From positions 1 through 64,000 of the forward strand of contig JANQPD010000044.1 in NCBI GenBank assembly GCA_028285465.1: 64,000 nt of DNA, in the 5' to 3' direction. How positions within the stretch are numbered: the stretch's first letter is position 1; every line of letters starts with the position of its first letter. Source of the DNA: Owenweeksia sp. (GTDB taxonomy: Bacteria > Bacteroidota > Bacteroidia > Flavobacteriales > Schleiferiaceae). The notes below the pieces were generated by a model. That model was not told the DNA's origin and did not search any database. It was given only the letters and a program-made list of their open reading frames with translations. The position numbers and the translations under genes are program-made. Of this stretch, positions 1-64,000 are shown one piece after another.

Positions 1-99
1 AACTACCTTCACCAGGTGATTGCGCGACATGTTGTGACGCGTCGCGATGTCCGCAATCGTGCCCAGGGCTTCCGGTTCGAGCGCCAGATGCATCAGCAG
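1..99 (-). other. Foreign fragment: HTH of an Rrf2/NsrR-type regulator
   Basis: Read on the minus strand from base 99 to base 1 the sequence is one open frame of 33 codons. Its end reads TIADIATRHNMSRNHLVKVV, which is the recognition-helix region of Rrf2-family regulators of the NsrR type (E. coli NsrR has SRNHMVKI at the same place). 54 of the first 90 bases are G or C, richer than the neighbouring DNA, and codon use looks proteobacterial. The frame runs off the left edge and stops being regulator-like at about base 99, where the opposite strand becomes a Bacteroidota DEAD-box helicase. I infer a chimeric junction rather than a native gene fragment. Confidence 0.75.
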
Positions 100-586
100 C
101 GACTACGAGCAAGAAGAACGGGAGCGGGTACTTCTCAGTTTCCGCTCTAAACAAACCCGCATACTGGTGGCTACAGATGTGATGAGCCGGGGCATCGACA
201 TCAAAGATATTGACCTGGTAATCAATTATGATGTGCCCAATGATGCAGAAGACTATGTACACCGTGTAGGGCGTACAGCCCGGGCAGCTACCAAGGGCAT
301 GGCCATTACCTTCGTTAGCCCGGATGAAATGTATAAGTTTCACCGCATAGAGCAACTTATAGAGCGTGTATTTGAAAAGTTGATGCCTCCTGAAAAACTG
401 GGCCCCGGCCCCGAATGGAAAACCCCTGAAAAAGGCAATCGAAGAAAGCCCAAAGGCAGGAGCGGGCAAAACCGCCCGGGCGGAAAGCAAGGACATAATG
501 GCAAAGCAAGGGCGAAAAAACCCTTTTACAGAAAGAAAAAACGCAGCGGAAACAGCGGGCAAGGCCGGCAAGGCGAACAAAAGTAA
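92..586 (+). CDS. DEAD-box RNA helicase, C-terminal part (5' truncated)
   Basis: ATP-dependent RNA helicase of the DEAD-box family, acting in RNA remodelling or ribosome assembly in the cytoplasm. Only the second RecA-like domain is present: ILVATDVMSRGIDI (motif IV/V), DVPNDAEDYVHRVGRTARA (motif VI, arginine fingers), then a basic Gly/Lys/Arg-rich tail of about 65 residues that is typical of RNA-binding helicase tails. The open frame could be started at an ATG at base 47, but family similarity begins only at the Ile-Ser-Ser-Asp codons from base 92. The residues encoded before that do not fit a helicase and overlap the foreign fragment at bases 1-99. Motifs Q, I (Walker A) and II (DEAD) are missing, so as present here the gene is a fragment. 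Confidence 0.88.
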   Translation: MSSDYEQEERERVLLSFRSKQTRILVATDVMSRGIDIKDIDLVINYDVPNDAEDYVHRVGRTARAATKGMAITFVSPDEMYKFHRIEQLIERVFEKLMPPEKLGPGPEWKTPEKGNRRKPKGRSGQNRPGGKQGHNGKARAKKPFYRKKKRSGNSGQGRQGEQK

Positions 587-682
587 GTCCTTAGCTTCAG
601 GCACACACGCCTGCTGCCCTTATACGGACTCCTTTAGAAACGACATGGGCAAAGGGATTAGCCTTTCTCTACCCGGCTCTTT

Positions 683-690
683 TATATTTG
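683..690 (+). promoter_or_regulatory. Bacteroidota -7 promoter element
   Basis: TATATTTG matches the TAnnTTTG consensus recognised by the Bacteroidota primary sigma factor and lies 17 bases before the ATG of the S41 peptidase gene. I see no good TTG at -33, so this is a half-supported promoter. Confidence 0.5.
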
Positions 691-707
691 ACCTATAGTT
701 TTCTTGA

Positions 708-2258
708 ATGAAGGCCTTTCTCTATGTTTTATTGGCGGGTATACTATATAGCCATTTACTTAACGGGCAGCCGGTGCCCGATGTACCCCACCTACCCGAC
801 AGCAGCTTTACCACCCACCTGCAAGGCTTAGTTGGAGATAGCGCTTTAAAAGCCCACGATTTCGATTTTTCAAAACCGCTCCCAAAAGGATATGCCGAAG
901 CCGATTTGCGTATTTTAAAGCGCATACTTGAAGAGGCACATACCACTTTGTACCGTTATGCTACCAAAGCGCAGATAGACAGTGCTTTTGCCCATAGCCT
1001 GGAACGGGCACAAGGTCCTATGTACTACCTGGACCTGGTGCGGGAGGCAGCCAGGATACAGCATACTATAGCCTGCGGGCATACAGGCTGGGGGCATAGT
1101 ACCACCTACCGGGCGTTCCGAAAAGAACAGGTGAAGCTATTTCCTTTTCAACTTCGCGTCCTTGAAGGAAAATATCACCTCCGTTACAATTATTCCTTTA
1201 ACCGCAACATAGCCGACTATAGTGAGCTCACACACCTCAACGGCATCCCTATACCTGACCTGGTTAAGCAACTGCGTATGTTTATGTATGCCGATGGCCG
1301 CAGTGCAACCGGCACCACCTACGACGTAGACCGTTTTTTCTCTAATGCTTACTCCAATTTTATAGGAAGCCCTGAGCGCTTTACGTTGCGTTTGCGCGAA
1401 AAAGAAGGCCTCCTCGAAAAAGAAATAAGCGTTAAGGGCCTTACAAAAACGCAGATAGACTCCATACAACGTTTGTATTACCCGGATGTGGAACAAGGCT
1501 TGGGGATTCCCTTGTGCTTCCGGTACGTAGATTCGCTCAAGACGGGTATTTATACCATTAAGTGGTTTCGAAAGGAATATATGGCTCATTTCGGGCAGGA
1601 CTTTGCGCGTTTTACCGACTCGGTATTTTCGGTACTACAAGAAGAGGGAGCAAAACATCTCATTTTAGATTTACGTGATAATAAGGGAGGATGGACAGCG
1701 CATGGAAAATACTTACTCTCTTATTTTGTGACGGAAGAAATCGATGTGGTTAAACATGTACGCACAAAAAAACCTAGAGATTTTTCCTTTGCCCCGATCA
1801 TAAACATGCTGCCCGGCTATCTGGATACTTTTGACCTGAACCTTCTTCCCAACGGGGAGTACAATTGGATAAACTATCCTTCTTTGCGCGTATCTCCGGC
1901 CTCCCAAAACAATTTCACAGGCAAACTCTACGTATTGGCTAACGGAGGCTCTCGTTCCTGTGTCGGGATGGTGGCTTCGCTGCTGCGCGAACATACTTCT
2001 GCACTGTTCCTGGGTGGTGAAACCGGGAATGCCCGCTGTGGGTCAGCGGGCATGGTAATGGCAGTAGAGCTGCCTTACACAGGTTTACAGTTTTACTTCA
2101 GTACCGCACGTTACACCTTTGCGGTAAAAGACACCCTGAACCCGGAGGGGGTACAGCCGGATATTGAACAAGGGCCCAGACTGAAAGAAGTACTACAGGG
2201 ACGGGATTATGAACTGGAGCAAAGTCTTAAAATGGTATCAAAAAGCTTTAATAAATAA
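708..2258 (+). CDS. Exported S41-family peptidase
   Basis: Predicted serine peptidase of the C-terminal-processing (tail-specific) family S41, 516 residues, acting in the periplasm or at the outer membrane. Residues 1-20 form a signal peptide ending near LLNG|Q. The S41 catalytic domain occupies the C-terminal half: LILDLRDNKGG is the strand-loop before the active site, and YVLANGGSRSCVGMVASLL is the equivalent of the G-x-S-x-S nucleophile segment. No convincing PDZ domain is seen between the signal peptide and the catalytic domain, unlike classical CtpA/Prc. The start is chosen because it begins the signal peptide and follows a TATATTTG promoter element. It is a single-gene unit, converging on the minus-strand gene that follows. 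Substrate unknown. Confidence 0.8.
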   Translation: MKAFLYVLLAGILYSHLLNGQPVPDVPHLPDSSFTTHLQGLVGDSALKAHDFDFSKPLPKGYAEADLRILKRILEEAHTTLYRYATKAQIDSAFAHSLERAQGPMYYLDLVREAARIQHTIACGHTGWGHSTTYRAFRKEQVKLFPFQLRVLEGKYHLRYNYSFNRNIADYSELTHLNGIPIPDLVKQLRMFMYADGRSATGTTYDVDRFFSNAYSNFIGSPERFTLRLREKEGLLEKEISVKGLTKTQIDSIQRLYYPDVEQGLGIPLCFRYVDSLKTGIYTIKWFRKEYMAHFGQDFARFTDSVFSVLQEEGAKHLILDLRDNKGGWTAHGKYLLSYFVTEEIDVVKHVRTKKPRDFSFAPIINMLPGYLDTFDLNLLPNGEYNWINYPSLRVSPASQNNFTGKLYVLANGGSRSCVGMVASLLREHTSALFLGGETGNARCGSAGMVMAVELPYTGLQFYFSTARYTFAVKDTLNPEGVQPDIEQGPRLKEVLQGRDYELEQSLKMVSKSFNK

Positions 2259-2306
2259 CATGAATTCGAGACCAGCCATAGCCATTTGTTTAACTTACCA
2301 CCTATA

Positions 2307-3176
2307 TTATTTATAGATTTCTAACCTAAAGGCAGGTACAGGTATAGTAGGATAATCACTTTCTGCCGTATTCAGCAAAAACCAATCTGCATTAATAAAG
2401 CGGTGACGGCTAAAAGTGGGCGCAGCCTCTTCTTTTTTGGATGGAATGTAAGCAATGCTGTGGTTACACAATTGTTTAAGATCAGGTTCCTCCGGGCGTT
2501 CCTCCAAACACCCCATCCACTCTATTCCGGTAAATATGCCTTCAGCAGGCAAAAGGATATGGGCATCCTCCAGGTTTACGGTTATCTTTTTCTTTGAGTG
2601 TTTGTCCAGCTTTACAATGGCCTCAACCGGCAATTTCTCCCCGGGCCGGCCTTTTGCATTCCGGTAGAATACCACCTTCATTTCCCCCGCACGCTTACGG
2701 CCCCACTGCTTGGTACGAAATACAAAAGACTTAATGTATTTAGTACTTTCAAAAGGGTTGGATATAAACGTTACTATTTCGAACCCCCTGGTGGCGGAAA
2801 GCGTATGGATGGGCCATTTTGGTTGCCTACCCAAAACCACGGTCTCAGGATTTTGGGGATAAGGGAGCACCACTTCTTCCAGTTGCCTGGTGTTTTCTTC
2901 CAGGTATACCACTTTGCCAAGTTTATCTGGCGAAGTGTTCAGTTTTTTATAGCCGATGTGCAATATTTCTATTTTGTCGGCCTTATCGCTGATCTTGAGA
3001 AAGGCAAGTCCCGTTGAGTTGGCATAGGTACCGCCAACAATAGAGTCGTTCTTGAGGTATAGGATGTGTGCATAAGCGACTTCCTCGCCACTAGCCTTGG
3101 AGAGCACCTGGATAGGCTGCCCGAATGACCTGCTGCTTAGTAAAATGAAAGAAACCAGGAAAATAAAGTACTTCAT
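2307..3176 (-). CDS. Exported protein with CarboxypepD_reg-like domain
   Basis: 289 residues with a signal peptide (residues 1-19, cleaved after SFG). Residues about 20-95 look like the carboxypeptidase regulatory-like beta-sandwich domain common in Bacteroidota surface proteins: VAYAHILYLKNDSIVGGTYAN followed by GLAFLKI and the IEILHIGYKKL strand. The remaining 190 residues are beta-rich with no family I recognise. Proteins of this layout are usually anchored in the outer membrane or periplasm and have no assigned enzymatic role. It lies downstream of sucD on the same strand, separated by a terminator, so it is probably transcribed on its own. Confidence 0.65.
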   Translation of the reverse strand: MKYFIFLVSFILLSSRSFGQPIQVLSKASGEEVAYAHILYLKNDSIVGGTYANSTGLAFLKISDKADKIEILHIGYKKLNTSPDKLGKVVYLEENTRQLEEVVLPYPQNPETVVLGRQPKWPIHTLSATRGFEIVTFISNPFESTKYIKSFVFRTKQWGRKRAGEMKVVFYRNAKGRPGEKLPVEAIVKLDKHSKKKITVNLEDAHILLPAEGIFTGIEWMGCLEERPEEPDLKQLCNHSIAYIPSKKEEAAPTFSRHRFINADWFLLNTAESDYPTIPVPAFRLEIYK

Positions 3177-3189
3177 AGGATAAAAAACG

Positions 3190-3227
3190 AAAAGCCACCT
3201 GAATAGTACTTTCCAGGCGGCTTTTTT
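3190..3227 (-). terminator. Rho-independent terminator of sucD
   Basis: A 12-bp stem (bases 3190-3201 with 3214-3225, one A:C mismatch) with a 12-base loop. Read on the minus strand it is followed by a T-rich tract TTTTCGTTTTTT. It lies 25 bases past the sucD stop codon. Confidence 0.7.
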
Positions 3228-3251
3228 ATAATGGTATTCCAGTAAGCTGGT

Positions 3252-4121
3252 TTATCCGAGGAGCTCTTTCATTTTTTCGCCAATGGTAGCCGGAGATTCC
3301 ACTACGTGTACACCACATTCGCGCAAGATGGCCTTCTTGGCCTGGGCGGTATCTTCGCTACCTCCTACAATGGCACCTGCATGACCCATGGTGCGCCCCT
3401 TAGGAGCCGTTTCGCCTGCAATAAAACCCACTACGGGCTTGGTGCCATGCGCTTTGATCCAACGGGCCGCATCGGGTTCCATCTGCCCTCCGATCTCCCC
3501 GATCATAACAATGCCATCTGTTTCGGGGTCGTTCATCAACAACTCTACCGCTTGTTTCATAGAGGTACCAATTATAGGATCGCCCCCGATACCGATAGCG
3601 GTAGATTGTCCTAAACCTGCCTTGGTGAGCTGGTCTACCGCTTCGTAAGTAAGTGTTCCCGATTTGGAAACCACACCTACCCTGCCCGGCTCAAAAATAA
3701 AGCCCGGCATGATGCCCACTTTAGCTTCACCTGCAGTCATTACGCCCGGACAATTAGGACCTACCATATGGCAATCCTTATCGCTTAAATATTCTTTAAC
3801 CATTACCATGTCTTTTACGGGAATGCCTTCGGTGATGGTAATGATCACTTTAATACCTGCTTCAGCCGCTTCCATGATCGCGTCGGCTGCAAAAGCCGGA
3901 GGAACAAAAAGAATGGAAACATCCGCACCTGTTTGTTTTACTGCATCAGCAACGGTGTTGAATACAGGACGGTCTAAATGGGTTTGCCCACCTTTTCCGG
4001 GAGTAACCCCTCCTACCACATTGGTACCGTACTCGATCATCTGCTGGGCATGAAAGGAGCCTTCGCTACCGGTAAAGCCCTGTACTATAACCTTAGAGTC
4101 TTTATTTACTAATACGCTCAT
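3252..4121 (-). CDS. sucD: Succinate--CoA ligase, alpha subunit
   Basis: Alpha subunit of succinyl-CoA synthetase, the TCA-cycle enzyme that makes ATP or GTP from succinyl-CoA. The length of 289 residues is exactly that of the E. coli subunit. The N-terminal CoA-binding Rossmann domain starts [20 protein letters not shown], and the phosphohistidine loop reads [11 protein letters not shown] with the active-site His in the expected place near residue 248. The ligase domain ([19 protein letters not shown]) is intact. The ATG start is unambiguous. The beta subunit sucC is not adjacent, which is usual in Bacteroidota. A terminator follows at once, so this is probably a monocistronic housekeeping gene. 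Confidence 0.97.
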
Positions 4122-4213
4122 ATGTTTCGTTGCTTGTTGTTTTTGTTACGCCCGCGAAAATAATAGATAATGCCCAGCGGACACAGTTTTTGGTTATTTA
4201 ATGATACAAGCTT

Positions 4214-4834
4214 TTACAGGGTCTCGATCCAGGAAGGTGTACTGCCAAATCTGTTGTCAAAAATGAGTTCCTCCATATGCTTTCTTTTGCGTGCGCTGTG
4301 TTCCGCTTCTTGGTAACGCTCATCCAGCTCTTTCAGCCGGGTTTCATCCTGATAACCCAGTGCAAACATGCTTACTACATCAAATTGATCTTCGGGAATG
4401 TGTAAAGCCTCGTGGAGGTAAGCCTGCTCAATACCTGCCATCTGGTGCAGGTGCAGGCCAGTAGCGGTGGCTTGTGCGGAAAGGTTGCCCATGGCCAGGC
4501 CTACATCATGCCATGCATGGCGATTCTCTTTACCGCTTTTTGTGAAATGCTTTTTGGCCAGGGATACGCCCAGTACAGGTGCCGTCCAGGCCCATTTTTG
4601 GTTCCATTGATTTAACCCCTTAAAAAGCAACTCGTAAGCTTCCTCTCCTTTACGGGCGATAAAAAACCGCCAGGGTTGTTCGTTGTTGCTGCTGGCCGCC
4701 CAACGGGCAGCTTCCAGGAGGGCCAGGAGTTTTTCTTCTTCTACAGCACGTTCTCCAAAAGCTCTTGGGCTCCAGCGGTTTTTGATCTCGGGCAATACTT
4801 CATATTGGGTATCGGCCTTTTTTTGCTCCATCAT
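4214..4834 (-). CDS. Nitroreductase-family protein
   Basis: FMN-dependent oxidoreductase of the nitroreductase superfamily, 206 residues. The N-terminal NRWSPRAFGERAVEEEKLLALLEAARWAASSNNEQPWRF pattern contains the typical R-x-S-x-R-x-F and S-x-x-x-x-Q-P-W flavin-contact motifs. The central WHDVGLAMGNLSAQATATGLHLHQMAGI helix is the dimer/FMN core, and the C-terminal ALGYQDE segment also fits. The physiological substrate cannot be inferred; members reduce nitroaromatics, quinones or enones using NAD(P)H. It lies upstream of sucD on the same strand with a 92-base gap, so cotranscription is possible but not shown. Confidence 0.85.
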   Translation of the reverse strand: MMEQKKADTQYEVLPEIKNRWSPRAFGERAVEEEKLLALLEAARWAASSNNEQPWRFFIARKGEEAYELLFKGLNQWNQKWAWTAPVLGVSLAKKHFTKSGKENRHAWHDVGLAMGNLSAQATATGLHLHQMAGIEQAYLHEALHIPEDQFDVVSMFALGYQDETRLKELDERYQEAEHSARKRKHMEELIFDNRFGSTPSWIETL

Positions 4835-5055
4835 AGGGTTTGTGTTTTAGGTTTGTTGGTAAAGCGGATATCAGTCAATGCACCATACTGTTCTTTGAGT
4901 TTCCCCTTAGCCTGATTCCAGTAGCCTTTCAATTCCAAATCCGTATCAACTATTATTTTGAGTTTATTTCATGCACTTTCATAACAAAAGTGTTCCAAAA
5001 AAGGTTTTTCTTATACCTAAATGACTTTCAGCAAGATGGGGTTTTTAGCCTTTTC

Positions 5056-5796
5056 TTACAGCAAAGCATCCTTTTCAGATCGGGGCTGTGCTTTTTTATT
5101 ATGAAAAACACTTAATTCCCGCCCCTTGTATGTGCCGCTAAGCTCCTGCACTTCAAAGCGGGCAAAGAGTTCTTCGCTATACCAATTGAGCTCGCGGGTT
5201 TTTTTTACTACCCGGGCGTGTTGCTTATCGCGATAGGCAAAAAACTGCATAAGCTTTTCACTTTCCCAGATACTTAAGGTGGCCTGCTCCATAAGGGGCA
5301 CCTCACCTACCCCCTTGGCCAACAAAAGCCCATCGAAACCCGATAAATGCTGACTCACCTTTGGTACATAACGCCAAAATTTGTGCAAAAGGCTTCTTTT
5401 TATAGAAGCACGGGTAAGTACCGCCATAAGGGAAGCGTCCGGACTTCCGGCTTGTTTTGAGAAAGGTTCCTTTCCATTCCAGGTACCATGTGCTTTAAAG
5501 GCAGCGAGCCTGGCAAAACCCAACTCCCGGCTCCGCTTTTTATAGTTGGCAAACCATTGGTTTGATTGCGTAAAACGCTCATGGTCTTCTTGTTTTTCCC
5601 ATGACTGCAGAAGTACGTAGGTGCCCAGGTCCGGCCACAAGGCAAAACCGTTTCCCCCTCCGCTCCCCAAAAGTTTGTAGAAGTGCTGCCCTGCTACTTT
5701 GCTTAGCACCTGATGCCCCAGGCGCATCTGCTTAAATGCCCACCACTTATTGGCAAGGCCCTTTGGCTGAAAAAAGTATACCGTGGTAAAGGACAT
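5056..5796 (-). CDS. CrtA-like (spheroidene monooxygenase family) protein
   Basis: 246 residues resembling the spheroidene monooxygenase family (CrtA), heme-dependent enzymes that oxidise C-2 of acyclic carotenoids in purple bacteria. Recognised blocks are WWAFKQMRLG near the N-terminus, FYKLLGSGGGNGFALWPDLGTYVLLQSW, AFKAHGTWNGKEPF, ALTRASIKRSLLHKFWRYVP, GVGEVPLMEQATLSIWES and NWYSEELFARFEV. No carotenoid genes (crtB, crtI, crtY) lie nearby, so the substrate in this organism is open. The ATG start gives no signal peptide. A 220-base gap without a gene separates it from the nitroreductase downstream; I see nothing specific in that gap. Confidence 0.7.
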   Translation of the reverse strand: MSFTTVYFFQPKGLANKWWAFKQMRLGHQVLSKVAGQHFYKLLGSGGGNGFALWPDLGTYVLLQSWEKQEDHERFTQSNQWFANYKKRSRELGFARLAAFKAHGTWNGKEPFSKQAGSPDASLMAVLTRASIKRSLLHKFWRYVPKVSQHLSGFDGLLLAKGVGEVPLMEQATLSIWESEKLMQFFAYRDKQHARVVKKTRELNWYSEELFARFEVQELSGTYKGRELSVFHNKKAQPRSEKDALL

Positions 5797-5840
5797 AAAA
5801 CACTGTTTGGTGCATAAACCTGTTCCCGGTAAAAAGGTTG

Positions 5841-6449
5841 TTATTTTTTAAAAAAGCGGGGTACCGCCCAATCATAGCGTACGGAGAGTATCCTTATACA
5901 GGTAATGCAAGCAAAAGAAAGGGTAAAAGAAAGCGTACGTTCTACTTCCGCAGCATCACATACGAGGTATACTACCGCGCCACTCAGGCAGGCACCGGCA
6001 TATACACCTCTGCGCATTAAAATGGGGATCTCATTGGTAAGGGTATCGCGCAACACGCCTCCCATAACCGCACTGAACATGCCCATGATGGCGGCTATGG
6101 CCGGGTTTACACCCAGGCCCAATGCTTTTTCTGTTCCTACGATGGTAAAGAGGGCTATACCGAGCGTATCGAAGAGCAATAGGGTTTTTTTGAGCTTGCG
6201 CAAACTTTTCTGAAAGAAAAAAGAGGCCAGGATGCCCAATAAGATGGTGAGCATGATGTGCACATCTTCTACCCAGACAAGGGGATAGCTATCCAGTAAT
6301 ACATCGCGTAGGGTGCCCCCTCCGATGGCGGTAACAAAGGCCGTAAAACTGGCCCCCATCCAATCCTGTTGCTTGCTATCTACCGCCAGGGCTCCTGAAA
6401 TGGCAAATACAAAGGTGCCGAAGAGCTCGAAATAGTATTGGATATTCAT
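5841..6449 (-). CDS. TRIC-family cation channel (UPF0126/YadS-like)
   Basis: 202-residue inner-membrane protein with six or seven hydrophobic segments arranged as two homologous halves. Each half carries the glycine-rich kinked motif of prokaryotic TRIC channels: GGGTLRDVLLD (residues about 44-54) and GGVLRDTLTNE (about 131-141). Bacterial homologues form trimeric channels for monovalent cations; some were earlier annotated as glycine transporters. The ATG start is the first in the frame and the size matches the family. It lies between the CrtA-like gene (44-base gap) and the DUF6265 gene on the same strand, so it may share a transcript with them. Confidence 0.85.
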   Translation of the reverse strand: MNIQYYFELFGTFVFAISGALAVDSKQQDWMGASFTAFVTAIGGGTLRDVLLDSYPLVWVEDVHIMLTILLGILASFFFQKSLRKLKKTLLLFDTLGIALFTIVGTEKALGLGVNPAIAAIMGMFSAVMGGVLRDTLTNEIPILMRRGVYAGACLSGAVVYLVCDAAEVERTLSFTLSFACITCIRILSVRYDWAVPRFFKK

Positions 6450-6490
6450 GCATGCAAGCTAAAGCCAAAGCGCAGTAAAGTCAAATAGGC

Positions 6491-6940
6491 TTACCTGCGC
6501 TTAAACACCAGGTATACCGGGCTGCTTCCTTCTCCCTTTAGGGTTACCTGCATAATGGTATCGTTTGGCCAGTGATACACCAGGCTCTGCGGAAAATCGT
6601 GCTTTGGATTGTTAAATACCAATGTATTTGTACTGGAGCTATCCAACTTAAAATCCACCTCGTTCGGGTTTTGTTTTCCCATAAGGTTTACATGGTAGAT
6701 CCAATTGTCGCCTTGTTTGGTGAGGTTAAACTTTTCCGTAATGGAAGTATCTTTTTCCAGGGCGGTAAAACCTTGCCCTTCAAAACGGGTATCGTCAATT
6801 TTCTGCCAGCTTTCATAAGAGGGTTGCCCTTTTAGTTGCCATTGATCCGTAAGCCGCTCAATTACAGCTAGCTCATCTGCTTCCTTCTGGTTAGTACAAG
6901 CAAATAAAAGCAAGCAGGGAACTATGTGTTTTAAACGCAT
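6491..6940 (-). CDS. DUF6265-family lipoprotein
   Basis: 149-residue lipoprotein. The signal peptide MRLKHIVPCLLLFAC ends with an LFAC lipobox, so the mature protein should start at Cys15. The rest is a small beta-barrel-like domain of the DUF6265 type: WQLKGQPSYESWQKIDDTRF, then TLVFNNPKHDFPQSLVYHW, then a C-terminal VTLKGEG strand. No function is known for the family. The open frame extends seven codons upstream to a TTG at 6961, but the ATG at 6940 places the lipoprotein signal at the N-terminus and is preferred. A 236-base gap follows before the next gene, which diverges. Confidence 0.7.
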   Translation of the reverse strand: MRLKHIVPCLLLFACTNQKEADELAVIERLTDQWQLKGQPSYESWQKIDDTRFEGQGFTALEKDTSITEKFNLTKQGDNWIYHVNLMGKQNPNEVDFKLDSSSTNTLVFNNPKHDFPQSLVYHWPNDTIMQVTLKGEGSSPVYLVFKRR

Positions 6941-7153
6941 CTGGTATTTGTTATAGGTCAAATGTACGTTTCATGAGGCAGTTCTCATGCGGAAAAAAAT
7001 GCCCGGCCTGCAAGAACTAGTTAGAGCACAAGGTCCGGCAGCCGCCTTCGCATTGCACTGAGTGTAAAACTACCGAGGTGCGAGAAAAGAGCGGTTCGGG
7101 ATACGTATCTGCCAGTTCGGTAAGCTTCTTTTTAATGCCTTAGCCCTTTCGCA

Positions 7154-7161
7154 TAGGTTTG
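7154..7161 (+). promoter_or_regulatory. Bacteroidota -7 promoter element
   Basis: TAGGTTTG fits TAnnTTTG and lies 36 bases upstream of the ATG at 7198. No clear TTG is found at the -33 position. This is the only signal I see in the 236-base gap between the two diverging genes. Confidence 0.45.
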
Positions 7162-7197
7162 GTCCTGTAATCAACAAAAACGCAAAATCATTACGCT

Positions 7198-7854
7198 ATG
7201 AAATACGTATATCTCCCCCTGGCCGGTCTTTTTCTTTTAAGTGCTTTTACTTCTACACAAAGCACGTACGAAACAGCGGTAAAAAAGGGGATCGAGCAAC
7301 TTTATTCAGCCGAGAACCTGCAGGATATGCAGGCTACCGCCAATCTCTTTCACCGCATTGCGCAAACAGAAAAAGAAAAGTGGCTCCCCCCTTACTATGA
7401 AGCCCTGACCTATGCCTTTATGAGTTTTAACCGTACGCTGGAGGATGGCGAACGCGACTTTTACCTGGACAAGGCAGACAAGCTGCAGGAAAGCCTAGCG
7501 GACAAGCAGGCTGATCCCTCCGAAGAAAAAACCCTGGAAGGGTTTATCAAAATGGCGAAACTCAGTGTAAGCCCCATGCTTCGCGGTCCTTTGATGAGCC
7601 GGAGTACAACGGCTTGTTTTGAAAAAGCCGTGGCATTAGACCCAAACAACCCCCGTGCTCTTGGCATGCTGGCCCGTATGAAGTATGGAACGGCAAGTTT
7701 TTTTGGTTCGAGTAAAGATGAATCCTGTACCCTGGCTAAAAAGGCCGTTGTGTTATACGATAAGGAGCAAGAAACAAAGCGCGGTATTCTACCTACCTGG
7801 GGACGAAGTATGACGGCAAGTTTGGCGAAAAGCTGTGGGGAGAAAGAGGAGTAA
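7198..7854 (+). CDS. Exported TPR-like helical protein
   Basis: 218 residues: a signal peptide (residues 1-19, MKYVYLPLAGLFLLSAFTS) followed by an all-helical domain. One segment, FEKAVALDPNNPRALGMLARM at about residues 140-160, has the spacing of a tetratricopeptide repeat, and the preceding helices (AEDLQDMQATANLF-like, residues 35-55) could form degenerate repeats. TPR-like exported proteins of this size are common in Bacteroidota and probably act as periplasmic scaffolds; no catalytic motif is visible. The gene is transcribed alone from the region with a TAGGTTTG element. The 540 bases that follow hold remnants of a T9SS cargo gene. Confidence 0.6.
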   Translation: MKYVYLPLAGLFLLSAFTSTQSTYETAVKKGIEQLYSAENLQDMQATANLFHRIAQTEKEKWLPPYYEALTYAFMSFNRTLEDGERDFYLDKADKLQESLADKQADPSEEKTLEGFIKMAKLSVSPMLRGPLMSRSTTACFEKAVALDPNNPRALGMLARMKYGTASFFGSSKDESCTLAKKAVVLYDKEQETKRGILPTWGRSMTASLAKSCGEKEE

Positions 7855-7856
7855 GC

Positions 7857-7880
7857 AATACAGTATAAACCTTTTCCGGA
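7857..7880 (+). repeat. Short remnant matching the 296-aa T9SS gene
   Basis: 22 of 24 bases match bases 8965-8988 inside the intact T9SS cargo gene, including an identical run through ACCTTTTCCGGA. It lies directly after the stop codon of the preceding gene and is followed by about 140 bases with no match before the larger remnant begins. I infer another piece of a decayed duplicate. Confidence 0.55.
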
Positions 7881-8023
7881 AAGCGATCTTGTATCCGGCT
7901 TTTTTGTACCCCTCAAGCTTCTTGGATTGGGAAAGTAAAGGTAGCATCAGGTGAACGGAAATTCCCTTGCGCCTTTCTGATTTTTAAGCGTAGATATTAA
8001 AATTCAGTATCATATCCAATTCC

Positions 8024-8324
8024 AGACACTACTTACCACTGCAACACCCCGGCACATGTGTTTGAAGTAGAAGAGCAGGCTTTAAAGGTGCAAGGCATTG
8101 AGGTATATCCCAACCCCTTTACTGAAAAACTCTTCCTAGAAAACCAGGCAGCTTATCCCGCCCACTTTGTGCTGATGACCGCAAAAGGCAAAAAGCTAAT
8201 GCTGGGAAGGCTACAAGCTTTTGAAAAAAAGGAGCTAATTACCACGCATATAAAAGCCGGGGTATACCTCCTGGAATACAGGACCGAAAAATACACGAAA
8301 ACCATAAAAGTACTTTGTCAATAG
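8024..8324 (+). pseudogene. Decayed duplicate of a T9SS sorting-domain gene end
   Basis: This stretch aligns with bases 8968-9286, the 3' third of the next gene, at roughly 80-85 percent identity by eye. An ATG at 8058 opens an 88-codon frame that holds a complete type-A sorting domain: VYPNPFTEKLFLEN, VLMTAKGKKL, KAGVYLLEYRTEKYTKTIKVL. There is no signal peptide. Upstream of 8040 the similarity continues but a 2-base length difference shifts the frame, so the passenger part is lost. It is best read as a truncated tandem duplicate. Translation of the solo domain cannot be excluded, but without a signal peptide it could not be secreted. Confidence 0.75.
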
Positions 8325-8395
8325 AATTAAAGCGCTATATAACTGGTTTTCAAATACTTTTTATTATATTTACGCTGGTCATTGCCCTTAACAAC

Positions 8396-9286
8396 ATGAA
8401 AACACCTCTACTCCTAGCCTCTCTCTTATTTATTTTTTGTGCAACGGCCGTTGCACAGCATCACTTCCCTAAGGATAGTGCAGAGTGGAAAATATGGGTT
8501 ATCAATGATGGTGTCCCGCGCTCAAGTTTTTTACGGGTTTTTTCCTTTTCTTCAGATACAGTCCTAAGCGGACAAGATTTTAAGGTATTAAAACCGGGAT
8601 TATATGGACCAGAGTCCTATATACGTGAGGTGGATTCCTTACATAGAGTGTATTTTTTATATGATCATTCAGATACACTTTCTAACCGGTTGTTATATGA
8701 TTTTTCTAAATCCGTCGGAGATACTATCAACGTTCTGAATAGTTTTGAAGACACAGTAAAATGGGCTATAGTAAGTATAGGCCTGGATTCTGTAGGCTCA
8801 GGCCAGCGCAGGTATCTGGAGGTAAAGCGGGTTGGGTGGAATTACTATGACCGTTGGGTAGAAGGTATTGGCAGTGTAAGGGGTTTATTTGCGCCCGTAC
8901 TTGAACCGTCTGGCTGGTTTGAAACTTCATTCCAACTGGTATGTTTTACCGATAAGGGTACTGGAATGCAGTATGAACCTTTTCCGGATACTACGTACCA
9001 CTGCAACACCCCGGCACATGTGTTTGAAGTAGCAGAACAGGCCTTAAAGCGGCAGGACGTTAAGGTATATCCCAACCCATTTACTGAAAAACTCTTCCTT
9101 GAAAACCAGCAACCCTACCCCACCTACTTTGTGCTGATGACTGCAAAAGGCAAAAAGCTAATACAGGGAAAACTACATGCTTTTGAAAAAAAGGAGCTAA
9201 ACACAGCACATGTAAAAGCCGGGGTATACTTCCTGGATTACAGAACTGAAAAACATACTAAAACCATAAAAGTACTTTGCCGGTGA
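8396..9286 (+). CDS. T9SS type-A sorting domain protein, 296 aa
   Basis: Secreted or cell-surface protein of unknown function. The signal peptide MKTPLLLASLLFIFCATAVAQ is cleaved after AVAQ. The open frame extends upstream to 8315, but that stretch would put 27 residues before the signal peptide and overlap the duplicate remnant, so the ATG at 8396 is used. Residues about 25-215 are beta-rich and unrecognised. The last 75 residues are a type-A T9SS C-terminal domain (VYPNPFTEKLFLEN, GVYFLDYRTEKHTKTIKVL). Such domains direct export through the outer membrane and are removed by PorU, which usually leaves the protein attached to A-LPS. The sorting domain is nearly identical to the solo remnant just upstream. 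Confidence 0.8.
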   Translation: MKTPLLLASLLFIFCATAVAQHHFPKDSAEWKIWVINDGVPRSSFLRVFSFSSDTVLSGQDFKVLKPGLYGPESYIREVDSLHRVYFLYDHSDTLSNRLLYDFSKSVGDTINVLNSFEDTVKWAIVSIGLDSVGSGQRRYLEVKRVGWNYYDRWVEGIGSVRGLFAPVLEPSGWFETSFQLVCFTDKGTGMQYEPFPDTTYHCNTPAHVFEVAEQALKRQDVKVYPNPFTEKLFLENQQPYPTYFVLMTAKGKKLIQGKLHAFEKKELNTAHVKAGVYFLDYRTEKHTKTIKVLCR

Positions 9287-9348
9287 AGCATACATAAAAA
9301 ACCTTAACGGAATTTCATCAAACTTTTAACTTTATAAACCTTACTCTT

Positions 9349-12300
9349 ATGAACACACCAAACATTCTGGCCGCCACCCTGCTGGCCTGCAGCTGCTTTT
9401 CTACAACAGTGGCGCAAAACGACTATGACCCCCAAACGGATTTCTTCGCGTACAAAGCGAAAAAACTGGCCTATTTCGATTCGGTACGCACTGCTAAAAA
9501 CGGCAATATGAAAGGCACCGGTTATACCCAGTTTATGCGCTGGGCACAGCACTGGCAGACATTAGCTGTGAATGACGGAAGTGTGGCCTCCTCCCTCGGC
9601 GCCCGCTACAATGGCTTACAAAGCCCGGGATATTCTACCGGTAATAAGGTATCCGCTACGGTATCCGGCCAATGGACGGAAATAGGGCCGGTAGATCCAC
9701 CGGATGTGCCCCAAACCTCGTGGGGTACCCGGATACAGGGGGCCGGGCGCCTGCATTTTATTGAATTTGACGATGTGAACGGCCGGGTGTTTTGCGGATC
9801 CCCAGCCAGCGGGCTGTTTTACTCCGAAGATAATGGACAAAGCTGGCAGAACGGGGGTATGGATCAGCTCCAGGAAATTGGGGCTTCGCATGTGCAGGTA
9901 GCCAAAAACACCAATAATGGGGAAACCTGGTTCGTAAGCACAGGAGACGGAGACGGGGCATGGAATCCCTCCAACGGGATATGGCGTACCACCGATAAGG
10001 GCGCCAGCTGGGAGAATATTGGCCAGAACAATGCCCTGGGGATTGGAGCTTTCCCTGCGGTTTATTGGGCCCGTTGCAGGAAGATCCTTATACACCCCGC
10101 AAACGAGAACATCTTGTTTGCTGCCTTCCGGCACGGGGTATATAAAACCACCAACGCTCTGGCCACCAATCCGGCCAATGTGAATTGGACACGTGTACTG
10201 GTTCCCGATGCTACCAATGGGGGAGAATTTTTTGATATACAGTTTAAACCGGGCACCAACGGCAGTGTAATAGTGGTCTCCGGCAAAAAGGTGAATATAT
10301 CCTACAATACAGGAACCACCTGGAGCCTGCTGGCTGATTATCCCGATATCGGGAAAACGCCTGCCCAGGAAGAACACCTGATCTCCATACGCTTTGCTCA
10401 AACCGATCCCGATATTTTTTACGGGGCATATGAAAGGCATATATTTAAATGCGATTTAAGCGTCTCGAGTGTTGTTTCCCACTCTGACATTGGTTATGAT
10501 GGGTGGAATGCTAAGTATAGCAGACACCAAGCACTTGGAGTATCCCCATCTGATGAAAATGAAGTTCTAATTGGCAATGTTAACCACATTTGGAAGTCTA
10601 CTGACGGTGGACAAAGCTTTCCATTTGGACAAAGATTAATACAGGGTTACCACGATGACCTGCACTGGATCGAGTACCACAATACTGCCAGTGAGGTATG
10701 GATAGCCACGGACGGGGGAGTGTACAGAACCACGGATGGCGGGCAGAACTGGACCAATCTTTCGCACGGAATGGGGCTGGGGGTGTTTTTTCACCTGAGT
10801 ACCTGTGAAAGTCTTCCCTATGATATTATCGGCTCAGGCTGGGACACCGGGCCTAATCTTCACGACCCGCAATCGGGCAATTTTAAGTGGGTAGCCGTAC
10901 TTGATCCACAGTATGAAGATTATGTGGTAGGAGATGCCTTTGAATCCGTAATAAACGGGAATGATCCCAATGATCCCATCTATTATGTTACGGCTTCAAA
11001 CCACAATTTTGCCAAAGTAAAGCAGGGATCAATAGTAGACCTGAATGTGGGGAGTACAGTGGGGCAGAGAAACTGGTATCAGCACCTGGTTAAGGCCGGG
11101 AACCAGGAAGAAGTGCTTTTTTATGCGGGGAATAAAAAAATTGGCCGCTCTGTAAATGAAGGCAGTTCATGGGAAGCTATTTCACCGGCCGCACAGGATG
11201 GCGGGCATGCAGACCGGCTCTTTTACCGGGTGTGGAACAATCCATCTGCGCAGGATGTGCTCTATACCCAGCGCGTGAATTTTGCCTGGCAAAACGGCCC
11301 TGATCCCGATGCCTTTGTGCTGTACAGATCGGAAAACGCCATGGATAACGCAGCACAGGTAAGCTGGACCGATATTACACCTTCTTTAAGCGGTTACAAT
11401 GGCGGCCAACCCATACGCAAGACCATCCATACAGTTGCCGTAGATGAGGAAAACCCTAAAAAGATATGGGCAACTTTTGGCGGGTATGCGGCAGGAGAAC
11501 CCAAGGTATTAAAATATGACGGTTCTACCTGGTCTGACATTACCGGCAGCGGGCTTGCGGGCCATAATGTTTCGGTCATCTGCCACCAGGAAGGAACAGA
11601 TGGCTTATTGTACGTGGGAACAAATGCAGGGGTATATTACAAAAAGGAGCACGAAACCCAATGGACACAAATTCCCGGTCTGCCTAACTGTATGGTTAAT
11701 GATATGGAAATAAACCTCTGCATGTCGAAAATAAGGGTGTCTACCTTTGGCCGGGGCATATGGGAAGCGGACCTTATAGAACCTACCCTTTCTACCTCAG
11801 AAGTAGATCTCTATATGAAAGACACAGACGAGGACATTGGCCAAACCCCTTCCCCGGGTGTATATACAGATAACGGGCCGGATATATGGTACCGGAATAA
11901 CGATGACGGGCTGGAAAACAGGTATTCCGAAAACCTGGTTTTTGATGGTTCCCCTTTTTGGGTATATGTGCGGGTAAGGAATAAAAGCTGTAAACCCTTT
12001 AACACAGGAGGCAATCTAAGTCTTCACTGGAGCAGGCTCGGGAGCGCTTTTTCATGGCCCTCTGAGTGGGATGGATCTACCGGCAACGGCAACCTGGTAA
12101 GCACGTTGGCAATCCCCCCCATACCAGCCGGAGGAAGTGCCGTAATTGGCTTTGAGTGGGATATGAGTAACTACATCCAAAGTTTTCCTACCGGCAACGT
12201 TTCTGCCTGTCTGCTGGCGAGAATAGAGAACGTTAGCGGAGACCCTATAAGCGCATATCCAACCTTGTACAACAGTGTTAAGAACAACAACAACCTCACT

Positions 12301-13242
12301 ATGAAAAACGTGGTTATACGAGAGGCCCGCTTTTTTAAAGCGGAAAACCGGGTGCCCGTTTTTGTGGGGGGAACGGAAGTGGGAGGAGTCTATGATATTC
12401 ACTTTACCCTTCCTGCGGACTATGAAGGCAGTTCCTTGTTTGATGAAGCCGAGGTTACGGTTCAGTTGGATGAGCAAATATGGGATAGGTGGCTTACCGG
12501 CGGGACACAAAGCCATAATGTAGAAATATTGGATGAACAGAACCGGATATTGATGATCGGAAGTGATGATGCTTCTCTTCAGGCGTTAACTTATGAAGCC
12601 GGAGAACGGGATATGATCGGGGTAGCGGTTAATTTCCTGGTCGACGAAGTAACCGAGCAAAATGAATTTCTTTACGATGTAAGCCAAACCGTTCATGCTT
12701 CCGAAACCATGATCGGAGCGGTGCATTTCCATATCTGGAAAGAGTACCGGGAAGGCTTTGAGGCCTTTGCCGGTGCAGATCAGGAGATCTATTCCTCCGA
12801 AAGTGTAACCTTAAGTGCCGCTCAAATAAACGAACCTGCGGAATACAACTGGTATGATTCGAATGGCCGGTTGATCTACAAGGGTACGGATACTATTATT
12901 CATCCCACGCTTACGGAAAAATACAAGTTAGAAGTTATTTCCTTGCTCGATGGGTTTAAAGACTATGACGAGCTGGAAATTACGGTAAAAGACCCCGAAA
13001 GGCTGGAAATATCTCCTAATCCTGCCAACCGTAAGGTCAGTATTTCCTATAAGACGAGGCAAGCCCTTTCGGCTTATGTAATGCTGGTAAATGTTGCGCA
13101 TAACATTTCGTCTAATTATATCCTGGATATCAGTAAAGATCAAATATCCATAGATATCGCTAATTATCAGTCCGGTATATACAAAGTAATACTCGTTTGT
13201 GATGGCAAAGTGGTAGATGAGGCTTCCCTTTCCGTTCAGTAG
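9349..13242 (+). CDS. T9SS cargo with Asp-box (BNR/sortilin-like) propeller
   Basis: 1297-residue secreted protein. The signal peptide ends near STTVAQ|N (residue 23). Residues about 120-820 contain repeated Asp-box motifs S/T-x-D-x-G-x-x-W: SEDNGQSW, TTDKGASW, STDGGQSF, TTDGGQNW and a variant NEGSSW. These are the turns of sialidase- or sortilin-type beta-propellers. Asp boxes alone do not show sialidase activity and I do not see the catalytic Arg triad. A beta-sandwich region follows, then a PKD-like segment (ETFAGADQEIYSSESVTLSA-like, residues about 1140-1215) and a T9SS sorting domain (LEISPNPANRKVSISY). Likely a surface adhesin or glycan/protein-binding protein. It is 62 bases after the preceding cargo gene and possibly cotranscribed. 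Confidence 0.82.
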   Translation: MNTPNILAATLLACSCFSTTVAQNDYDPQTDFFAYKAKKLAYFDSVRTAKNGNMKGTGYTQFMRWAQHWQTLAVNDGSVASSLGARYNGLQSPGYSTGNKVSATVSGQWTEIGPVDPPDVPQTSWGTRIQGAGRLHFIEFDDVNGRVFCGSPASGLFYSEDNGQSWQNGGMDQLQEIGASHVQVAKNTNNGETWFVSTGDGDGAWNPSNGIWRTTDKGASWENIGQNNALGIGAFPAVYWARCRKILIHPANENILFAAFRHGVYKTTNALATNPANVNWTRVLVPDATNGGEFFDIQFKPGTNGSVIVVSGKKVNISYNTGTTWSLLADYPDIGKTPAQEEHLISIRFAQTDPDIFYGAYERHIFKCDLSVSSVVSHSDIGYDGWNAKYSRHQALGVSPSDENEVLIGNVNHIWKSTDGGQSFPFGQRLIQGYHDDLHWIEYHNTASEVWIATDGGVYRTTDGGQNWTNLSHGMGLGVFFHLSTCESLPYDIIGSGWDTGPNLHDPQSGNFKWVAVLDPQYEDYVVGDAFESVINGNDPNDPIYYVTASNHNFAKVKQGSIVDLNVGSTVGQRNWYQHLVKAGNQEEVLFYAGNKKIGRSVNEGSSWEAISPAAQDGGHADRLFYRVWNNPSAQDVLYTQRVNFAWQNGPDPDAFVLYRSENAMDNAAQVSWTDITPSLSGYNGGQPIRKTIHTVAVDEENPKKIWATFGGYAAGEPKVLKYDGSTWSDITGSGLAGHNVSVICHQEGTDGLLYVGTNAGVYYKKEHETQWTQIPGLPNCMVNDMEINLCMSKIRVSTFGRGIWEADLIEPTLSTSEVDLYMKDTDEDIGQTPSPGVYTDNGPDIWYRNNDDGLENRYSENLVFDGSPFWVYVRVRNKSCKPFNTGGNLSLHWSRLGSAFSWPSEWDGSTGNGNLVSTLAIPPIPAGGSAVIGFEWDMSNYIQSFPTGNVSACLLARIENVSGDPISAYPTLYNSVKNNNNLTMKNVVIREARFFKAENRVPVFVGGTEVGGVYDIHFTLPADYEGSSLFDEAEVTVQLDEQIWDRWLTGGTQSHNVEILDEQNRILMIGSDDASLQALTYEAGERDMIGVAVNFLVDEVTEQNEFLYDVSQTVHASETMIGAVHFHIWKEYREGFEAFAGADQEIYSSESVTLSAAQINEPAEYNWYDSNGRLIYKGTDTIIHPTLTEKYKLEVISLLDGFKDYDELEITVKDPERLEISPNPANRKVSISYKTRQALSAYVMLVNVAHNISSNYILDISKDQISIDIANYQSGIYKVILVCDGKVVDEASLSVQ

Positions 13243-13739
13243 GTAAGGGTAACAACCAAAAAGATGTGGCAGGTCTCGTTTTTAATGCAAAAAAACAGAC
13301 ACGATGCCCAATAGGGCAAAGATTTGATAGTAAAAAGGCAGCAATGAAGGAATAAAACATATAATGGCTGATTATAGGGAACGCCACAAAATGCGGAAGG
13401 TCATGATGGAGGTGCTAAAGAAGTGCTGAATGCAGTTTACTACAGGGTAATGAGTGCAAGAAAATGTGCGGAATATTATTTGATACAATACAGCGATATG
13501 CTATTTCATAGCAGGTGTTACCTCAACCCTGATTACTCGGTCATAGTCCGCACTGCAAAAAAACTTGAAGGTTTAGTGTCTTTGGTCCTTTAGGAAATGT
13601 ATTTGAGTGCCTGGAGCACGCTCTTCTATTCCAAAAGGCGCTAGGATCCGTCTCATTTTATAACACTTAGTTGAGAAGGCATTGCTGTTACTTGGATGTC
13701 AACTTTTTATACATCGAACACGCGTTACTTGAAAAAAGC
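13243..13739. other. 497-base intergenic region without a clear gene
   Basis: The gap lies between two convergent genes. I see no tRNA, no strong terminator and no recognisable protein family. It contains one small hairpin (TGCCC-AATA-GGGCA, 13305-13318) without a T-run. It also contains an open frame from just after a stop at 13375-13377 to a stop at 13591-13593; its only ATG (13450) would give 47 residues, MSARKCAEYYLIQYSDMLFH and onward. Nothing supports its translation. This may be a remnant of a lost gene. Confidence 0.4.
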
Positions 13740-15131
13740 TTATTCAGCAAGCACACCGGCAGTGGCTTCAAGTTTAGCCAATACCTGGTTGAGTTTTGCC
13801 TGCAATTCCAACTGCTTTTCACTGCTTTCTAAAAACTTGATCTCCCGTTGGTTGATCAAAAAGAGGGAGCTTTCCCCGTTTTCAAACTTTATGATCTCTG
13901 CCTGTAACAGGCCCTGGTAGTTTTCTACCATACTCCTGGTTTCATTTAGCTGAGACAGCGTAAGGTCCAGTTCTAAGCGCAGGGCCTCTACCTTGTTTTG
14001 TAAGTCGCGTTGCTTAAACTGTCTTTCATAGCGGGTATCTCTTAACTTAACGTTGGTTTTGCGAATGGCCGCCCGTTCCTTTCGCAAAAACAAGGGAAAA
14101 CTCGCACTTAAGCCCCACTGGTAATTGCCCGGTGCGTATTCACTGAAAAAATCATCCCCGGCCACTGGTTCGTTCAAAAACTTATAGTTCAGGTCTAACT
14201 GGGGTTTCAATTGCTCCCGGTTTAGCCTTTGTTCTATGTCGAGCTGATCTATTTTCAGGCTATAGAATTGAAGCTGCGGGTGCTCTTCCAGCCATGCCTC
14301 GTTCAAATCCGGAATAGGGACCTCATATTGATAAAAGGGAAGCGTAGTTGGCGCCAACTCCAAAGGTACCAGGCCATCCAGCCATAGGTAAGTTTCCAGC
14401 CTGCGGGAAGCATAGTTGTACGCTACTTCTGCCTTTTGCCTGCTCAACAAGCGGGTTTGGTATTGTATGTAGGCCTCCAGCGTGTCAATAAAGGGCTCTT
14501 CTCCAATCAAGGCATTTTGGCGTACAATGCTAAAGCGCTGTTGGGCCAGTTCTACACCATCTTTATACAGTTCAAAAACGGTATAGCTGCGGTACCACTC
14601 CCAATAGTCCTGCAAAGCCTCTTGGTACAGTTGGTTAAGTGCCCATTGTATTTCAAAATCTGCCGCCTCCTGCATAAGGCGTGCCTGTTTGAGCATAGCC
14701 CTGCGCTCATCGATAAAGAGTCCGCGGCCAACCGTCAAAGAGAGGTCGGCATACCACAAACCGGCTGAAGGGACGTTGTTCTGGTCGTTGAGAAAAATAC
14801 CACTGTTTTGCTCATAGCCTGTTTTAGCAGAGAGCCCGTACCAGGCAGGTATTTGCACGCCTGCATCCTGCAGGCGGAAATACGTTTTGTCGTCAAAATA
14901 CTTTTGCCGGGTTTCGTTAAACAGCTTTGGGTCAAAATTCCCACTAGCCTTTAACCGCTCTGCGTCTGCCCTATCCCGGGCCAGGCGTGCCTGCAACACC
15001 ATGGGATGGTTTTCCTTCACCAGGCCCAAGAAAGCACCGGCATTGAGCAAAGTAGTATCCCCACCCGTTTGCGCAACCGCTCCGAAGCTGACCAGAAAGA
15101 AAAGTAGCCAGCTATTTCTCAGACTTCTCAT
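13740..15131 (-). CDS. TolC-family outer-membrane efflux protein
   Basis: 463-residue outer-membrane channel of a tripartite exporter. The signal peptide MRSLRNSWLLFFLVSFGAVAQ is cleaved after AVAQ. Two OEP repeats of long alpha-helical hairpins follow: residues about 35-230 with ARLARDRADAERLKASGNFDPKLF, and 270-463 with the helices ending QLELQAKLNQVLAKLEATAG. The frame extends 38 codons further upstream, but those residues do not fit and the ATG at 15131 starts the signal peptide; with that start the gene overlaps the HlyD gene by 20 bases. Last gene of the TetR-ABC-HlyD-TolC operon. It is expected to dock with the HlyD adaptor to form a continuous exit duct. Confidence 0.88.
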   Translation of the reverse strand: MRSLRNSWLLFFLVSFGAVAQTGGDTTLLNAGAFLGLVKENHPMVLQARLARDRADAERLKASGNFDPKLFNETRQKYFDDKTYFRLQDAGVQIPAWYGLSAKTGYEQNSGIFLNDQNNVPSAGLWYADLSLTVGRGLFIDERRAMLKQARLMQEAADFEIQWALNQLYQEALQDYWEWYRSYTVFELYKDGVELAQQRFSIVRQNALIGEEPFIDTLEAYIQYQTRLLSRQKAEVAYNYASRRLETYLWLDGLVPLELAPTTLPFYQYEVPIPDLNEAWLEEHPQLQFYSLKIDQLDIEQRLNREQLKPQLDLNYKFLNEPVAGDDFFSEYAPGNYQWGLSASFPLFLRKERAAIRKTNVKLRDTRYERQFKQRDLQNKVEALRLELDLTLSQLNETRSMVENYQGLLQAEIIKFENGESSLFLINQREIKFLESSEKQLELQAKLNQVLAKLEATAGVLAE

Positions 15132-16485
15132 TCTTTGCCTGTTTGTTAGGTTCACCCGAATGTTCCGCTTCATAATAATCCGGCGGGAAACCGTTGATCT
15201 GCCGCCATAGTTCATACCAGATGGGTACATCCAGAAGCAGGGCAAAACTATTGGCTCCTGCGCCTACCCGCAAACCTTTGGGCCAGGGAGCCTCTTCTTT
15301 GTCCGGGGCAATCAATATACGGTAGCGGCCGTTTTCGCTGGTGAAATTGTCAATCGCCACAATCTCTCCCCCAAAAGTACCTGTAGAGATACCCGGCCAA
15401 CCTGAAAATATTATAGCGGGCCAACCGTCAAACTGAATGCGTATGTCTTGCCCTTTGTTCAGCAATGGCAGGTCTAAGGGTTTTACATACATTTCTACAG
15501 CCAGTTGGTACTCGGCCGGCATGATGGTCACTAAGCGTTCTCCTTCTTTAAGGGTTTCTCCAATACCGGTAAGCACGGCTTTGGTAATATACCCATCCTG
15601 CGGAGCGGTAATGTAATAAAAGCCGGTACGTACGCTATAATTACTGTACTGGTTCTGCAACTTGGTAACACTGGCTTCCGCATCATACATAGCGCTTAAG
15701 GTGGCGTATTTTTCGCTTTCAGCTTTGGATATTTTATCCTTGAAATCTGCGCGTATGGAATTCAGTTGTACACGGGCGTTGATCACATCGTTACGCGAGC
15801 TCAGGAGCTTACTCTCCTGTGAAATGGTTTTGGCCTGGGTTTCCTGAAGCTTGAGTTTCCGGTTTTCCAGGTCTGTTTTTGATTTCAAGCCTTGTTCAAA
15901 GAGCTTTTCAAAGCGCTCAAACTGCGCGGTGGCGATCTTCTCATTGGTACGGGCTGCTTGGAGGTCAATGCTATCGGCGGTGACCTTTAACTTAGATTGT
16001 TCCAGCTTGTTCCGGGCCTGCTCCAGCTTTAACCTCAGGTTTGCATTCAGTGCATCGATCTGGCTGTCCAGGGCCTTTACTTTTTCCATATAAGAAAGCA
16101 CGGAAGACTCTTTGGCCTTGATCTGCTCTTCGGTACGTTGCAATAGGTTGGGATCGAAGTACGCGTCTTTGATCTCCGAAATATTCACGATGGTATCGCC
16201 TTTCTGCACAAAGTCGCCTTCCTGTACATACCATTTCTCGATCCTGCCCGAAATAAGCGAAGGAATGGATTGAGGACGTTGTTCCGGCTGTAAGGAAGTG
16301 ACATACCCTTTGGCCCTGATGTTTTGTGTCCAGGGCAAAAAGAGTACGGCAAGTGCCAGGAGGGCCGTAGATATAATGATCGTATTCCGCTTGCGCTTGC
16401 TTCTAAGCTTGTTAAAAACAGAAAGAGATTTGTAATTGTCGCGATTGATGCTTCCCGCAACGCTCTTTTCAGATATGTTTAGCAT
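15112..16485 (-). CDS. HlyD-family membrane-fusion (adaptor) protein
   Basis: 457-residue periplasmic adaptor. A short cytoplasmic N-terminus is followed by one transmembrane helix (residues about 35-52, NTIIISTALLALAVLFLPW). The lipoyl-like half motif (ISGRIEKWYVQEGDFVQKGDTIV), a long coiled-coil hairpin (about residues 95-275), and the second lipoyl half (ITAPQDGYITKAVLTGIGETLKEGERLVTI) follow. The C-terminal beta-barrel domain ends in a charged Lys/Glu tail. It bridges the ABC protein in the inner membrane to the TolC protein. The gene overlaps the ABC gene by 7 bases and the TolC gene by 20, consistent with translational coupling and fixed stoichiometry. Confidence 0.9.
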   Translation of the reverse strand: MLNISEKSVAGSINRDNYKSLSVFNKLRSKRKRNTIIISTALLALAVLFLPWTQNIRAKGYVTSLQPEQRPQSIPSLISGRIEKWYVQEGDFVQKGDTIVNISEIKDAYFDPNLLQRTEEQIKAKESSVLSYMEKVKALDSQIDALNANLRLKLEQARNKLEQSKLKVTADSIDLQAARTNEKIATAQFERFEKLFEQGLKSKTDLENRKLKLQETQAKTISQESKLLSSRNDVINARVQLNSIRADFKDKISKAESEKYATLSAMYDAEASVTKLQNQYSNYSVRTGFYYITAPQDGYITKAVLTGIGETLKEGERLVTIMPAEYQLAVEMYVKPLDLPLLNKGQDIRIQFDGWPAIIFSGWPGISTGTFGGEIVAIDNFTSENGRYRILIAPDKEEAPWPKGLRVGAGANSFALLLDVPIWYELWRQINGFPPDYYEAEHSGEPNKQAKNEKSEK

Positions 16486-18182
16486 GGTATCTGGTCTTTT
16501 AACTCGTTGAACGTGCCGGATTGTATCAATTCTCCATCTTTGAGCAACAATATGCGGTCCATTCTCTTTAGTAGCTTTTCGTCATTAGAAGCCAGGATAA
16601 GCGTTGGGCAGCTGTCGGAGCAGATATACTCAAACCACTTTTCCACCACGCCGCGTTCTACTTCGTGCCAGGTATCTTCCATCAAAAGCAAAGTGTGTTT
16701 ACCCAGCAGACTACGCGCCATAAGAATGCGGCTGCGGATGCTATTTGCCAGCCCTATACCGGAAGGAGGCAAAACCGTTTGCAGGCCATCCGGTAAGCCT
16801 TCTACGAATTTATCCAGGCCGGTAAGCTTTAAGATACTGTGCATGCGGTCTTCCTCCACCTCTTCCCTCTGCAAAGTAATGTTTTCCGTAAGGGAAGCTT
16901 CAAAGATCTCTTCTTCCCTCAGGTTATCTCCTATAGAGGTGCGAAGGCTTTGTATGTCCAGGTGATGCAGGGGAATGTTGTTGTAAAGTAAATTTCCATC
17001 AAACTTATCGAACAATCCGGCCACCAGGTGTAAAAGGGCTGATTTACCGGCCCCCATATTGCCGGCCAGCCCAACCTTCTCGCCAGAGGCAATATCAAAG
17101 CTTACGTTTTTCAGGATCATCCGTTCCTGGTCCTGTGGCGAACGCAACACGATATCTTTGGCAGTAACTGCCAGGCCACGGCTCCGTTCTTTGAGGGGCT
17201 GCCCCCCATCGGTTTGTTCCATTTCGAGATCCGTAACTGCCCCTACTTTCTCCAGGCCGGTCAACACATCATAAATGGTTTCCATGCTGAGGATGAGCTT
17301 TTCCACGGAACTGATCACCAAAAGAATGATGATCTCCGCGGCCACAAACTGCCCGATGTTCATTTCTTGCTGAAACACCAAAAAGCCCCCCAAGATCAAA
17401 AGTGAACCGGTAATCAATACTTTAAGCCCAATCATGGCTCCGTATTGCCGGATCAACACTTTAAAGTGTTTTTGCCGCGCATTCAGGTATTCCATGCTCA
17501 GATCATCGGTCCGTTGCATGGGCAACTTGGTAGAGCCCGCCATTTTAAAGGTAGAGAGGTTACGGGCTACTTCTTCGAGCCATCCCACTAGTTTGTATTT
17601 GTATTTGCTCTCTACCAGGCTAGTGCTAAGCCCCCTTTGTGTGGTAATGTAAAAAAAGGCGATTAGCGACAGTACAAGCAGTACGCCAAATGCAATGAAG
17701 AACGGGTGGTACATAGCCAGTAACAACAGGCCGAAAATGATCTGCAAAGCGGCCAGTGAAAAATCGAATAAGATCTTGGACAGGCCTTTTTGGATGGTAA
17801 GGATGTCGAAAAAGCGATTTACGAGTTCGGGCGCATAGCTGTTCTTTAAGGCGCTTAGTTTGAGGCGTGGTAGACGGAAAGCAAACTCCATGGAGGCATT
17901 GGCAAATATTTTCTGTTGTATGGTTTCCGCACTGGCCAGCTGGTAGATCTGGAAGATACCCGCCAGGGTAAGCCCCACCAGCACCAATACCACCAGCACG
18001 ATCCAGGAAGTAGAAGTAGTGCCACTTTGTATTAAGTTAATAATGGCCTGAATACCCAAAGGGATACTCAGGTTGAGCAAACCATTAAAAAGAGCGTAGA
18101 TATACACGTTTGCCAGAAGATCTTTCTGTGTGGCCAAAAGGCGAAAAAGTCTTCTAATGGGGGTTATTTTTTCTGTTGTCAT
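16479..18182 (-). CDS. ABC exporter subunit with degenerate ATPase domain
   Basis: 567-residue half-transporter: six membrane helices (residues about 20-310) of the type-I exporter fold and a C-terminal nucleotide-binding domain (about 335-567). Walker A is intact (GNMGAGKS, residues 374-381). The other catalytic motifs are altered. The Q-loop position reads GDNLREEEIF with Arg at 422 where Gln is expected. The signature LSGGQ is LANSI (478-482). Walker B ends LLLMED rather than LLLLDE. The switch His is Asn533. No peptidase-C39 domain precedes the membrane part. The gene overlaps TetR upstream (ATGA) and HlyD downstream. The partners indicate a tripartite exporter; whether it hydrolyses ATP normally is doubtful. 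Substrate unknown. Confidence 0.85.
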   Translation of the reverse strand: MTTEKITPIRRLFRLLATQKDLLANVYIYALFNGLLNLSIPLGIQAIINLIQSGTTSTSWIVLVVLVLVGLTLAGIFQIYQLASAETIQQKIFANASMEFAFRLPRLKLSALKNSYAPELVNRFFDILTIQKGLSKILFDFSLAALQIIFGLLLLAMYHPFFIAFGVLLVLSLIAFFYITTQRGLSTSLVESKYKYKLVGWLEEVARNLSTFKMAGSTKLPMQRTDDLSMEYLNARQKHFKVLIRQYGAMIGLKVLITGSLLILGGFLVFQQEMNIGQFVAAEIIILLVISSVEKLILSMETIYDVLTGLEKVGAVTDLEMEQTDGGQPLKERSRGLAVTAKDIVLRSPQDQERMILKNVSFDIASGEKVGLAGNMGAGKSALLHLVAGLFDKFDGNLLYNNIPLHHLDIQSLRTSIGDNLREEEIFEASLTENITLQREEVEEDRMHSILKLTGLDKFVEGLPDGLQTVLPPSGIGLANSIRSRILMARSLLGKHTLLLMEDTWHEVERGVVEKWFEYICSDSCPTLILASNDEKLLKRMDRILLLKDGELIQSGTFNELKDQIPC

Positions 18183-18856
18183 ACGTTTAAAAGGCTAAAA
18201 GCCATTTGGGTGAAAAACTCTGTTTCATCTCCACTGTTTTGGCTACAATCCGTAAGCGAAGGAAGGTGCACACTAAAATAACTTTGAAGATGTGCGCCTT
18301 CTAAAATGGTAGTGACCATAGTGTGGGGATGTTTAAAGTTAGGCTCTATTTCAACAACGGTTTCACTTATACGGTTGATGAGACGTTTGTAGGCACGAAA
18401 GTAGCCTAGTTTGTTTTCCTCATCAACTTCTTTGGTCAAAAAAGCTTTAGTGCTTTCAGAGATCACGATCTGGTGCAGCAATGTTTCATTGATGTGTGTG
18501 AAATTAGAATCCTGGTTTACCTGCTCCGTAACCACTTTAATTGCTTTGGCCAAACGCGCCTTGGGGTCTTCCAGGTTTACCGTGGCAAAGACCAGTCTGT
18601 ATTCCTGCCAACTCCAATACCAGTTGATAAGGTATACCAGGAGCATGTGTTTGTTTTCAAAATAGCGGTAAACCGTACTTTCCGGTGAACCGATGCGCAC
18701 ACCTAATTTTTTGAATGTAAAGGCATCAAAACCTATTTCATGGATAAGCTCAATACCATGCTGTACCATACGCCTTCCCAATTCCGTAGAATCCGGGTCT
18801 TTAAGATACAACTGGGCCGGTATCTGTATTTTTAAGCTACCCAGCAAACCATGCAT
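18179..18856 (-). CDS. TetR/AcrR-family transcriptional regulator
   Basis: 225-residue DNA-binding regulator that probably controls the exporter operon it heads. The N-terminal HTH covers residues about 25-70: RRMVQHGIELIHEIGFDAFTF and LGVRIGSPESTVYRYFENKHMLL, the latter being the typical recognition helix and Y-x-Y/F-F-x-x-K motif. The ligand/dimer domain is helical and diverged. The frame could begin 24 codons earlier, which would add a hydrophobic stretch, but the ATG at 18856 is preceded by AAGGAG at a spacing of 4 and by a promoter element that would lie inside the longer version. The stop overlaps the ABC start as ATGA. Confidence 0.85.
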   Translation of the reverse strand: MHGLLGSLKIQIPAQLYLKDPDSTELGRRMVQHGIELIHEIGFDAFTFKKLGVRIGSPESTVYRYFENKHMLLVYLINWYWSWQEYRLVFATVNLEDPKARLAKAIKVVTEQVNQDSNFTHINETLLHQIVISESTKAFLTKEVDEENKLGYFRAYKRLINRISETVVEIEPNFKHPHTMVTTILEGAHLQSYFSVHLPSLTDCSQNSGDETEFFTQMAFSLLNV

Positions 18857-18883
18857 TACTCCTTTTTTTGAATTACTCACACG

Positions 18884-18891
18884 CAAATATA
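18884..18891 (-). promoter_or_regulatory. -7 promoter element of the exporter operon
   Basis: On the minus strand the sequence is TATATTTG, an exact TAnnTTTG match, ending 27 bases before the TetR ATG. It overlaps a perfect palindrome at 18890-18906 that could be the repressor site. Confidence 0.6.
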
Positions 18892-18906
18892 ATAGTATTA
18901 CTATTA
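18890..18906. promoter_or_regulatory. Candidate TetR operator palindrome
   Basis: TAATAGT-ATT-ACTATTA: two perfect 7-base arms around a 3-base centre, sitting just upstream of and touching the -7 element of the operon. Position and symmetry fit an autoregulatory TetR-type operator. It is AT-rich, so chance formation cannot be dismissed. Confidence 0.5.
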
Positions 18907-19045
18907 AAAAAGCGATAAAAGCAATCATTTTGTATCCGATTATTGTCTACCATCACTCAATAAATTGAAAAACAGATGTTTGAAATAACATAAAACAAAC
19001 GCAGAAGGACTTTCCCATTCATTAGGTGAGATGTCTCCGGGAAAA

Positions 19046-19861
19046 TCAATCATCTTTCCAGCGGTAGAAGGGAGCGGCAATAAAGTAAACGCCATAGCTC
19101 ATAGTGCCGAAGGCAATGGCTGAGAGCAGGAGGGGGCCATACCAGTAGCCTATAAAGAAGTCGAGCATACTTTCACTCCCGTTGGCCAAGCTCGAATCCG
19201 TATAGTAAATGGAGAAGGCAAACAAAACGGAAATAATCAGGAGGGCCAATCCGTAGAAAAAATACCCTGTGAACCCTAATACCTTAGCGGGTTTGGGCGC
19301 GAAATTGTGAAAGCGCTTACCGGTGAGCATAGTAGTGTATTTCTCCGTGAAGGCCAGGTAAAACAGCGAAATGGCATTCCCTAAAAGGGCTACGGATACC
19401 GCAGCGATCACCCACTTCCCCTGCGGTGTGAACAGATACTTTTTAAGGCCCGTCTCATCTGCACCATATTGAAATGTACCCGCATAGAATTTATACAATT
19501 GCCAAACGGCATGGCCCCCGAGCGCTAAATAAAAAAAGAACGGGCCAAGCCAGGTAATCCGCACAAAATACCCATGCAAGTCTTTTTTATACCCTTCTGT
19601 ATTGAGCAACATTTGCAAAAGCTTCCAGGCGGAATAGCAAAGTATAGCCAGGCTCAACAACATAACCACCGCCCGGCCATACCAACCAAAGGTGATGATA
19701 TATTTTATAATGCTGAATAGCTTTACCGGGTTGTCTCCCGTGCCAAATGCGGCCATAAGAATAAGTGTACCGAAAATAACATAAATGAGGCCTTTGCCTA
19801 TAAGCCCGGTTTGCGCAATGCGCTTTACACTATGGGTATAATGCGTCTGATGATGGGTCAA
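19046..19861 (-). CDS. DUF1206 membrane protein
   Basis: 271-residue inner-membrane protein made of three similar two-helix units, the layout of DUF1206 proteins. The first unit contains IAQTGLIGKGLIYVIFGTLI and the later units repeat the R/K-x-x-x-GY/GF-x-x-x-G-x-x-Y/FFxxG pattern (for example LGFTGYFFYGLALLIISVLF). The family has no known activity; members often sit near stress or envelope genes. The start used is a TTG at 19861, four bases after the stop of the beta-barrel gene, because it retains the short polar N-terminus and gives tight operon spacing. It is the last gene of a five-gene minus-strand run. Confidence 0.75.
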   Translation of the reverse strand: MTHHQTHYTHSVKRIAQTGLIGKGLIYVIFGTLILMAAFGTGDNPVKLFSIIKYIITFGWYGRAVVMLLSLAILCYSAWKLLQMLLNTEGYKKDLHGYFVRITWLGPFFFYLALGGHAVWQLYKFYAGTFQYGADETGLKKYLFTPQGKWVIAAVSVALLGNAISLFYLAFTEKYTTMLTGKRFHNFAPKPAKVLGFTGYFFYGLALLIISVLFAFSIYYTDSSLANGSESMLDFFIGYWYGPLLLSAIAFGTMSYGVYFIAAPFYRWKDD

Positions 19862-19865
19862 TGGG

Positions 19866-20609
19866 TCAGTTATTTGTATTGAGGGGGGTATTTTGCTGCC
19901 CTTGCGGCAAACCTCTTAAAAAGTTGTATCGCAAGCCTAAACTTAATCCAAAGCTGCTAAAGTTGTTTATTAAAAGAGGGGATAGATTGCTTTGTTCTTC
20001 CGATTGTACTATCCGGTTTAAAGGGCCGCTGATGTTATGCCTTACCGCTAACCAAAGCGATACCACCTCACTTGCCTGCAGGTTAAGTCTGAGCCCATAG
20101 TGCACAGTAAAGGCCGTACTGCTCTCACTCCATTGCTCGTTAAAGAAAACGCCTTGGTTGGCATGTGTTAAAAATCCGGCACCTGCAACGGGGCCTATTG
20201 AAACGGAGGACTGCAATGGATACAAATAGGTTATGGACAATTGGATATTGGTATACTGCCAGTTGTTCACCAGTTGACCCGAAACCGTACTATCGTCAGG
20301 TGGCGTATAGCGCGCATTTTGCTCCGTTTCGCTTACACGATTTTGCACAAATTCTACACCTGCCGTAAAACGCGGTGAAACGAAAAAACCCAGGCTTCCC
20401 CCATAACTGTATCCTATACGCATCCGCTCATAATACCTGTACAAAGCATTATGCCCAATGCCTGCCGCGGGATTTTTAAATGTGTGATAACGCACCCCTC
20501 CGTTCAGGTCAACAAAGAATATAGGGGGCGTACGCTCAGCTGCTGATCCTTCCTGCGCATACAAAGAAGCGGAGAACAATAACAAAATGAAAAGGACAGT
20601 AGCTTTCAC
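19866..20609 (-). CDS. Outer-membrane beta-barrel protein
   Basis: 247 residues with a signal peptide (residues 1-18, KATVLFILLLFSASLYA, cleaved before QEG). It has alternating polar/hydrophobic strands separated by turns, ending in a hydrophobic strand (GLSLGLRYNF) that resembles a barrel closing strand, then a short polar tail. Typical of 8-10-stranded porin-like or OmpW/OmpX-like proteins, though I cannot assign a family. The GTG start at 20609 begins the signal peptide. It is 6 bases downstream of the GNAT gene and 4 bases upstream of the DUF1206 gene, so it is almost certainly cotranscribed. Confidence 0.65.
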   Translation of the reverse strand: MKATVLFILLLFSASLYAQEGSAAERTPPIFFVDLNGGVRYHTFKNPAAGIGHNALYRYYERMRIGYSYGGSLGFFVSPRFTAGVEFVQNRVSETEQNARYTPPDDSTVSGQLVNNWQYTNIQLSITYLYPLQSSVSIGPVAGAGFLTHANQGVFFNEQWSESSTAFTVHYGLRLNLQASEVVSLWLAVRHNISGPLNRIVQSEEQSNLSPLLINNFSSFGLSLGLRYNFLRGLPQGQQNTPLNTNN

Positions 20610-20615
20610 GGCAGA

Positions 20616-20900
20616 CTAACTCAAAACGTCCCGTATAGTTTTATTGCGGGCAAAAACGGAACTGGCAAAAGGGCAGAGCGGTAAAATGCGAAAGCCGCTT
20701 TCGCGTGCGAACTCAATAATATACATGAGGATTTTCTTTCCTACTCCATTCCCCCGGTAGGCATCTTCTACGTGGGTATGATCTACGATCATCAGGCTTT
20801 CACCCGCCATGGTATAGGTGATCTCTCCCATTGGGTTTCCCTCATCTTCCATGTAAAAACGTCCTTTATGCCCCGCTTCTTCCCTTAACACTTCGCTCAT
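20616..20900 (-). CDS. Small GNAT-like N-acetyltransferase (COG2388 type)
   Basis: 94-residue acyl-CoA-binding acetyltransferase of the short GNAT type related to human GTLF3B/YjdJ. It has MGEITYTMAGESLMIVDHTHVEDAYRGNGVGKKIL, in which RGNGVGKK is the pyrophosphate-binding loop, and RILPLCPFASSVFARN at the C-terminal end, the hallmark of this subfamily. Complete with an ATG start. Substrate unknown. It lies in a five-gene run between the DCC and beta-barrel genes, with gaps of 23 and 6 bases. Confidence 0.85.
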   Translation of the reverse strand: MSEVLREEAGHKGRFYMEDEGNPMGEITYTMAGESLMIVDHTHVEDAYRGNGVGKKILMYIIEFARESGFRILPLCPFASSVFARNKTIRDVLS

Positions 20901-20923
20901 CCGGTAAAACTATAATGTGGAGA

Positions 20924-21400
20924 TTATCTGTAAATATATACCAGGTAAAGAATAATGGCGATGTAGATCAGCCAAAAAGGACGTACTTCAAGCGGGTTGC
21001 TGCCAAAAAGAGCCTTGGTAAGCTTAAACATGAAGTTCCTGTGATCGGCAACGTATTGATAAAGGCGGTCGCTCAGCTTTCGAAACCAGGTATATCTCTC
21101 ATACCATTTATCCAGAAAAGCCCATTTGCTTTTGGTATAGGTTAATGTGCGGTAAGCGGAGCGGGGACCTGAAAAGATCTCTCCGCCGGGTTCAATGAGC
21201 CGGCTGGCTTCTTTGAAGTATTCTACTTCAATATCGGGAAAATCGGGTGCAGCTTCCTGGTAAGGGCGGTAATACACCTTATCTCCGGTAAGCTTTTTCC
21301 AGCGTGTGGTCCAGTATGCACAAAATCCACAGTGGCCATCCCATACCATTACAGGGGTGTTCACCGGTGGATTTTTAGTTTTGCTTATCTTCCTGAACAA
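20924..21400 (-). CDS. DCC1-like thiol-disulfide oxidoreductase family protein
   Basis: 158 residues of the DUF393/DCC family. The N-terminal thioredoxin-like motif is VWDGHCGFCAYWTTRW, with Cys24 and Cys27 as the CxxC pair. A second conserved block GPRSAYRTLTYT and a C-terminal hydrophobic helix (FWLIYIAIILYLVYIYR) suggest membrane attachment. Family members are proposed to be thiol-disulfide oxidoreductases, and some are fused to vitamin-K-dependent carboxylase-like domains; no such partner is nearby. The frame starts with a TTG at 21400; the next ATG lies only three residues before the CxxC strand and would remove the first beta strand, so the TTG is kept. Confidence 0.8.
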   Translation of the reverse strand: MFRKISKTKNPPVNTPVMVWDGHCGFCAYWTTRWKKLTGDKVYYRPYQEAAPDFPDIEVEYFKEASRLIEPGGEIFSGPRSAYRTLTYTKSKWAFLDKWYERYTWFRKLSDRLYQYVADHRNFMFKLTKALFGSNPLEVRPFWLIYIAIILYLVYIYR

Positions 21401-21428
21401 GGTACATAATTTGCCACAAAAGTAGTGT

Positions 21429-22073
21429 CTATAAAGACGTCATGGCTTTGTTTAAAGGGGTAGGGCCATCGAGCATTTCTATCACTTTTTTATTGAGGTT
21501 AGACGCATCAATGGCATATGTTATGGCTCCGGCGACATTATCTCTGCTTATAGTGTTTTGCTTATCAAAGGCCAGATTTTCCGCAACCTCGACATTGCCC
21601 TTGCCCGGCTCATCCGTAAGCCTGCCCGGACGCAAAATGGTATAATCGAGCCCGCTTTGAACCAGGAGCTGGTCTGCTTCCGATTTAGCCGTATAATAGT
21701 GCCTCATGTTATCCGGCATCTCCGAAGGCCTGTTGGTACCCAGTGCGCTCACCATTACAAAGCGCCCAACTTTGTGTCTTACGCTTTCGTCAATGGCTTT
21801 TTTAGCCCCTTGCAGGTCCACCGCCAGTGTTTTATCGGGGCCGGTGTGGGCACCACTACCTGCGGTAAATACCACTACATCGGGTTTGTGCGCAAAAGCA
21901 GGCGACAGATCTTTTTCCAGGTCTGACACAACCGGAGGAACATGTGGTTTTTCGAATTGCGCGCATTGCGCTTCATTGCGTACCATGGCAATTACTTCAT
22001 GCTGTTGTTTGGCCAGTATAGTTACTACTTTTTTGCCAACTTTTCCGTTGGCTCCTATTATCAGAACTTTCAT
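21429..22073 (-). CDS. NAD(P)-binding SDR-family (NmrA-like) protein
   Basis: 214-residue Rossmann protein of the atypical short-chain dehydrogenase class. Residues 1-14 hold the dinucleotide motif VLIIGANGKVGKKV (G-x-x-G-x-x-G). VVFTAGSGAHTGP marks the end of strand 4, RFVMVSALG precedes the active-site region, and YYTAKSEADQLLVQSGLDYTILRPG carries the Y-x-x-x-K pair and the LRPG substrate-loop motif. Homologues such as YwnB and YhfK probably sense or reduce small ligands; the substrate is unknown. It is the first gene of the five-gene run SDR-DCC-GNAT-barrel-DUF1206, starts with ATG, and lies just below a terminator. Confidence 0.85.
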   Translation of the reverse strand: MKVLIIGANGKVGKKVVTILAKQQHEVIAMVRNEAQCAQFEKPHVPPVVSDLEKDLSPAFAHKPDVVVFTAGSGAHTGPDKTLAVDLQGAKKAIDESVRHKVGRFVMVSALGTNRPSEMPDNMRHYYTAKSEADQLLVQSGLDYTILRPGRLTDEPGKGNVEVAENLAFDKQNTISRDNVAGAITYAIDASNLNKKVIEMLDGPTPLNKAMTSL

Positions 22074-22109
22074 GTTGTTGATTTTTAGTTAAATGATGAT
22101 TATCGACAT

Positions 22110-22135
22110 AAAAAAACCACGCTTAGGCGTGGTTT
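22110..22135 (-). terminator. Rho-independent terminator of the small lipoprotein gene
   Basis: A perfect 9-bp stem (AAACCACGC with GCGTGGTTT) and a 4-base loop TTAG. On the minus strand it is followed by seven T residues. It separates the 77-aa lipoprotein gene from the SDR operon. Confidence 0.8.
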
Positions 22136-22155
22136 CACAATGGTTTGAAGATGGC

Positions 22156-22389
22156 CTATTTATCGTCATCTATTTCAATATTACCGGAAACGCCTCCGCT
22201 AACATTGCCCTCTTTATCTACATTAGCCTCAAGGCTTATACTGCTTTCCTCCTCTTCTGCGGGTGCAGGTGTAGAGGTTGTCGTTTCTTTTTCAATAATT
22301 ACCGTATCGGATTTTTCTTCTCCGCTGTTGCAGGCAACGGCAAAAAACAAAGTACCTACGGCTAGCATTGCAAACATTCCTTTTTTCAT
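22156..22389 (-). CDS. Small acidic lipoprotein, 77 aa
   Basis: The signal peptide MKKGMFAMLAVGTLFFAVAC ends in a VAC lipobox (Cys20). The mature part is about 57 residues, very acidic and rich in Thr/Pro/Glu, with no fold I recognise: a TTTSTPAPAEEEESS linker and a C-terminal GNVSGGVSGNIEIDDDK segment. It is probably a periplasmic lipoprotein anchored to the inner or outer membrane. It stands alone, bounded by its own terminator downstream and a divergent gene upstream. Signal, lipobox and terminator together make this a real small gene. Confidence 0.7.
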   Translation of the reverse strand: MKKGMFAMLAVGTLFFAVACNSGEEKSDTVIIEKETTTSTPAPAEEEESSISLEANVDKEGNVSGGVSGNIEIDDDK

Positions 22390-22606
22390 AATCGTGTTGC
22401 TATTGGTTTAACGTAATACATTGTTCAACATACTTTCCCCTATAAAGGTTCGAAACACCTGGGTTTTAGTTAAAATAGCGGCACAAAAGCCTGCACATTG
22501 CCTGGTAAACAGTGTTGGAAAACTGATCTATCACAAACCTCCTTTTGTTCCGCCAAGTTTATTTCTGTTGTTGTGAACGCTTTTTGGTATAAGCCGTTGA
22601 AAGGGT

Positions 22607-23218
22607 ATGGAAGTGATCTATAAAAACATACGCGAGAAACGCATCAAACTTATATTCAAAGAGGTGCTGAACCATTACCCGGCATTAAAGCAAACCCGCA
22701 TCGTACTACATCAAAAAAAAATGCCTAAGACCACTATGCGGGCACAACCTGAGCTTTTCAGCTTATGGCAAAACACGCCTACGTATAAAGTGGAACTGAG
22801 CAACAATACAGACCTGGCCGATATGGTGCGCATAAGTGAGGTTCCGGATGATGTACTGTACGGTTGGTTTGCCCATGAAATAGGCCATGTAATGGATTAC
22901 CTGGAAAGAGGTTTTTTCGGCATGATCTGGTTTGGCCTTCGCTATTACTTTTCAGTGCGCTTCAGGATAAGGACAGAACATAAAGCAGATAAGATTGCCA
23001 TCCGGCACGGCCTTGCGGAAAGCATATTGATCACCAAAAGACATATACTGGAACACTGCGACTTGCCCGAAAAATATAAAAAGAGAATCCGCAAATACTA
23101 TATGTCGGCAGATAATGTAATGCAATTGCAAAAAGCGGAAAAAAATACCCAGTTAAAAATGGATGAAGTGGATATCCTGAACCCTTCTTCTTTTGCGCTT
23201 AAAGGGGAAAAGTCCTGA
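22607..23218 (+). CDS. Small gluzincin-like zinc metalloprotein
   Basis: 203 residues, no signal peptide. The key motif is WFAHEIGHVMDYLE with HEIGH at residues 90-94, the HExxH zinc signature, followed about 30 residues later by TEHKAD (Glu124 to Asp128), which offers a third ligand as in M48 and minigluzincin families. A hydrophobic segment between them (FFGMIWFGLRYYF) may be a membrane-associated hairpin. The C-terminal third is charged and helical. I infer a cytoplasmic or membrane-associated metallopeptidase of unknown target. ATG start with a purine-rich AAAGGG upstream. The 3' end overlaps the convergent HMG-CoA lyase-like gene by 20 bases. Confidence 0.65.
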   Translation: MEVIYKNIREKRIKLIFKEVLNHYPALKQTRIVLHQKKMPKTTMRAQPELFSLWQNTPTYKVELSNNTDLADMVRISEVPDDVLYGWFAHEIGHVMDYLERGFFGMIWFGLRYYFSVRFRIRTEHKADKIAIRHGLAESILITKRHILEHCDLPEKYKKRIRKYYMSADNVMQLQKAEKNTQLKMDEVDILNPSSFALKGEKS

Positions 23219-24098
23219 GTGCCACATTGTAAGCACTCTCAAAAGCCAGTGGGTTCAAACCTGCCGACAGTTTCTTTTCCTGCACAAAAGACAATAGCTT
23301 TTCCGTGGGCATATTGCCTACCAGGTCGTCTGCAGCCATGGGGCAACCGCCAAAGCCTTTTATAGCCGCGTCAAACCTGCGGCAACCACTTTCATAAGCG
23401 GCCTCTATTTTCTCATGCCAGCTATCCGGGGTGGTGTGCAAATGTGCACCAAACTCTACCTGGGGAAAAGCGGGTATAAGGTTTGAAAAAAGATAGTGGA
23501 TGCTATCCGGGTTGGATGTACCAATCGTATCGGATAAAGAAATAATACGGGCGCCCATATCCGCCAGTTTAGAAACCCAGCGCTCCACGATATCTACGCT
23601 CCAGGGCTCCCTATAGGGGTTCCCAAAGCCCATGGAAAGATAAGCTACCACCTGTTTGTTTTTTCTTACGGCCATATCAATGATCTTGCCCAACAACTTC
23701 TGCGACTCGGCTATGCTTTTATTTGTATTGCGCTTTTGAAATATTTCAGAAATGGAAAAAGGGTAGCCCAGGTAATCGATCTCTTCAAATTTCAATGCTT
23801 CTTCCGCTCCGCGTTTATTAGCAACTATGGCCAACAGTTTCGTTTTGGTTTTCCGGAGATCCAGACCGCGTAACACCATAGAGGTATCGCGCAGTTGGGG
23901 GATGGCTTTTGGAGACACGAAACTTCCAAAATCCAGGGTGTCAAAACCTACTTTAAGCAGTGCGTTGATGTAATCGATCTTTTGAGCCGTCGGAATAAAG
24001 GTATGGATGCCTTGCATAGCATCGCGAGGGCATTCGATAATTTTTATGGTTGAATCGGTTTGCAACGCCTTAGGAGATTTGCTGCAAAGTAAGCACAA
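23199..24098 (-). CDS. Hydroxymethylglutaryl-CoA lyase-like protein
   Basis: TIM-barrel enzyme of the HMG-CoA lyase/isopropylmalate synthase superfamily. In the standard reaction HMG-CoA is cleaved to acetyl-CoA and acetoacetate in leucine breakdown. IIECPRDAMQGIHTFIPT carries the catalytic R-D pair, FGAHLHTTPDSW the metal-binding H-x-H, and GFGGCPMAADDLVGNMPTE the catalytic-Cys loop, here in the diverged form common in Bacteroidota. The frame opens with TTG codons at 24098 or 24065; similarity begins right after the second, which has AAGG four bases upstream, so the true start may be 24065. It is the last gene of the LmbE-33aa-SSS-lyase run, 29 bases after the symporter. Confidence 0.82.
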   Translation of the reverse strand: MCLLCSKSPKALQTDSTIKIIECPRDAMQGIHTFIPTAQKIDYINALLKVGFDTLDFGSFVSPKAIPQLRDTSMVLRGLDLRKTKTKLLAIVANKRGAEEALKFEEIDYLGYPFSISEIFQKRNTNKSIAESQKLLGKIIDMAVRKNKQVVAYLSMGFGNPYREPWSVDIVERWVSKLADMGARIISLSDTIGTSNPDSIHYLFSNLIPAFPQVEFGAHLHTTPDSWHEKIEAAYESGCRRFDAAIKGFGGCPMAADDLVGNMPTEKLLSFVQEKKLSAGLNPLAFESAYNVALRTFPL

Positions 24099-24127
24099 AA
24101 GCCAGCATCAGAAAAGGGCAGGCAAGA

Positions 24128-25858
24128 TTAGTTTTGAGGGGCATTTCTACTTTGTTTCAACGTATTCAGCAAAAAGGAAATAAAGATCACCAGCAGGCAG
24201 CCTACCACGTTATACCAGAGGTACTCTACTTTTAAACGGGTAAACAGGGGCCATTGGTACACCTGCGCAAAATGCAGGATAAGCACGCAGGCTTCTGCAA
24301 TAAGTGCGCTCCAAAAAATAGCACGGGCTTTTATGTGTTTGATGAAAAAGGCTACTATGAAAATGCCGAGTATGGTGCCATAAAAAAGAGAGCCGAGCAC
24401 GTTCACCATTTCGATCAGGTTATCAAACAATTTGGCCACCAGGGCAAAACCTATGGCCACCGCTCCCCAGAATACCGTAAGCCACTTGGATACCCGAAGC
24501 TGCCGTGCCCCGCTTGTGTTGGGGTTGACCAGGCGTTGGTAAAAGTCTATGGAGGTAGTAGTGGCGAGGGCGTTTAACTCACCACTGGTACTGCTCATAG
24601 CCGCTGAAAAGATAAGCGCTATGATTAGTCCCACTACACCCACAGGAAGAAAATCCATCACAAAAGTGAGAAAGACATAATTTGTGTCTTTCACCTTGAA
24701 ATTGGCATCACTTTGTTTCAATAAAGCTTTTACTTCCTGCCGTAGAGCATCGTCCCGTTCCACGGCTTTCACAAAGTTTTTTTCGGTGATGGTTATAGCC
24801 GTTAGGTTTTTGCCCGAGAGGGCCTCCTGGTACTGGCTTCGCGCTTTCTGTAAGTTCTGGTATTCCGCATCGTATTTTTTTTGCAGCTGCGCCAGCCGGG
24901 GAGCATATTCAGTTTGGTACACGTCTTCAAGAGCTACCTTATTAAAGAATACAGGAGGTTGTACAAAGAGGTAAAAAACAAAAACCAGCACACCTATAAA
25001 AAGAATGAAGAACTGCATGGGTACTTTCACCAAGGCATTAAAGATCAAGCCCAGACGGCTCTCTTTCAGGCTTTTCCCGCTAAGGTAACGCTGTACCTGG
25101 CTCTGATCCGTACCGAAATAGGAAAGGGCCAAAAAAAAGCCCCCGGTAAGGCCGCTCCATACCGTGTACCGTTGATTCAGGTTAAAGTCCAGGTCGATAA
25201 CCTGCATGCGGCCTACGGCACCGGCCATACGCAGGGCATCGGGTACATTGGTGTACTCCCCCAGCCTGTCAAGCAAAAGAATAAAAGCCAACACTAAGCC
25301 TAGCATAATCACGCCCATTTGCCATTTTTGGGTGATGCTTACTGCTTTACTGCCGCCGCTAACGGTATAAATGATGACCAATACGCCAACAAAAAGATTG
25401 GTGAAGTTTAAATCCCACCCCAGCAAGGTGCTTAAAATGATGGCAGGGGCAAAGATGGTAAGTCCGGCCGCCAGTCCGCGCTGTATCAAAAAAAGAGAAG
25501 CTGCCAACAATCTCGTTCTCAAATCGAAGCGGCTTTCTAAATATTCATACGCGGTGTACACATTGAGCTTGTAATAAATAGGCAGGATAAAAGCGCAGAT
25601 AATGACTATAGCGAGGGGTAAACCAAAGTAAAACTGCACAAAACCAAGGCCCGACTCATACCCCAGGCCGGGAGCACTTAAGAAGGTGATGGCGCTCGCT
25701 TGCGTAGCCATTACAGACAAGCCTATGGTGAACCAGTTTAAATCCTTTCCTCCTCCTAAAAAGTCCTTTACTCCCTTGTTTTTACGCGTCTTCCAGGTAC
25801 CATAGGCTACAATACAAAATAGGGTACCGAAGAGTACTATCCAATCAAGCAACTGCAT
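24128..25858 (-). CDS. Sodium:solute symporter (SSS family) with insertion
   Basis: 576-residue inner-membrane Na+-coupled transporter with about 13 membrane helices. Family landmarks are DFLGGGKDLNWFTIGLSVMATQASAITFLSAPG (helix 1-2), YTAYEYLESRFDLRTR, WSGLTGGFFLALSYFGTDQSQVQRYLSGKSLKESR (the SSS signature region) and AMSSTSGELNALATTTSIDFYQR. An extra stretch of about 95 charged residues (300-393), predicted coiled-coil with heptad-like RLAQLQKKYDAEYQNLQKAR, lies between two helices and would project from the membrane. Solute unknown; by operon context it may be a sugar amide or organic acid released by the upstream deacetylase. ATG start touches the stop of the 33-aa gene with no gap. Confidence 0.88.
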   Translation of the reverse strand: MQLLDWIVLFGTLFCIVAYGTWKTRKNKGVKDFLGGGKDLNWFTIGLSVMATQASAITFLSAPGLGYESGLGFVQFYFGLPLAIVIICAFILPIYYKLNVYTAYEYLESRFDLRTRLLAASLFLIQRGLAAGLTIFAPAIILSTLLGWDLNFTNLFVGVLVIIYTVSGGSKAVSITQKWQMGVIMLGLVLAFILLLDRLGEYTNVPDALRMAGAVGRMQVIDLDFNLNQRYTVWSGLTGGFFLALSYFGTDQSQVQRYLSGKSLKESRLGLIFNALVKVPMQFFILFIGVLVFVFYLFVQPPVFFNKVALEDVYQTEYAPRLAQLQKKYDAEYQNLQKARSQYQEALSGKNLTAITITEKNFVKAVERDDALRQEVKALLKQSDANFKVKDTNYVFLTFVMDFLPVGVVGLIIALIFSAAMSSTSGELNALATTTSIDFYQRLVNPNTSGARQLRVSKWLTVFWGAVAIGFALVAKLFDNLIEMVNVLGSLFYGTILGIFIVAFFIKHIKARAIFWSALIAEACVLILHFAQVYQWPLFTRLKVEYLWYNVVGCLLVIFISFLLNTLKQSRNAPQN

Positions 25859-25960
25859 CTACGCGTAGTATTGGGTAATGAAATAGAAGAGAATGATCTC
25901 TAAAAAAAGCACCAGCAATACCAGGGTATACAACTGTTTCCAATTTGTAAACAACCTCAT
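25859..25960 (-). CDS. 33-aa single-span membrane peptide
   Basis: A short complete gene: ATG at 25960, TAG ending at 25859. The product begins MRLFTNWKQLYTLVLLVLFL, contains one hydrophobic helix of about 21 residues, and ends ITQYYA. Its ATG overlaps the TGA of the deacetylase gene (ATGA), and its TAG is directly followed by the ATG of the symporter, so all three are spaced as a translationally coupled unit. Such exact packing is hard to explain by chance. It may be a small subunit or regulator of the symporter. I do not recognise a family. Confidence 0.7.
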   Translation of the reverse strand: MRLFTNWKQLYTLVLLVLFLEIILFYFITQYYA

Positions 25961-28437
25961 GACCGGGGTTTTGGGGTATAGCTCAGCAAATTGGCCAAAA
26001 GGCGGTAAGCCCCGGGTACCCCTGCCGGCAACTCCCTGAAAAAGGAAATACCCGTATATATAAAAGCTCCTTTACCATAATCTGCTACCAGAAGCCCCCC
26101 CGGTAAGTCCTGCTCGCCTTCATCATGCCAGGCCAGGGGAGTTTCGTAAGCTTCATCCCACTCGTCGGCAAAGTAAAGGCCACGTTCCTGTACCCAATCC
26201 TTAAAATCATCTTCCGTAAGCGTATTTGGGGAATTAAGTACCTCATGATCAGGCAATAAGAACATAGCCCGGGCATCCTCCTCCGTCACTCTTTTGCGAC
26301 TCAGGCTAAACGGATAAGGGCCGATATCCGTGCTCAATAAGTCTCGGGAGCGCGTATTGTACTGCACAATGTATGTGCCTCCGTTTTTCATGTATTCGAG
26401 GAGTATAGCATTGACTGAGGGAAGCCAATCTACCGTATTATACGCCCTTATGCCAGCCACGATTGCCTGGTACTCATGCAGGTCATAGGTACGCACTTTT
26501 TCTTCATCCAGCACATCTACCGCATAACCCATTTGCCGGATAGCTTCCGGCACCTTATCGCCTGCTCCCATAAGGTAAGCGATCTTGCTGCCTCTTTTGG
26601 CCAGTGGAAAGCTTACCAGTTTGGGTCTGGCCTTATTGAAGACAACCCGCTTGTCGATATGCGGGTAATCCAGCTCGGTCATTTCCATAACCGGAACACC
26701 CATGCCTTCTTCTTTGTAGGTCATGCTCAAATACGCCACACTGCTGCTATCCCTAGGCTCTATAGTTACCTGCACTTCTTTTCTTTGCTCCGCTGCCGGC
26801 AGGTTTACCCGGGCAGGTGTGAGTATAAAACCCGGTGCGTTTAGTTCTATAATACGGGCCTGCTTCCCGTAGTTCGTAAAAAGCACCGATAACTTTTGTG
26901 CAGTGGCGCTGGTAAAAACGAGGTTTTCCTCAGAAATGCTCGCTAAAACAGGAGGTACCACCGCTACCGGTTTTTCTATTTCTCCTTCTACCCTATCGGA
27001 ATATTTATAGCGCAAAGGCCTTTGCATTTCTACCCTCTGATCACCGATCATCACTTCAAAAAGGGCGTACAGAACCGGGTCATTTTCAGGTTTACCCAGG
27101 TTATCGGGATCCTCCAAACGGAAGAGGGCATCGTACTCTTTTTTCAGCCAATACGCCTGGCTGCTTAATCCCGGGTGGATGTATATCTTTCCTGTATACT
27201 GCTGCAGGGTATTTACGAGGCTTTGGTTCACCTCTTCTGACCAGAGTATACGCCCTGTTCTATCCGCAATTGTCATTTTTTTAAGCGTAGCAGGCCGTGT
27301 GCCCCGCTGCAAGATCTCCAGGCGAAAAGCTAAAGAATCCTGCTCGCTCACCAGTTCCCGGGCACCAAGTGCTTCTGCACGCAGACCGCTTACCATACAA
27401 AGTATCTTCTTGATCTTTTCCCGAAATACGTTTCGCTGAAAATCATCTTCTATAGCCGCGGCTTGCTTTTTAAGCCTCAGAAGTGCTTCCAGGCTTTTTT
27501 CCGGTTGCCGGAAATCAAAGGCATGGAGCGCCTCAGCCAGTTCTTGATCAATTTCTTTCGCCCCATATGCCGCCCAATTTTGGGGTATGCCTTCGAAAAC
27601 ATCGCCAAGCGCTTTTTTGCCCTTCACATATTTCAAGTATTCCTTTTGACTTCCGCGGGCAATGGATACACCAAACCCCTGGCTTTTATGCTGGGTACGG
27701 CTTAAGGAGGCAAGCTCGTTGTACGATTTCCCCAGGTTTGCGTCATAGCCTCCTACATCCATAACCAGGTAATCGTTGCTATGCCTTGCCAGGCTGTCTA
27801 GCGGAAGGCCCCACCAGGTACTCGTATTCCAATACAGGCGATCGGGCTGCCAGGTATGCAATCCGCTTTGAAGTTGTTGAGGCTGATAACGTGCATCCCC
27901 GGCCAGGTCGAAAGCTTCTTCCGCCAATAGGGCGGAAGCAGTGTGGTGCCCATGTCCGGCTCGCTTATCCGGAGGAAAGCGCGTGATAATGATGTGCGGT
28001 TTAAATTTTCTTATCACATATACCACATCAGCCAACACTTCTTCTTTACGCCACTTATCAAAGGTTTCGGTTGCCGTTTTAGAGTACCCAAAATCAACCG
28101 CACGGGTAAAAAACTGGGTACCGCCATCTATTGCCCTGGCCTGCATCAACTCCTGCGTGCGCAAAACACCCAGCTTGTCACCCAATTCATTTCCAATCAG
28201 GTTTTGCCCCCCATCGCCTCGCGTAAGCGATAAATAAGCTGTTTCCGCCCCGGCTCCATTTGACAGATATGAGATCAAGCGGGTGTTTTCATCATCCGGG
28301 TGTGCTGCCACATACAAAACCCGCGCAGGGTTGGTGAGTTTCTTTAATTCATGCACTATTTCCGTACTGCTCTGGCTCTTTCCGCCAGGCATGAAAAAGA
28401 GACAAGCCAATGTGAAACAAAAAAATTGCTTTTGCAT
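25957..28437 (-). CDS. PIG-L/LmbE-family deacetylase, large exported form
   Basis: 826-residue secreted or periplasmic protein. Signal peptide residues 1-21. The N-terminal LmbE domain contains the zinc motif AAHPDDE (His46, Asp48, Asp49) and the distal HGHHTASALLAEEAF segment at about residue 172; the family removes N-acetyl groups from amino sugars or related amides. A beta-sandwich middle region follows. The C-terminal 200 residues (YQAIVAGIRAYNT, NGGTYIVQYNT, GKGAFIYTGISFFRELPAG) resemble the ThuA/GATase-like fold. Such large two-domain forms are frequent in Bacteroidota. It starts a run that continues with the 33-aa peptide, the symporter and the lyase-like gene. Confidence 0.85.
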   Translation of the reverse strand: MQKQFFCFTLACLFFMPGGKSQSSTEIVHELKKLTNPARVLYVAAHPDDENTRLISYLSNGAGAETAYLSLTRGDGGQNLIGNELGDKLGVLRTQELMQARAIDGGTQFFTRAVDFGYSKTATETFDKWRKEEVLADVVYVIRKFKPHIIITRFPPDKRAGHGHHTASALLAEEAFDLAGDARYQPQQLQSGLHTWQPDRLYWNTSTWWGLPLDSLARHSNDYLVMDVGGYDANLGKSYNELASLSRTQHKSQGFGVSIARGSQKEYLKYVKGKKALGDVFEGIPQNWAAYGAKEIDQELAEALHAFDFRQPEKSLEALLRLKKQAAAIEDDFQRNVFREKIKKILCMVSGLRAEALGARELVSEQDSLAFRLEILQRGTRPATLKKMTIADRTGRILWSEEVNQSLVNTLQQYTGKIYIHPGLSSQAYWLKKEYDALFRLEDPDNLGKPENDPVLYALFEVMIGDQRVEMQRPLRYKYSDRVEGEIEKPVAVVPPVLASISEENLVFTSATAQKLSVLFTNYGKQARIIELNAPGFILTPARVNLPAAEQRKEVQVTIEPRDSSSVAYLSMTYKEEGMGVPVMEMTELDYPHIDKRVVFNKARPKLVSFPLAKRGSKIAYLMGAGDKVPEAIRQMGYAVDVLDEEKVRTYDLHEYQAIVAGIRAYNTVDWLPSVNAILLEYMKNGGTYIVQYNTRSRDLLSTDIGPYPFSLSRKRVTEEDARAMFLLPDHEVLNSPNTLTEDDFKDWVQERGLYFADEWDEAYETPLAWHDEGEQDLPGGLLVADYGKGAFIYTGISFFRELPAGVPGAYRLLANLLSYTPKPRS

Positions 28438-28530
28438 AAGGGATTTTTACTGGGTGCGCTAAAATAGCAATCTGTTTTCAGGATGTGGTAAAATCCGCTT
28501 TATGATGTCTTATACCATTGACAACTTCTA

Positions 28531-28555
28531 TTAGCTGTTAGCTGTTTGTTAGCTG
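28531..28555 (+). repeat. Three direct copies of TTAGCTG upstream of the subtilase
   Basis: TTAGCTG starts at 28531, 28538 and 28549, in the divergent region between the deacetylase and the subtilase gene, 59-83 bases before the subtilase ATG. Spacings are 7 and 11 bases. This could be a regulator-binding array or simple slippage. Confidence 0.45.
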
Positions 28556-28613
28556 TATGACATCGTTTTGTTACCCAAGCCGTATTTTAGTAGTCCCTAA
28601 AATTCAACGTTCT

Positions 28614-31600
28614 ATGATTAAAAAACTACTGCTCAGTGTTTTATGCACTGGAATGACTGTAATTTCTTACAGCCAGAATGAAGAAGGCAAACATGAAGGA
28701 GCACTGTTGCTCACAAACCACACAGTAGTACTAAGTGATTCTGAACCAACACTTAACCGTTTGCCCTTTTTTGATGGGAAAGTGTACCTGGTAATACAGG
28801 GCATCAACCACAAACTGGACGCAGAAGCCGTACCGGGTTTGACGTACTTAGAGTACCTTCCGAAAAATGCAGCACTCTTTAGCCTGGATTACAACAAAGC
28901 GGAAAGTATTTTAACCCGTTTACAGAGTTGGGATGCACGTATGGCACCCCTGGAAAGCGAATGGAAGCTCTCCAAAAGATTGTTTACGGGAGACATTCCC
29001 TCCTGGGCCTGGTTGGATAACAGTACCATAAAGATTTGGCTGGGCTTGCATAAAGATGTTTCCCTGGTAAAAGCCCGGGCTGCATTGAAGCTTAACGGCC
29101 TGGAAATTTTAGAAACAGATCAGCAACACAATCTTATAGCCGTGCGTGTAAAGGCGGACGAAGCGACTGCATTGGGGCGTTATCCTTTTGTGATGCATGT
29201 ACAGGAAATGGAAGATCCGGGGAGCCCGGAAAATTGGACGGCCCGTACCAGCCATCGCATTAATTATTTGCAAAGCGAAATACCGGGCAACTCAAAATAT
29301 GACGGCAGCGGCGTAACCCTGAGTTTAGGAGACGATGGGGCCATCGGACCACATATAGATTACAACGGCCGCCTTGATCAATCCAGCGCAACGGCCTCAA
29401 CCGGTGATCATGGTGACCACGTAGCCGGAACTATTTTCGGAGCGGGCAACCTGGATCCCAGGGGCCAGGGAATGGCACCCGGGGCAGATATTGTGTATTA
29501 TACTTACCCGGCCAACCTGAGCACCACGGACAGCGACTACAATTCGAAAAACGTAAGACTCACTTCCTCCTCTTACAGCAATGGTTGCAATGCGGGTTAC
29601 ACCAATTTCACCCGGCAGATGGATCAGGATTATATAGACAACCCTAACCTGATCCATGTTTTCTCTGCAGGAAATAGTGGCACCAGTAATTGCAATTACG
29701 GAGCAGGTTCCGGATGGGGCAACGTAACCGGGGGACATAAGATTGCTAAAAATGTAGTGGCTGTAGCCAACCTTACACGTCTGGATGGACTGGCTAGCAG
29801 TTCCAGTCGTGGGCCGGCTAATGATGGAAGGATCAAACCGGATGTAGGTGCCGTTGGTACCAGTGTATATAGTACCACTAACCCTAATGCGTACACATTA
29901 AAAACAGGGACATCTATGTCGTGCCCCGGAACAAGTGGCACTCTAGCCGTTCTGTACGAAGCGTATAAAGCCAACAACGGAGGTACTGAACCAAACGGGG
30001 CCCTCTTAAAAGCCATTTTGATGAACTCAGCCGAAGACCTGGGGAATCCCGGCCCTGATTTTCGTTTCGGTTACGGGCGCATAAACGCACGCAAGGCCTT
30101 ACAGATTATTGAGAATGGGGATTATATTACGGGTAGCCTAAGCAATGCCGGAGTTGATCAACACACCCTTACCATTCCGGGCAATGTGGCACAAGCGAAA
30201 ATCATGCTTTATTGGGGAGATGTACCTGCCAGCACCATTGCCGCCAGAGCCCTGGTAAACGACCTGGATATGACCGTTACGTATAACGGCAATACCCTCC
30301 TTCCCCTGGTGCTGGACCCAACTCCGGTTGGGAGTAACCTCAATGCGAATGCCGTTCCTGCGCGCGATAGCCTCAACAACACGGAACAGATCGTTATTGA
30401 TAACCCGGCAGCCGGCGACCTTACGGTAAATGTGCAGGCATTCAATGTTCCCCAGGGTACGCAGAGCTATTATATTGTATATACTTTCGTAGAAGATGAA
30501 GTAGTACTCACTCATCCGGTTGGAGGCGAAAAATTTGTACCGGGTACCACCGAGATCATTCGTTGGGATACCCCACAGGGTACAGGAACGTTCACCCTTG
30601 AATACAGCACGGATAACGGTGTGAGTTGGAACAACATCAGCAGCACCATTCCTGCTACTTCGCGCCACTTCAATTGGAATGTGCCAAATACCGTAACAGG
30701 AGAAGCCAAAGTACGGGTAAGCAGGGGCAATGCCAGTAATAGCCCGGGTACTTTTACCATTGTAGGTGTACCGGGTAATCTTCAGTACGTAAGTGCCTGC
30801 CCGGATACCCTGACCATAAGTTGGGATGTGGTACCGCAAGCTGCGGGTTACGTAGTCTATCGTTTGGGAAACAGGTATATGGATTCCATTGACTATACCG
30901 TTTCCAATGTATACCGTGCCGGAGGTGTGCCCAGTATCGGGGAAGAGTGGTTTAGTGTAGCTGCCGTAACTGCTGATGGTGGCATCGGGCTAAGAGCCAA
31001 TGCACGGGAGCGTCCTACCGGGGTATTCAACTGTATTGTAAAAGAAGACCTGGCTGTAGACGCTATTCTCTCTCCTCCAAGTGGAGAACTGCCCGATTGT
31101 TTCAACCTGTCCAATATTCCCATAAGGGCCAACATTGTCAATAATGGAGTAGACAGCTTGTTTGGGTTTACCATAGGGTACATCTTCAACAATGGTGTGC
31201 CTGTGCTTACCTCCTTTACCGATACATTAGCCCCCGGGGATATGTATGCCTTTACTTCTAACGCTTCGGTGAGTGTTACAACAGGAAGTATTTCAAGTAC
31301 TAAGCTATGGGCCGCCGCCAACAATGATCAAAACCCGTACAATGACACCATTACTTTAAACTCCTTACTCTATTCAGGGCAAACGGTAGGCATTCCTTAT
31401 GCAGATGATTTCGAGAACAGCGTTCCCCTGTGCAATACATCTTCAAATTGCGGTCAGACCGTTTGTGGCTTATCCGGGGGATGGCGGAACATTACCAGCG
31501 GAACTTTTGATGCAATTGACTGGAGGGGAAATAACGGGAGTACTCCTTCACAGGCAACAGGCCCCAGTGTAGACTTCAACCCAGGTACGGCTAATGGAAG

Positions 31601-33503
31601 ATACCTTTACCTGGAAGCTTCTGCTTGTTTTGAGCAACAGGGCATGTTGCAAACCCCCTGTTTTGATCTAAGCACATCCACCAGCCCTCTTTTTAGTTTT
31701 TATTATCATATGCTAGGCAACTTTATGGGAAGCTTGTCTGTAGATGTTTACGATGGCGACAAGTGGCACATGGATGTTATTCAACCCATTGCAGGTAACC
31801 AGGGAAATACCTGGCTGAAAGCCGAAGTTGACCTGACCAACTTTGCAGGCAGTACGGTTATTGTAAGATTCAGGGGCAATACCGGGTCTGACTTCAGTAG
31901 CGATATAGCCATCGACAACATTAACCTGATTGAAAACTCAGCGGCTCCTGTTAGTGCTTTTACAGCAGATGCCAATACTACTTGTATAAATGGAACGGTT
32001 GGGTTTAGTGATGTGAGCACCAATTTTCCCAATAGCTGGTTGTGGAGGGTAAGCCCCGCTGCCAATGCTCTTTTTGTAAATAACGACAGTACCAGCGCTA
32101 ACGTAGAGATCACCTTTACTGCAGCCGGTAATTACGACATTACCTTGATCAGCAGCAACAGTAATGGCAGCGATACATTGGTTCAAGCTGCCTTCGTAAC
32201 CGCCAGCGCCGGAGCTTCCCTGAGCGCTTTCGAAGGGTTTGAACCTTCGGGAATACCCCAAGACTGGGCCATTGTGAACCCCGATGGATTTACAGCCTGG
32301 AACAGCGCGCAGGTAATAGGAAGCAATGGAACCTCAACTATATCTGCCTTTTTCGATCACTTCATTAATCCAACCATAGGAAGCCGGGACGACCTGATCG
32401 GGATCAACGTAGACCTTCTAAACGAAACGAACCCCCTACTTTATTTTGATGTGGCCTATGCGCAGGGGCTGAACAATATCGATGATTCCCTGATCATCAT
32501 GGTATCCACCAATTGCGGCACGGATTTTATCCGCACAGCATACGCCAAAGGGGGCAGTGCCCTGGCCACGGTTAATCCAAGAGGCAGTAAATTCATTCCC
32601 CAATCGGCTGGCGACTGGCGTAGCGACAGCCTGGACCTAAGCCCTTATGTGGGTACAAACATCAAAGTGAACTTCGTAACCAAAAGCAGCCGTGGCAACG
32701 CGCTATACCTCGATAACATCCAACTGGTAAATGGAAATGTGCAGGCACCTGTAGCGGATATCCTCTATAACAATGCAGATGTTTGTGTAAGGGATACGGC
32801 TACCTTCAGTGTTCCAACACCTGGAGCAGGCGTACAGTATAGCTGGACTTTTGGCAACCTGGCTTCTCCTAATATTGCTACCGGGCCAGGGCCGCATAAA
32901 GTCATATACCTGGCCAGCAGCAGCCAGCAGGTTGTTACGTTAACAGCTACCAATCCGGGAGGACGCTCTACCGATGAATTGGTATTGGCGGTGGGGCAAA
33001 CACCTATTGCCCTGAATTCTTTTCAAACAAACGGGTTACAGGTTGACTTTACCGACCTGAGCATTAATATTCCCACTTCCTGGCTCTGGACCTTTGGCGA
33101 TGGTGACTCCTCTACGGCCCAAAGCCCCAGCCACACCTATGCCACCGGAGGTACCTATACAGTGGTACAAACGGCATCCAATAGCTGCGGAAGTACGGAT
33201 AGAACGGTAACTGTAAACGTATCGGGTATTGGCCTGGAAGAAGCTGGTAACATTGGTGGAATAAGCTTATACCCTAACCCGAGCAAAGGAGCGTTTACGT
33301 TTTCTGTGCATATGCGCACCGGTGAAAAAGGACGCTTGCAAATAAGTGACCTGAGCGGAAGAGTATTACGTATTGAAGACATCCAACTCAAAGCAGGGGA
33401 AAATAAACTTCCCCTTGACCTTTCCAATGCCGCGCAAGGCATATACCTGCTTACTTTAAAAACAGATACAGGCGAAAAAAGCATCCGGGCTTTTAAAGAG
33501 TAA
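28614..33503 (+). CDS. Secreted S8 subtilisin-like protease, T9SS cargo
   Basis: 1629-residue serine protease. The signal peptide MIKKLLLSVLCTGMTVISYS begins at the ATG at 28614; the open frame starts 19 codons earlier but those residues precede the signal. A prodomain (about 25-220) is followed by the S8 domain: Asp in LSLGDDGA (240/241), His in DHGDHVAGT (266), oxyanion Asn in SAGNSG (354), and Ser in GTSMSCPGT (434). Then come Ig-like sandwiches, a CARDB-like part, MAM/choice-of-anchor regions (LFSFYYHMLGNFMGSLSVDV) and PKD domains (WLWTFGDGDSSTAQSPSHTY). The C-terminal type-A sorting domain is LYPNPSKGAFTFSV. It should be an extracellular or surface protease in peptide scavenging. Confidence 0.92.
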   Translation: MIKKLLLSVLCTGMTVISYSQNEEGKHEGALLLTNHTVVLSDSEPTLNRLPFFDGKVYLVIQGINHKLDAEAVPGLTYLEYLPKNAALFSLDYNKAESILTRLQSWDARMAPLESEWKLSKRLFTGDIPSWAWLDNSTIKIWLGLHKDVSLVKARAALKLNGLEILETDQQHNLIAVRVKADEATALGRYPFVMHVQEMEDPGSPENWTARTSHRINYLQSEIPGNSKYDGSGVTLSLGDDGAIGPHIDYNGRLDQSSATASTGDHGDHVAGTIFGAGNLDPRGQGMAPGADIVYYTYPANLSTTDSDYNSKNVRLTSSSYSNGCNAGYTNFTRQMDQDYIDNPNLIHVFSAGNSGTSNCNYGAGSGWGNVTGGHKIAKNVVAVANLTRLDGLASSSSRGPANDGRIKPDVGAVGTSVYSTTNPNAYTLKTGTSMSCPGTSGTLAVLYEAYKANNGGTEPNGALLKAILMNSAEDLGNPGPDFRFGYGRINARKALQIIENGDYITGSLSNAGVDQHTLTIPGNVAQAKIMLYWGDVPASTIAARALVNDLDMTVTYNGNTLLPLVLDPTPVGSNLNANAVPARDSLNNTEQIVIDNPAAGDLTVNVQAFNVPQGTQSYYIVYTFVEDEVVLTHPVGGEKFVPGTTEIIRWDTPQGTGTFTLEYSTDNGVSWNNISSTIPATSRHFNWNVPNTVTGEAKVRVSRGNASNSPGTFTIVGVPGNLQYVSACPDTLTISWDVVPQAAGYVVYRLGNRYMDSIDYTVSNVYRAGGVPSIGEEWFSVAAVTADGGIGLRANARERPTGVFNCIVKEDLAVDAILSPPSGELPDCFNLSNIPIRANIVNNGVDSLFGFTIGYIFNNGVPVLTSFTDTLAPGDMYAFTSNASVSVTTGSISSTKLWAAANNDQNPYNDTITLNSLLYSGQTVGIPYADDFENSVPLCNTSSNCGQTVCGLSGGWRNITSGTFDAIDWRGNNGSTPSQATGPSVDFNPGTANGRYLYLEASACFEQQGMLQTPCFDLSTSTSPLFSFYYHMLGNFMGSLSVDVYDGDKWHMDVIQPIAGNQGNTWLKAEVDLTNFAGSTVIVRFRGNTGSDFSSDIAIDNINLIENSAAPVSAFTADANTTCINGTVGFSDVSTNFPNSWLWRVSPAANALFVNNDSTSANVEITFTAAGNYDITLISSNSNGSDTLVQAAFVTASAGASLSAFEGFEPSGIPQDWAIVNPDGFTAWNSAQVIGSNGTSTISAFFDHFINPTIGSRDDLIGINVDLLNETNPLLYFDVAYAQGLNNIDDSLIIMVSTNCGTDFIRTAYAKGGSALATVNPRGSKFIPQSAGDWRSDSLDLSPYVGTNIKVNFVTKSSRGNALYLDNIQLVNGNVQAPVADILYNNADVCVRDTATFSVPTPGAGVQYSWTFGNLASPNIATGPGPHKVIYLASSSQQVVTLTATNPGGRSTDELVLAVGQTPIALNSFQTNGLQVDFTDLSINIPTSWLWTFGDGDSSTAQSPSHTYATGGTYTVVQTASNSCGSTDRTVTVNVSGIGLEEAGNIGGISLYPNPSKGAFTFSVHMRTGEKGRLQISDLSGRVLRIEDIQLKAGENKLPLDLSNAAQGIYLLTLKTDTGEKSIRAFKE

Positions 33504-33519
33504 AACGATTACATTTAGC

Positions 33520-33551
33520 AAAAGCCGCTCTTTAAACAGGAGCGGCTTTTT
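33520..33551. terminator. Bidirectional terminator between subtilase and symporter
   Basis: A perfect 11-bp stem (AAAAGCCGCTC with GAGCGGCTTTT) around a 9-base loop, followed by a T-run on the plus strand and preceded by A residues that serve the minus strand. The minus-strand symporter stop codon (33532-33534) lies within the loop. Confidence 0.8.
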
Positions 33552-34986
33552 CTTTGCCTTTCCGCAAGGCAAACAAGCCTGTAAAGGTCAGGAAACCATT
33601 CATAATCAAATGCTCAAAGCTAAAGTGATACCCCCATTCAGAAGAAGCATACTCTTTGAATAAGTAGCTAAGCACAGGGGCCAATACCGCGATGAGGGGC
33701 ACCCACCTGTCGTATACACGCCACCTGGTGAATAATCCAAAAGCATACATCCCCAACAAGGGGCCATAGGTATAGCCCGCCAGGGTAAAAAGCTCTGCAA
33801 TAACCGAAGAGTCGTTAATGCTATATTTGAAAAAGAGAATAACAGCCAAGAGTATAATACTGAACATCAAATGTACGCGGATACGCAGGCGTTCACCGGC
33901 CTTTGCCTCTTTCTCCTCTATCCCTAAAAAATCAACACTAAAAGAAGTGGTCAAAGCGGTAAGTGCCGAATCTGCACTGCTGTAGGCAGCTGCGATCAAT
34001 CCTACCATAAAAAAGACCGGCAGCGCCATTCCCAAACCACCGCTTAAAGCTACTGCCGGGAAAAGGCGGTCTTTAGTAGCCTGTATACCAAACTCAGCTG
34101 CATAATCATACAACAGAACCCCCAGCGAAAGAAAGACGAGGTTTACCGCCACTAATATGATGCTTAACCAAAACATATTTTTCTGGGCATCCTTCAGACT
34201 TCGGCAACTCAGGTTTTTCTGCATCATATCCTGGTCAAGGCCAGTCATTACTATGGTGATGAAGGCCCCACTGAAAAACTGCTTCCAAAAAAAGCGGCTG
34301 TCCTTAAAATCATCAAAAAAAAAGGTTTGGCTCATAGGAGAATCGGCAATGTAGGCCACCAGTGAGTCCGCACCGATGAGCGCATCTTTGATGAGGTAGA
34401 TGCTGATGCCTACTGCCAGCAACATAAAAGTGGTTTGTAGGGTATCTGTCCAGATTATGGTTTTAATGCCCCCCCGAAAAGTATACACCCAAATGAGCGC
34501 CAGGGTAATGAGCACCGTTACCCAGAAGGGAATACCCAGCGTTGAAAATATGGCATAATCCAGTACAATAGCTACCAGGTAAAGCCTGAAAGCCGCTCCA
34601 ATCGTACGCGACAACAAAAAGAAAAAAGAGCCGGTGCGGTAGCTGTAAAGCCCAAAACGTTGATCAAGGTAACTGTAAATAGAAGTGAGGTTGAGGCGGT
34701 AATAAAGGGGCAATAGTACTTTGATGATCACCAGATATCCCAATACATACCCAAGTACTACCTGCATATAGCTGAACTGGCTCCCTTCTACCCATCCGGG
34801 CACCGAGATAAAGGTTACCCCGGAAAGTGAAGCCCCTACCATACCAAAGGCCACTACAAACCAGGGGCTTTGGCGGTTACCCAAAAAGAAGCCTTTATTA
34901 TCCGCTTTACGCCCCGTAACGTAAGAAACACCGATAAGCAACAAAAAATAAAGCAACACAATAAGAAGTATGGTAATGGGCGCCAT
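33532..34986 (-). CDS. Sodium:solute symporter (SSS family)
   Basis: 484-residue Na+-coupled transporter with about 13 membrane helices. Landmarks are KGFFLGNRQSPWFVVAFGMVGASLSGVTFISVPG at the N-terminus, SIYSYLDQRFG, ITIVMTGLDQDMMQKNLSCRSLKDAQKN (the SSS signature region) and AAYSSADSALTALTTSFSVDF. Unlike the other symporter in this window it has no coiled-coil insertion and is of standard length. Substrate unknown. The ATG start is 68 bases from the divergent recR gene. Its stop codon is inside the loop of the shared terminator, so it ends as tightly as possible against the convergent subtilase gene. Confidence 0.9.
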   Translation of the reverse strand: MAPITILLIVLLYFLLLIGVSYVTGRKADNKGFFLGNRQSPWFVVAFGMVGASLSGVTFISVPGWVEGSQFSYMQVVLGYVLGYLVIIKVLLPLYYRLNLTSIYSYLDQRFGLYSYRTGSFFFLLSRTIGAAFRLYLVAIVLDYAIFSTLGIPFWVTVLITLALIWVYTFRGGIKTIIWTDTLQTTFMLLAVGISIYLIKDALIGADSLVAYIADSPMSQTFFFDDFKDSRFFWKQFFSGAFITIVMTGLDQDMMQKNLSCRSLKDAQKNMFWLSIILVAVNLVFLSLGVLLYDYAAEFGIQATKDRLFPAVALSGGLGMALPVFFMVGLIAAAYSSADSALTALTTSFSVDFLGIEEKEAKAGERLRIRVHLMFSIILLAVILFFKYSINDSSVIAELFTLAGYTYGPLLGMYAFGLFTRWRVYDRWVPLIAVLAPVLSYLFKEYASSEWGYHFSFEHLIMNGFLTFTGLFALRKGKEKAAPV

Positions 34987-35054
34987 ATGTGAATTTTAAC
35001 GCAAATAAAGAATAAATTAGGCCTTTTGCCCGGCAATAAAAGATATTTGCACCC

Positions 35055-35675
35055 ATGAACATCCCTTCGAGGTATTTAGAAAAAGCAGTAGAAGAAATCG
35101 GCCGGCTGCCCGGCATCGGGAAAAAAACAGCCTTACGCCTGGCGCTGCATATTTTAGATTATGACGAACACAATGTACGCGCCCTTAGCGAATCCTTAAT
35201 ACAGCTTAAAGAAAAGGTATTGCGTTGCCAATCCTGTGGAAACCTCTCTGACCGGAATCTCTGCGAGATATGTGAAAACCCGCATCGCGACAAAGAGTTG
35301 ATCTGTGTAGTGGAAGACATTCGCGATGTAATGGCCATAGAAAATACCGGGCAATACCGGGGCATTTATCACGTTTTAGGCGGGGTTATAAGCCCCATGG
35401 AAGGCATTGGCCCCGGTGACCTCAATATCGTTTCGTTGTTGCAAAAAGCACAAACCGGCCGTATAAAAGAGCTTATTTTTGGTTTGGGAACCACTATGGA
35501 AGGAGAAACCACAACTTTTTATTTGTACAAGAAGCTGGCTGAATTCGACATTACCCTTTCCAGCATTGCCCGGGGTATTGCCATGGGCGATCAACTGGAA
35601 TATGCAGATGAGGCTACCCTGGCACGTAGCATAGCAAACCGTGTGCCTTATGAGGCATCCTTAAAACAATCATAA
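35055..35675 (+). CDS. recR: Recombination mediator protein RecR
   Basis: 206-residue DNA-repair protein that with RecF and RecO loads RecA on gapped DNA. It has, in order, the N-terminal helix-hairpin-helix IGRLPGIGKKTALRLALH (residues 15-32), a four-Cys zinc finger (Cys58, 61, 70, 73), and the Toprim domain with LICVVEDIRDVMAIENTGQY and the GPGDLN-type segment. The C-terminal Walker-B-like part is ARGIAMGDQLEYADEATLARSI. Length and motif order match the family. ATG start, divergent from the symporter. The glycosyltransferase gene begins 6 bases after its stop, so recR may lead that operon. Confidence 0.97.
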   Translation: MNIPSRYLEKAVEEIGRLPGIGKKTALRLALHILDYDEHNVRALSESLIQLKEKVLRCQSCGNLSDRNLCEICENPHRDKELICVVEDIRDVMAIENTGQYRGIYHVLGGVISPMEGIGPGDLNIVSLLQKAQTGRIKELIFGLGTTMEGETTTFYLYKKLAEFDITLSSIARGIAMGDQLEYADEATLARSIANRVPYEASLKQS

Positions 35676-35680
35676 TCACC

Positions 35681-37057
35681 TTGCCGCTTAAAGAACGTAC
35701 ACAGGGTTACTTTTTGTTGCTCATTCACTTTTTCGCCCGTATCCCCTTTTTATTTGCAGGCTACGGCAAAGAAGAAGATGCATGGGCACAGGTACTTAAT
35801 GCCCGCATCCTGTATGAAACAGGTAAATACGAAGTCTCCCGGCTGCCCGGGCATCCGGTGTTTGAGCTTTTGCTCAGCCGCTTGTACCCTATGAGTCATG
35901 CCTACTGGTTTTACAATGGTATTTCGGCCCTGGCAAGTGCTCTCGTAGTGTATTACACCTATGGGGTCATGCGTAAGCTGCTGATTCCACACGCCTTTTG
36001 GATGAGCCTAGGACTTGGATTTATACCGGTCTTTTTTATTGCCGGAACCTATACCATAGACTATACCTTAGCGCTGGCGCTTATTATGGCAAGTTTTTTT
36101 GCCCTCCTGAACAGGCATTGGATATGGGCCGGTTTGTTGCTGGGGCTTGCAACCGGGGTTCGTATTTCTTCATTCGGTTTTTTGCTTCCTTTCCTGGTCT
36201 GGCTGGCTTTTAACCGGGCTTCTCTGCGTTCCCTCGTCATGCTCGCATCAAGCGCTTTGCTTACAAGTGGCATCAGCTTTTTGCTGCCTTTTCTTACGTA
36301 CGGTTGGGCTTTCCTCGACTTCCACAAACCTCCTTTTCCAAGTATCGCCAACGTTCTTTACAAAATAAGCCTGGGGATATGGGGCATCCCCCTCCTGTTC
36401 TTTGTGCTGATGCTGGTCTGGAAAGGGCGCTACAAATGGATTTCCGCTTTTGGTACGCACCGTGCCTTAATGCTCACCTTGCTGTTGGTAACAGGAATGC
36501 AACTGGCTGTATTTCTGCGCCTGCCTTTTAAATCCGAATTCTTTATTCCCGCCCTTCCCTTTCTGGCAATGACCTTGGCACTAGGTATACAAGCTAAACA
36601 AGCCAGGGCCTTTGTGCTTTTTGCCTTGCTTTCCTGTTTTCTTATGGGTTTTGATTACAACCAATCGCACCGGGGCAGTCCCTCCTCTGCCCTCTCCCAA
36701 AGCTTTAAAGCCGGTGGCAAAAGCATAGCCTTCCACCCTTTTAAAGGACCGGTGTTGCTGGACCAGAGCAAACGCCGGCAAAAATCAGCTTTCGTAAACC
36801 AGGTAGTGGAATGGAGCAGGCAGCAAGCATATCCGTATTATATGATCAGCGGGTGGTACTGGCCGGAGCTCATGTTGAAACTCCCGGGAGATGCAGCCCG
36901 GAACTTTGACTATTACGCTACGGTTGAGGAGTTGCTCGAGGCAAGTGCCGAAGGGAAAGAGCTCTATTATTTACCCGAAATCCAGGAAGCGAATGCAAAA
37001 GTGTATGCACACTATCTTGCCGACTCTTTAGCAAGTGAATGGAAGCCACTGCCATGA
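35681..37057 (+). CDS. Polytopic GT-C-like glycosyltransferase / membrane protein
   Basis: 458-residue integral membrane protein with about 10-11 hydrophobic helices. The first luminal/periplasmic loop contains GYGKEEDAWAQVLNARILYETGKYEVSR, the acidic-pair motif and layout of GT-C (family 39/ArnT-like) transferases that use polyprenyl-phosphate sugars. The C-terminal 100 residues form a soluble domain (YYMISGWYWPELMLKLPGDAARNFDYY). The start is a TTG at 35681, 6 bases after recR; no ATG fits as well. The stop overlaps the next gene as ATGA, indicating coupling to the GT2 protein. Likely role: cell-envelope glycan or lipid glycosylation; acceptor unknown. Confidence 0.65.
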   Translation: MPLKERTQGYFLLLIHFFARIPFLFAGYGKEEDAWAQVLNARILYETGKYEVSRLPGHPVFELLLSRLYPMSHAYWFYNGISALASALVVYYTYGVMRKLLIPHAFWMSLGLGFIPVFFIAGTYTIDYTLALALIMASFFALLNRHWIWAGLLLGLATGVRISSFGFLLPFLVWLAFNRASLRSLVMLASSALLTSGISFLLPFLTYGWAFLDFHKPPFPSIANVLYKISLGIWGIPLLFFVLMLVWKGRYKWISAFGTHRALMLTLLLVTGMQLAVFLRLPFKSEFFIPALPFLAMTLALGIQAKQARAFVLFALLSCFLMGFDYNQSHRGSPSSALSQSFKAGGKSIAFHPFKGPVLLDQSKRRQKSAFVNQVVEWSRQQAYPYYMISGWYWPELMLKLPGDAARNFDYYATVEELLEASAEGKELYYLPEIQEANAKVYAHYLADSLASEWKPLP

Positions 37058-39000
37058 AACTGAGTATTGTAATCGTCAATTATAACGTGAAGTTCTTTTT
37101 AGAACAATGTTTGCAGTCGGTATACAACGCTTTGCACGATATACCTGCCGAGGTATTTGTAGTAGACAATGCCTCGGTTGACGACAGCATGCAGATGGTA
37201 GCGGAAAAGTTCCCGGGGGCCATCCGGCTCGAAAACAAAAAAAACCTTGGTTTCTCCAAGGCGAACAACCAGGCCATACGGTTGAGTAAGGGGGAATATG
37301 TTCTCCTTCTAAACCCCGACACCGTAGTCGAGGAGAACACTTTTCGCGAGGTGATCGCCTTTATGGAAGCCCATCCTGAGGCCGGGGGGCTCGGCGTAAA
37401 GATGATAGACGGCAAAGGCAATTACCTCCCTGAGTCGAAACGGGGATTGCCTACGCCTTTGGTGGCCTTTTACAAGATGTTTGGCTTAACCAAGCTGTTT
37501 CCTCGCTCAAGGCGTTTTGCCCGTTACTACCTGGGGCACCTTCCGGAAAGTGAAACCCACGAAGTAGAGATCCTGGCCGGAGCCTTCATGCTGATGCGCA
37601 AGGAAGCGCTGGATAAAGCGGGCTTACTGGATGAAGACTTTTTCATGTACGGAGAAGACATCGACCTCTCCTACCGGCTGCTGAAGGCTGGCTTTAAAAA
37701 CTATTATTTCGCCGGTACCTCCATCATCCATTACAAGGGAGAAAGCACCAAAAAAGGAAGCCTGAATTATGTGTATGTCTTCTATCAGGCCATGGTTATT
37801 TTTGCGCAAAAGCACTTCTCACAATCGTATGCACGGTTTTTCGGCTGGTTCATTCACACAGCCATCTACCTGCGAGCCGGTCTTTCTCTTGTGAAACGTT
37901 TCATCAAGGCCATAAGCATCCCCCTGGCAGATGCCGGTTTGCTCTTTGGAGGCCTCTATTACATAAAGGAGTACTGGGAGCACAACCACCGCTTTGTGCA
38001 GGGGGGTGAATACCCACCGGCCCTGGTCTACTATGTATTCCCGATATACATTATCCTGTGGCTTTCGGGCATCTTCTTAAGTGGGGGGTATAAGCGGCCT
38101 GCTAAACTTTTTAGTCTCTTCAAAGGCATTGGCCTGGGAACCTTGATCATATTGGTCTTGTATAGCCTGGCCAGCGAGTCTTACCGGTATAGCCGGGCGA
38201 TTGTTTTACTAGGTGCTGTCTGGGCACTCCTCTCCATTCCACTGATGCGTATCCTAATACAAAAAGTATTCGGACTCAAACTCTTACAACGCGCACAAAT
38301 AGAAAAACGCATTGGAATAGTGGGGCATACAGAAGAAGCGGAGCGTGTGGAGGGTTTAGTAAAGCAGGGGGAACATAAAATTGCCTTCGTAGGGTACATT
38401 GCTCCTCTTAACGGAAAAGAAAAGGAAGGAAAATATGTGGGCAGCCAGGAGCATATTGCCGATATAAGCAGGGTTTTTGAGCTCGATGAACTGGTATTTT
38501 GCGCAAAAGATGTGGTAAGCGAAGATATTTTCACCTCTATGCAGGAACTCAACCCGCTAAATGTAGAGATAAAGATTGCCCCCCGGGCGAGCGACTTCGT
38601 AATTGGCAGCAACTCCATTGACCATAGAGGAAATTGGTATGGTGTACAAGTCAACGCCATTTCCAAGCCGGCCAATCAACGGGCAAAACGATTCTTTGAT
38701 TTGACCAGCGCTCTGTTGTTATTGCTGCTAAGCCCGGTGCTTTTTTGGTTCAGCCGGCACAAAAGAAGGTATTTCCCCGAAAGCATGGCCGTGCTTCTCG
38801 GGCGCAAAACATGGCTGGGGTACGACAAGAAAAGCGACACCCGTAATTTGCCGGCACTACGTCCGGGTGTTTTTAAAACTACCGAGGCTTTACAGGAAAA
38901 AAATACCGATAAAAACACCGTAAAACACCTGAATCAACTTTATGCCAAAGAGTACAAAATAGAAACCGATTTACGCTATTTGTTGCGTAATATGTTTTAA
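37054..39000 (+). CDS. GT2 glycosyltransferase fused to degenerate PGT-like module
   Basis: 648 residues. Residues 1-230 are a family-2 glycosyltransferase: SIVIVNYNVKFFLEQCLQSV, VVDNAS, NLGFSKANNQAIR, LLLNPDTVV (nucleotide-sugar site near Asp89), and GAFMLMRKEALDKAGLLDED, MYGEDIDLSYRL. Several membrane helices follow (about 255-410). A Rossmann-like CoA-binding-type domain (IGIVGHTEEAERV, about 415-530) comes next, as in WbaP/WcaJ. Last is the start (AKRFFDLTSALLLLLLSPVL, from 544) and end (LPALRPGV, LNQLYAKEYKIETDL) of a polyprenyl-phosphate sugar transferase, with the catalytic middle missing. An upstream ATG at 37039 exists, but the ATGA overlap at 37054 is preferred. Confidence 0.8.
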   Translation: MKLSIVIVNYNVKFFLEQCLQSVYNALHDIPAEVFVVDNASVDDSMQMVAEKFPGAIRLENKKNLGFSKANNQAIRLSKGEYVLLLNPDTVVEENTFREVIAFMEAHPEAGGLGVKMIDGKGNYLPESKRGLPTPLVAFYKMFGLTKLFPRSRRFARYYLGHLPESETHEVEILAGAFMLMRKEALDKAGLLDEDFFMYGEDIDLSYRLLKAGFKNYYFAGTSIIHYKGESTKKGSLNYVYVFYQAMVIFAQKHFSQSYARFFGWFIHTAIYLRAGLSLVKRFIKAISIPLADAGLLFGGLYYIKEYWEHNHRFVQGGEYPPALVYYVFPIYIILWLSGIFLSGGYKRPAKLFSLFKGIGLGTLIILVLYSLASESYRYSRAIVLLGAVWALLSIPLMRILIQKVFGLKLLQRAQIEKRIGIVGHTEEAERVEGLVKQGEHKIAFVGYIAPLNGKEKEGKYVGSQEHIADISRVFELDELVFCAKDVVSEDIFTSMQELNPLNVEIKIAPRASDFVIGSNSIDHRGNWYGVQVNAISKPANQRAKRFFDLTSALLLLLLSPVLFWFSRHKRRYFPESMAVLLGRKTWLGYDKKSDTRNLPALRPGVFKTTEALQEKNTDKNTVKHLNQLYAKEYKIETDLRYLLRNMF

Positions 39001-39075
39001 CCAAAAGCTTTAAGCTCCCTGAGATAGCATAGCACACAGCAAGCTTGATGTACCGTACCCGTCTGTTTTATTTTT

Positions 39076-39083
39076 TACCTTTG
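39076..39083 (+). promoter_or_regulatory. Bacteroidota -7 promoter element
   Basis: TACCTTTG fits TAnnTTTG and lies 41 bases upstream of the E2 gene ATG, in the 124-base gap after the glycosyltransferase. No clear -33 TTG at the usual spacing. Confidence 0.5.
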
Positions 39084-39124
39084 GCCACCGTTGGAAAACC
39101 AACACTACGCTCTAACAAACAACT

Positions 39125-40489
39125 ATGGCACAAATAGAATTAATAATGCCCAAAATGGGCGAAAGTGTAGCCGAAGCTACCATCATTAAATGGCTTAAAG
39201 ACGAAGGAGATACCATCGAATTGGAAGAGGCTGTACTTGAAATTGCTACAGACAAAGTAGACAGCGAGGTGCCTTCTCCCACTGAGGGGGTTTTGAAAAA
39301 GAAGCTTTTTGGAGAAGATGATGTAGTAAAGGTTGGGGAAGCCATTGCCCTATTGGAAACAGAGGCTGAAAGTTCGGAAAACAACCATACAGACACTCCA
39401 GCTCCTGCAGAAGAACCGAAAGAAGAAGCACCAGCAGCCATGCAAGAGGCCGCTCAGGTAATGAATAACGGTATGGCCACAGCCGTTGCCCCGCAAGACA
39501 TTCCCCGGAACTCAAATGGGAATTTCTACAGCCCACTTGTACGCAGCATAGCTAAAGAAGAAGGCATCCATGTTGATGAGCTCAATGCTATAGAAGGTAC
39601 GGGAGCCGAAGGGCGCGTAACTAAAAAAGATGTGCTCGCTTATGTAGAAAACCGTAAAGCAGGTGCCCCAGCCCCGGCTCAAACTGTTTCTGCACCTGCT
39701 GCCCAGGCAGCCCCCGCTCAGGCCTCTTCGGGTACCTCCAAGATTGAAGTGAAACAGGCCCCTCCCGTGCAACCTACCGAAGGAGCGGAGATTATAGAAA
39801 TGGACCGTATGCGCAAAATGATTGCTGAGCATATGGTAATGTCTAAGCATACTTCTCCCCACGTAACTTCATTTGTGGAAGCAGACGTAACCAACCTGGT
39901 AAACTGGCGCAATAAGACCAAAGGAGACTTCTTGAAACGCGAAGGCGAGAAAATGACGTTTACCCCACTCATCATAGAAGCAGTGGTAAAAGCCATCAAA
40001 GATTTCCCCATGATCAATGTTTCTGTAGACGGCACCCGTATTATCAAGCACCGCGACATTAACATAGGCATGGCCGCAGCTTTGCCAAGCGGCAACCTTA
40101 TTGTGCCCGTGATCAAAAAAGCTGATCAGTTGAATTTGATCGGCATAACGAAAGCAGTAAATGATCTGGCCAACAGGGCAAGGCAAAACAAGTTAAAGCC
40201 GGATGAAATTGCAGGCGGCACCTTTACCCTTACCAACGTAGGCACCTTTGGGAATGTAATGGGCACGCCCATTATCAATCAACCCCAGGTTGCTATTCTT
40301 GCAGCAGGCTCCATAAACAAGAAACCCGCAGTAGTGGAAACCCCCGAAGGTGATTTTATAGCCATACGCAGCAAGATGTTCCTCTCGCACAGCTATGACC
40401 ACCGGGTGGTAGATGGTGCATTGGGTGGATCCTTTGTAAGGCGTGTGGCCGATTACCTGGAGGCATTCGACCTGAACAGGGAAATATAA
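39125..40489 (+). CDS. 2-oxoacid dehydrogenase complex, E2 acyltransferase
   Basis: 454-residue dihydrolipoamide acyltransferase. The lipoyl domain covers residues 1-78, with the lipoylated Lys44 in ATDKVDSEV. A Pro/Ala/Glu-rich linker follows. The E3/E1-binding domain is SPLVRSIAKEEGIHVDELNAIEGTGAEGRVTKKDV (about 137-172), then a second Ala/Pro linker. The catalytic domain (about 220-454) has the active site DHRVVDGALGG with His426 and Asp430. Pyruvate, 2-oxoglutarate and branched-chain E2 proteins are hard to separate by eye; the sequence looks most like the branched-chain/general type found in Bacteroidota. No E1 or E3 gene is adjacent. A -7 element precedes it and a hairpin terminator follows. 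Confidence 0.92.
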   Translation: MAQIELIMPKMGESVAEATIIKWLKDEGDTIELEEAVLEIATDKVDSEVPSPTEGVLKKKLFGEDDVVKVGEAIALLETEAESSENNHTDTPAPAEEPKEEAPAAMQEAAQVMNNGMATAVAPQDIPRNSNGNFYSPLVRSIAKEEGIHVDELNAIEGTGAEGRVTKKDVLAYVENRKAGAPAPAQTVSAPAAQAAPAQASSGTSKIEVKQAPPVQPTEGAEIIEMDRMRKMIAEHMVMSKHTSPHVTSFVEADVTNLVNWRNKTKGDFLKREGEKMTFTPLIIEAVVKAIKDFPMINVSVDGTRIIKHRDINIGMAAALPSGNLIVPVIKKADQLNLIGITKAVNDLANRARQNKLKPDEIAGGTFTLTNVGTFGNVMGTPIINQPQVAILAAGSINKKPAVVETPEGDFIAIRSKMFLSHSYDHRVVDGALGGSFVRRVADYLEAFDLNREI

Positions 40490-40492
40490 ACT

Positions 40493-40520
40493 AAAAGATC
40501 CGGGCTTTTCCGCATCTTTT
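40493..40520 (+). terminator. Hairpin terminator after the E2 gene
   Basis: An 11-bp stem with one C:C mismatch (40493-40503 with 40510-40520), a 6-base loop GCTTTT..., and a TTTT tail. It is 4 bases after the E2 stop codon. Confidence 0.55.
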
Positions 40521-40542
40521 CTTTACACATAAATTCAACCTC

Positions 40543-41313
40543 ATGGAGCTTAAGCTAAAGCGGCCCATTTGCTTTTTTGACCTGGAAACCACCGGAGTCA
40601 ATATTACCAACGACCGGGTGGTAGAGATCAGTATCTTAAAAGTATTCCCCAACGGGAACAAAGAAAGCCGTACCTGGTTGGTAAACCCCGAAAGGCTCAT
40701 ACCTAAAGAAACCACTGCTCTACATGGTATTGACGATGAAAAAGTAGCCAACGAGCCTACTTTCAAACAATTGGCGCATCGCATACACGACATGATAAAA
40801 GACAGTGATCTGGCCGGTTACAACTCGAATAAGTTTGATATCCCTATGCTCGCAGAGGAGTTTTTACGGGCCGACATAGACTTTGACTTCACAAAGCGGC
40901 TGGCTGTGGACGTTCAGAACATCTTCCATAAAATGGAACAGCGTACTTTATCTGCCGCCTATCGTTTTTACTGCGGTAAAACCCTGGAAGATGCGCATAC
41001 CGCTGAAGCGGATACCCTCGCCACTTACGAAATTTTAAAGGCACAGCTAGACCGTTACCCGGATGAACTGGAAAACGACATCGCACAGCTGTCTTCTTTC
41101 AGCAACCGCTTCAGGGCGGCCGACTTTGCAGGCTTCATTACCCTGAATGACGAAGATGAAGAAGTGTTTAGCTTTGGAAAATATAGAGGCAAAAAGGTGG
41201 AAGACGTTTTTGAGCAAGATCCCGGTTATTATGGCTGGATGCAGAAGGCCGAGTTTCCGCTTTACACCAAAAAGGTACTCACCGCAATTAAACTAAGAAA
41301 GCTGCAAGGGTGA
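40543..41313 (+). CDS. DnaQ-like 3'-5' exonuclease with C-terminal DUF3820-like domain
   Basis: 256-residue DEDDh exonuclease. Motif I is FFDLETTGVN (Asp13, Glu15), motif II AGYNSNKFDIPMLAEEF, and motif III HTAEADTLATYEIL with the His-x4-Asp pair. The C-terminal 65 residues (FSFGKYRGKKVEDVFEQDPG, YYGWMQKAEFPLYTKKVL) resemble the small DUF3820-type domain often attached to such exonucleases and also found alone. It probably trims DNA or RNA 3' ends; whether it is a proofreading subunit is unclear because the polymerase is elsewhere. The stop overlaps the next gene as GTGA, so the two are translated together. Confidence 0.88.
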   Translation: MELKLKRPICFFDLETTGVNITNDRVVEISILKVFPNGNKESRTWLVNPERLIPKETTALHGIDDEKVANEPTFKQLAHRIHDMIKDSDLAGYNSNKFDIPMLAEEFLRADIDFDFTKRLAVDVQNIFHKMEQRTLSAAYRFYCGKTLEDAHTAEADTLATYEILKAQLDRYPDELENDIAQLSSFSNRFRAADFAGFITLNDEDEEVFSFGKYRGKKVEDVFEQDPGYYGWMQKAEFPLYTKKVLTAIKLRKLQG

Positions 41314-41921
41314 AGATCATTTGTGTTGGTCGGAATTATGTAGATCATGCAAAGGAGTTGGGCAACCAGGTACCTGCCGAGCCCGTTCTGTTTCTGAAGC
41401 CCGATACCGCTCTGGTACCCAAGCGCAATCCCTTTTTTATTCCTGATTTCAGCCGGGAAATACACCACGAACTGGAGTTGGTTGTTCGGATCGATAAGAT
41501 CGGGAAACACATACAAGAAAAATTCGCCCACAAATATTTCAACCAGCTAACCCTGGGCATAGATTTTACTGCCCGCGATTTGCAACATGCGCTAAAGCAA
41601 AAAGGACTACCCTGGGAAAAAGCCAAGGCATTTGACGGTTCCGCTTTGATCGGGAAATGGGTAGAAAAGAGCAAATTTCCCGACTTGCAAAACCTGGAAC
41701 TAAAACTTTTAAAGAACGATCAGCTTGTTCAAAAAGGGAACAGTGCGGATATGCTTTTTTCTATTCATCGCATCATCGAAGAAGTCTCTAAGTATTTCAC
41801 GCTCAAGATTGGGGACCTCATTTTTACCGGTACACCTGCGGGCGTTGGACCAGTTCAACCGCAGGATAAGTTAGAGGGTTTTCTGGAGGATCAGCGCCTG
41901 TTTTCCATCAACGTTAAATAA
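41310..41921 (+). CDS. Fumarylacetoacetate hydrolase (FAH) family protein
   Basis: 203-residue metal-dependent C-C hydrolase or decarboxylase of the short FAH type (YcgM/FAHD1-like, acting on acylpyruvates or oxaloacetate). Motifs are ICVGRNYVDHAKEL at the N-terminus, EPVLFLKPDTALV, the metal-binding HHELELVVRI, GIDFTARDLQ, PWEKAKAFDGSA and FTGTPAGVGPVQPQD. All usual ligand residues appear present. It starts with GTG, overlapping the exonuclease stop (GTGA), a coupling between unrelated functions that recurs in Bacteroidota operons. Exact substrate not assignable. Confidence 0.9.
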   Translation: MKIICVGRNYVDHAKELGNQVPAEPVLFLKPDTALVPKRNPFFIPDFSREIHHELELVVRIDKIGKHIQEKFAHKYFNQLTLGIDFTARDLQHALKQKGLPWEKAKAFDGSALIGKWVEKSKFPDLQNLELKLLKNDQLVQKGNSADMLFSIHRIIEEVSKYFTLKIGDLIFTGTPAGVGPVQPQDKLEGFLEDQRLFSINVK

Positions 41922-41970
41922 TCAAAAGCACACTTAAATAAGCGAAAGCCGTATAATAGCGCTGACTTAT

Positions 41971-41978
41971 TATATTTG
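41971..41978 (+). promoter_or_regulatory. Bacteroidota -7 promoter element
   Basis: TATATTTG is an exact TAnnTTTG match, 43 bases upstream of the ATG of the 1600-aa T9SS protein. No obvious -33 TTG at standard spacing. Confidence 0.55.
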
Positions 41979-42021
41979 TGAGTCTTTGATCTATCTATTT
42001 TATTATAAAGATTCATCTCAT

Positions 42022-45000
42022 ATGAGGAAGTTTTTACTCCTATCCGGTTTTCTGCTATTCAGTTTTGTGGTAAGTGCACAACGAGATACGGTGTTGTTTG
42101 AAACCTTCGACACCGGTATTCCCACTACAGGCTGGAAAATAAAAGGAGGCTGGAACGATACCGACCTGGTAGCTATTTCTGCTCCTTACTCTTTACACAA
42201 TCAGGGAGTGCTGCCCAATACGGTTGATACCCTGGAATTGCCCAGCTTTAGCTCGATAAACTTTCCCTTTGTTTATTTTAGTTATTACCAAATAGCTAAG
42301 CTCCTATTACCAAATAACGTTGAGTTGCAGACTTCCGTTGACGGAGGAGTAACCTGGGATAGTGTGAACACTTCCCTTTATTACCGGGGGCCTGCTACGG
42401 GTTTCCCGCCAAATTCAAAAACGATATTTTCCGAAACTTCATATATTGGGGCAAACAACCTCTGGGTAGCGGGTAGCGATGTAGTCCCCGACAATTCCTG
42501 GTGGGTACAGGAATCTTATGATCTTTCCGATGTTTTCCAGGATCCCGGTGGCGGAGGTGGCTACCCGGATTGCCGGATTCGTTTTATTGTGCGGTACATC
42601 TTAAATCACAACCCGTTTCGTTCCGGCTTTTACATTGATAATATATTGCTGGAAAGGTCATCCTGTGAACTCCTGCCTCCTACTTTAAGCCTGGATTACA
42701 GCCCATACACTCCTCCTAATGGCTGTGCCCCCAACCCCATTGGTCCGGTAGTAGAAGAACCTTCTAATGCCTATGCAGTAGGGCTGTTGGCTTCTGACGA
42801 TACTTCGGGCATCGATTATGTGCTTTTGCACTGGAGAAACAGCTCAAATGGCATATGGAATATAGATACGATGGACGCTACGTCTTATACGCCTGCCGGT
42901 CCGAACGGCCCGAGAGAATACAGGGACACTATATTTAATGTTTTATTGGGAGATTCCGTAGACTGGTACATTACAGCCGTTGATAAATCTAATCCCTGCC
43001 AAAACGAAACAAGAGTCCCGGACCCCCTGGTACAAAGCTTTTACACCTTTTTTCCACAGCCCGGCTACCCCCTTAAGTGCGGAAACCCGGATTGTGGTGC
43101 ATTGCCTACCACGATCTCCTCCTTTCCCTGGGTAGAGGGCTTTGAGGCTCCGCGATTCGGACCCGGTACCGGACCTACCGATTACAGGGGTACTTTTCCA
43201 GAAGGAAATACCATAGGGAATTACTGGACCCTTCTACAAAACCCTTCCAATTCGGGCTATGCCTGGTCTGTGATCAACCAGCCTACCTATACGAACCTTA
43301 CCGGCCCTACTGCCGACCACAGTCCTAACGGGGTCAATTATATTTATACGGAAAGTACAGAGGGTAATACCAATGATCTTGCTTTGATTATCACCCCGTG
43401 TATAGACCTCACAAATGTGACGAATACCTGTATGGCACTTGAATTCTGGTACCATATGTACGGAGATCATATAGGTAGATTGGAAGTGGATGTAGACGAT
43501 GGAGTAAATACCCAGAGCTTTACCAACCTCGTTACATTTAACGGAGGGCAGCAAGACAGTACAAATCAAGAATGGAAACGCGGCATTATAGACCTCTCTC
43601 CTTATATCGGTACCTTTATTCGCATTCGTATGCGTGGCCGTAAAGCTGCTGGAGGAGACCGGGGCGATATTGCCTTGGATGACCTGAAGATCTTTACCCC
43701 CCCTGCTAAGGAATTTGAGCTTTTGTCTTTGGAATCTCCCAAGCGAGGCGGATGTGGTTATTTTAGCGAACCTGTGACCGTGAAATACCGGCATGCAGGA
43801 TGCGATACGACCAACTACATTCCATTTGCATACCGCTATAACAGCGGGGCTATTGTCCGCGACACCCTCTTCGGCACTTTTGCCCTCGGAGATACAGGTA
43901 CGTTTACCTTTTCTACCCTTGCCAACATAACTTTACCAGGTACGTATGTATTTGAAGTATGGACAGATGAATCTACAGACGGAGATCCCTCAAACGATAC
44001 TTTGGTTAGCGGCGACATCATAAACCAGCCCGCTTATAACAACTTTCCCTACCTCGAGTATTTTGAAGACGGTACCGTTGGCACTACCAATTTCAATTTC
44101 CCTAACCCGGTTTTTACACAAACTTCCGGGCAGGACCCTGACTTTGTGTGGATGGTGGGCCGGGAACTCACTCCTACAAGAGGTACAGGCCCCTGGAGAG
44201 GGTATTATTTTGATGCTAATAGTAAATACCTCTATACCTCCTCCACCAACCCGGCAGGCGGTGGTACGGCCAGCGGAAATGTGAGCACTTATTTTCAATC
44301 TATTGCATGTCTTGATTTTTCGGGGATGACAAACCCGTACATCACTTTTGCATACCACATGTTCGGTCCTAGTATACAGAGTATAGAACTAGAGTATTCA
44401 ACAGGAGTAAATGGAGAAAACTGGCTTCCTCTACCCGGCTCGCTTCTACTGGCTTCCAGCCAGACTTCTTTCTTTCCTAGGGAAACCAGCGATTGGAGAA
44501 TATACAAAAGGAAGTTGACGCTCTTAGCCGGTACCAGTGCCAAACTAAGAATTAAAGTGAACCGGACCGGAGCCGCGTTGACTTCTGATTTTGCCATGGA
44601 CAACCTTTTTATTTACGACCAGGGAGCTCAGGATGCCGGGGTTTCCCGCATAGCCGTGCCCAACATGCAGGTGCCGGCAGCTGGGAACCTCAGTCCGCAA
44701 ATTCTCGTAGAAAACTATGGCACTTCAGCTTTAACCAATGTTCCGCTGGTTATTGAGATCAAAGCACTTTGCGGGTCTCAGGCCGGGCAGGTGCAAACGT
44801 TCACACAAACGATCCCGAATATTGCTGCTGAAAGCAATACACTTTACACTTTTGATTACCAATCTGTTAACCCTAATTTGCAGTTTCCGGTAGGAGAGTT
44901 TGAGATAAAAGCCTATACCAATATTGCAGGTGATCCAAATAACTTCAACGATACCATTAAAAAGAATAGCATTCATATCGGTACGCATAAAATAACCTTT

Positions 45001-46824
45001 ATGGATGACTTTGATAATTGTGGTTTCTCCGAATCCGGTTTCGGACCTACCGGTTCGGGTTTCAGACAGTGGGAATTAGGCGTTCCCGGGGCACCTATGC
45101 TCAGCGCTTTTTCCTCTCCCAATGCCTGGACCGTGAATAAAGAAGGCGGGGTAGTAACCGGTTCTGCGGAAATCCTAAGAATTCCCGATCTTTTTGGGTT
45201 TGATAATATCGTAGCCCCTGAAATTCGCTTTTACCAGTATCGTGCCTTTACCAACTCTTCTGCAGGCACTATAGAATACTCGGTTGCCGGAGGTTGGGCG
45301 CCTTTGCTCGGGCAAGACCCTACTCTAGGGGTTAATTGGTTCGGGGGTCCCAACGCTGAACTGAGTAATGACATTATTGGCGGAGCTAACGGTGCACCAG
45401 CATGGATAGGAGATGGCACTTGGGAATTTTCAATGTATCCACTCGATTTCTTGAACTTTAGTTCTACTACCTTAGCAGCGCGTTTCCGGTACGTATCTAA
45501 CCTGGCAACGGCCCCTGGTCCAACTCCGGGAGGCTGGTCTATTGACAATTTTGCATTGGTTATCCCTCCCCAGTACAGTACCTCTCCGGTACGGGTAAGA
45601 ACAATAAATCCATTGCCTGTTCCAGGCAACGACCAGGGATTGAGTATAACCGTACAAAACACCGGTAAGCAATTGATGACTTCTTACGTACAGAAAGTTA
45701 TTTTTGACCCGTTCACCAACGCCTTAGATCTTGGTGAAGACAGCGTGGTATTGCCTACTAATGTATTTAAAGTAGAAGGTAGCACCTGGACAACTACCTA
45801 CCGGTTCGTTATACCGGCCAGCCGTGCCACTGCCGGCCTGCACGACATATGCGTTATTACCACCTGGCCCAATGACAGTGTGGATGATGTACCTGCTGAC
45901 GATACCTTGTGCACGCAGATCCGGATCCTGGATGAATTCGTGTTTGACAATGGTACGAACAAAGAATATTGCAATGATTTTGACGGGAACCTGGGAAGTT
46001 TTGAATTTTTTGGCCTGAACAATTATACCTATGACATCAACCCCAATACGTTTTCCTGGGAAAGGGGTATACCTGCACAGGGACCTGCAGGCGCTTTTTC
46101 CGCACCCAATGTGTGGATGACCGACTTAGACAGCAATTATAAGTCACGCGATAGTTCTGCCTTGTTTACCCCTGTTTTCCTAGTAGAAGCCGATACAAAT
46201 TATGAGGTTACCTTCATGCATTGGTACGAGACCGAGCGGGCTACGGACGGAGGCAGCTTCCTGGTGAGCGATGACGGTGGCTTATCGTGGCAGACCATTG
46301 GCTGGCAAGGAGAAGAAGATTGGTTTAATACCCGCTTTATAAATGCCCTGGACATCATAAAGCCAGGTTGGTCTGATACATCCGGCGGATGGGATTCTGC
46401 ACGTTATGTTTTCAGTTTCCAGCAAGGCGATCAGGTGATCTTCAAATTCCGGTTCGAATCGGATTGGGATATAGAATATTCGGGTTGGGCTATTGATGAT
46501 TTTTGTATCAGGAAAACCAACGATCCGTCTACGTACGTTATTGGCGTGGATGAATACAACCCGGCCGAATCTGTATTTTTTGGAGAACTCGCACCCAACC
46601 CAACCATGGGCTCTAGTGTGATCCCCTTTGTTATTCCGGAAAATAAAGAAGTCCGTGTTCTCGTCACCAACATGATGGGACAAGCCATAGAACAGCGACA
46701 GGAGGATTTTCAACGGGGCAATAATGTATTGCGTTTTGAAACCGAAAACTGGCGATCAGGGGTGTACAACATAACTATACAGCTTGACGAAGCAGTTGTT
46801 AACCGAAAACTAGTGGTACAATAA
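42022..46824 (+). CDS. T9SS cargo with MAM/choice-of-anchor-J-like domains, 1600 aa
   Basis: Large secreted protein. The signal peptide MRKFLLLSGFLLFSFVVSAQ starts at the ATG at 42022 (the frame opens 12 codons earlier, before the signal). It carries a series of jelly-roll beta-sandwich modules of the MAM/choice-of-anchor-J type, each with FETFDTG-, F-W-Y-H-M- and GD/RSDIALDDLKI- or FAMDNLFIYDQG-like ends: residues about 20-220, 370-560, 690-870, 990-1160 and 1330-1510. CARDB/Ig-like spacers (PNMQVPAAGNLSPQILVENYG) lie between them. The C-terminus is a type-A sorting domain (ELAPNPTMGSSVIPFV, GVYNITIQLDEAVVNRKLVV). No catalytic motif is seen, so an adhesin or surface-binding role is inferred. 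Confidence 0.85.
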   Translation: MRKFLLLSGFLLFSFVVSAQRDTVLFETFDTGIPTTGWKIKGGWNDTDLVAISAPYSLHNQGVLPNTVDTLELPSFSSINFPFVYFSYYQIAKLLLPNNVELQTSVDGGVTWDSVNTSLYYRGPATGFPPNSKTIFSETSYIGANNLWVAGSDVVPDNSWWVQESYDLSDVFQDPGGGGGYPDCRIRFIVRYILNHNPFRSGFYIDNILLERSSCELLPPTLSLDYSPYTPPNGCAPNPIGPVVEEPSNAYAVGLLASDDTSGIDYVLLHWRNSSNGIWNIDTMDATSYTPAGPNGPREYRDTIFNVLLGDSVDWYITAVDKSNPCQNETRVPDPLVQSFYTFFPQPGYPLKCGNPDCGALPTTISSFPWVEGFEAPRFGPGTGPTDYRGTFPEGNTIGNYWTLLQNPSNSGYAWSVINQPTYTNLTGPTADHSPNGVNYIYTESTEGNTNDLALIITPCIDLTNVTNTCMALEFWYHMYGDHIGRLEVDVDDGVNTQSFTNLVTFNGGQQDSTNQEWKRGIIDLSPYIGTFIRIRMRGRKAAGGDRGDIALDDLKIFTPPAKEFELLSLESPKRGGCGYFSEPVTVKYRHAGCDTTNYIPFAYRYNSGAIVRDTLFGTFALGDTGTFTFSTLANITLPGTYVFEVWTDESTDGDPSNDTLVSGDIINQPAYNNFPYLEYFEDGTVGTTNFNFPNPVFTQTSGQDPDFVWMVGRELTPTRGTGPWRGYYFDANSKYLYTSSTNPAGGGTASGNVSTYFQSIACLDFSGMTNPYITFAYHMFGPSIQSIELEYSTGVNGENWLPLPGSLLLASSQTSFFPRETSDWRIYKRKLTLLAGTSAKLRIKVNRTGAALTSDFAMDNLFIYDQGAQDAGVSRIAVPNMQVPAAGNLSPQILVENYGTSALTNVPLVIEIKALCGSQAGQVQTFTQTIPNIAAESNTLYTFDYQSVNPNLQFPVGEFEIKAYTNIAGDPNNFNDTIKKNSIHIGTHKITFMDDFDNCGFSESGFGPTGSGFRQWELGVPGAPMLSAFSSPNAWTVNKEGGVVTGSAEILRIPDLFGFDNIVAPEIRFYQYRAFTNSSAGTIEYSVAGGWAPLLGQDPTLGVNWFGGPNAELSNDIIGGANGAPAWIGDGTWEFSMYPLDFLNFSSTTLAARFRYVSNLATAPGPTPGGWSIDNFALVIPPQYSTSPVRVRTINPLPVPGNDQGLSITVQNTGKQLMTSYVQKVIFDPFTNALDLGEDSVVLPTNVFKVEGSTWTTTYRFVIPASRATAGLHDICVITTWPNDSVDDVPADDTLCTQIRILDEFVFDNGTNKEYCNDFDGNLGSFEFFGLNNYTYDINPNTFSWERGIPAQGPAGAFSAPNVWMTDLDSNYKSRDSSALFTPVFLVEADTNYEVTFMHWYETERATDGGSFLVSDDGGLSWQTIGWQGEEDWFNTRFINALDIIKPGWSDTSGGWDSARYVFSFQQGDQVIFKFRFESDWDIEYSGWAIDDFCIRKTNDPSTYVIGVDEYNPAESVFFGELAPNPTMGSSVIPFVIPENKEVRVLVTNMMGQAIEQRQEDFQRGNNVLRFETENWRSGVYNITIQLDEAVVNRKLVVQ

Positions 46825-46845
46825 TCCCCCTCTTCATCTAATAAG

Positions 46846-46876
46846 AACCCCGATGACTTGCCATCGGGGTTTTTTT
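46846..46876 (+). terminator. Rho-independent terminator of the 1600-aa T9SS gene
   Basis: A perfect 10-bp stem (AACCCCGATG with CATCGGGGTT), a 6-base loop and a run of T residues, 21 bases after the stop codon. Confidence 0.85.
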
Positions 46877-46992
46877 ATGCCAGAAGTTCAGCTTCGAAAA
46901 ACACTCAAGGACATTTTGACCGGAAAAGCGTATACATGCCGCTGTGGAACTATTGTTGACGAATACCCTCGAAAAAAACCTTCTTAAAGAAA

Positions 46993-49608
46993 ATGGATCA
47001 AAATAAATTTACCATAAAGAGCCAGCAAGCCATTCAACAGGCGCAGTTGCTGGCACAACAAAATAGCCACCAGTCCATTGAACTGGGGCATCTTTTAAAG
47101 GGCATCTGGCTTACCGATGAAAACCTGCTTTCCTTTCTGTTAAAAAAGTTAAGTGTTAACACGGACGTCTTTAATCAGGCTTTGGATAAGATCATTGCTT
47201 CCTACCCCAAGGTACAAGGTGGAGATCTATACTTAAGTAAAAGTACCTCCACTACCCTAAACCGGGCGCAGCTCCTTTTAAAGGATTGGGGCGATGAATT
47301 CGTGGCCCTGGAGCATCTTTTACTGGCTATGCTCAAAAGCCGCGATACGATCGGAGAATTTTTGAAAGACCAGGGGATCAACGAAAAACTTCTGAGTGCC
47401 GCCATCAAAGAATTGAGAAAAGGAAGTAAGGTAGAAAGCGCTTCTGCCGAGGAAAGTTATAATGCCTTGAACAAGTACGCCCGAAACCTGAACCAACTCG
47501 CAGCGGACGGGAAGCTTGATCCCGTTATCGGACGCGATGAAGAAATCAGAAGAGTACTGCAGATCCTTTCGCGCAGAACAAAGAATAACCCCATTCTTAT
47601 TGGTGAGCCAGGTGTGGGTAAGACAGCTATAGCCGAGGGAATGGCCCACCGTATTATCAATGGTGATGTTCCTGAAAACCTGAAAGAAAAACAGATTTTT
47701 GGTTTGGATATGGGCGCACTGGTAGCCGGAGCAAAATACAAAGGTGAATTTGAAGAGCGCCTCAAGGCAGTGGTAAAAGAAGTAGTGGAATCAGACGGGC
47801 GCCTCGTTCTCTTTATTGATGAAATACACACCCTGGTAGGTGCAGGTGGCGGGGAAGGTGCTATGGACGCCGCCAACATTTTAAAACCGGCACTGGCCAG
47901 AGGAGAACTTAGGGCCATTGGCGCTACGACTTTAGCAGAATATCAAAAGTATTTTGAGAAGGACAAGGCGCTTGAAAGGCGTTTCCAAAAAGTAGCCGTA
48001 GATGAGCCCGATACGGAATCTGCTATTTCCATATTGCGGGGCATCAAAGAGAAATATGAAACACACCACAAGGTGCGTATAAAAGATGAGGCGATCCTAG
48101 CCTCCGTAGAGCTTTCCCAGCGTTACATCACAGACCGGTTTCTCCCTGATAAGGCCATTGACCTCATTGATGAGTCAGCCTCTAAGTTGAGAATGGAGAT
48201 CAACAGCAAGCCCGAAGAAATAGATACACTGGATCGCAAAATCATGCAGTTGGAAATTGAGCTGGAAGCCATAAAACGTGAGAATGATGAAGCTAAAATG
48301 ACCGACATCAAGCGTGAATTAGCCAATCTCAGAGAACAAAGGAAAACCTTTACAGCGCAATGGGAACAGGAAAAAGGAGTTGTTGAGGGGATTCAAAAAG
48401 CCAAAGAACAAATAGAGCAACTGAAACAAGAGGCAGAACGTGCCGAGCGAAGTGGGGATTACGGCACAGTAGCAGAGATCCGTTATGGTAAACTAAAGGA
48501 AACAGAAACACAGCTAAAGGAATATGAAAGCCAGATCAGTGAAATGCAAAGCGGCAAAACACTGATCAAAGAAGAAGTAGATGCAGAGGATATAGCCGAT
48601 GTGGTAAGCCGCTGGACGGGTATTCCGGTGAAGAAGATGCTGGAAAGCGACCGTGAAAAACTCCTGCGTATAGAGGATGAACTACATAAACGTGTTATCG
48701 GTCAGCAGGAAGCCATTATAGCCGTTTCCGATGCTGTAAGACGAAGCCGTGCAGGCCTGCAAGACGAGAACCGCCCCATTGGCTCTTTTGTCTTTTTTGG
48801 TACCACAGGCGTGGGAAAAACCGAATTGGCAAAGGCCCTGGCTGAATTTCTCTTTAACGATGAAAATGCCCTCACACGCATCGACATGAGCGAATACCAG
48901 GAACGGCATGCGGTAAGCCGTTTAATAGGTGCTCCTCCCGGCTATGTAGGCTACGATGAAGGCGGACAGCTTACCGAAGCAGTAAGGCGTAAACCGTATA
49001 GCGTGGTATTACTTGATGAAATTGAAAAAGCCCACCCCGATACCTTTAACATCTTACTACAGGTATTGGATGAGGGGCGCCTTACCGACAATAAAGGCCG
49101 CGTGGCAAACTTCAAGAATACCATTATCATCATGACCTCGAACATTGGTTCACACCTCATACAGGAACGTTTCGAGCAGATGAAGGAAGAAAATAAATAC
49201 GAAATAATCGAAGATACGCGGGAAGAGGTGTTGCAGTTGATGCGTAAAACCGTGCGGCCGGAGTTCTTAAACCGTATCGATGAGCTTATCATGTTTATGC
49301 CTTTAAGCAAGCAGGACATCGAAGCAGTTGTAAGCTTACAGCTGGAAATACTGAAGAAACGACTGAAAAGGCAACACATCCTGATTGATGCTACCCCCTC
49401 AGCGATCCAATACCTGGCAGACGTAGGTTTTGATCCACAGTTTGGTGCCCGCCCCATAAAGCGGATCATCCAGAAACGAGTAATGAATCAATTGTCAAAA
49501 GATATTCTGGCGGGTAAGGTGCAGCGTGACGGTTTGATCCTGATCGATACGGAAAACGAAAGCCTGGTTTTTCGCAATGAGCCCAACTCCATCCCCTCAA
49601 TAGATTAA
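46993..49608 (+). CDS. clpB: ATP-dependent chaperone ClpB
   Basis: 871-residue Hsp100 disaggregase that works with DnaK to dissolve protein aggregates in the cytoplasm. It has the N-terminal Clp-N repeat domain (1-150). AAA module 1 has Walker A GEPGVGKT at 204-211, Walker [15 protein letters not shown], and the pore loop [12 protein letters not shown]. The ClpB middle coiled-coil domain (about 410-530, [19 protein letters not shown]) sets it apart from ClpA/ClpC. AAA module 2 has [16 protein letters not shown] near 605, the pore loop [32 protein letters not shown], and sensor 2 GARPIKR. Full length. I saw no CIRCE element or other heat-shock operator in the upstream 168 bases. A strong terminator follows. 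Confidence 0.98.
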
Positions 49609-49627
49609 GGCAAGGGTTAGATTAGGT

Positions 49628-49666
49628 AAAAGGCTTCTTTGCAGTTTTTGTGAAGAAGCCTTTTTT
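49628..49666. terminator. Bidirectional terminator between clpB and mltG
   Basis: A 12-bp stem (49628-49639 with 49653-49664) with a 13-base loop, and a T-run on the plus strand. It lies between convergent clpB and mltG, and the A-rich left flank can serve the minus strand. Confidence 0.8.
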
Positions 49667-49691
49667 CTATGCTTCAAAAGCCCGTTTTGCC

Positions 49692-50717
49692 CTATCTTAA
49701 AGACCTACGGTACTTGTTTGCATTTACCAGGTGCTGCCGGTAGTTTACCGCAAAACTATGGTAGCCCGGTCTTTCAGGATCAGCTACCATAAAAATATAG
49801 TTGTGGGTGGGGGCGTTGAGTACTGCCTCGATACTGCTAATGGCCGGAATCTTTATCGGCCCGGGCGGCAAGCCGAAATGCTGGTAGGTATTGTAAGGCG
49901 ACGGATATTTAAGGTCTTTAAAGTATACCCTGGTGATACGTCTTTTGGGATGGTCCAGGTTTATCCCGTAGATCACCGTAGGGTCCGATTCCAACTTTAT
50001 TCCCTTTTCCAAGCGATTCAGGTAAAGCCTGGCCACCAGGGGTTTTTCGTCCGCCTTGATGGTTTCTTTCTCCACTATACTAGCCAAAGTCACCACCTCT
50101 GCCGGGCTGAGCCCTAAAGCTTTTGCTTTTGCCTTACGTTCATCGGTCCAAAAGCGATCGTATTCTTTCTTCATTCTTTGCAGTACGGCCCCTGGCGAAA
50201 TGGTCCAATAGAACTCATAGGTGTTAGGTAAGAAAACCGAGGTAAGCGTGCGTGGCTCAAGCCCATATTTCTGCAAAACCGTATCATTTTGAAAAAGAGC
50301 TAAAAAGCTGAGGCTATCGGCCATCAGATAGCTGCCAAGCTTTCCGGCCAACACATAGCTGTCGCTGATGTCATACAAGGTAACATTGAGCGGCTCCTGG
50401 TTTCCTGCCTTCAGCATGTTTACCAAACTGTTATTGGTTTGTCCGTCTTTTAGCAGGTAACGGCCGGGTTTGCTTTTCCCCTTCAAGCCCTTGTACCGGG
50501 CCCAGGTGTCAAAAGCTTCCGTATCCTGGAGCAATTTTCTGCTTTTCAAAGTGTCCTTCAACCCTTCCAGGGATTGACCGGGATAAACCAATAAAACAGG
50601 ATTGCTTCCCCCATCAACCTTAACGTTGGGCACAAAGCCTGCTTTGTAAAAGGCATACCCCTTGTAACTCAAAAAAGCAACAACAAGCAGGCCTGAAAGT
50701 ATTAAGATCTTCTTCAC
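49692..50717 (-). CDS. mltG: Endolytic murein transglycosylase MltG
   Basis: 341-residue inner-membrane lytic transglycosylase (YceG family) that cleaves nascent peptidoglycan strands and so limits their length. One N-terminal membrane helix (residues 4-22). A LysM-like part is at VLLVYPGQSLEGLKDTLKSRKLL. The catalytic domain has the LASIVEKET motif holding the active-site Glu (212-219), RLYLNRLEKGIKLESDPTVIYG, and SPYNTYQHFGLPPGPI near the C-terminus. It starts with GTG, overlapping the stop of the cytochrome gene (GTGA). Last gene of the coupled run dapF-GNAT-cytochrome-mltG. Confidence 0.93.
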   Translation of the reverse strand: MKKILILSGLLVVAFLSYKGYAFYKAGFVPNVKVDGGSNPVLLVYPGQSLEGLKDTLKSRKLLQDTEAFDTWARYKGLKGKSKPGRYLLKDGQTNNSLVNMLKAGNQEPLNVTLYDISDSYVLAGKLGSYLMADSLSFLALFQNDTVLQKYGLEPRTLTSVFLPNTYEFYWTISPGAVLQRMKKEYDRFWTDERKAKAKALGLSPAEVVTLASIVEKETIKADEKPLVARLYLNRLEKGIKLESDPTVIYGINLDHPKRRITRVYFKDLKYPSPYNTYQHFGLPPGPIKIPAISSIEAVLNAPTHNYIFMVADPERPGYHSFAVNYRQHLVNANKYRRSLR

Positions 50718-52669
50718 CGTGTTAAATTTTCCAAAGCCAAGCTGGCTTTTTGGTTATGCGGGTTTATGCGCAAAACCTCCCGGAGCGCCTTTTCCGTATC
50801 CTCAACGTTTTTTTCCAGTAGGCCCAGTTGGGCCAGGTTAAGCCATGCCTGTTCATAATCGGGATGATACTGCACACACTTTGTCAGGTACTCTTTTGCC
50901 AATTTGAATTCTCCCCTTTTTACATACAAATAACCAAGATTGTTTAAAGCGGTCTTATGCGTACTGCGGGATTGCAGTACTTCACGGTACTCCTTCTCTG
51001 CTCTACCTGATCTTCCCAGTTTTTGCAAACCTGCTGCCAGCTTCTCACGGAAATTGAACACATCAGGTGCAAGTGTTACCGCCTTCTCAAAAAAGGGCAA
51101 TGCCTTTTCCGTATATCCACTTCTGGATAACGCATCCCCCAGGCGGTAATGTGTCCAGGCATCCCTGTTTTCGGTATCCTGCTCATTGTAAGTTGTTAAT
51201 AGAATATCCGACCCTATGCGTTCTACAAGTTTTGCTATCTCGTTAAAGTCCCTGCGTAGGCTCAACATATGTACCTTAAGTGCCCAACGGTCTTTTCCCT
51301 CGTACCGTTCCAGCAGAAGAGCTGCAGAATCCAGCATAAAGGCCTCTCCGCTAAAACGTTCAAATTGCTGCAGGTAGGCGAGTATTCTGCTTCTCAAACC
51401 CGGGTGTTCGTTGTTGATCGCCTGTAAGCCTAAAAACCTCCCCAATGCCTGCTTCTTTTTTGCTACTGGTTTCCGGATATAGTGGTCGTGTACCGTAACG
51501 TGTGGAATATCGGTTGAGCCTGAAGAAGGCATATGGCAGCTTACGCAGTTATAATCAGCCTCAACCAAAGCGGCTTCTGAAGCCGAGCACTTCTCATGCC
51601 CGGTTTCATTGTGGCAATTGACACAAGTATTGTTAAAAGCTTTTACATTGGTAGTTTGTATGGAAACGTGCGGATTATGACAGCTTATACAGGTAAAGGC
51701 ACCCTCCGACTGCTTATAGCAGGAACTCAGTTTAAAGCGATCTGCATGCGAAGCCATAATAAACTGGTCTTCGCCCTGTTCATAACGGGGCAGGTATACA
51801 TCCATTACTTCACTCAAAGCCATACCGGGCTTAAAGCTGAAAAAGCTTTTCCCCGCTTCTAAAACAGCATTGCCTTGTAAATGGCAGCGTTGGCAGATCT
51901 CAAACTGCAGCTGTGTACTTAGTTTTTTGGGGTTAACAATTGAGTAGTCAACTTGTGTGGCCGTATCTACCAGATCTCCCCTGCTCACCTGCTTTACGTG
52001 TGCTTCTCCAGGCCCGTGGCATCGCTCACAATCAATACCCTGCGGCATTTTTGTAAACTTATTGTAGGATCCTGTTTTGAAATGTACGGGCATCGCATTG
52101 TGGCAACTCATACATTCCAGTCCAATAGGGCGCTCAAAACGATTGTTCCCTCCTTCTTCATAGCCCGGAGGTAAATCGAGCTTCTCCTTTTGTGCATACC
52201 AGGTAAATGGTGCCTGATAGTAAAAGTCATTTTCCTGGTAAATGTGGGAATTCGTGTGTTGCCCACTTCCCACTACGTAATCGATCAATTGTTTCCTCGA
52301 GAAGGACGTATCCCCGCCTATAAGCCTGAACTCCTGCAGGTATAAGTCTGTATCGTTCTGCCAATAGGGTTTATAATGCATATTGAGATGAGGATCATAT
52401 ACCGAAGTACCTCGAAAATCCCCAATGCTTTTAGCTGTATCCGCTTTGCCAAAAGAGGAGCCCATACCGGTATGCATAAAGGTGTTGTATATCGCGGTGT
52501 GGCATTGCCCACAAACCTGTATGCCAACATAACCTACCGAATCGCTCAGGCCTGCATAAGTGTTCCCAGGCGCTTCTACCTCAACCCCGGGTCCGTCTCC
52601 GCATTGCGCCAGCCACACAATAAGAAGCAGGAAACCCGCCATAACTGCAAATAAACGCTTGCCAAACAC
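50714..52669 (-). CDS. Heptaheme c-type cytochrome with C-terminal TPR domain
   Basis: 651-residue exported multiheme protein. The N-terminus has a signal sequence ending at LAQC (Cys23), possibly a lipoprotein. Seven CxxCH heme sites are at residues 53-57, 186-190, 214-218, 259-263, 327-331, 349-353 and 375-379, with further conserved His residues as distal ligands (HTGMGSS, GQHTNSH, VTVHDHY). The arrangement recalls the cytochrome c-554/octaheme-like family. Residues about 490-650 are four tetratricopeptide repeats (ALPFFEKAVTLAPDVFNFREKLA, ALNNLGYLYVKRGEFKLAKEYL). It is probably a periplasmic redox protein that docks partners through its TPRs. GTG start directly after the GNAT stop. Confidence 0.85.
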   Translation of the reverse strand: MFGKRLFAVMAGFLLLIVWLAQCGDGPGVEVEAPGNTYAGLSDSVGYVGIQVCGQCHTAIYNTFMHTGMGSSFGKADTAKSIGDFRGTSVYDPHLNMHYKPYWQNDTDLYLQEFRLIGGDTSFSRKQLIDYVVGSGQHTNSHIYQENDFYYQAPFTWYAQKEKLDLPPGYEEGGNNRFERPIGLECMSCHNAMPVHFKTGSYNKFTKMPQGIDCERCHGPGEAHVKQVSRGDLVDTATQVDYSIVNPKKLSTQLQFEICQRCHLQGNAVLEAGKSFFSFKPGMALSEVMDVYLPRYEQGEDQFIMASHADRFKLSSCYKQSEGAFTCISCHNPHVSIQTTNVKAFNNTCVNCHNETGHEKCSASEAALVEADYNCVSCHMPSSGSTDIPHVTVHDHYIRKPVAKKKQALGRFLGLQAINNEHPGLRSRILAYLQQFERFSGEAFMLDSAALLLERYEGKDRWALKVHMLSLRRDFNEIAKLVERIGSDILLTTYNEQDTENRDAWTHYRLGDALSRSGYTEKALPFFEKAVTLAPDVFNFREKLAAGLQKLGRSGRAEKEYREVLQSRSTHKTALNNLGYLYVKRGEFKLAKEYLTKCVQYHPDYEQAWLNLAQLGLLEKNVEDTEKALREVLRINPHNQKASLALENLTR

Positions 52670-53194
52670 TTATTGATACGGATTCAGTCGTTGAAACAAA
52701 AATTCGCTCTCATATCCCTTGTTTTGATACAACCATTCCTTTTTTTCTCCAACCAGGGAAAAGCCGGATTTCTCAAAAAGCCTCCTGCTTCGCTCGTTGC
52801 TCTGGGAAATATTGCAAAACACCTGGTGTAGCTTTACATCCTTGAATGCAAAATGCAAAGCGGCTTCAAGCGCCTGTGTGGCATATCCTTTCCCCCAATG
52901 TCCCATTTCCCCGATCAGGATGCCAATCCCCGCCCTTTTATGTTGGGCGTTAAAGTCAAAAAAATCGATACAGCCTATTGTTTCCCTTTGCTTGAGCTGT
53001 ATCATAAAACGCTGCTGTCCCGCTTCTGTAAGGTTATAGCCGGCTGACAAAATGTACTGCTCCAGCTGAGCCCGGCTGTAAAAATTCAGATCATCCCGGT
53101 AGGGAAGCAAGGCTACATCATTTTCCCACTGGTATAACACTTCCAGGTCGGAAGGCTCTAGCTGGCGAAGAAGCAAATCCTGGGTAGTAAGCAT
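52670..53194 (-). CDS. GNAT-family N-acetyltransferase (RimJ/SpeG-like)
   Basis: 174-residue acetyl-CoA-dependent transferase. LLLRQLEPSDLEVLYQWEND is the typical RimJ/RimL-type N-terminal strand-helix. GCIDFFDFNAQHKRAGIGILIGEMGHWGKGYATQAL includes the acetyl-CoA pyrophosphate loop GHWGKGYAT. SNERSRRLFEKSGFSLVGEKKEW is motif B. The acceptor could be a protein N-terminus, polyamine or amino acid. The start ATG overlaps the dapF stop by one base (TAATG), and its own stop is followed at once by the cytochrome start, so expression is tightly linked to dapF. Confidence 0.9.
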   Translation of the reverse strand: MLTTQDLLLRQLEPSDLEVLYQWENDVALLPYRDDLNFYSRAQLEQYILSAGYNLTEAGQQRFMIQLKQRETIGCIDFFDFNAQHKRAGIGILIGEMGHWGKGYATQALEAALHFAFKDVKLHQVFCNISQSNERSRRLFEKSGFSLVGEKKEWLYQNKGYESEFLFQRLNPYQ

Positions 53195-53979
53195 TACAAT
53201 GAAATCTTTCCTTCAAATACTCTTTCAGCCGGCCCGCTCAACCAGATATTGGTAAAACCGGTTTCACCATGTTCAAAGCTAACGGAAAGCTCGCCTCCTT
53301 TGGTTTGCACTTTCACCTCTTTGTATTTAACCTTCTTAGCTGTGTATGCGGCTAAAACAGCCGCTGTTACGCCAGTGCCACAACTGTAAGTTTCATCTTC
53401 TACACCCCTTTCATACGTACGCATAGCTAAGGTCCCCGCATCTTGGCTGTCTACGAAATTTACGTTAACCCCTTCTGCCTTATACGTTTCATTATAGCGG
53501 ATCGCACGGGCCGGTTCTAGGATATTCATTTGCATGGCCTCCTGCACAAACTCCACGTAATGAGGAGAGCCGGTATCGGTGAAAAAAGCATGCTCCCCTC
53601 TCTTTTCCACATTTTTCACATCTCCCATCCTGAGGCGTACTTTATCAGGGAGCACTTCCGCTTCGTGCAGGCCGTCAATGGCGTTAAAGCGGAAGGTATC
53701 CTTTTCCAGGAAGTCCAGGTCGTGCGCAAAACGGGCAATGCAGCGCCCCCCATTGCCACACATGCTGCTTTCCCGCCCATCGCTGTTGTAGTATATCATT
53801 TTAAAGTCTACTCCCTCCTCAAGTTCAAGTAAAATGAGCCCGTCTGCCCCAATGCCAAAACGCCTGTTGCAGAGCGCTGCAACTGTTTCTTGCTGTAATC
53901 TTGGATACGGATGCTTACGGTTATCCAGTAAAACAAAATCATTACCCGTACCTTGGTATTTGTAAAAGTGGAATTTCAT
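53194..53979 (-). CDS. dapF: Diaminopimelate epimerase
   Basis: 261-residue cofactor-independent epimerase that converts LL- to meso-diaminopimelate for lysine and peptidoglycan synthesis. Both catalytic cysteines are present: Cys74 in SMCGNGGRC and Cys200 in YSCGTGVTAAV. The N-terminal FYKYQGTGNDFVLLDN and FGIGADGLILLE match the family, as does the overall length. First gene of the coupled operon with GNAT, cytochrome and mltG, so a peptidoglycan precursor enzyme and a peptidoglycan lytic enzyme bracket the set. Divergent from the DegP-like gene, with 119 bases between the starts. Confidence 0.97.
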   Translation of the reverse strand: MKFHFYKYQGTGNDFVLLDNRKHPYPRLQQETVAALCNRRFGIGADGLILLELEEGVDFKMIYYNSDGRESSMCGNGGRCIARFAHDLDFLEKDTFRFNAIDGLHEAEVLPDKVRLRMGDVKNVEKRGEHAFFTDTGSPHYVEFVQEAMQMNILEPARAIRYNETYKAEGVNVNFVDSQDAGTLAMRTYERGVEDETYSCGTGVTAAVLAAYTAKKVKYKEVKVQTKGGELSVSFEHGETGFTNIWLSGPAERVFEGKISL

Positions 53980-54098
53980 TAAGGGTCTGTAAACTACTTG
54001 TGTTAAAATGCTGTTAAAGCCAGTGCCAGTATGGCAATAAGCTATTTGATGGAATAGTTATTGAAAAGCAAAAATGACAAAATAAAACGTGAATAATA

Positions 54099-55529
54099 AT
54101 GAAAAGTATAGCTAAAATTCTGATGGTATCCGTTCTTGGCGGTGCCATAACCTTAGGTAGTTACAAGCTTTTTATTGAGGAAGAGCCTAAACCCGCTTTC
54201 ATAGAAGTACCGCAAACCCCTTTCAGGAACACTGCTTTGGCAGCAGAAGCCATAAGTTTTACGGAAGCAGCAGAAAAAACGGTGAACAGTGTGGTGCATG
54301 TAAAAACAGCCGTAGAAACCCGCGGCCCGGTTGCCCGTACCCCTTTTGATTTCTTTTTCGGGAACCCCTCCCAGCAAATACCCCGCCTGCAAATGGGCAG
54401 CGGCTCAGGCGTGATCATTGGAAAAGAAGGGTATATTGTAACCAATAACCACGTGGTAGAAAACGCGGAAAAAATACAGGTAAGCCTGAACGATGGCCGC
54501 GAATTTGAGGCTTCGGTAATAGGTACCGACCCCACTACAGATATCGCCCTGCTAAAAATTGACGCAAAGGATATTCCCTTCCTTACTTTCAGCAATTCAG
54601 ACGCAGTACGTTTGGGAGAATGGGTACTTGCAGTGGGTAATCCTTTCAACCTGACCAGTACAGTTACCGCAGGGATCATAAGCGCCAAAGGACGCAGCCT
54701 GGGAATTATTAATGACCAAACGGCTATCGAGTCTTTTCTGCAAACCGATGCCGTGGTAAACCCAGGGAACAGTGGGGGAGCTTTGGTAAACACAGCCGGT
54801 GAGCTCATAGGAATAAACACGGCTATTTCTACACATACCGGAAGCTTTGAGGGGTATTCTTTTGCCGTGCCTTCCAATATTGTAAAAAAAGTAGTTGAAG
54901 ACCTACTGGAATTTGGCACTGTGCAACGCGCCTTTATCGGGGTTAACATTTCAGACATTACCCCAAAGATCTCCGAAGAGCTTTCCCTAAATGAAACAAA
55001 AGGCGTTTACGTAGGAGGCGTTACCAATAACGGGGCCGCACAGGAGGCCGGTATTGAAACCGGGGATATCATTCTGGCCGTAAACGGAAACCGCGTAAGC
55101 AAAAGCAGCGAATTGCAGGAGCTGATCGGCCGGAAACGCCCGGGAGACAAGGTGGCATTGGAAGTGCTGCGCGATGAGAAGTACAAGACTTTCGAGCTTA
55201 CCTTGAAGAACATCAATGGCACCACCAATGTAGTAAAGCGCGAAGCCGCCTTTACCGCTAAACTGGGAGCCCAGTTAACGCCTATCGACAGTAAGATCAA
55301 GTCAAAGTACGGCATTACGTACGGCGTGCGCATTGACCAGTTGGGAAGCGGTATACTAGCCGAGCAGGGGTTGCCTCAAGGCTTTATCATTACCCACATA
55401 AACCGGAAACAGATCAGGAGTACCGAAGATATCAACGCCTCCGTAAAAGGACTAAGTAAAGGGGATCCCGTGGTAATACAAGGGTTTTTACCAAGCGGAA
55501 GAGCCAAATACTATGCTTTCGGCTATTAA
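54099..55529 (+). CDS. DegP/HtrA-like periplasmic serine protease
   Basis: 476-residue envelope stress protease/chaperone. An N-terminal signal or anchor helix (residues 5-23). The trypsin-like domain has its triad at His118 (VTNNHVV), Asp148 (TTDIALLKI) and Ser225 (NPGNSGGAL). A first PDZ domain lies at about 265-370 (GVYVGGVTNNGAAQEAGIETGDIILAVNG). A second, diverged PDZ-like region follows (about 390-476, GSGILAEQGLPQGFIITHINRKQI). It degrades or refolds misfolded periplasmic proteins. The ATG start is supported by the signal helix. It is monocistronic, with a clear terminator after the stop. Confidence 0.95.
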   Translation: MKSIAKILMVSVLGGAITLGSYKLFIEEEPKPAFIEVPQTPFRNTALAAEAISFTEAAEKTVNSVVHVKTAVETRGPVARTPFDFFFGNPSQQIPRLQMGSGSGVIIGKEGYIVTNNHVVENAEKIQVSLNDGREFEASVIGTDPTTDIALLKIDAKDIPFLTFSNSDAVRLGEWVLAVGNPFNLTSTVTAGIISAKGRSLGIINDQTAIESFLQTDAVVNPGNSGGALVNTAGELIGINTAISTHTGSFEGYSFAVPSNIVKKVVEDLLEFGTVQRAFIGVNISDITPKISEELSLNETKGVYVGGVTNNGAAQEAGIETGDIILAVNGNRVSKSSELQELIGRKRPGDKVALEVLRDEKYKTFELTLKNINGTTNVVKREAAFTAKLGAQLTPIDSKIKSKYGITYGVRIDQLGSGILAEQGLPQGFIITHINRKQIRSTEDINASVKGLSKGDPVVIQGFLPSGRAKYYAFGY

Positions 55530-55562
55530 TAAGTGTTATAAATACACTTATTGAATGAATTT

Positions 55563-55590
55563 AAAAGCCTCTTAATGAGGCTTTTATTTT
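55563..55590 (+). terminator. Rho-independent terminator of the DegP-like gene
   Basis: A perfect 9-bp stem (AAAAGCCTC with GAGGCTTTT), a 5-base loop and a T-rich tail, 34 bases past the stop codon. Confidence 0.85.
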
Positions 55591-55602
55591 TATGTAATCT
55601 TT

Positions 55603-55633
55603 TTGTTAAACCATCAGGGTACGGCTACATTTG
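55603..55633 (+). promoter_or_regulatory. Promoter of the GAPDH gene (-33 TTG, -7 TACATTTG)
   Basis: TTG at 55603-55605 and TACATTTG at 55626-55633, separated by 20 bases, match the two-part Bacteroidota promoter. It lies 34 bases before the ATG and directly after the preceding terminator. This is the best-formed promoter in the window. Confidence 0.65.
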
Positions 55634-55666
55634 CAAAAATTTTAACCCCCTCTTTTAAAAGTAAAA

Positions 55667-57121
55667 ATGGCTGAAGTATTGAACTACGAATCCTCTGTGA
55701 AAGAACAGATTGCCAAGGAAAAAGCCGCGGCAGAATTCATCAAAAAGATCATGGACCTTTACCTGGATAAAGGGATTGAAACCGTGCTTTTCAGAAACCA
55801 GCTCATTGATAAGCGTGCCAGTGAAATACTCAACCTTCACGAATACGCACGCAAATTCGTAGGGCAAAACATCACGATAAACAATACGTTGGCCCTGCTG
55901 GAAGAAATGGTTCAACTGGACCTCGTTCCCGCACGCATGGACATTGGCAAACTGGCCAGCGAATGGCTGCAGGAGAGAACCGATTATGCCTCTCCCCGTG
56001 CATTTCTTGAGGATAAATTATCAGACTTCATCGGCCTTGATAGGCAGCAACCCATTAAACCAAAAGACGTAGTGCTTTATGGTTTCGGCAGGATTGGCCG
56101 CCTGGTAGCCCGGGAGCTGGTAGCCCAGGAAGGAATGGGACAGCAACTTCGTTTAAGGGCGATTGTAACCCGCGGTGAGGATGCCACTACCCTGGAAAAA
56201 CGGGCCTCTTTGTTGCGTGAGGATTCCGTACACGGTCCTTTCCCGGGAACTGTACGCGCAGATATTGAAAACAAAGCCCTGGAAATAAACGGCCGGAGCA
56301 TTGCTATGATTGCCGCTAAGCAGCCGGAAGACATTGACTATACCGCCTATGGCATACAGGATGCCCTGGTAATTGACAATACCGGAGCGTTCAGAGATGA
56401 CGTAGCGCTGGGCCGCCACTTAAAAGCAAAAGGAGTATCAAAAGTATTGCTTACAGCTCCTGGTAAAAACGTCCCTAACATTGTACACGGGGTAAACCAA
56501 ACACACTTTGACCCCAATAAAGTGGACATTTTTTCTGCGGCTTCTTGCACTACCAATGCCATTACCCCGGTATTGAAAGTTATTGAAGAGCGTTTTGGCG
56601 TGGTAAAAGGACATATCGAAACGGTGCATGCCTACACAAACGATCAAAACCTGGTAGACAATATGCACAGCAAGTACCGCAGGGGAAGAGCTGCCGCCCT
56701 GAATATGGTTATTACGGAAACAGGTGCAGGAAAAGCCGTATCTAAAGCGCTTCCTCAACTGGAGGGCAAACTTACTTCTAACGCCATTCGCGTTCCCGTA
56801 CCGAACGGCTCACTGGCCATCCTGAACCTTGAGGTGGACAAAACCACTTCTCGCGAGGATGTAAATGAAACATTGCGCTCTGCCGCTTTAAGCGGAGACC
56901 TGGTAGAGCAGATCATGTACTCTATGAGCAACGAATTGGTATCCAGCGATATTGTAGGATACTCCTGCCCTTCTGTATTTGACAGCCAGGCTACTATTGT
57001 AAGCCCCGATGGCAAAAGCCTGGTGCTTTATGTTTGGTACGACAATGAATACGGCTATACCCGCCAGGTAATACGTTTGAGCAAGTACATTGCCCAGGTT
57101 CGAAGAAAGCGCTACTATTAG
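55667..57121 (+). CDS. Glyceraldehyde-3-phosphate dehydrogenase, long form
   Basis: 484-residue GAPDH, about 150 residues longer than the standard enzyme because of an N-terminal helical extension (1-130). The Rossmann motif YGFGRIGRLV is at 138-147. The active site SAASCTTNAITPVLKVI has the catalytic Cys at 294, followed by the conserved ETVHAYTNDQNLVDN and the C-terminal WYDNEYGYTRQVIRL. The second beta strand ends AIVTRGED, without the N-D acidic residue that gives NAD specificity in classical GAPDH, so NADP use or dual use is possible (inference). Long forms of this kind occur in Bacteroidota and some gammaproteobacteria. Own promoter and terminator, hence monocistronic. Confidence 0.93.
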   Translation: MAEVLNYESSVKEQIAKEKAAAEFIKKIMDLYLDKGIETVLFRNQLIDKRASEILNLHEYARKFVGQNITINNTLALLEEMVQLDLVPARMDIGKLASEWLQERTDYASPRAFLEDKLSDFIGLDRQQPIKPKDVVLYGFGRIGRLVARELVAQEGMGQQLRLRAIVTRGEDATTLEKRASLLREDSVHGPFPGTVRADIENKALEINGRSIAMIAAKQPEDIDYTAYGIQDALVIDNTGAFRDDVALGRHLKAKGVSKVLLTAPGKNVPNIVHGVNQTHFDPNKVDIFSAASCTTNAITPVLKVIEERFGVVKGHIETVHAYTNDQNLVDNMHSKYRRGRAAALNMVITETGAGKAVSKALPQLEGKLTSNAIRVPVPNGSLAILNLEVDKTTSREDVNETLRSAALSGDLVEQIMYSMSNELVSSDIVGYSCPSVFDSQATIVSPDGKSLVLYVWYDNEYGYTRQVIRLSKYIAQVRRKRYY

Positions 57122-57131
57122 TATATAGAAT

Positions 57132-57163
57132 AAAAAAAGAACCACTGAGTGGTTCTTTTTTTA
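57132..57163 (+). terminator. Rho-independent terminator of the GAPDH gene
   Basis: A-run, stem (AAAAAGAACCAC paired with GTGGTTCTTTTT, loop TGA) and a T-run, about 10 bases after the stop codon. Confidence 0.85.
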
Positions 57164-57175
57164 TTCTCTTCCAGC

Positions 57176-57202
57176 AAAAAGGCCTCCCTACGGGAGGCCT
57201 TT
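57176..57202 (-). terminator. Rho-independent terminator of the 1985-aa T9SS gene
   Basis: A perfect 11-bp stem (AAAGGCCTCCC with GGGAGGCCTTT) with a 3-base loop TAC. On the minus strand it is followed by TTTTT. Together with the previous hairpin it forms a back-to-back pair between two convergent genes. Confidence 0.8.
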
Positions 57203-57237
57203 CTATTTCATAACGACCCGGCCCATGGCCGAACCCA

Positions 57238-60200
57238 TCAACGGTTGATCACTACTTTCTTTTTGCCTTTCAGATGACCTTGCTCATCATACAGGTGCAG
57301 AAAATAAAGACCACTTGATAGCTGATTCAGGTCTATTTGTACTTTGTTATGCGCTCCTGATAAAATGCGGAAAGCCTCCTGACCGGTATTGTTGTAAAGT
57401 ATCATAGAATGCCGCATTACTGTTTTGTCCAGTACCTCAACCTGTAACCACCCTTTGGTTGGATTGGGGAACACATGTAATGCTTGTTCTAAAGCATTCT
57501 CTTCAATCCCTATAGAGTTGATCACATATATTGTTTTGGTGAAACTTGCCTGGCAATTTCTGCTGTCTGTAGCATCAAGGGTTACGGTATATTGTCCCTG
57601 TGCACTATAGCTATGCGTGGGATTTTGTACAATAGCGCCATTGCCATCACCAAACGTCCAGGACCACCCGTTGGCCGTTAGGCTGCTATCATAAAAGTTT
57701 ACCAGCGAATCGAGCTCTACCGTATCGACAGAGGAAGTGAAATGCACATAGAACGGATCTGCTGTAACGGAAGTGCTTAAAGTATCAAAGCCGTATGTAT
57801 TGTTTACCCGCAGGGTAACTGTATAGTTTCCGGGTTTCAGATATTGATGTATTGGATTAGCCAGGTTAGAGGTATTGCCATCGCCAAACTGCCAATAATA
57901 GCTTGTAGGATTGTATTGGCTTTGGTCTGTGAAGCTAAACTCTCCCAGGCAGTTGTTTTCCGGGCTTGCATTAAAGGCAGCTACAGGCTGTGCCCCTGAA
58001 GTAGCATTCAAGCAGATGTTTAAAGGTTCATCGCTATTGGAAATAAGCAGGGAGGCACTGAAGTTGCCTACCAGGGTAGGGATAAACTGAACCGTATAAT
58101 GCACACTATCTCCAATGGCTACAGAGGATATGGAGCCTGAAGGATTAACCGTAAAACTGGAATTGGTAGATGTTACGTTGTTTATCGACAAGACATCGCA
58201 TCCGTCATTAAACACACTGAAGGTGGCTGTGGCAGTGTCTCCAATTAAGGTGAGCGGGAAATTCAGGCAGGTATCCGTGGTTTGAATATCCGCCTCTGCC
58301 ACTACGTCAAAAACGATCGGGACCACAACCTCTGGGTTCCCCGGGCTGTTGTTGTTGATGTTCAGGTTGGTATGGTATGTTCCAACGGGCAATAAAGCGG
58401 CATTAAAGAGCAAGCTCTTGTTTACTCCACTATTGGCGGCCACAGTGCCACTGGTAGCTCCAACCACGGAAACCCAGTTTACTTGTGAAGTAAGACGTAT
58501 GCTCACTTCGTGGAAAGACCCTACCCCTCCGTCTACTTCAAAAGAGTTGGAAAGGGAAAAAGAAAGAGCTCCATCTGCTGTCCAGTTTACCACATTATTG
58601 CCCCAAAAAGTAAGGTACATGGTATCATGCACATAGTTGAGGTTAGCATCAGGCAAATAGCCGTAATTCCAGCTGCCATCAATGGTCATATACGTGCGCT
58701 CCCAGTAATCGTCATAATCTCCATTCAACACGATCCTTACTTCCAGGGTATCCGTACTGGTAGCAGCCGGTATTCCCGTAAAGCTGTGATTTGTAATGGC
58801 TGAAGCAGTGTTATAGGTTTGAAGAGAGGTACCCCGGTATCCGCCAATAGATAAGGAATAATTCATACCGCCCAAACCTTGATTCTCGATCCGGAAGGTT
58901 TCATTCCCCACTATTTTACACTTGTTCAATTCATAATGAATGGTATCCTGAGGCAGGTGTAAAAAGGGAGCTCCTACGGTTGTGGCATTCAGACATACGG
59001 CAAAAGCCGAATCATTATTGCTGAAAACCAGAGTATCGGTAAACGTGCCTACCGCAGTGGAAGAAAAGTCAATGATGAGCGGCACCGTATCGCCAGGAGC
59101 TACACTTAAGGGTAAACCAACTGCAGAAAATACGGATAAATTACCCGAGGCACTCGTAATATTCAGTGTGTCACAACCTGTATTCGTAAGAAAGGCTGAA
59201 TCACTGCTTACCACCCCTTGTTGTACATTGGAATAGGTAAGACAGGCATTCGTCAGCAGGTTTGCCTTAGCCGCACCAGTTACCGTTAGGCTTATGGGAA
59301 TGCGTATGGTTGGATTGGCAGGATCATTTGACTTTACGGAAATGGTACCTGCATGGGTACCGCTTACCAGCCCTTTGGATTTTATCCAGATGTCCAGCAA
59401 AGTAGAATCGTTAACCGCCACCGTCCCTGAATCAGGGGATACACTTACCCATGAGGGCAACGCGTTGGTGGCCAAGGTAGCCAGGAAGCTATCCATTATC
59501 CCCTGGAAAACGTTATTAGGTTGATACGTTCCAACTCCTCCACCTGCAAAAAGTATGTAATACATGCGCTTATTGCCTGTAAGGCCGGTGAGGGTGTGTG
59601 CATCATCGTCAGTAGACGTAGAATAGGTGCGGGTAATGTTACTGTTTTGCTCTGTAATGATCAGGTGATTTACGGAAGGGTCTCCTGCATTGTATACCCG
59701 TTTGATGTATCCTGTATAGGTTATGCCATCAAGCGTAGAAGTGATGGTAGAGACATCTACCGTACCTCTACCATCTGCCCCCAGGTTCCCGTTTATCCTG
59801 AACGCATCCGTATTATCCAGGTCGGCTGCAAAAAGAAAAATGCCGGTTCCCTTGTATGTGAAGTATTGCCCGTTTGTACCAAAATCTGCCGATGAAACAA
59901 CCAGGTCGTTAGAATAAGGAACCCCTGAAAAGTTGGCTAGGGGATCCGTGCTGATGTAATTTCCTCCATCGTACATATCTCCGCCTCCGTCACCAATGTT
60001 ATTGGAAAAAATCCCCTCACCGAAGTTATACCGGTTAACAATCAGGGAGGTCAGGTTGGTGTAGGTAGTCTTAAACGTATCGAGCACCTCTTGCAGCGGC
60101 ATAAACCCATCATTGCCCACAACCTGGAAGTTCAGGCCGGCCATTCCGGTATTGTAGAGGTAGCGCTGTACATTTACCGAGTCGTCACAACTGTTTATGG

Positions 60201-63195
60201 AAACATTAATGGCCGAGGAATCCATACCTGCCACGGGAGCGCCCTGCACATATGCCTGCACACAGATCTCTTTTGTGCTGTCGTTGCTTACAAAACGAAT
60301 GGTGTCGTTAAAAGTAAAAGGTCCGGTAAGAGGAGCAAAAATATACTGCAAATACAGGCTATCCCCTGCCGCTAAAGTAGCGGGGGCGTTTGATAGTGTA
60401 AATATGGGATTTGTATTGCTTATGGAAGTAAAATTCACGTCTCCGCAACCCGCATTGTAAATCAGTACAGAATCTGCCAGACTTACTCCTGCCACCACCG
60501 TATCCATATCTATGCAGGCATTAGGTACTTTCAAGCCGGGCAGACCGGTCAGGTTCAGGGTAACGGAAAAGGGATAAACCGGGTTCTGCGGATCATTGGT
60601 GGCTATAGCCCCGCCAAAATTGTATGTACCTGTAGTCAGCCCGCTTACATCTATATAAGCTGTAACTGTATCGTAAGCAGATACCGCTATTGCTCCCGTA
60701 TCGGGGGCAAATGAAAGATTGGCGGAAACAATAGATGCGGCAATACGGATGTCATCCAACAGCCAAACGTCCAGGCCGCTATTGTGATAGGGTTGTATGA
60801 AACGAATGAGCGTGCTGGAGGTTTGTGCGGCCACTGGAATGGCTACGGATATTTGATTTATGTTAGTGGAAGAAAAATAATAGTACGCGATATTGTTCCA
60901 TGTGCTGCCCCCATTTGTAGAATACTCCAGGTAAATGCCTTCATTGGACTCCGGTGTATTACACCCTATGGTACGCCTCATGTTAAAATTGATCGTTCCT
61001 CCCGCGCTGAGGTTAAGGGGAACCGTTTCCATGCTTCGTCCGAAAGAACCGTTGAACAGGGCGTGATAGTTGTTTAAAGAGCCACAGCTTGTACCATTGG
61101 TTACCGTGATCCCCGTGCCAAACTGCTGCCATAAAGCCGTGTTATAGGTACCCGATTCGAAATCATCCGATCTGTTTGACGCATATGTGCCGGAAGCACC
61201 CCACCGAAGGCTGTCCAAACCTCTATTGCCAATCACTATGGTGAAGCTTGCTGAATCGTTACAACCTGTATGATGTACTACGTAATGATTGGTATCCAGA
61301 AAAACCGAAGGGGCCCCGCTGGCATTTGCGGTGAGGCAATAGGCATAGTTGGTATCAGTGCCCTGGAAAAAGAGGGTATCGGAAAAACTACCTATTGAGG
61401 TAGGAGTGAAATCAAAGGTATAGTAGAATGTATCTCCGGGAGCCACACCTAGCGTATTAGCCGATAAGGAAATGTCGGAAGAAGTAGCCGTAATCGAAGA
61501 AAAATCAAGCGTATCGCATCCCGTATTGGTCATCATAACGGAATCGGGATAGGTGATTGCGGTAAACACCGCGCCCAGGTTTGAGCAGTTCTTGTCTGTT
61601 ACCAGATCGGCAGTACCGGTTACCGTAAGCTGCAAAGGCAGTACTTTTCCATCAAGCGCGGTATCATTGGAACTTATCGTAAAATCAAAATCGTACACCC
61701 CGGCATTGAGCCCGGAGGCATCGGCATTTATAAAGATCACGTTGTTGGAGCCATTGCTAAGGTTCCCGTTGTTCGGGCTAAAAGTGAAAATACTGGAAGC
61801 ATTCACTCCATTAAACCGGATACCGTCTAGCCCTGAGGTGGAAAAGTTGCTATTGGCGAGATACATAAAATTCACATCGCTGATGGTATTGTTTTGCATT
61901 CCTGCTCCGGTAACCAGGAGCGTATTGTCTACATACAGATCAAAAGTCCTTGCCGTCCAATCTATGTTCCGAAGCTCAATGTGATGCCATTGCCCGCTTG
62001 TTTGAGGAAAGCTATAGTACGTAATATAATTACCGGGTATATAGCGGTAGTACAAGCGCAAGTCGTTGTAGCGGAAAACCGAATAAAACAAAACCTGGTG
62101 CGTATTCCAGTTGCCACTTCCCAGGCCAAACTGACCGTGATAACTCGTATAGGAATCGCTTTTCACGTAGTAGCTAATGTTTTCCGGTTGCAGACTATTG
62201 ATGTTCGCTACTATGGGGTTAAACCCACTGCCATCCAAACGCAGGTATTGAGCACCTTCGGCTGCACCTGTGGTGGGAAAACTAAGCGTTTGATTATTAT
62301 ATAGATCAGTAAAGTCCCCTGCCCCGTTTTCAAAGTCCTCGGAATAAGCCAGCATATTACTATTTGTTGACAGAGACAAACCATAATTCAAATTACCGCT
62401 CCCGGCATTTGAAATGGTAAAAGAAGTCGAGTTTGAGGTACCACAGGGTATGGACATCTTCACTGTATCTGTTGAAAGGCTGCCTAAAGGTGCAGCCTGC
62501 ACAGTTAAGTTCACCACGTTGGAAGTGTCTGAACCAAAGCAATTGGTAGCAATCAGTTTTACCTGCTTGGGTCCTGAAACGGTATATCTGTGCGAGGGGT
62601 TTATTTCGGTGCTGCTTTGACCATCGCCAAAATCCCATAAGTAGGTAGCCCCATTTGTTGTGGTATTGATAAACTGTACAGGTACATTATAGGCGGGTGT
62701 GGTAGAAGCCGGCACAAAAGAGGCATTGGGCGCGGCAGATGCATTGGTGGTGAAGTTTCCTTCAAACCCGCTGGTATGAGAACAACAATTCGAGTAAAAG
62801 TAAAGCGTAACCGCACCCGAAGTTGAGCTAATGGCCACCCCGTTATTGGGTAGATTGCTACCCCAATAAGTACCTAATACATTACCCGTTGTGCCCACTC
62901 CATCGTAAATACGTATATAATCAGATGAATTGAACGTGTTAAACGAAGTGAATTGTACATTCACCGTAGTATTTCCCGGAGGGTCAATGACAAGAGCACC
63001 GTTGGAATAGCCGGGGTAATTGCTGCTGCCGCCCGGGTCCCGGAAAAGGCCTACACAGGCATTCACGGTATCAAAGCCCGTTTGCGGTATGTTGTAGGTT
63101 TGTGCGTGTGTACCTATTGAAAAAAAGCTAATCAGTGTTAAGGTAGTAAAGGCTTTGGTTAGCAGGGAAGCCTTTTTAGGATATAAATGCTTCAT
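57238..63195 (-). CDS. Giant T9SS cargo: CUB, PKD, Hydin-like repeats, 1985 aa
   Basis: Secreted protein with a signal peptide ending near GTHAQ (residue 32). It has a CUB-like domain (about 40-155, DYIRIYDGVGTTGNVLG with paired Cys NCC), then a PKD domain (YLWDFGDGQSSTEINPSHRY). A laminin-G-like segment follows. Four similar modules of the ASPM-SPD2-Hydin/choice-of-anchor-D type each start near a Cys-containing strand and contain N-T/A-G-C-D/G and P-G-D-T/S: for instance NTGCDTLDFSSIT, NAGCGDVNFTSIS, NTGCDTLNITSAS and NDGCDVLSINNVT. Two more PKD domains (YYWQFGDGNTSNLANPIHQY, WSWTFGDGNG) precede the type-A sorting domain (VFPNPTKGWLQVEV). Probably an adhesin or matrix protein; no enzyme motif found. 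Confidence 0.87.
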   Translation of the reverse strand: MKHLYPKKASLLTKAFTTLTLISFFSIGTHAQTYNIPQTGFDTVNACVGLFRDPGGSSNYPGYSNGALVIDPPGNTTVNVQFTSFNTFNSSDYIRIYDGVGTTGNVLGTYWGSNLPNNGVAISSTSGAVTLYFYSNCCSHTSGFEGNFTTNASAAPNASFVPASTTPAYNVPVQFINTTTNGATYLWDFGDGQSSTEINPSHRYTVSGPKQVKLIATNCFGSDTSNVVNLTVQAAPLGSLSTDTVKMSIPCGTSNSTSFTISNAGSGNLNYGLSLSTNSNMLAYSEDFENGAGDFTDLYNNQTLSFPTTGAAEGAQYLRLDGSGFNPIVANINSLQPENISYYVKSDSYTSYHGQFGLGSGNWNTHQVLFYSVFRYNDLRLYYRYIPGNYITYYSFPQTSGQWHHIELRNIDWTARTFDLYVDNTLLVTGAGMQNNTISDVNFMYLANSNFSTSGLDGIRFNGVNASSIFTFSPNNGNLSNGSNNVIFINADASGLNAGVYDFDFTISSNDTALDGKVLPLQLTVTGTADLVTDKNCSNLGAVFTAITYPDSVMMTNTGCDTLDFSSITATSSDISLSANTLGVAPGDTFYYTFDFTPTSIGSFSDTLFFQGTDTNYAYCLTANASGAPSVFLDTNHYVVHHTGCNDSASFTIVIGNRGLDSLRWGASGTYASNRSDDFESGTYNTALWQQFGTGITVTNGTSCGSLNNYHALFNGSFGRSMETVPLNLSAGGTINFNMRRTIGCNTPESNEGIYLEYSTNGGSTWNNIAYYYFSSTNINQISVAIPVAAQTSSTLIRFIQPYHNSGLDVWLLDDIRIAASIVSANLSFAPDTGAIAVSAYDTVTAYIDVSGLTTGTYNFGGAIATNDPQNPVYPFSVTLNLTGLPGLKVPNACIDMDTVVAGVSLADSVLIYNAGCGDVNFTSISNTNPIFTLSNAPATLAAGDSLYLQYIFAPLTGPFTFNDTIRFVSNDSTKEICVQAYVQGAPVAGMDSSAINVSINSCDDSVNVQRYLYNTGMAGLNFQVVGNDGFMPLQEVLDTFKTTYTNLTSLIVNRYNFGEGIFSNNIGDGGGDMYDGGNYISTDPLANFSGVPYSNDLVVSSADFGTNGQYFTYKGTGIFLFAADLDNTDAFRINGNLGADGRGTVDVSTITSTLDGITYTGYIKRVYNAGDPSVNHLIITEQNSNITRTYSTSTDDDAHTLTGLTGNKRMYYILFAGGGVGTYQPNNVFQGIMDSFLATLATNALPSWVSVSPDSGTVAVNDSTLLDIWIKSKGLVSGTHAGTISVKSNDPANPTIRIPISLTVTGAAKANLLTNACLTYSNVQQGVVSSDSAFLTNTGCDTLNITSASGNLSVFSAVGLPLSVAPGDTVPLIIDFSSTAVGTFTDTLVFSNNDSAFAVCLNATTVGAPFLHLPQDTIHYELNKCKIVGNETFRIENQGLGGMNYSLSIGGYRGTSLQTYNTASAITNHSFTGIPAATSTDTLEVRIVLNGDYDDYWERTYMTIDGSWNYGYLPDANLNYVHDTMYLTFWGNNVVNWTADGALSFSLSNSFEVDGGVGSFHEVSIRLTSQVNWVSVVGATSGTVAANSGVNKSLLFNAALLPVGTYHTNLNINNNSPGNPEVVVPIVFDVVAEADIQTTDTCLNFPLTLIGDTATATFSVFNDGCDVLSINNVTSTNSSFTVNPSGSISSVAIGDSVHYTVQFIPTLVGNFSASLLISNSDEPLNICLNATSGAQPVAAFNASPENNCLGEFSFTDQSQYNPTSYYWQFGDGNTSNLANPIHQYLKPGNYTVTLRVNNTYGFDTLSTSVTADPFYVHFTSSVDTVELDSLVNFYDSSLTANGWSWTFGDGNGAIVQNPTHSYSAQGQYTVTLDATDSRNCQASFTKTIYVINSIGIEENALEQALHVFPNPTKGWLQVEVLDKTVMRHSMILYNNTGQEAFRILSGAHNKVQIDLNQLSSGLYFLHLYDEQGHLKGKKKVVINR

Positions 63196-63230
63196 TATAA
63201 GAGGTATAATTAATGCTGCAAGAATACAAA

Positions 63231-63261
63231 AAAAAAGTCCTGGAATTACCCAAGACTTTTT
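63231..63261 (-). terminator. Rho-independent terminator of gcvT
   Basis: A 12-bp stem with one G:T wobble (63232-63243 with 63250-63261), a 6-base loop and a long T-run on the minus strand, 34 bases after the gcvT stop codon. Confidence 0.75.
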
Positions 63262-63294
63262 GATTACCCCAGATATTTGGTTCTGGTGTTTTGT

Positions 63295-64000
63295 TTACAG
63301 GAAGGGAAGCTTCACTACGCTGGCTTTCACCCGCTTGTTTCGTATAACTATATCAATACTGCTCCCCGGTTTGGCATAGGCCATATCTACATACCCCATA
63401 CCTATAGCCTTCCCTAAGGAGGGAGATTGTGTCCCGCTCGTTACCCGGCCAATAACTTTATTCTCCGCTTCTATTTCATATCCCTGGCGTGGAATGCCGC
63501 GGTCAATAAGCTCAAAACCTACCAGGCGTTTATTTACCCCTTCCTCTTTTTGTGCTTTTAAGGCATCTGCATTTACAAAATCCTTAGTGAATTTGGTAAT
63601 CCAACCCAGGCCGGCTTCAATGGGGGAGGTGGTATCGTCTATATCATTGCCATACAAGCAAAATCCTTTTTCCAGGCGCAGCGTATCCCGGGCACCTAAG
63701 CCAATGGGTTTTATTCCGTATGGCGCACCGGCTTCAAATACCTTGTTCCAAAGCTGCTCGGCGTAACGATTGGGCACATACACTTCGAAGCCACCGGCCC
63801 CGGTATAGCCGGTAGCCGAAACAATGGCGTCCGGTACCCCGGCAAAAGTCCCCTGTACAAAAGTGTAGTACACCATCTGTTCAAGGTCTATGTCTGTTAA
63901 GGATTGCAGCGCTTTGGCCGCCAACGGACCCTGTATGGCCAAGAGGGAATATGCATCCGAGGCATTCTCCATCAGGGCACCAAACGCATTGTGTTGACTG
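63295..64000 (-). CDS. gcvT: Aminomethyltransferase (glycine cleavage T protein), partial
   Basis: C-terminal 235 codons of the T protein of the glycine cleavage system, which transfers the aminomethyl carbon to tetrahydrofolate. The frame stays open to the window edge ([20 protein letters not shown]), so the true start lies beyond base 64000 and the ATG at 63972 is internal. Family segments are [52 protein letters not shown] (folate-domain signature), [12 protein letters not shown] and [21 protein letters not shown]. The C-terminus is complete and is followed by a terminator. About 125-130 N-terminal residues are missing compared with the usual 360. Confidence 0.95.

Follow-up and report, generated by a model that had tools for sequence, protein, structure and literature searches.

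A conserved single-helix small protein encoded beside one clade of SSS symporters in Bacteroidota is a probable accessory subunit of the transporter

Small membrane proteins such as DUF4212/TIGR03647, DUF485 (YjcH) and DUF997 (YhdT) are partners of various bacterial sodium:solute symporters (SSS) and typically comprise about 80-110 aa with two transmembrane (TM) segments. Even smaller is the MetS-type subunit of NSS transporters (NCBIfam NF033493), a very short single helix whose gene lies beside that of a LeuT-fold transporter, and KdpF of the KdpFABC complex is equally a single-helix subunit of 30-50 aa on a large membrane protein. AcrZ on AcrB (PMC7267776) and CydX on cytochrome bd (PMC4325964) are further single-helix subunits of 30-50 aa associated with large membrane proteins. 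In humans, the single helix of MAP17 (PDZK1IP1) binds TM13 of the glucose transporter SGLT2 (SLC5A2), is required for robust activity and surface expression of SGLT2 and adds thermal stability (PMC10803289).

The small gene addressed here, which reads MRLFTNWKQLYTLVLLVLFLEIILFYFITQYYA over 33 codons, is located between the genes for a PIG-L/LmbE-family deacetylase and an SSS symporter in a stretch of 64,000 nucleotides from Owenweeksia sp., the whole of which is referred to as the window (Table 1). A preliminary description of the locus had proposed that the gene opens inside the deacetylase stop codon and closes directly before the symporter start codon; both junctions are seen in the sequence and all coordinates given there are right, with the minus strand as the orientation that had been left unstated. 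With 33 codons, the gene is near the usual length limits of gene calling and may stand as hypothetical in some annotations. The N-terminus of the deacetylase resembles a signal peptide, and no specific NCBIfam model matches the protein at cut-off. Divergent from the deacetylase operon, the window encodes a secreted subtilase of 1648 aa with MAM, PKD and Por secretion-tail domains (28557-33503, plus strand), followed by a second SSF symporter of 484 aa (33532-34986, minus strand) that is devoid of such a small gene.

Table 1. Features of the small gene and its neighbours, with positions in the window
Feature	Position	Strand	Evidence
Small gene; putative single-pass membrane protein, predicted N-in/C-out	25859..25960	-	Homologues, purifying selection, helix periodicity
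ATGA overlap; start codon of the small gene (25960-25958) within the deacetylase TGA (25959-25957)	25957..25960	-	Sequence
TAG of the small gene (25861-25859) adjoining the symporter ATG (from 25858), zero spacer	25858..25861	-	Sequence; offsets in 172 loci
SSS (SLC5-type) sodium:solute symporter, 576 aa; partner tracked by the small gene	24128..25858	-	PF00474, TIGR00813, AF2 fold
PIG-L/LmbE-family deacetylase, 826 aa; upstream operon neighbour, not the partner	25957..28437	-	PF02585 (Pfam), E=1e-15
Symporter codons 469-495 (end of TM9, TM9-TM10 loop, first half of TM10); strongest covariation with L18 of the small protein	24374..24454	-	Covariation, suggestive only

Symporter orthologues were gathered from 40 close genomes and from 395 genomes distributed over the phylum, 143 of which possess the symporter as defined by an E-value below 1e-60. 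At the 28 close loci, a frame of 30-44 codons with the same pattern is found wherever the deacetylase adjoins, L027 being the sole exception, and among 115 loci at least 104 contain a homologous frame of 30-50 codons just upstream of the symporter orthologue, with plausible divergent versions at L113, L114 and L117 (the last at E=0.25) accounting for two or three of the loci beyond these. A profile built from these first loci, before those of a second set composed of named genomes were fetched, recovered the frame in 79 of 79 evaluable loci of the latter (E 2e-4 to 6e-18), the two locus sets overlapping in part (L120 corresponds to G002). Besides Flavobacteriia, Cytophagia and Saprospiria, the second set includes two Verrucomicrobiota (L141, Opitutales, and L196). 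The encoded proteins share the core motif W-x3-Y-x2-V-L-x2-L-x3-I-x2-F-Y-x2-T-x2-[FY], in which the frequency of W and most of that of Y is partly fixed by the anchoring of the rows. When the entire genome from which the window derives is searched with the profile, the frame between the deacetylase and the symporter is the sole significant match.

In 58 phylogenetically independent pairs compared over a core of 28 codons, pS amounts to 0.66 and pN to 0.17 (pN/pS 0.27; dN/dS approximately 0.13), with 380, 224 and 730 substitutions at the first, second and third codon position, respectively. The small gene thus evolves as a protein under purifying selection. Short open reading frames are common in any sequence and many of similar length are on the list for the window; that the frame opened by chance within an intergenic spacer is nevertheless refuted by its phylum-wide conservation and by its dN/dS, which leaves this explanation with a negligible probability. 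The preliminary description had anticipated for a real gene that a frame of 30-40 codons with the same hydrophobic pattern and variable third positions occurs upstream of SSS symporter genes elsewhere, and both were found. Rather than being broken or absent while the spacing is kept, which had been named as the outcome that speaks against a gene, the frame is kept with a constant pattern while its register relative to the symporter varies. Judged from this protein-level conservation, the frame is a real gene as had been suggested.

The single hydrophobic helix that the preliminary description had recognized is equally supported, as conservation recurs along the hydrophobic stretch with a period best fitted by 98 degrees (range 98-100; p=1e-4 in 20000 shuffles), which is characteristic of a lone alpha helix that is buried on one side. 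The conserved face consists of W7, Y11, V14, L18, I22, F25, T29 and Y32; of these, W7 and Y11 served as anchors and were excluded from the periodicity test, but land on the same face. The mean net charge is +1.7 in the N-terminal flank versus +0.4 at the C-terminal end, which suggests an N-in, C-out topology. The N-terminus of SSS symporters is expected to be extracytoplasmic, with which this topology of the small protein is compatible.

The linkage to the symporter that had been proposed is also evident across genomes, as the presence of the small gene follows that of the symporter. At E<=0.005, a small-gene match is found in 126 of the 143 genomes with the symporter versus four of the 252 genomes without (Fisher p approximately 4e-78, not corrected for phylogeny). 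The 40 nearest genomes contain at most one match below 1e-3 each, and no match is found beside the other SSS paralogues, of which there are several per genome. Among the four exceptions, the match in G064 precedes a truncated symporter, whereas the remaining three matches are marginal (E 0.002-0.004), with those in G130 and G406 falling in longer unrelated frames. At the G064 locus (L231; G064:C19:29500-34500), the small gene is well conserved in front of the truncated symporter gene, apparently a recent loss in progress. Conversely, at least four of the 17 misses (G118, G188, G261 and G327) hold divergent versions in place. The symporter is retained with no detectable small gene in G011, G001, G014, G199, G150, G173 and G181, and the small gene is also not found in G019, a genome only 70% complete; that there are a few lineages which possess the symporter without the small gene indicates that the subunit is not strictly essential. 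G331 possesses two copies of the small gene and symporter (C1:21451-23249 and 3845706-3847486), where one symporter match has five in-frame stops and both small-gene matches score identically. Hydrophobic single-helix peptides of such a size include toxins and stress peptides, and the small protein could by the same token be a free-standing membrane regulator or a toxin-like peptide placed in the operon by happenstance. Such a peptide is highly improbable at a gene that is normally present in one copy per genome together with the symporter orthologue, and absent from genomes without the symporter except for marginal matches and the one beside the truncated gene.

In 119 of 172 loci the deacetylase gene is located directly upstream, and in G020 the small gene has stayed with the deacetylase while the symporter is encoded elsewhere, as would be the case if the small protein were a membrane anchor or activator of the LmbE/PIG-L deacetylase. 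On the other hand, the small gene is beside the symporter with no adjacent deacetylase in the remaining 53 of the 172 loci, two genomes (G109 and G396) have kept a strong deacetylase orthologue while both the symporter and the small gene are absent, and in five genomes (G011, G150, G173, G181 and G199) deacetylase and symporter are neighbours without the small gene. As the 53 loci and the two genomes demonstrate that the small gene tracks the symporter and not the deacetylase, a role in the service of the enzyme was set aside and is considered unlikely. At L230 (G075:C61; 14573-15455 on the minus and 16414-18145 on the plus strand), the symporter gene is divergent from a short LmbE-like gene of 294 codons, hence the link between deacetylase and symporter may persist with a shorter enzyme. 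That deacetylation releases a product which is the substrate of the symporter is only a guess.

Stop and start codons of the small gene and the symporter gene overlap or abut in most loci, with a four-base ATGA overlap in 81 of 172 loci, most others within 12 bases and, altogether, an offset between -12 and +4 in 160 of 172 loci. This arrangement could reflect a mere translational coupler or leader peptide that hands ribosomes on to the start codon of the symporter gene and is otherwise inert. An inert peptide does not agree with the strong amino acid selection on one helix face, and, while a leader has to reside in cis immediately before the symporter gene, some conserved copies are located 35-190 bases upstream and others are fully detached. 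In G020, the small gene is located behind the deacetylase gene with the symporter on another contig, where coupling is impossible; in G312, it has neither neighbour beside it, with the symporter gene 108 kb away and the deacetylase gene on another contig; and in the g99 genomes G075 and G063 (L230 and L235), it is found 15 kb from the symporter with its sequence intact, a placement shared by G091 and G137. These conserved detached copies indicate that the small protein acts in trans and exclude a purely cis role, so that the inert coupler is already largely refuted and very unlikely. Judging by the common ATGA overlaps, the genes for the symporter and its putative subunit seem to be translationally coupled as well.

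The symporter is a member of the SSS/SLC5 family, as it scores above cut-off against PF00474 (145.8 bits, cut-off 22.8; E=2e-42) and TIGR00813 (244, cut-off 184) and has a LeuT-type SSS fold in the AF2 model, for which SiaT, NIS and SGLT2 are the top Foldseek matches. By our own assignment from AF2 secondary structure, the protein possesses 13 TM helices, TM0 to TM12 only. Between TM7 and TM8, at residues approximately 307-390, a helical-hairpin insertion of about 75 residues is present, which is poorly conserved and also found in orthologues; this insertion is predicted to be extracytoplasmic and might offer another protein a place to dock. Two AlphaFold models of a read-through fusion of the small protein and the symporter, in which the stop codon is read as Q and which contain a short artificial linker, show the SSS fold with a pLDDT of 89.9 and 85.7, while the small helix is of moderate confidence (block pLDDT approximately 59-82).

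Covariation between the two proteins was calculated as mutual information with average-product correction from 171 small-protein/symporter pairs. The top signals connect L18 and E21 of the small protein with residues 488, 484 and 495 on one face of symporter TM10, and equal the top intramolecular pairs in strength. Much of this signal derives from Flavobacteriaceae (N18/Y21 with L484/I488), the same combination occurring in a Saprospiraceae-like lineage (name inferred) without the other residues of Flavobacteriaceae; in lineages partly named by inference, I/V488 accompanies H18 (Saprospiraceae) and G18 (f38), and L18 is mostly found with L488. With a tree built without that region, about three independent pairs agree and none disagrees (sign test p 0.06-1, median 0.25). 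Upon branch-based correction, residue 469 in TM9 ranks first for L18 among the positions of the symporter, with 488 second and 495 fourth, and several residues beyond TM9/TM10 reach nearly equal scores. Several strong pairs, notably those with symporter residue 268, did not survive this correction and were discarded as effects of clade. Covariation thus points weakly to the TM9/TM10 surface as the candidate site, and the register would be consistent with the small helix running parallel to TM9 and antiparallel to TM10.

As far as can be read from sequence, the small gene is coding, co-occurs with one symporter only, conserves one helix face and may persist detached. Very probably, the product is a conserved single-pass inner-membrane protein that serves as the dedicated accessory subunit of one SSS clade in Bacteroidota and some Verrucomicrobiota. 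With its basic N-terminus in the cytoplasm and the C-terminus in the periplasm, the protein would be made in step with the symporter through translational coupling and could pack with the conserved helix face against the lipid-exposed surface of the transporter, possibly at TM9/TM10. Its role would be a stabilizing or regulatory one, whereby the small protein might stabilize the symporter or tune and bias its conformational cycle, much like MAP17 on human SGLT2. The symporter clade, present in roughly a third of the sampled Bacteroidota genomes (143 of 395), is then probably incomplete as now described and seems to have a second subunit which is missing from the profile libraries; if the peptide is left out, heterologous expression or structural work on the clade may be unsuccessful or misleading.

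The small protein is a new family, small transporter subunits as such being already known. No Pfam or NCBIfam family matches the small protein or 56 members of its family, a profile search of the PDB retrieved no family but a single designed TM peptide (E=0.55), and literature searches of partial coverage yielded no description of the small protein or of a deacetylase-symporter operon. A review of SSS transporters in prokaryotes from 2021 contains none of the words 'subunit', 'accessory' and 'auxiliary' (PMC7918813).

Like the DUF4212/TIGR03647, DUF485 and DUF997 proteins, the small protein is a membrane protein encoded just upstream of an SSS gene, although in difference to DUF4212/TIGR03647 its homologues are mostly 30-50 aa long with one hydrophobic segment. 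DUF4212/TIGR03647 is matched by none of the 56 members in NCBIfam and is not among the 25 Pfam families listed out of 35 with weak matches, and DUF485 and DUF997 are absent among the listed matches of the 56 members. With the MetS-type subunit, the small protein shares the very short single helix encoded beside a LeuT-fold transporter, while the partner is an NSS transporter there versus an SSS transporter here and no NCBIfam model matches the small protein. AcrZ, KdpF and CydX are alike in size and in their single helix, but have unrelated partners; one of 56 members matched the AcrZ profile at E=0.02, which is not significant over the set. The closest functional precedent is MAP17, which crosses the membrane once and is paired with an SSS/SLC5 transporter, as the small protein presumably is. 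A MAP17-like complex that would stabilize or activate the symporter gains indirect support from the co-occurrence, the conserved helix face and the weak covariation. MAP17 is longer and not operon-encoded. A sequence relation is missing, as Pfam MAP17 is matched by a single one of the 56 members with an E of 0.1, which is at the level of chance, and TM13, the helix to which MAP17 binds, is absent from the 13-TM model of the symporter; hence, the small protein may resemble MAP17 in its action without being a MAP17 protein. Conceivable, though rather doubtful, is a one-helix subunit seated on the moving module of TM9 and the gating helix TM10, at a site unlike that of MAP17 and evolved independently, and if this were true, single-helix control of SLC5-type transporters would have arisen more than once. 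The small protein would provide a short bacterial test case for the question raised by SGLT2 and MAP17, the tuning of an SLC5-fold transporter by a single helix.
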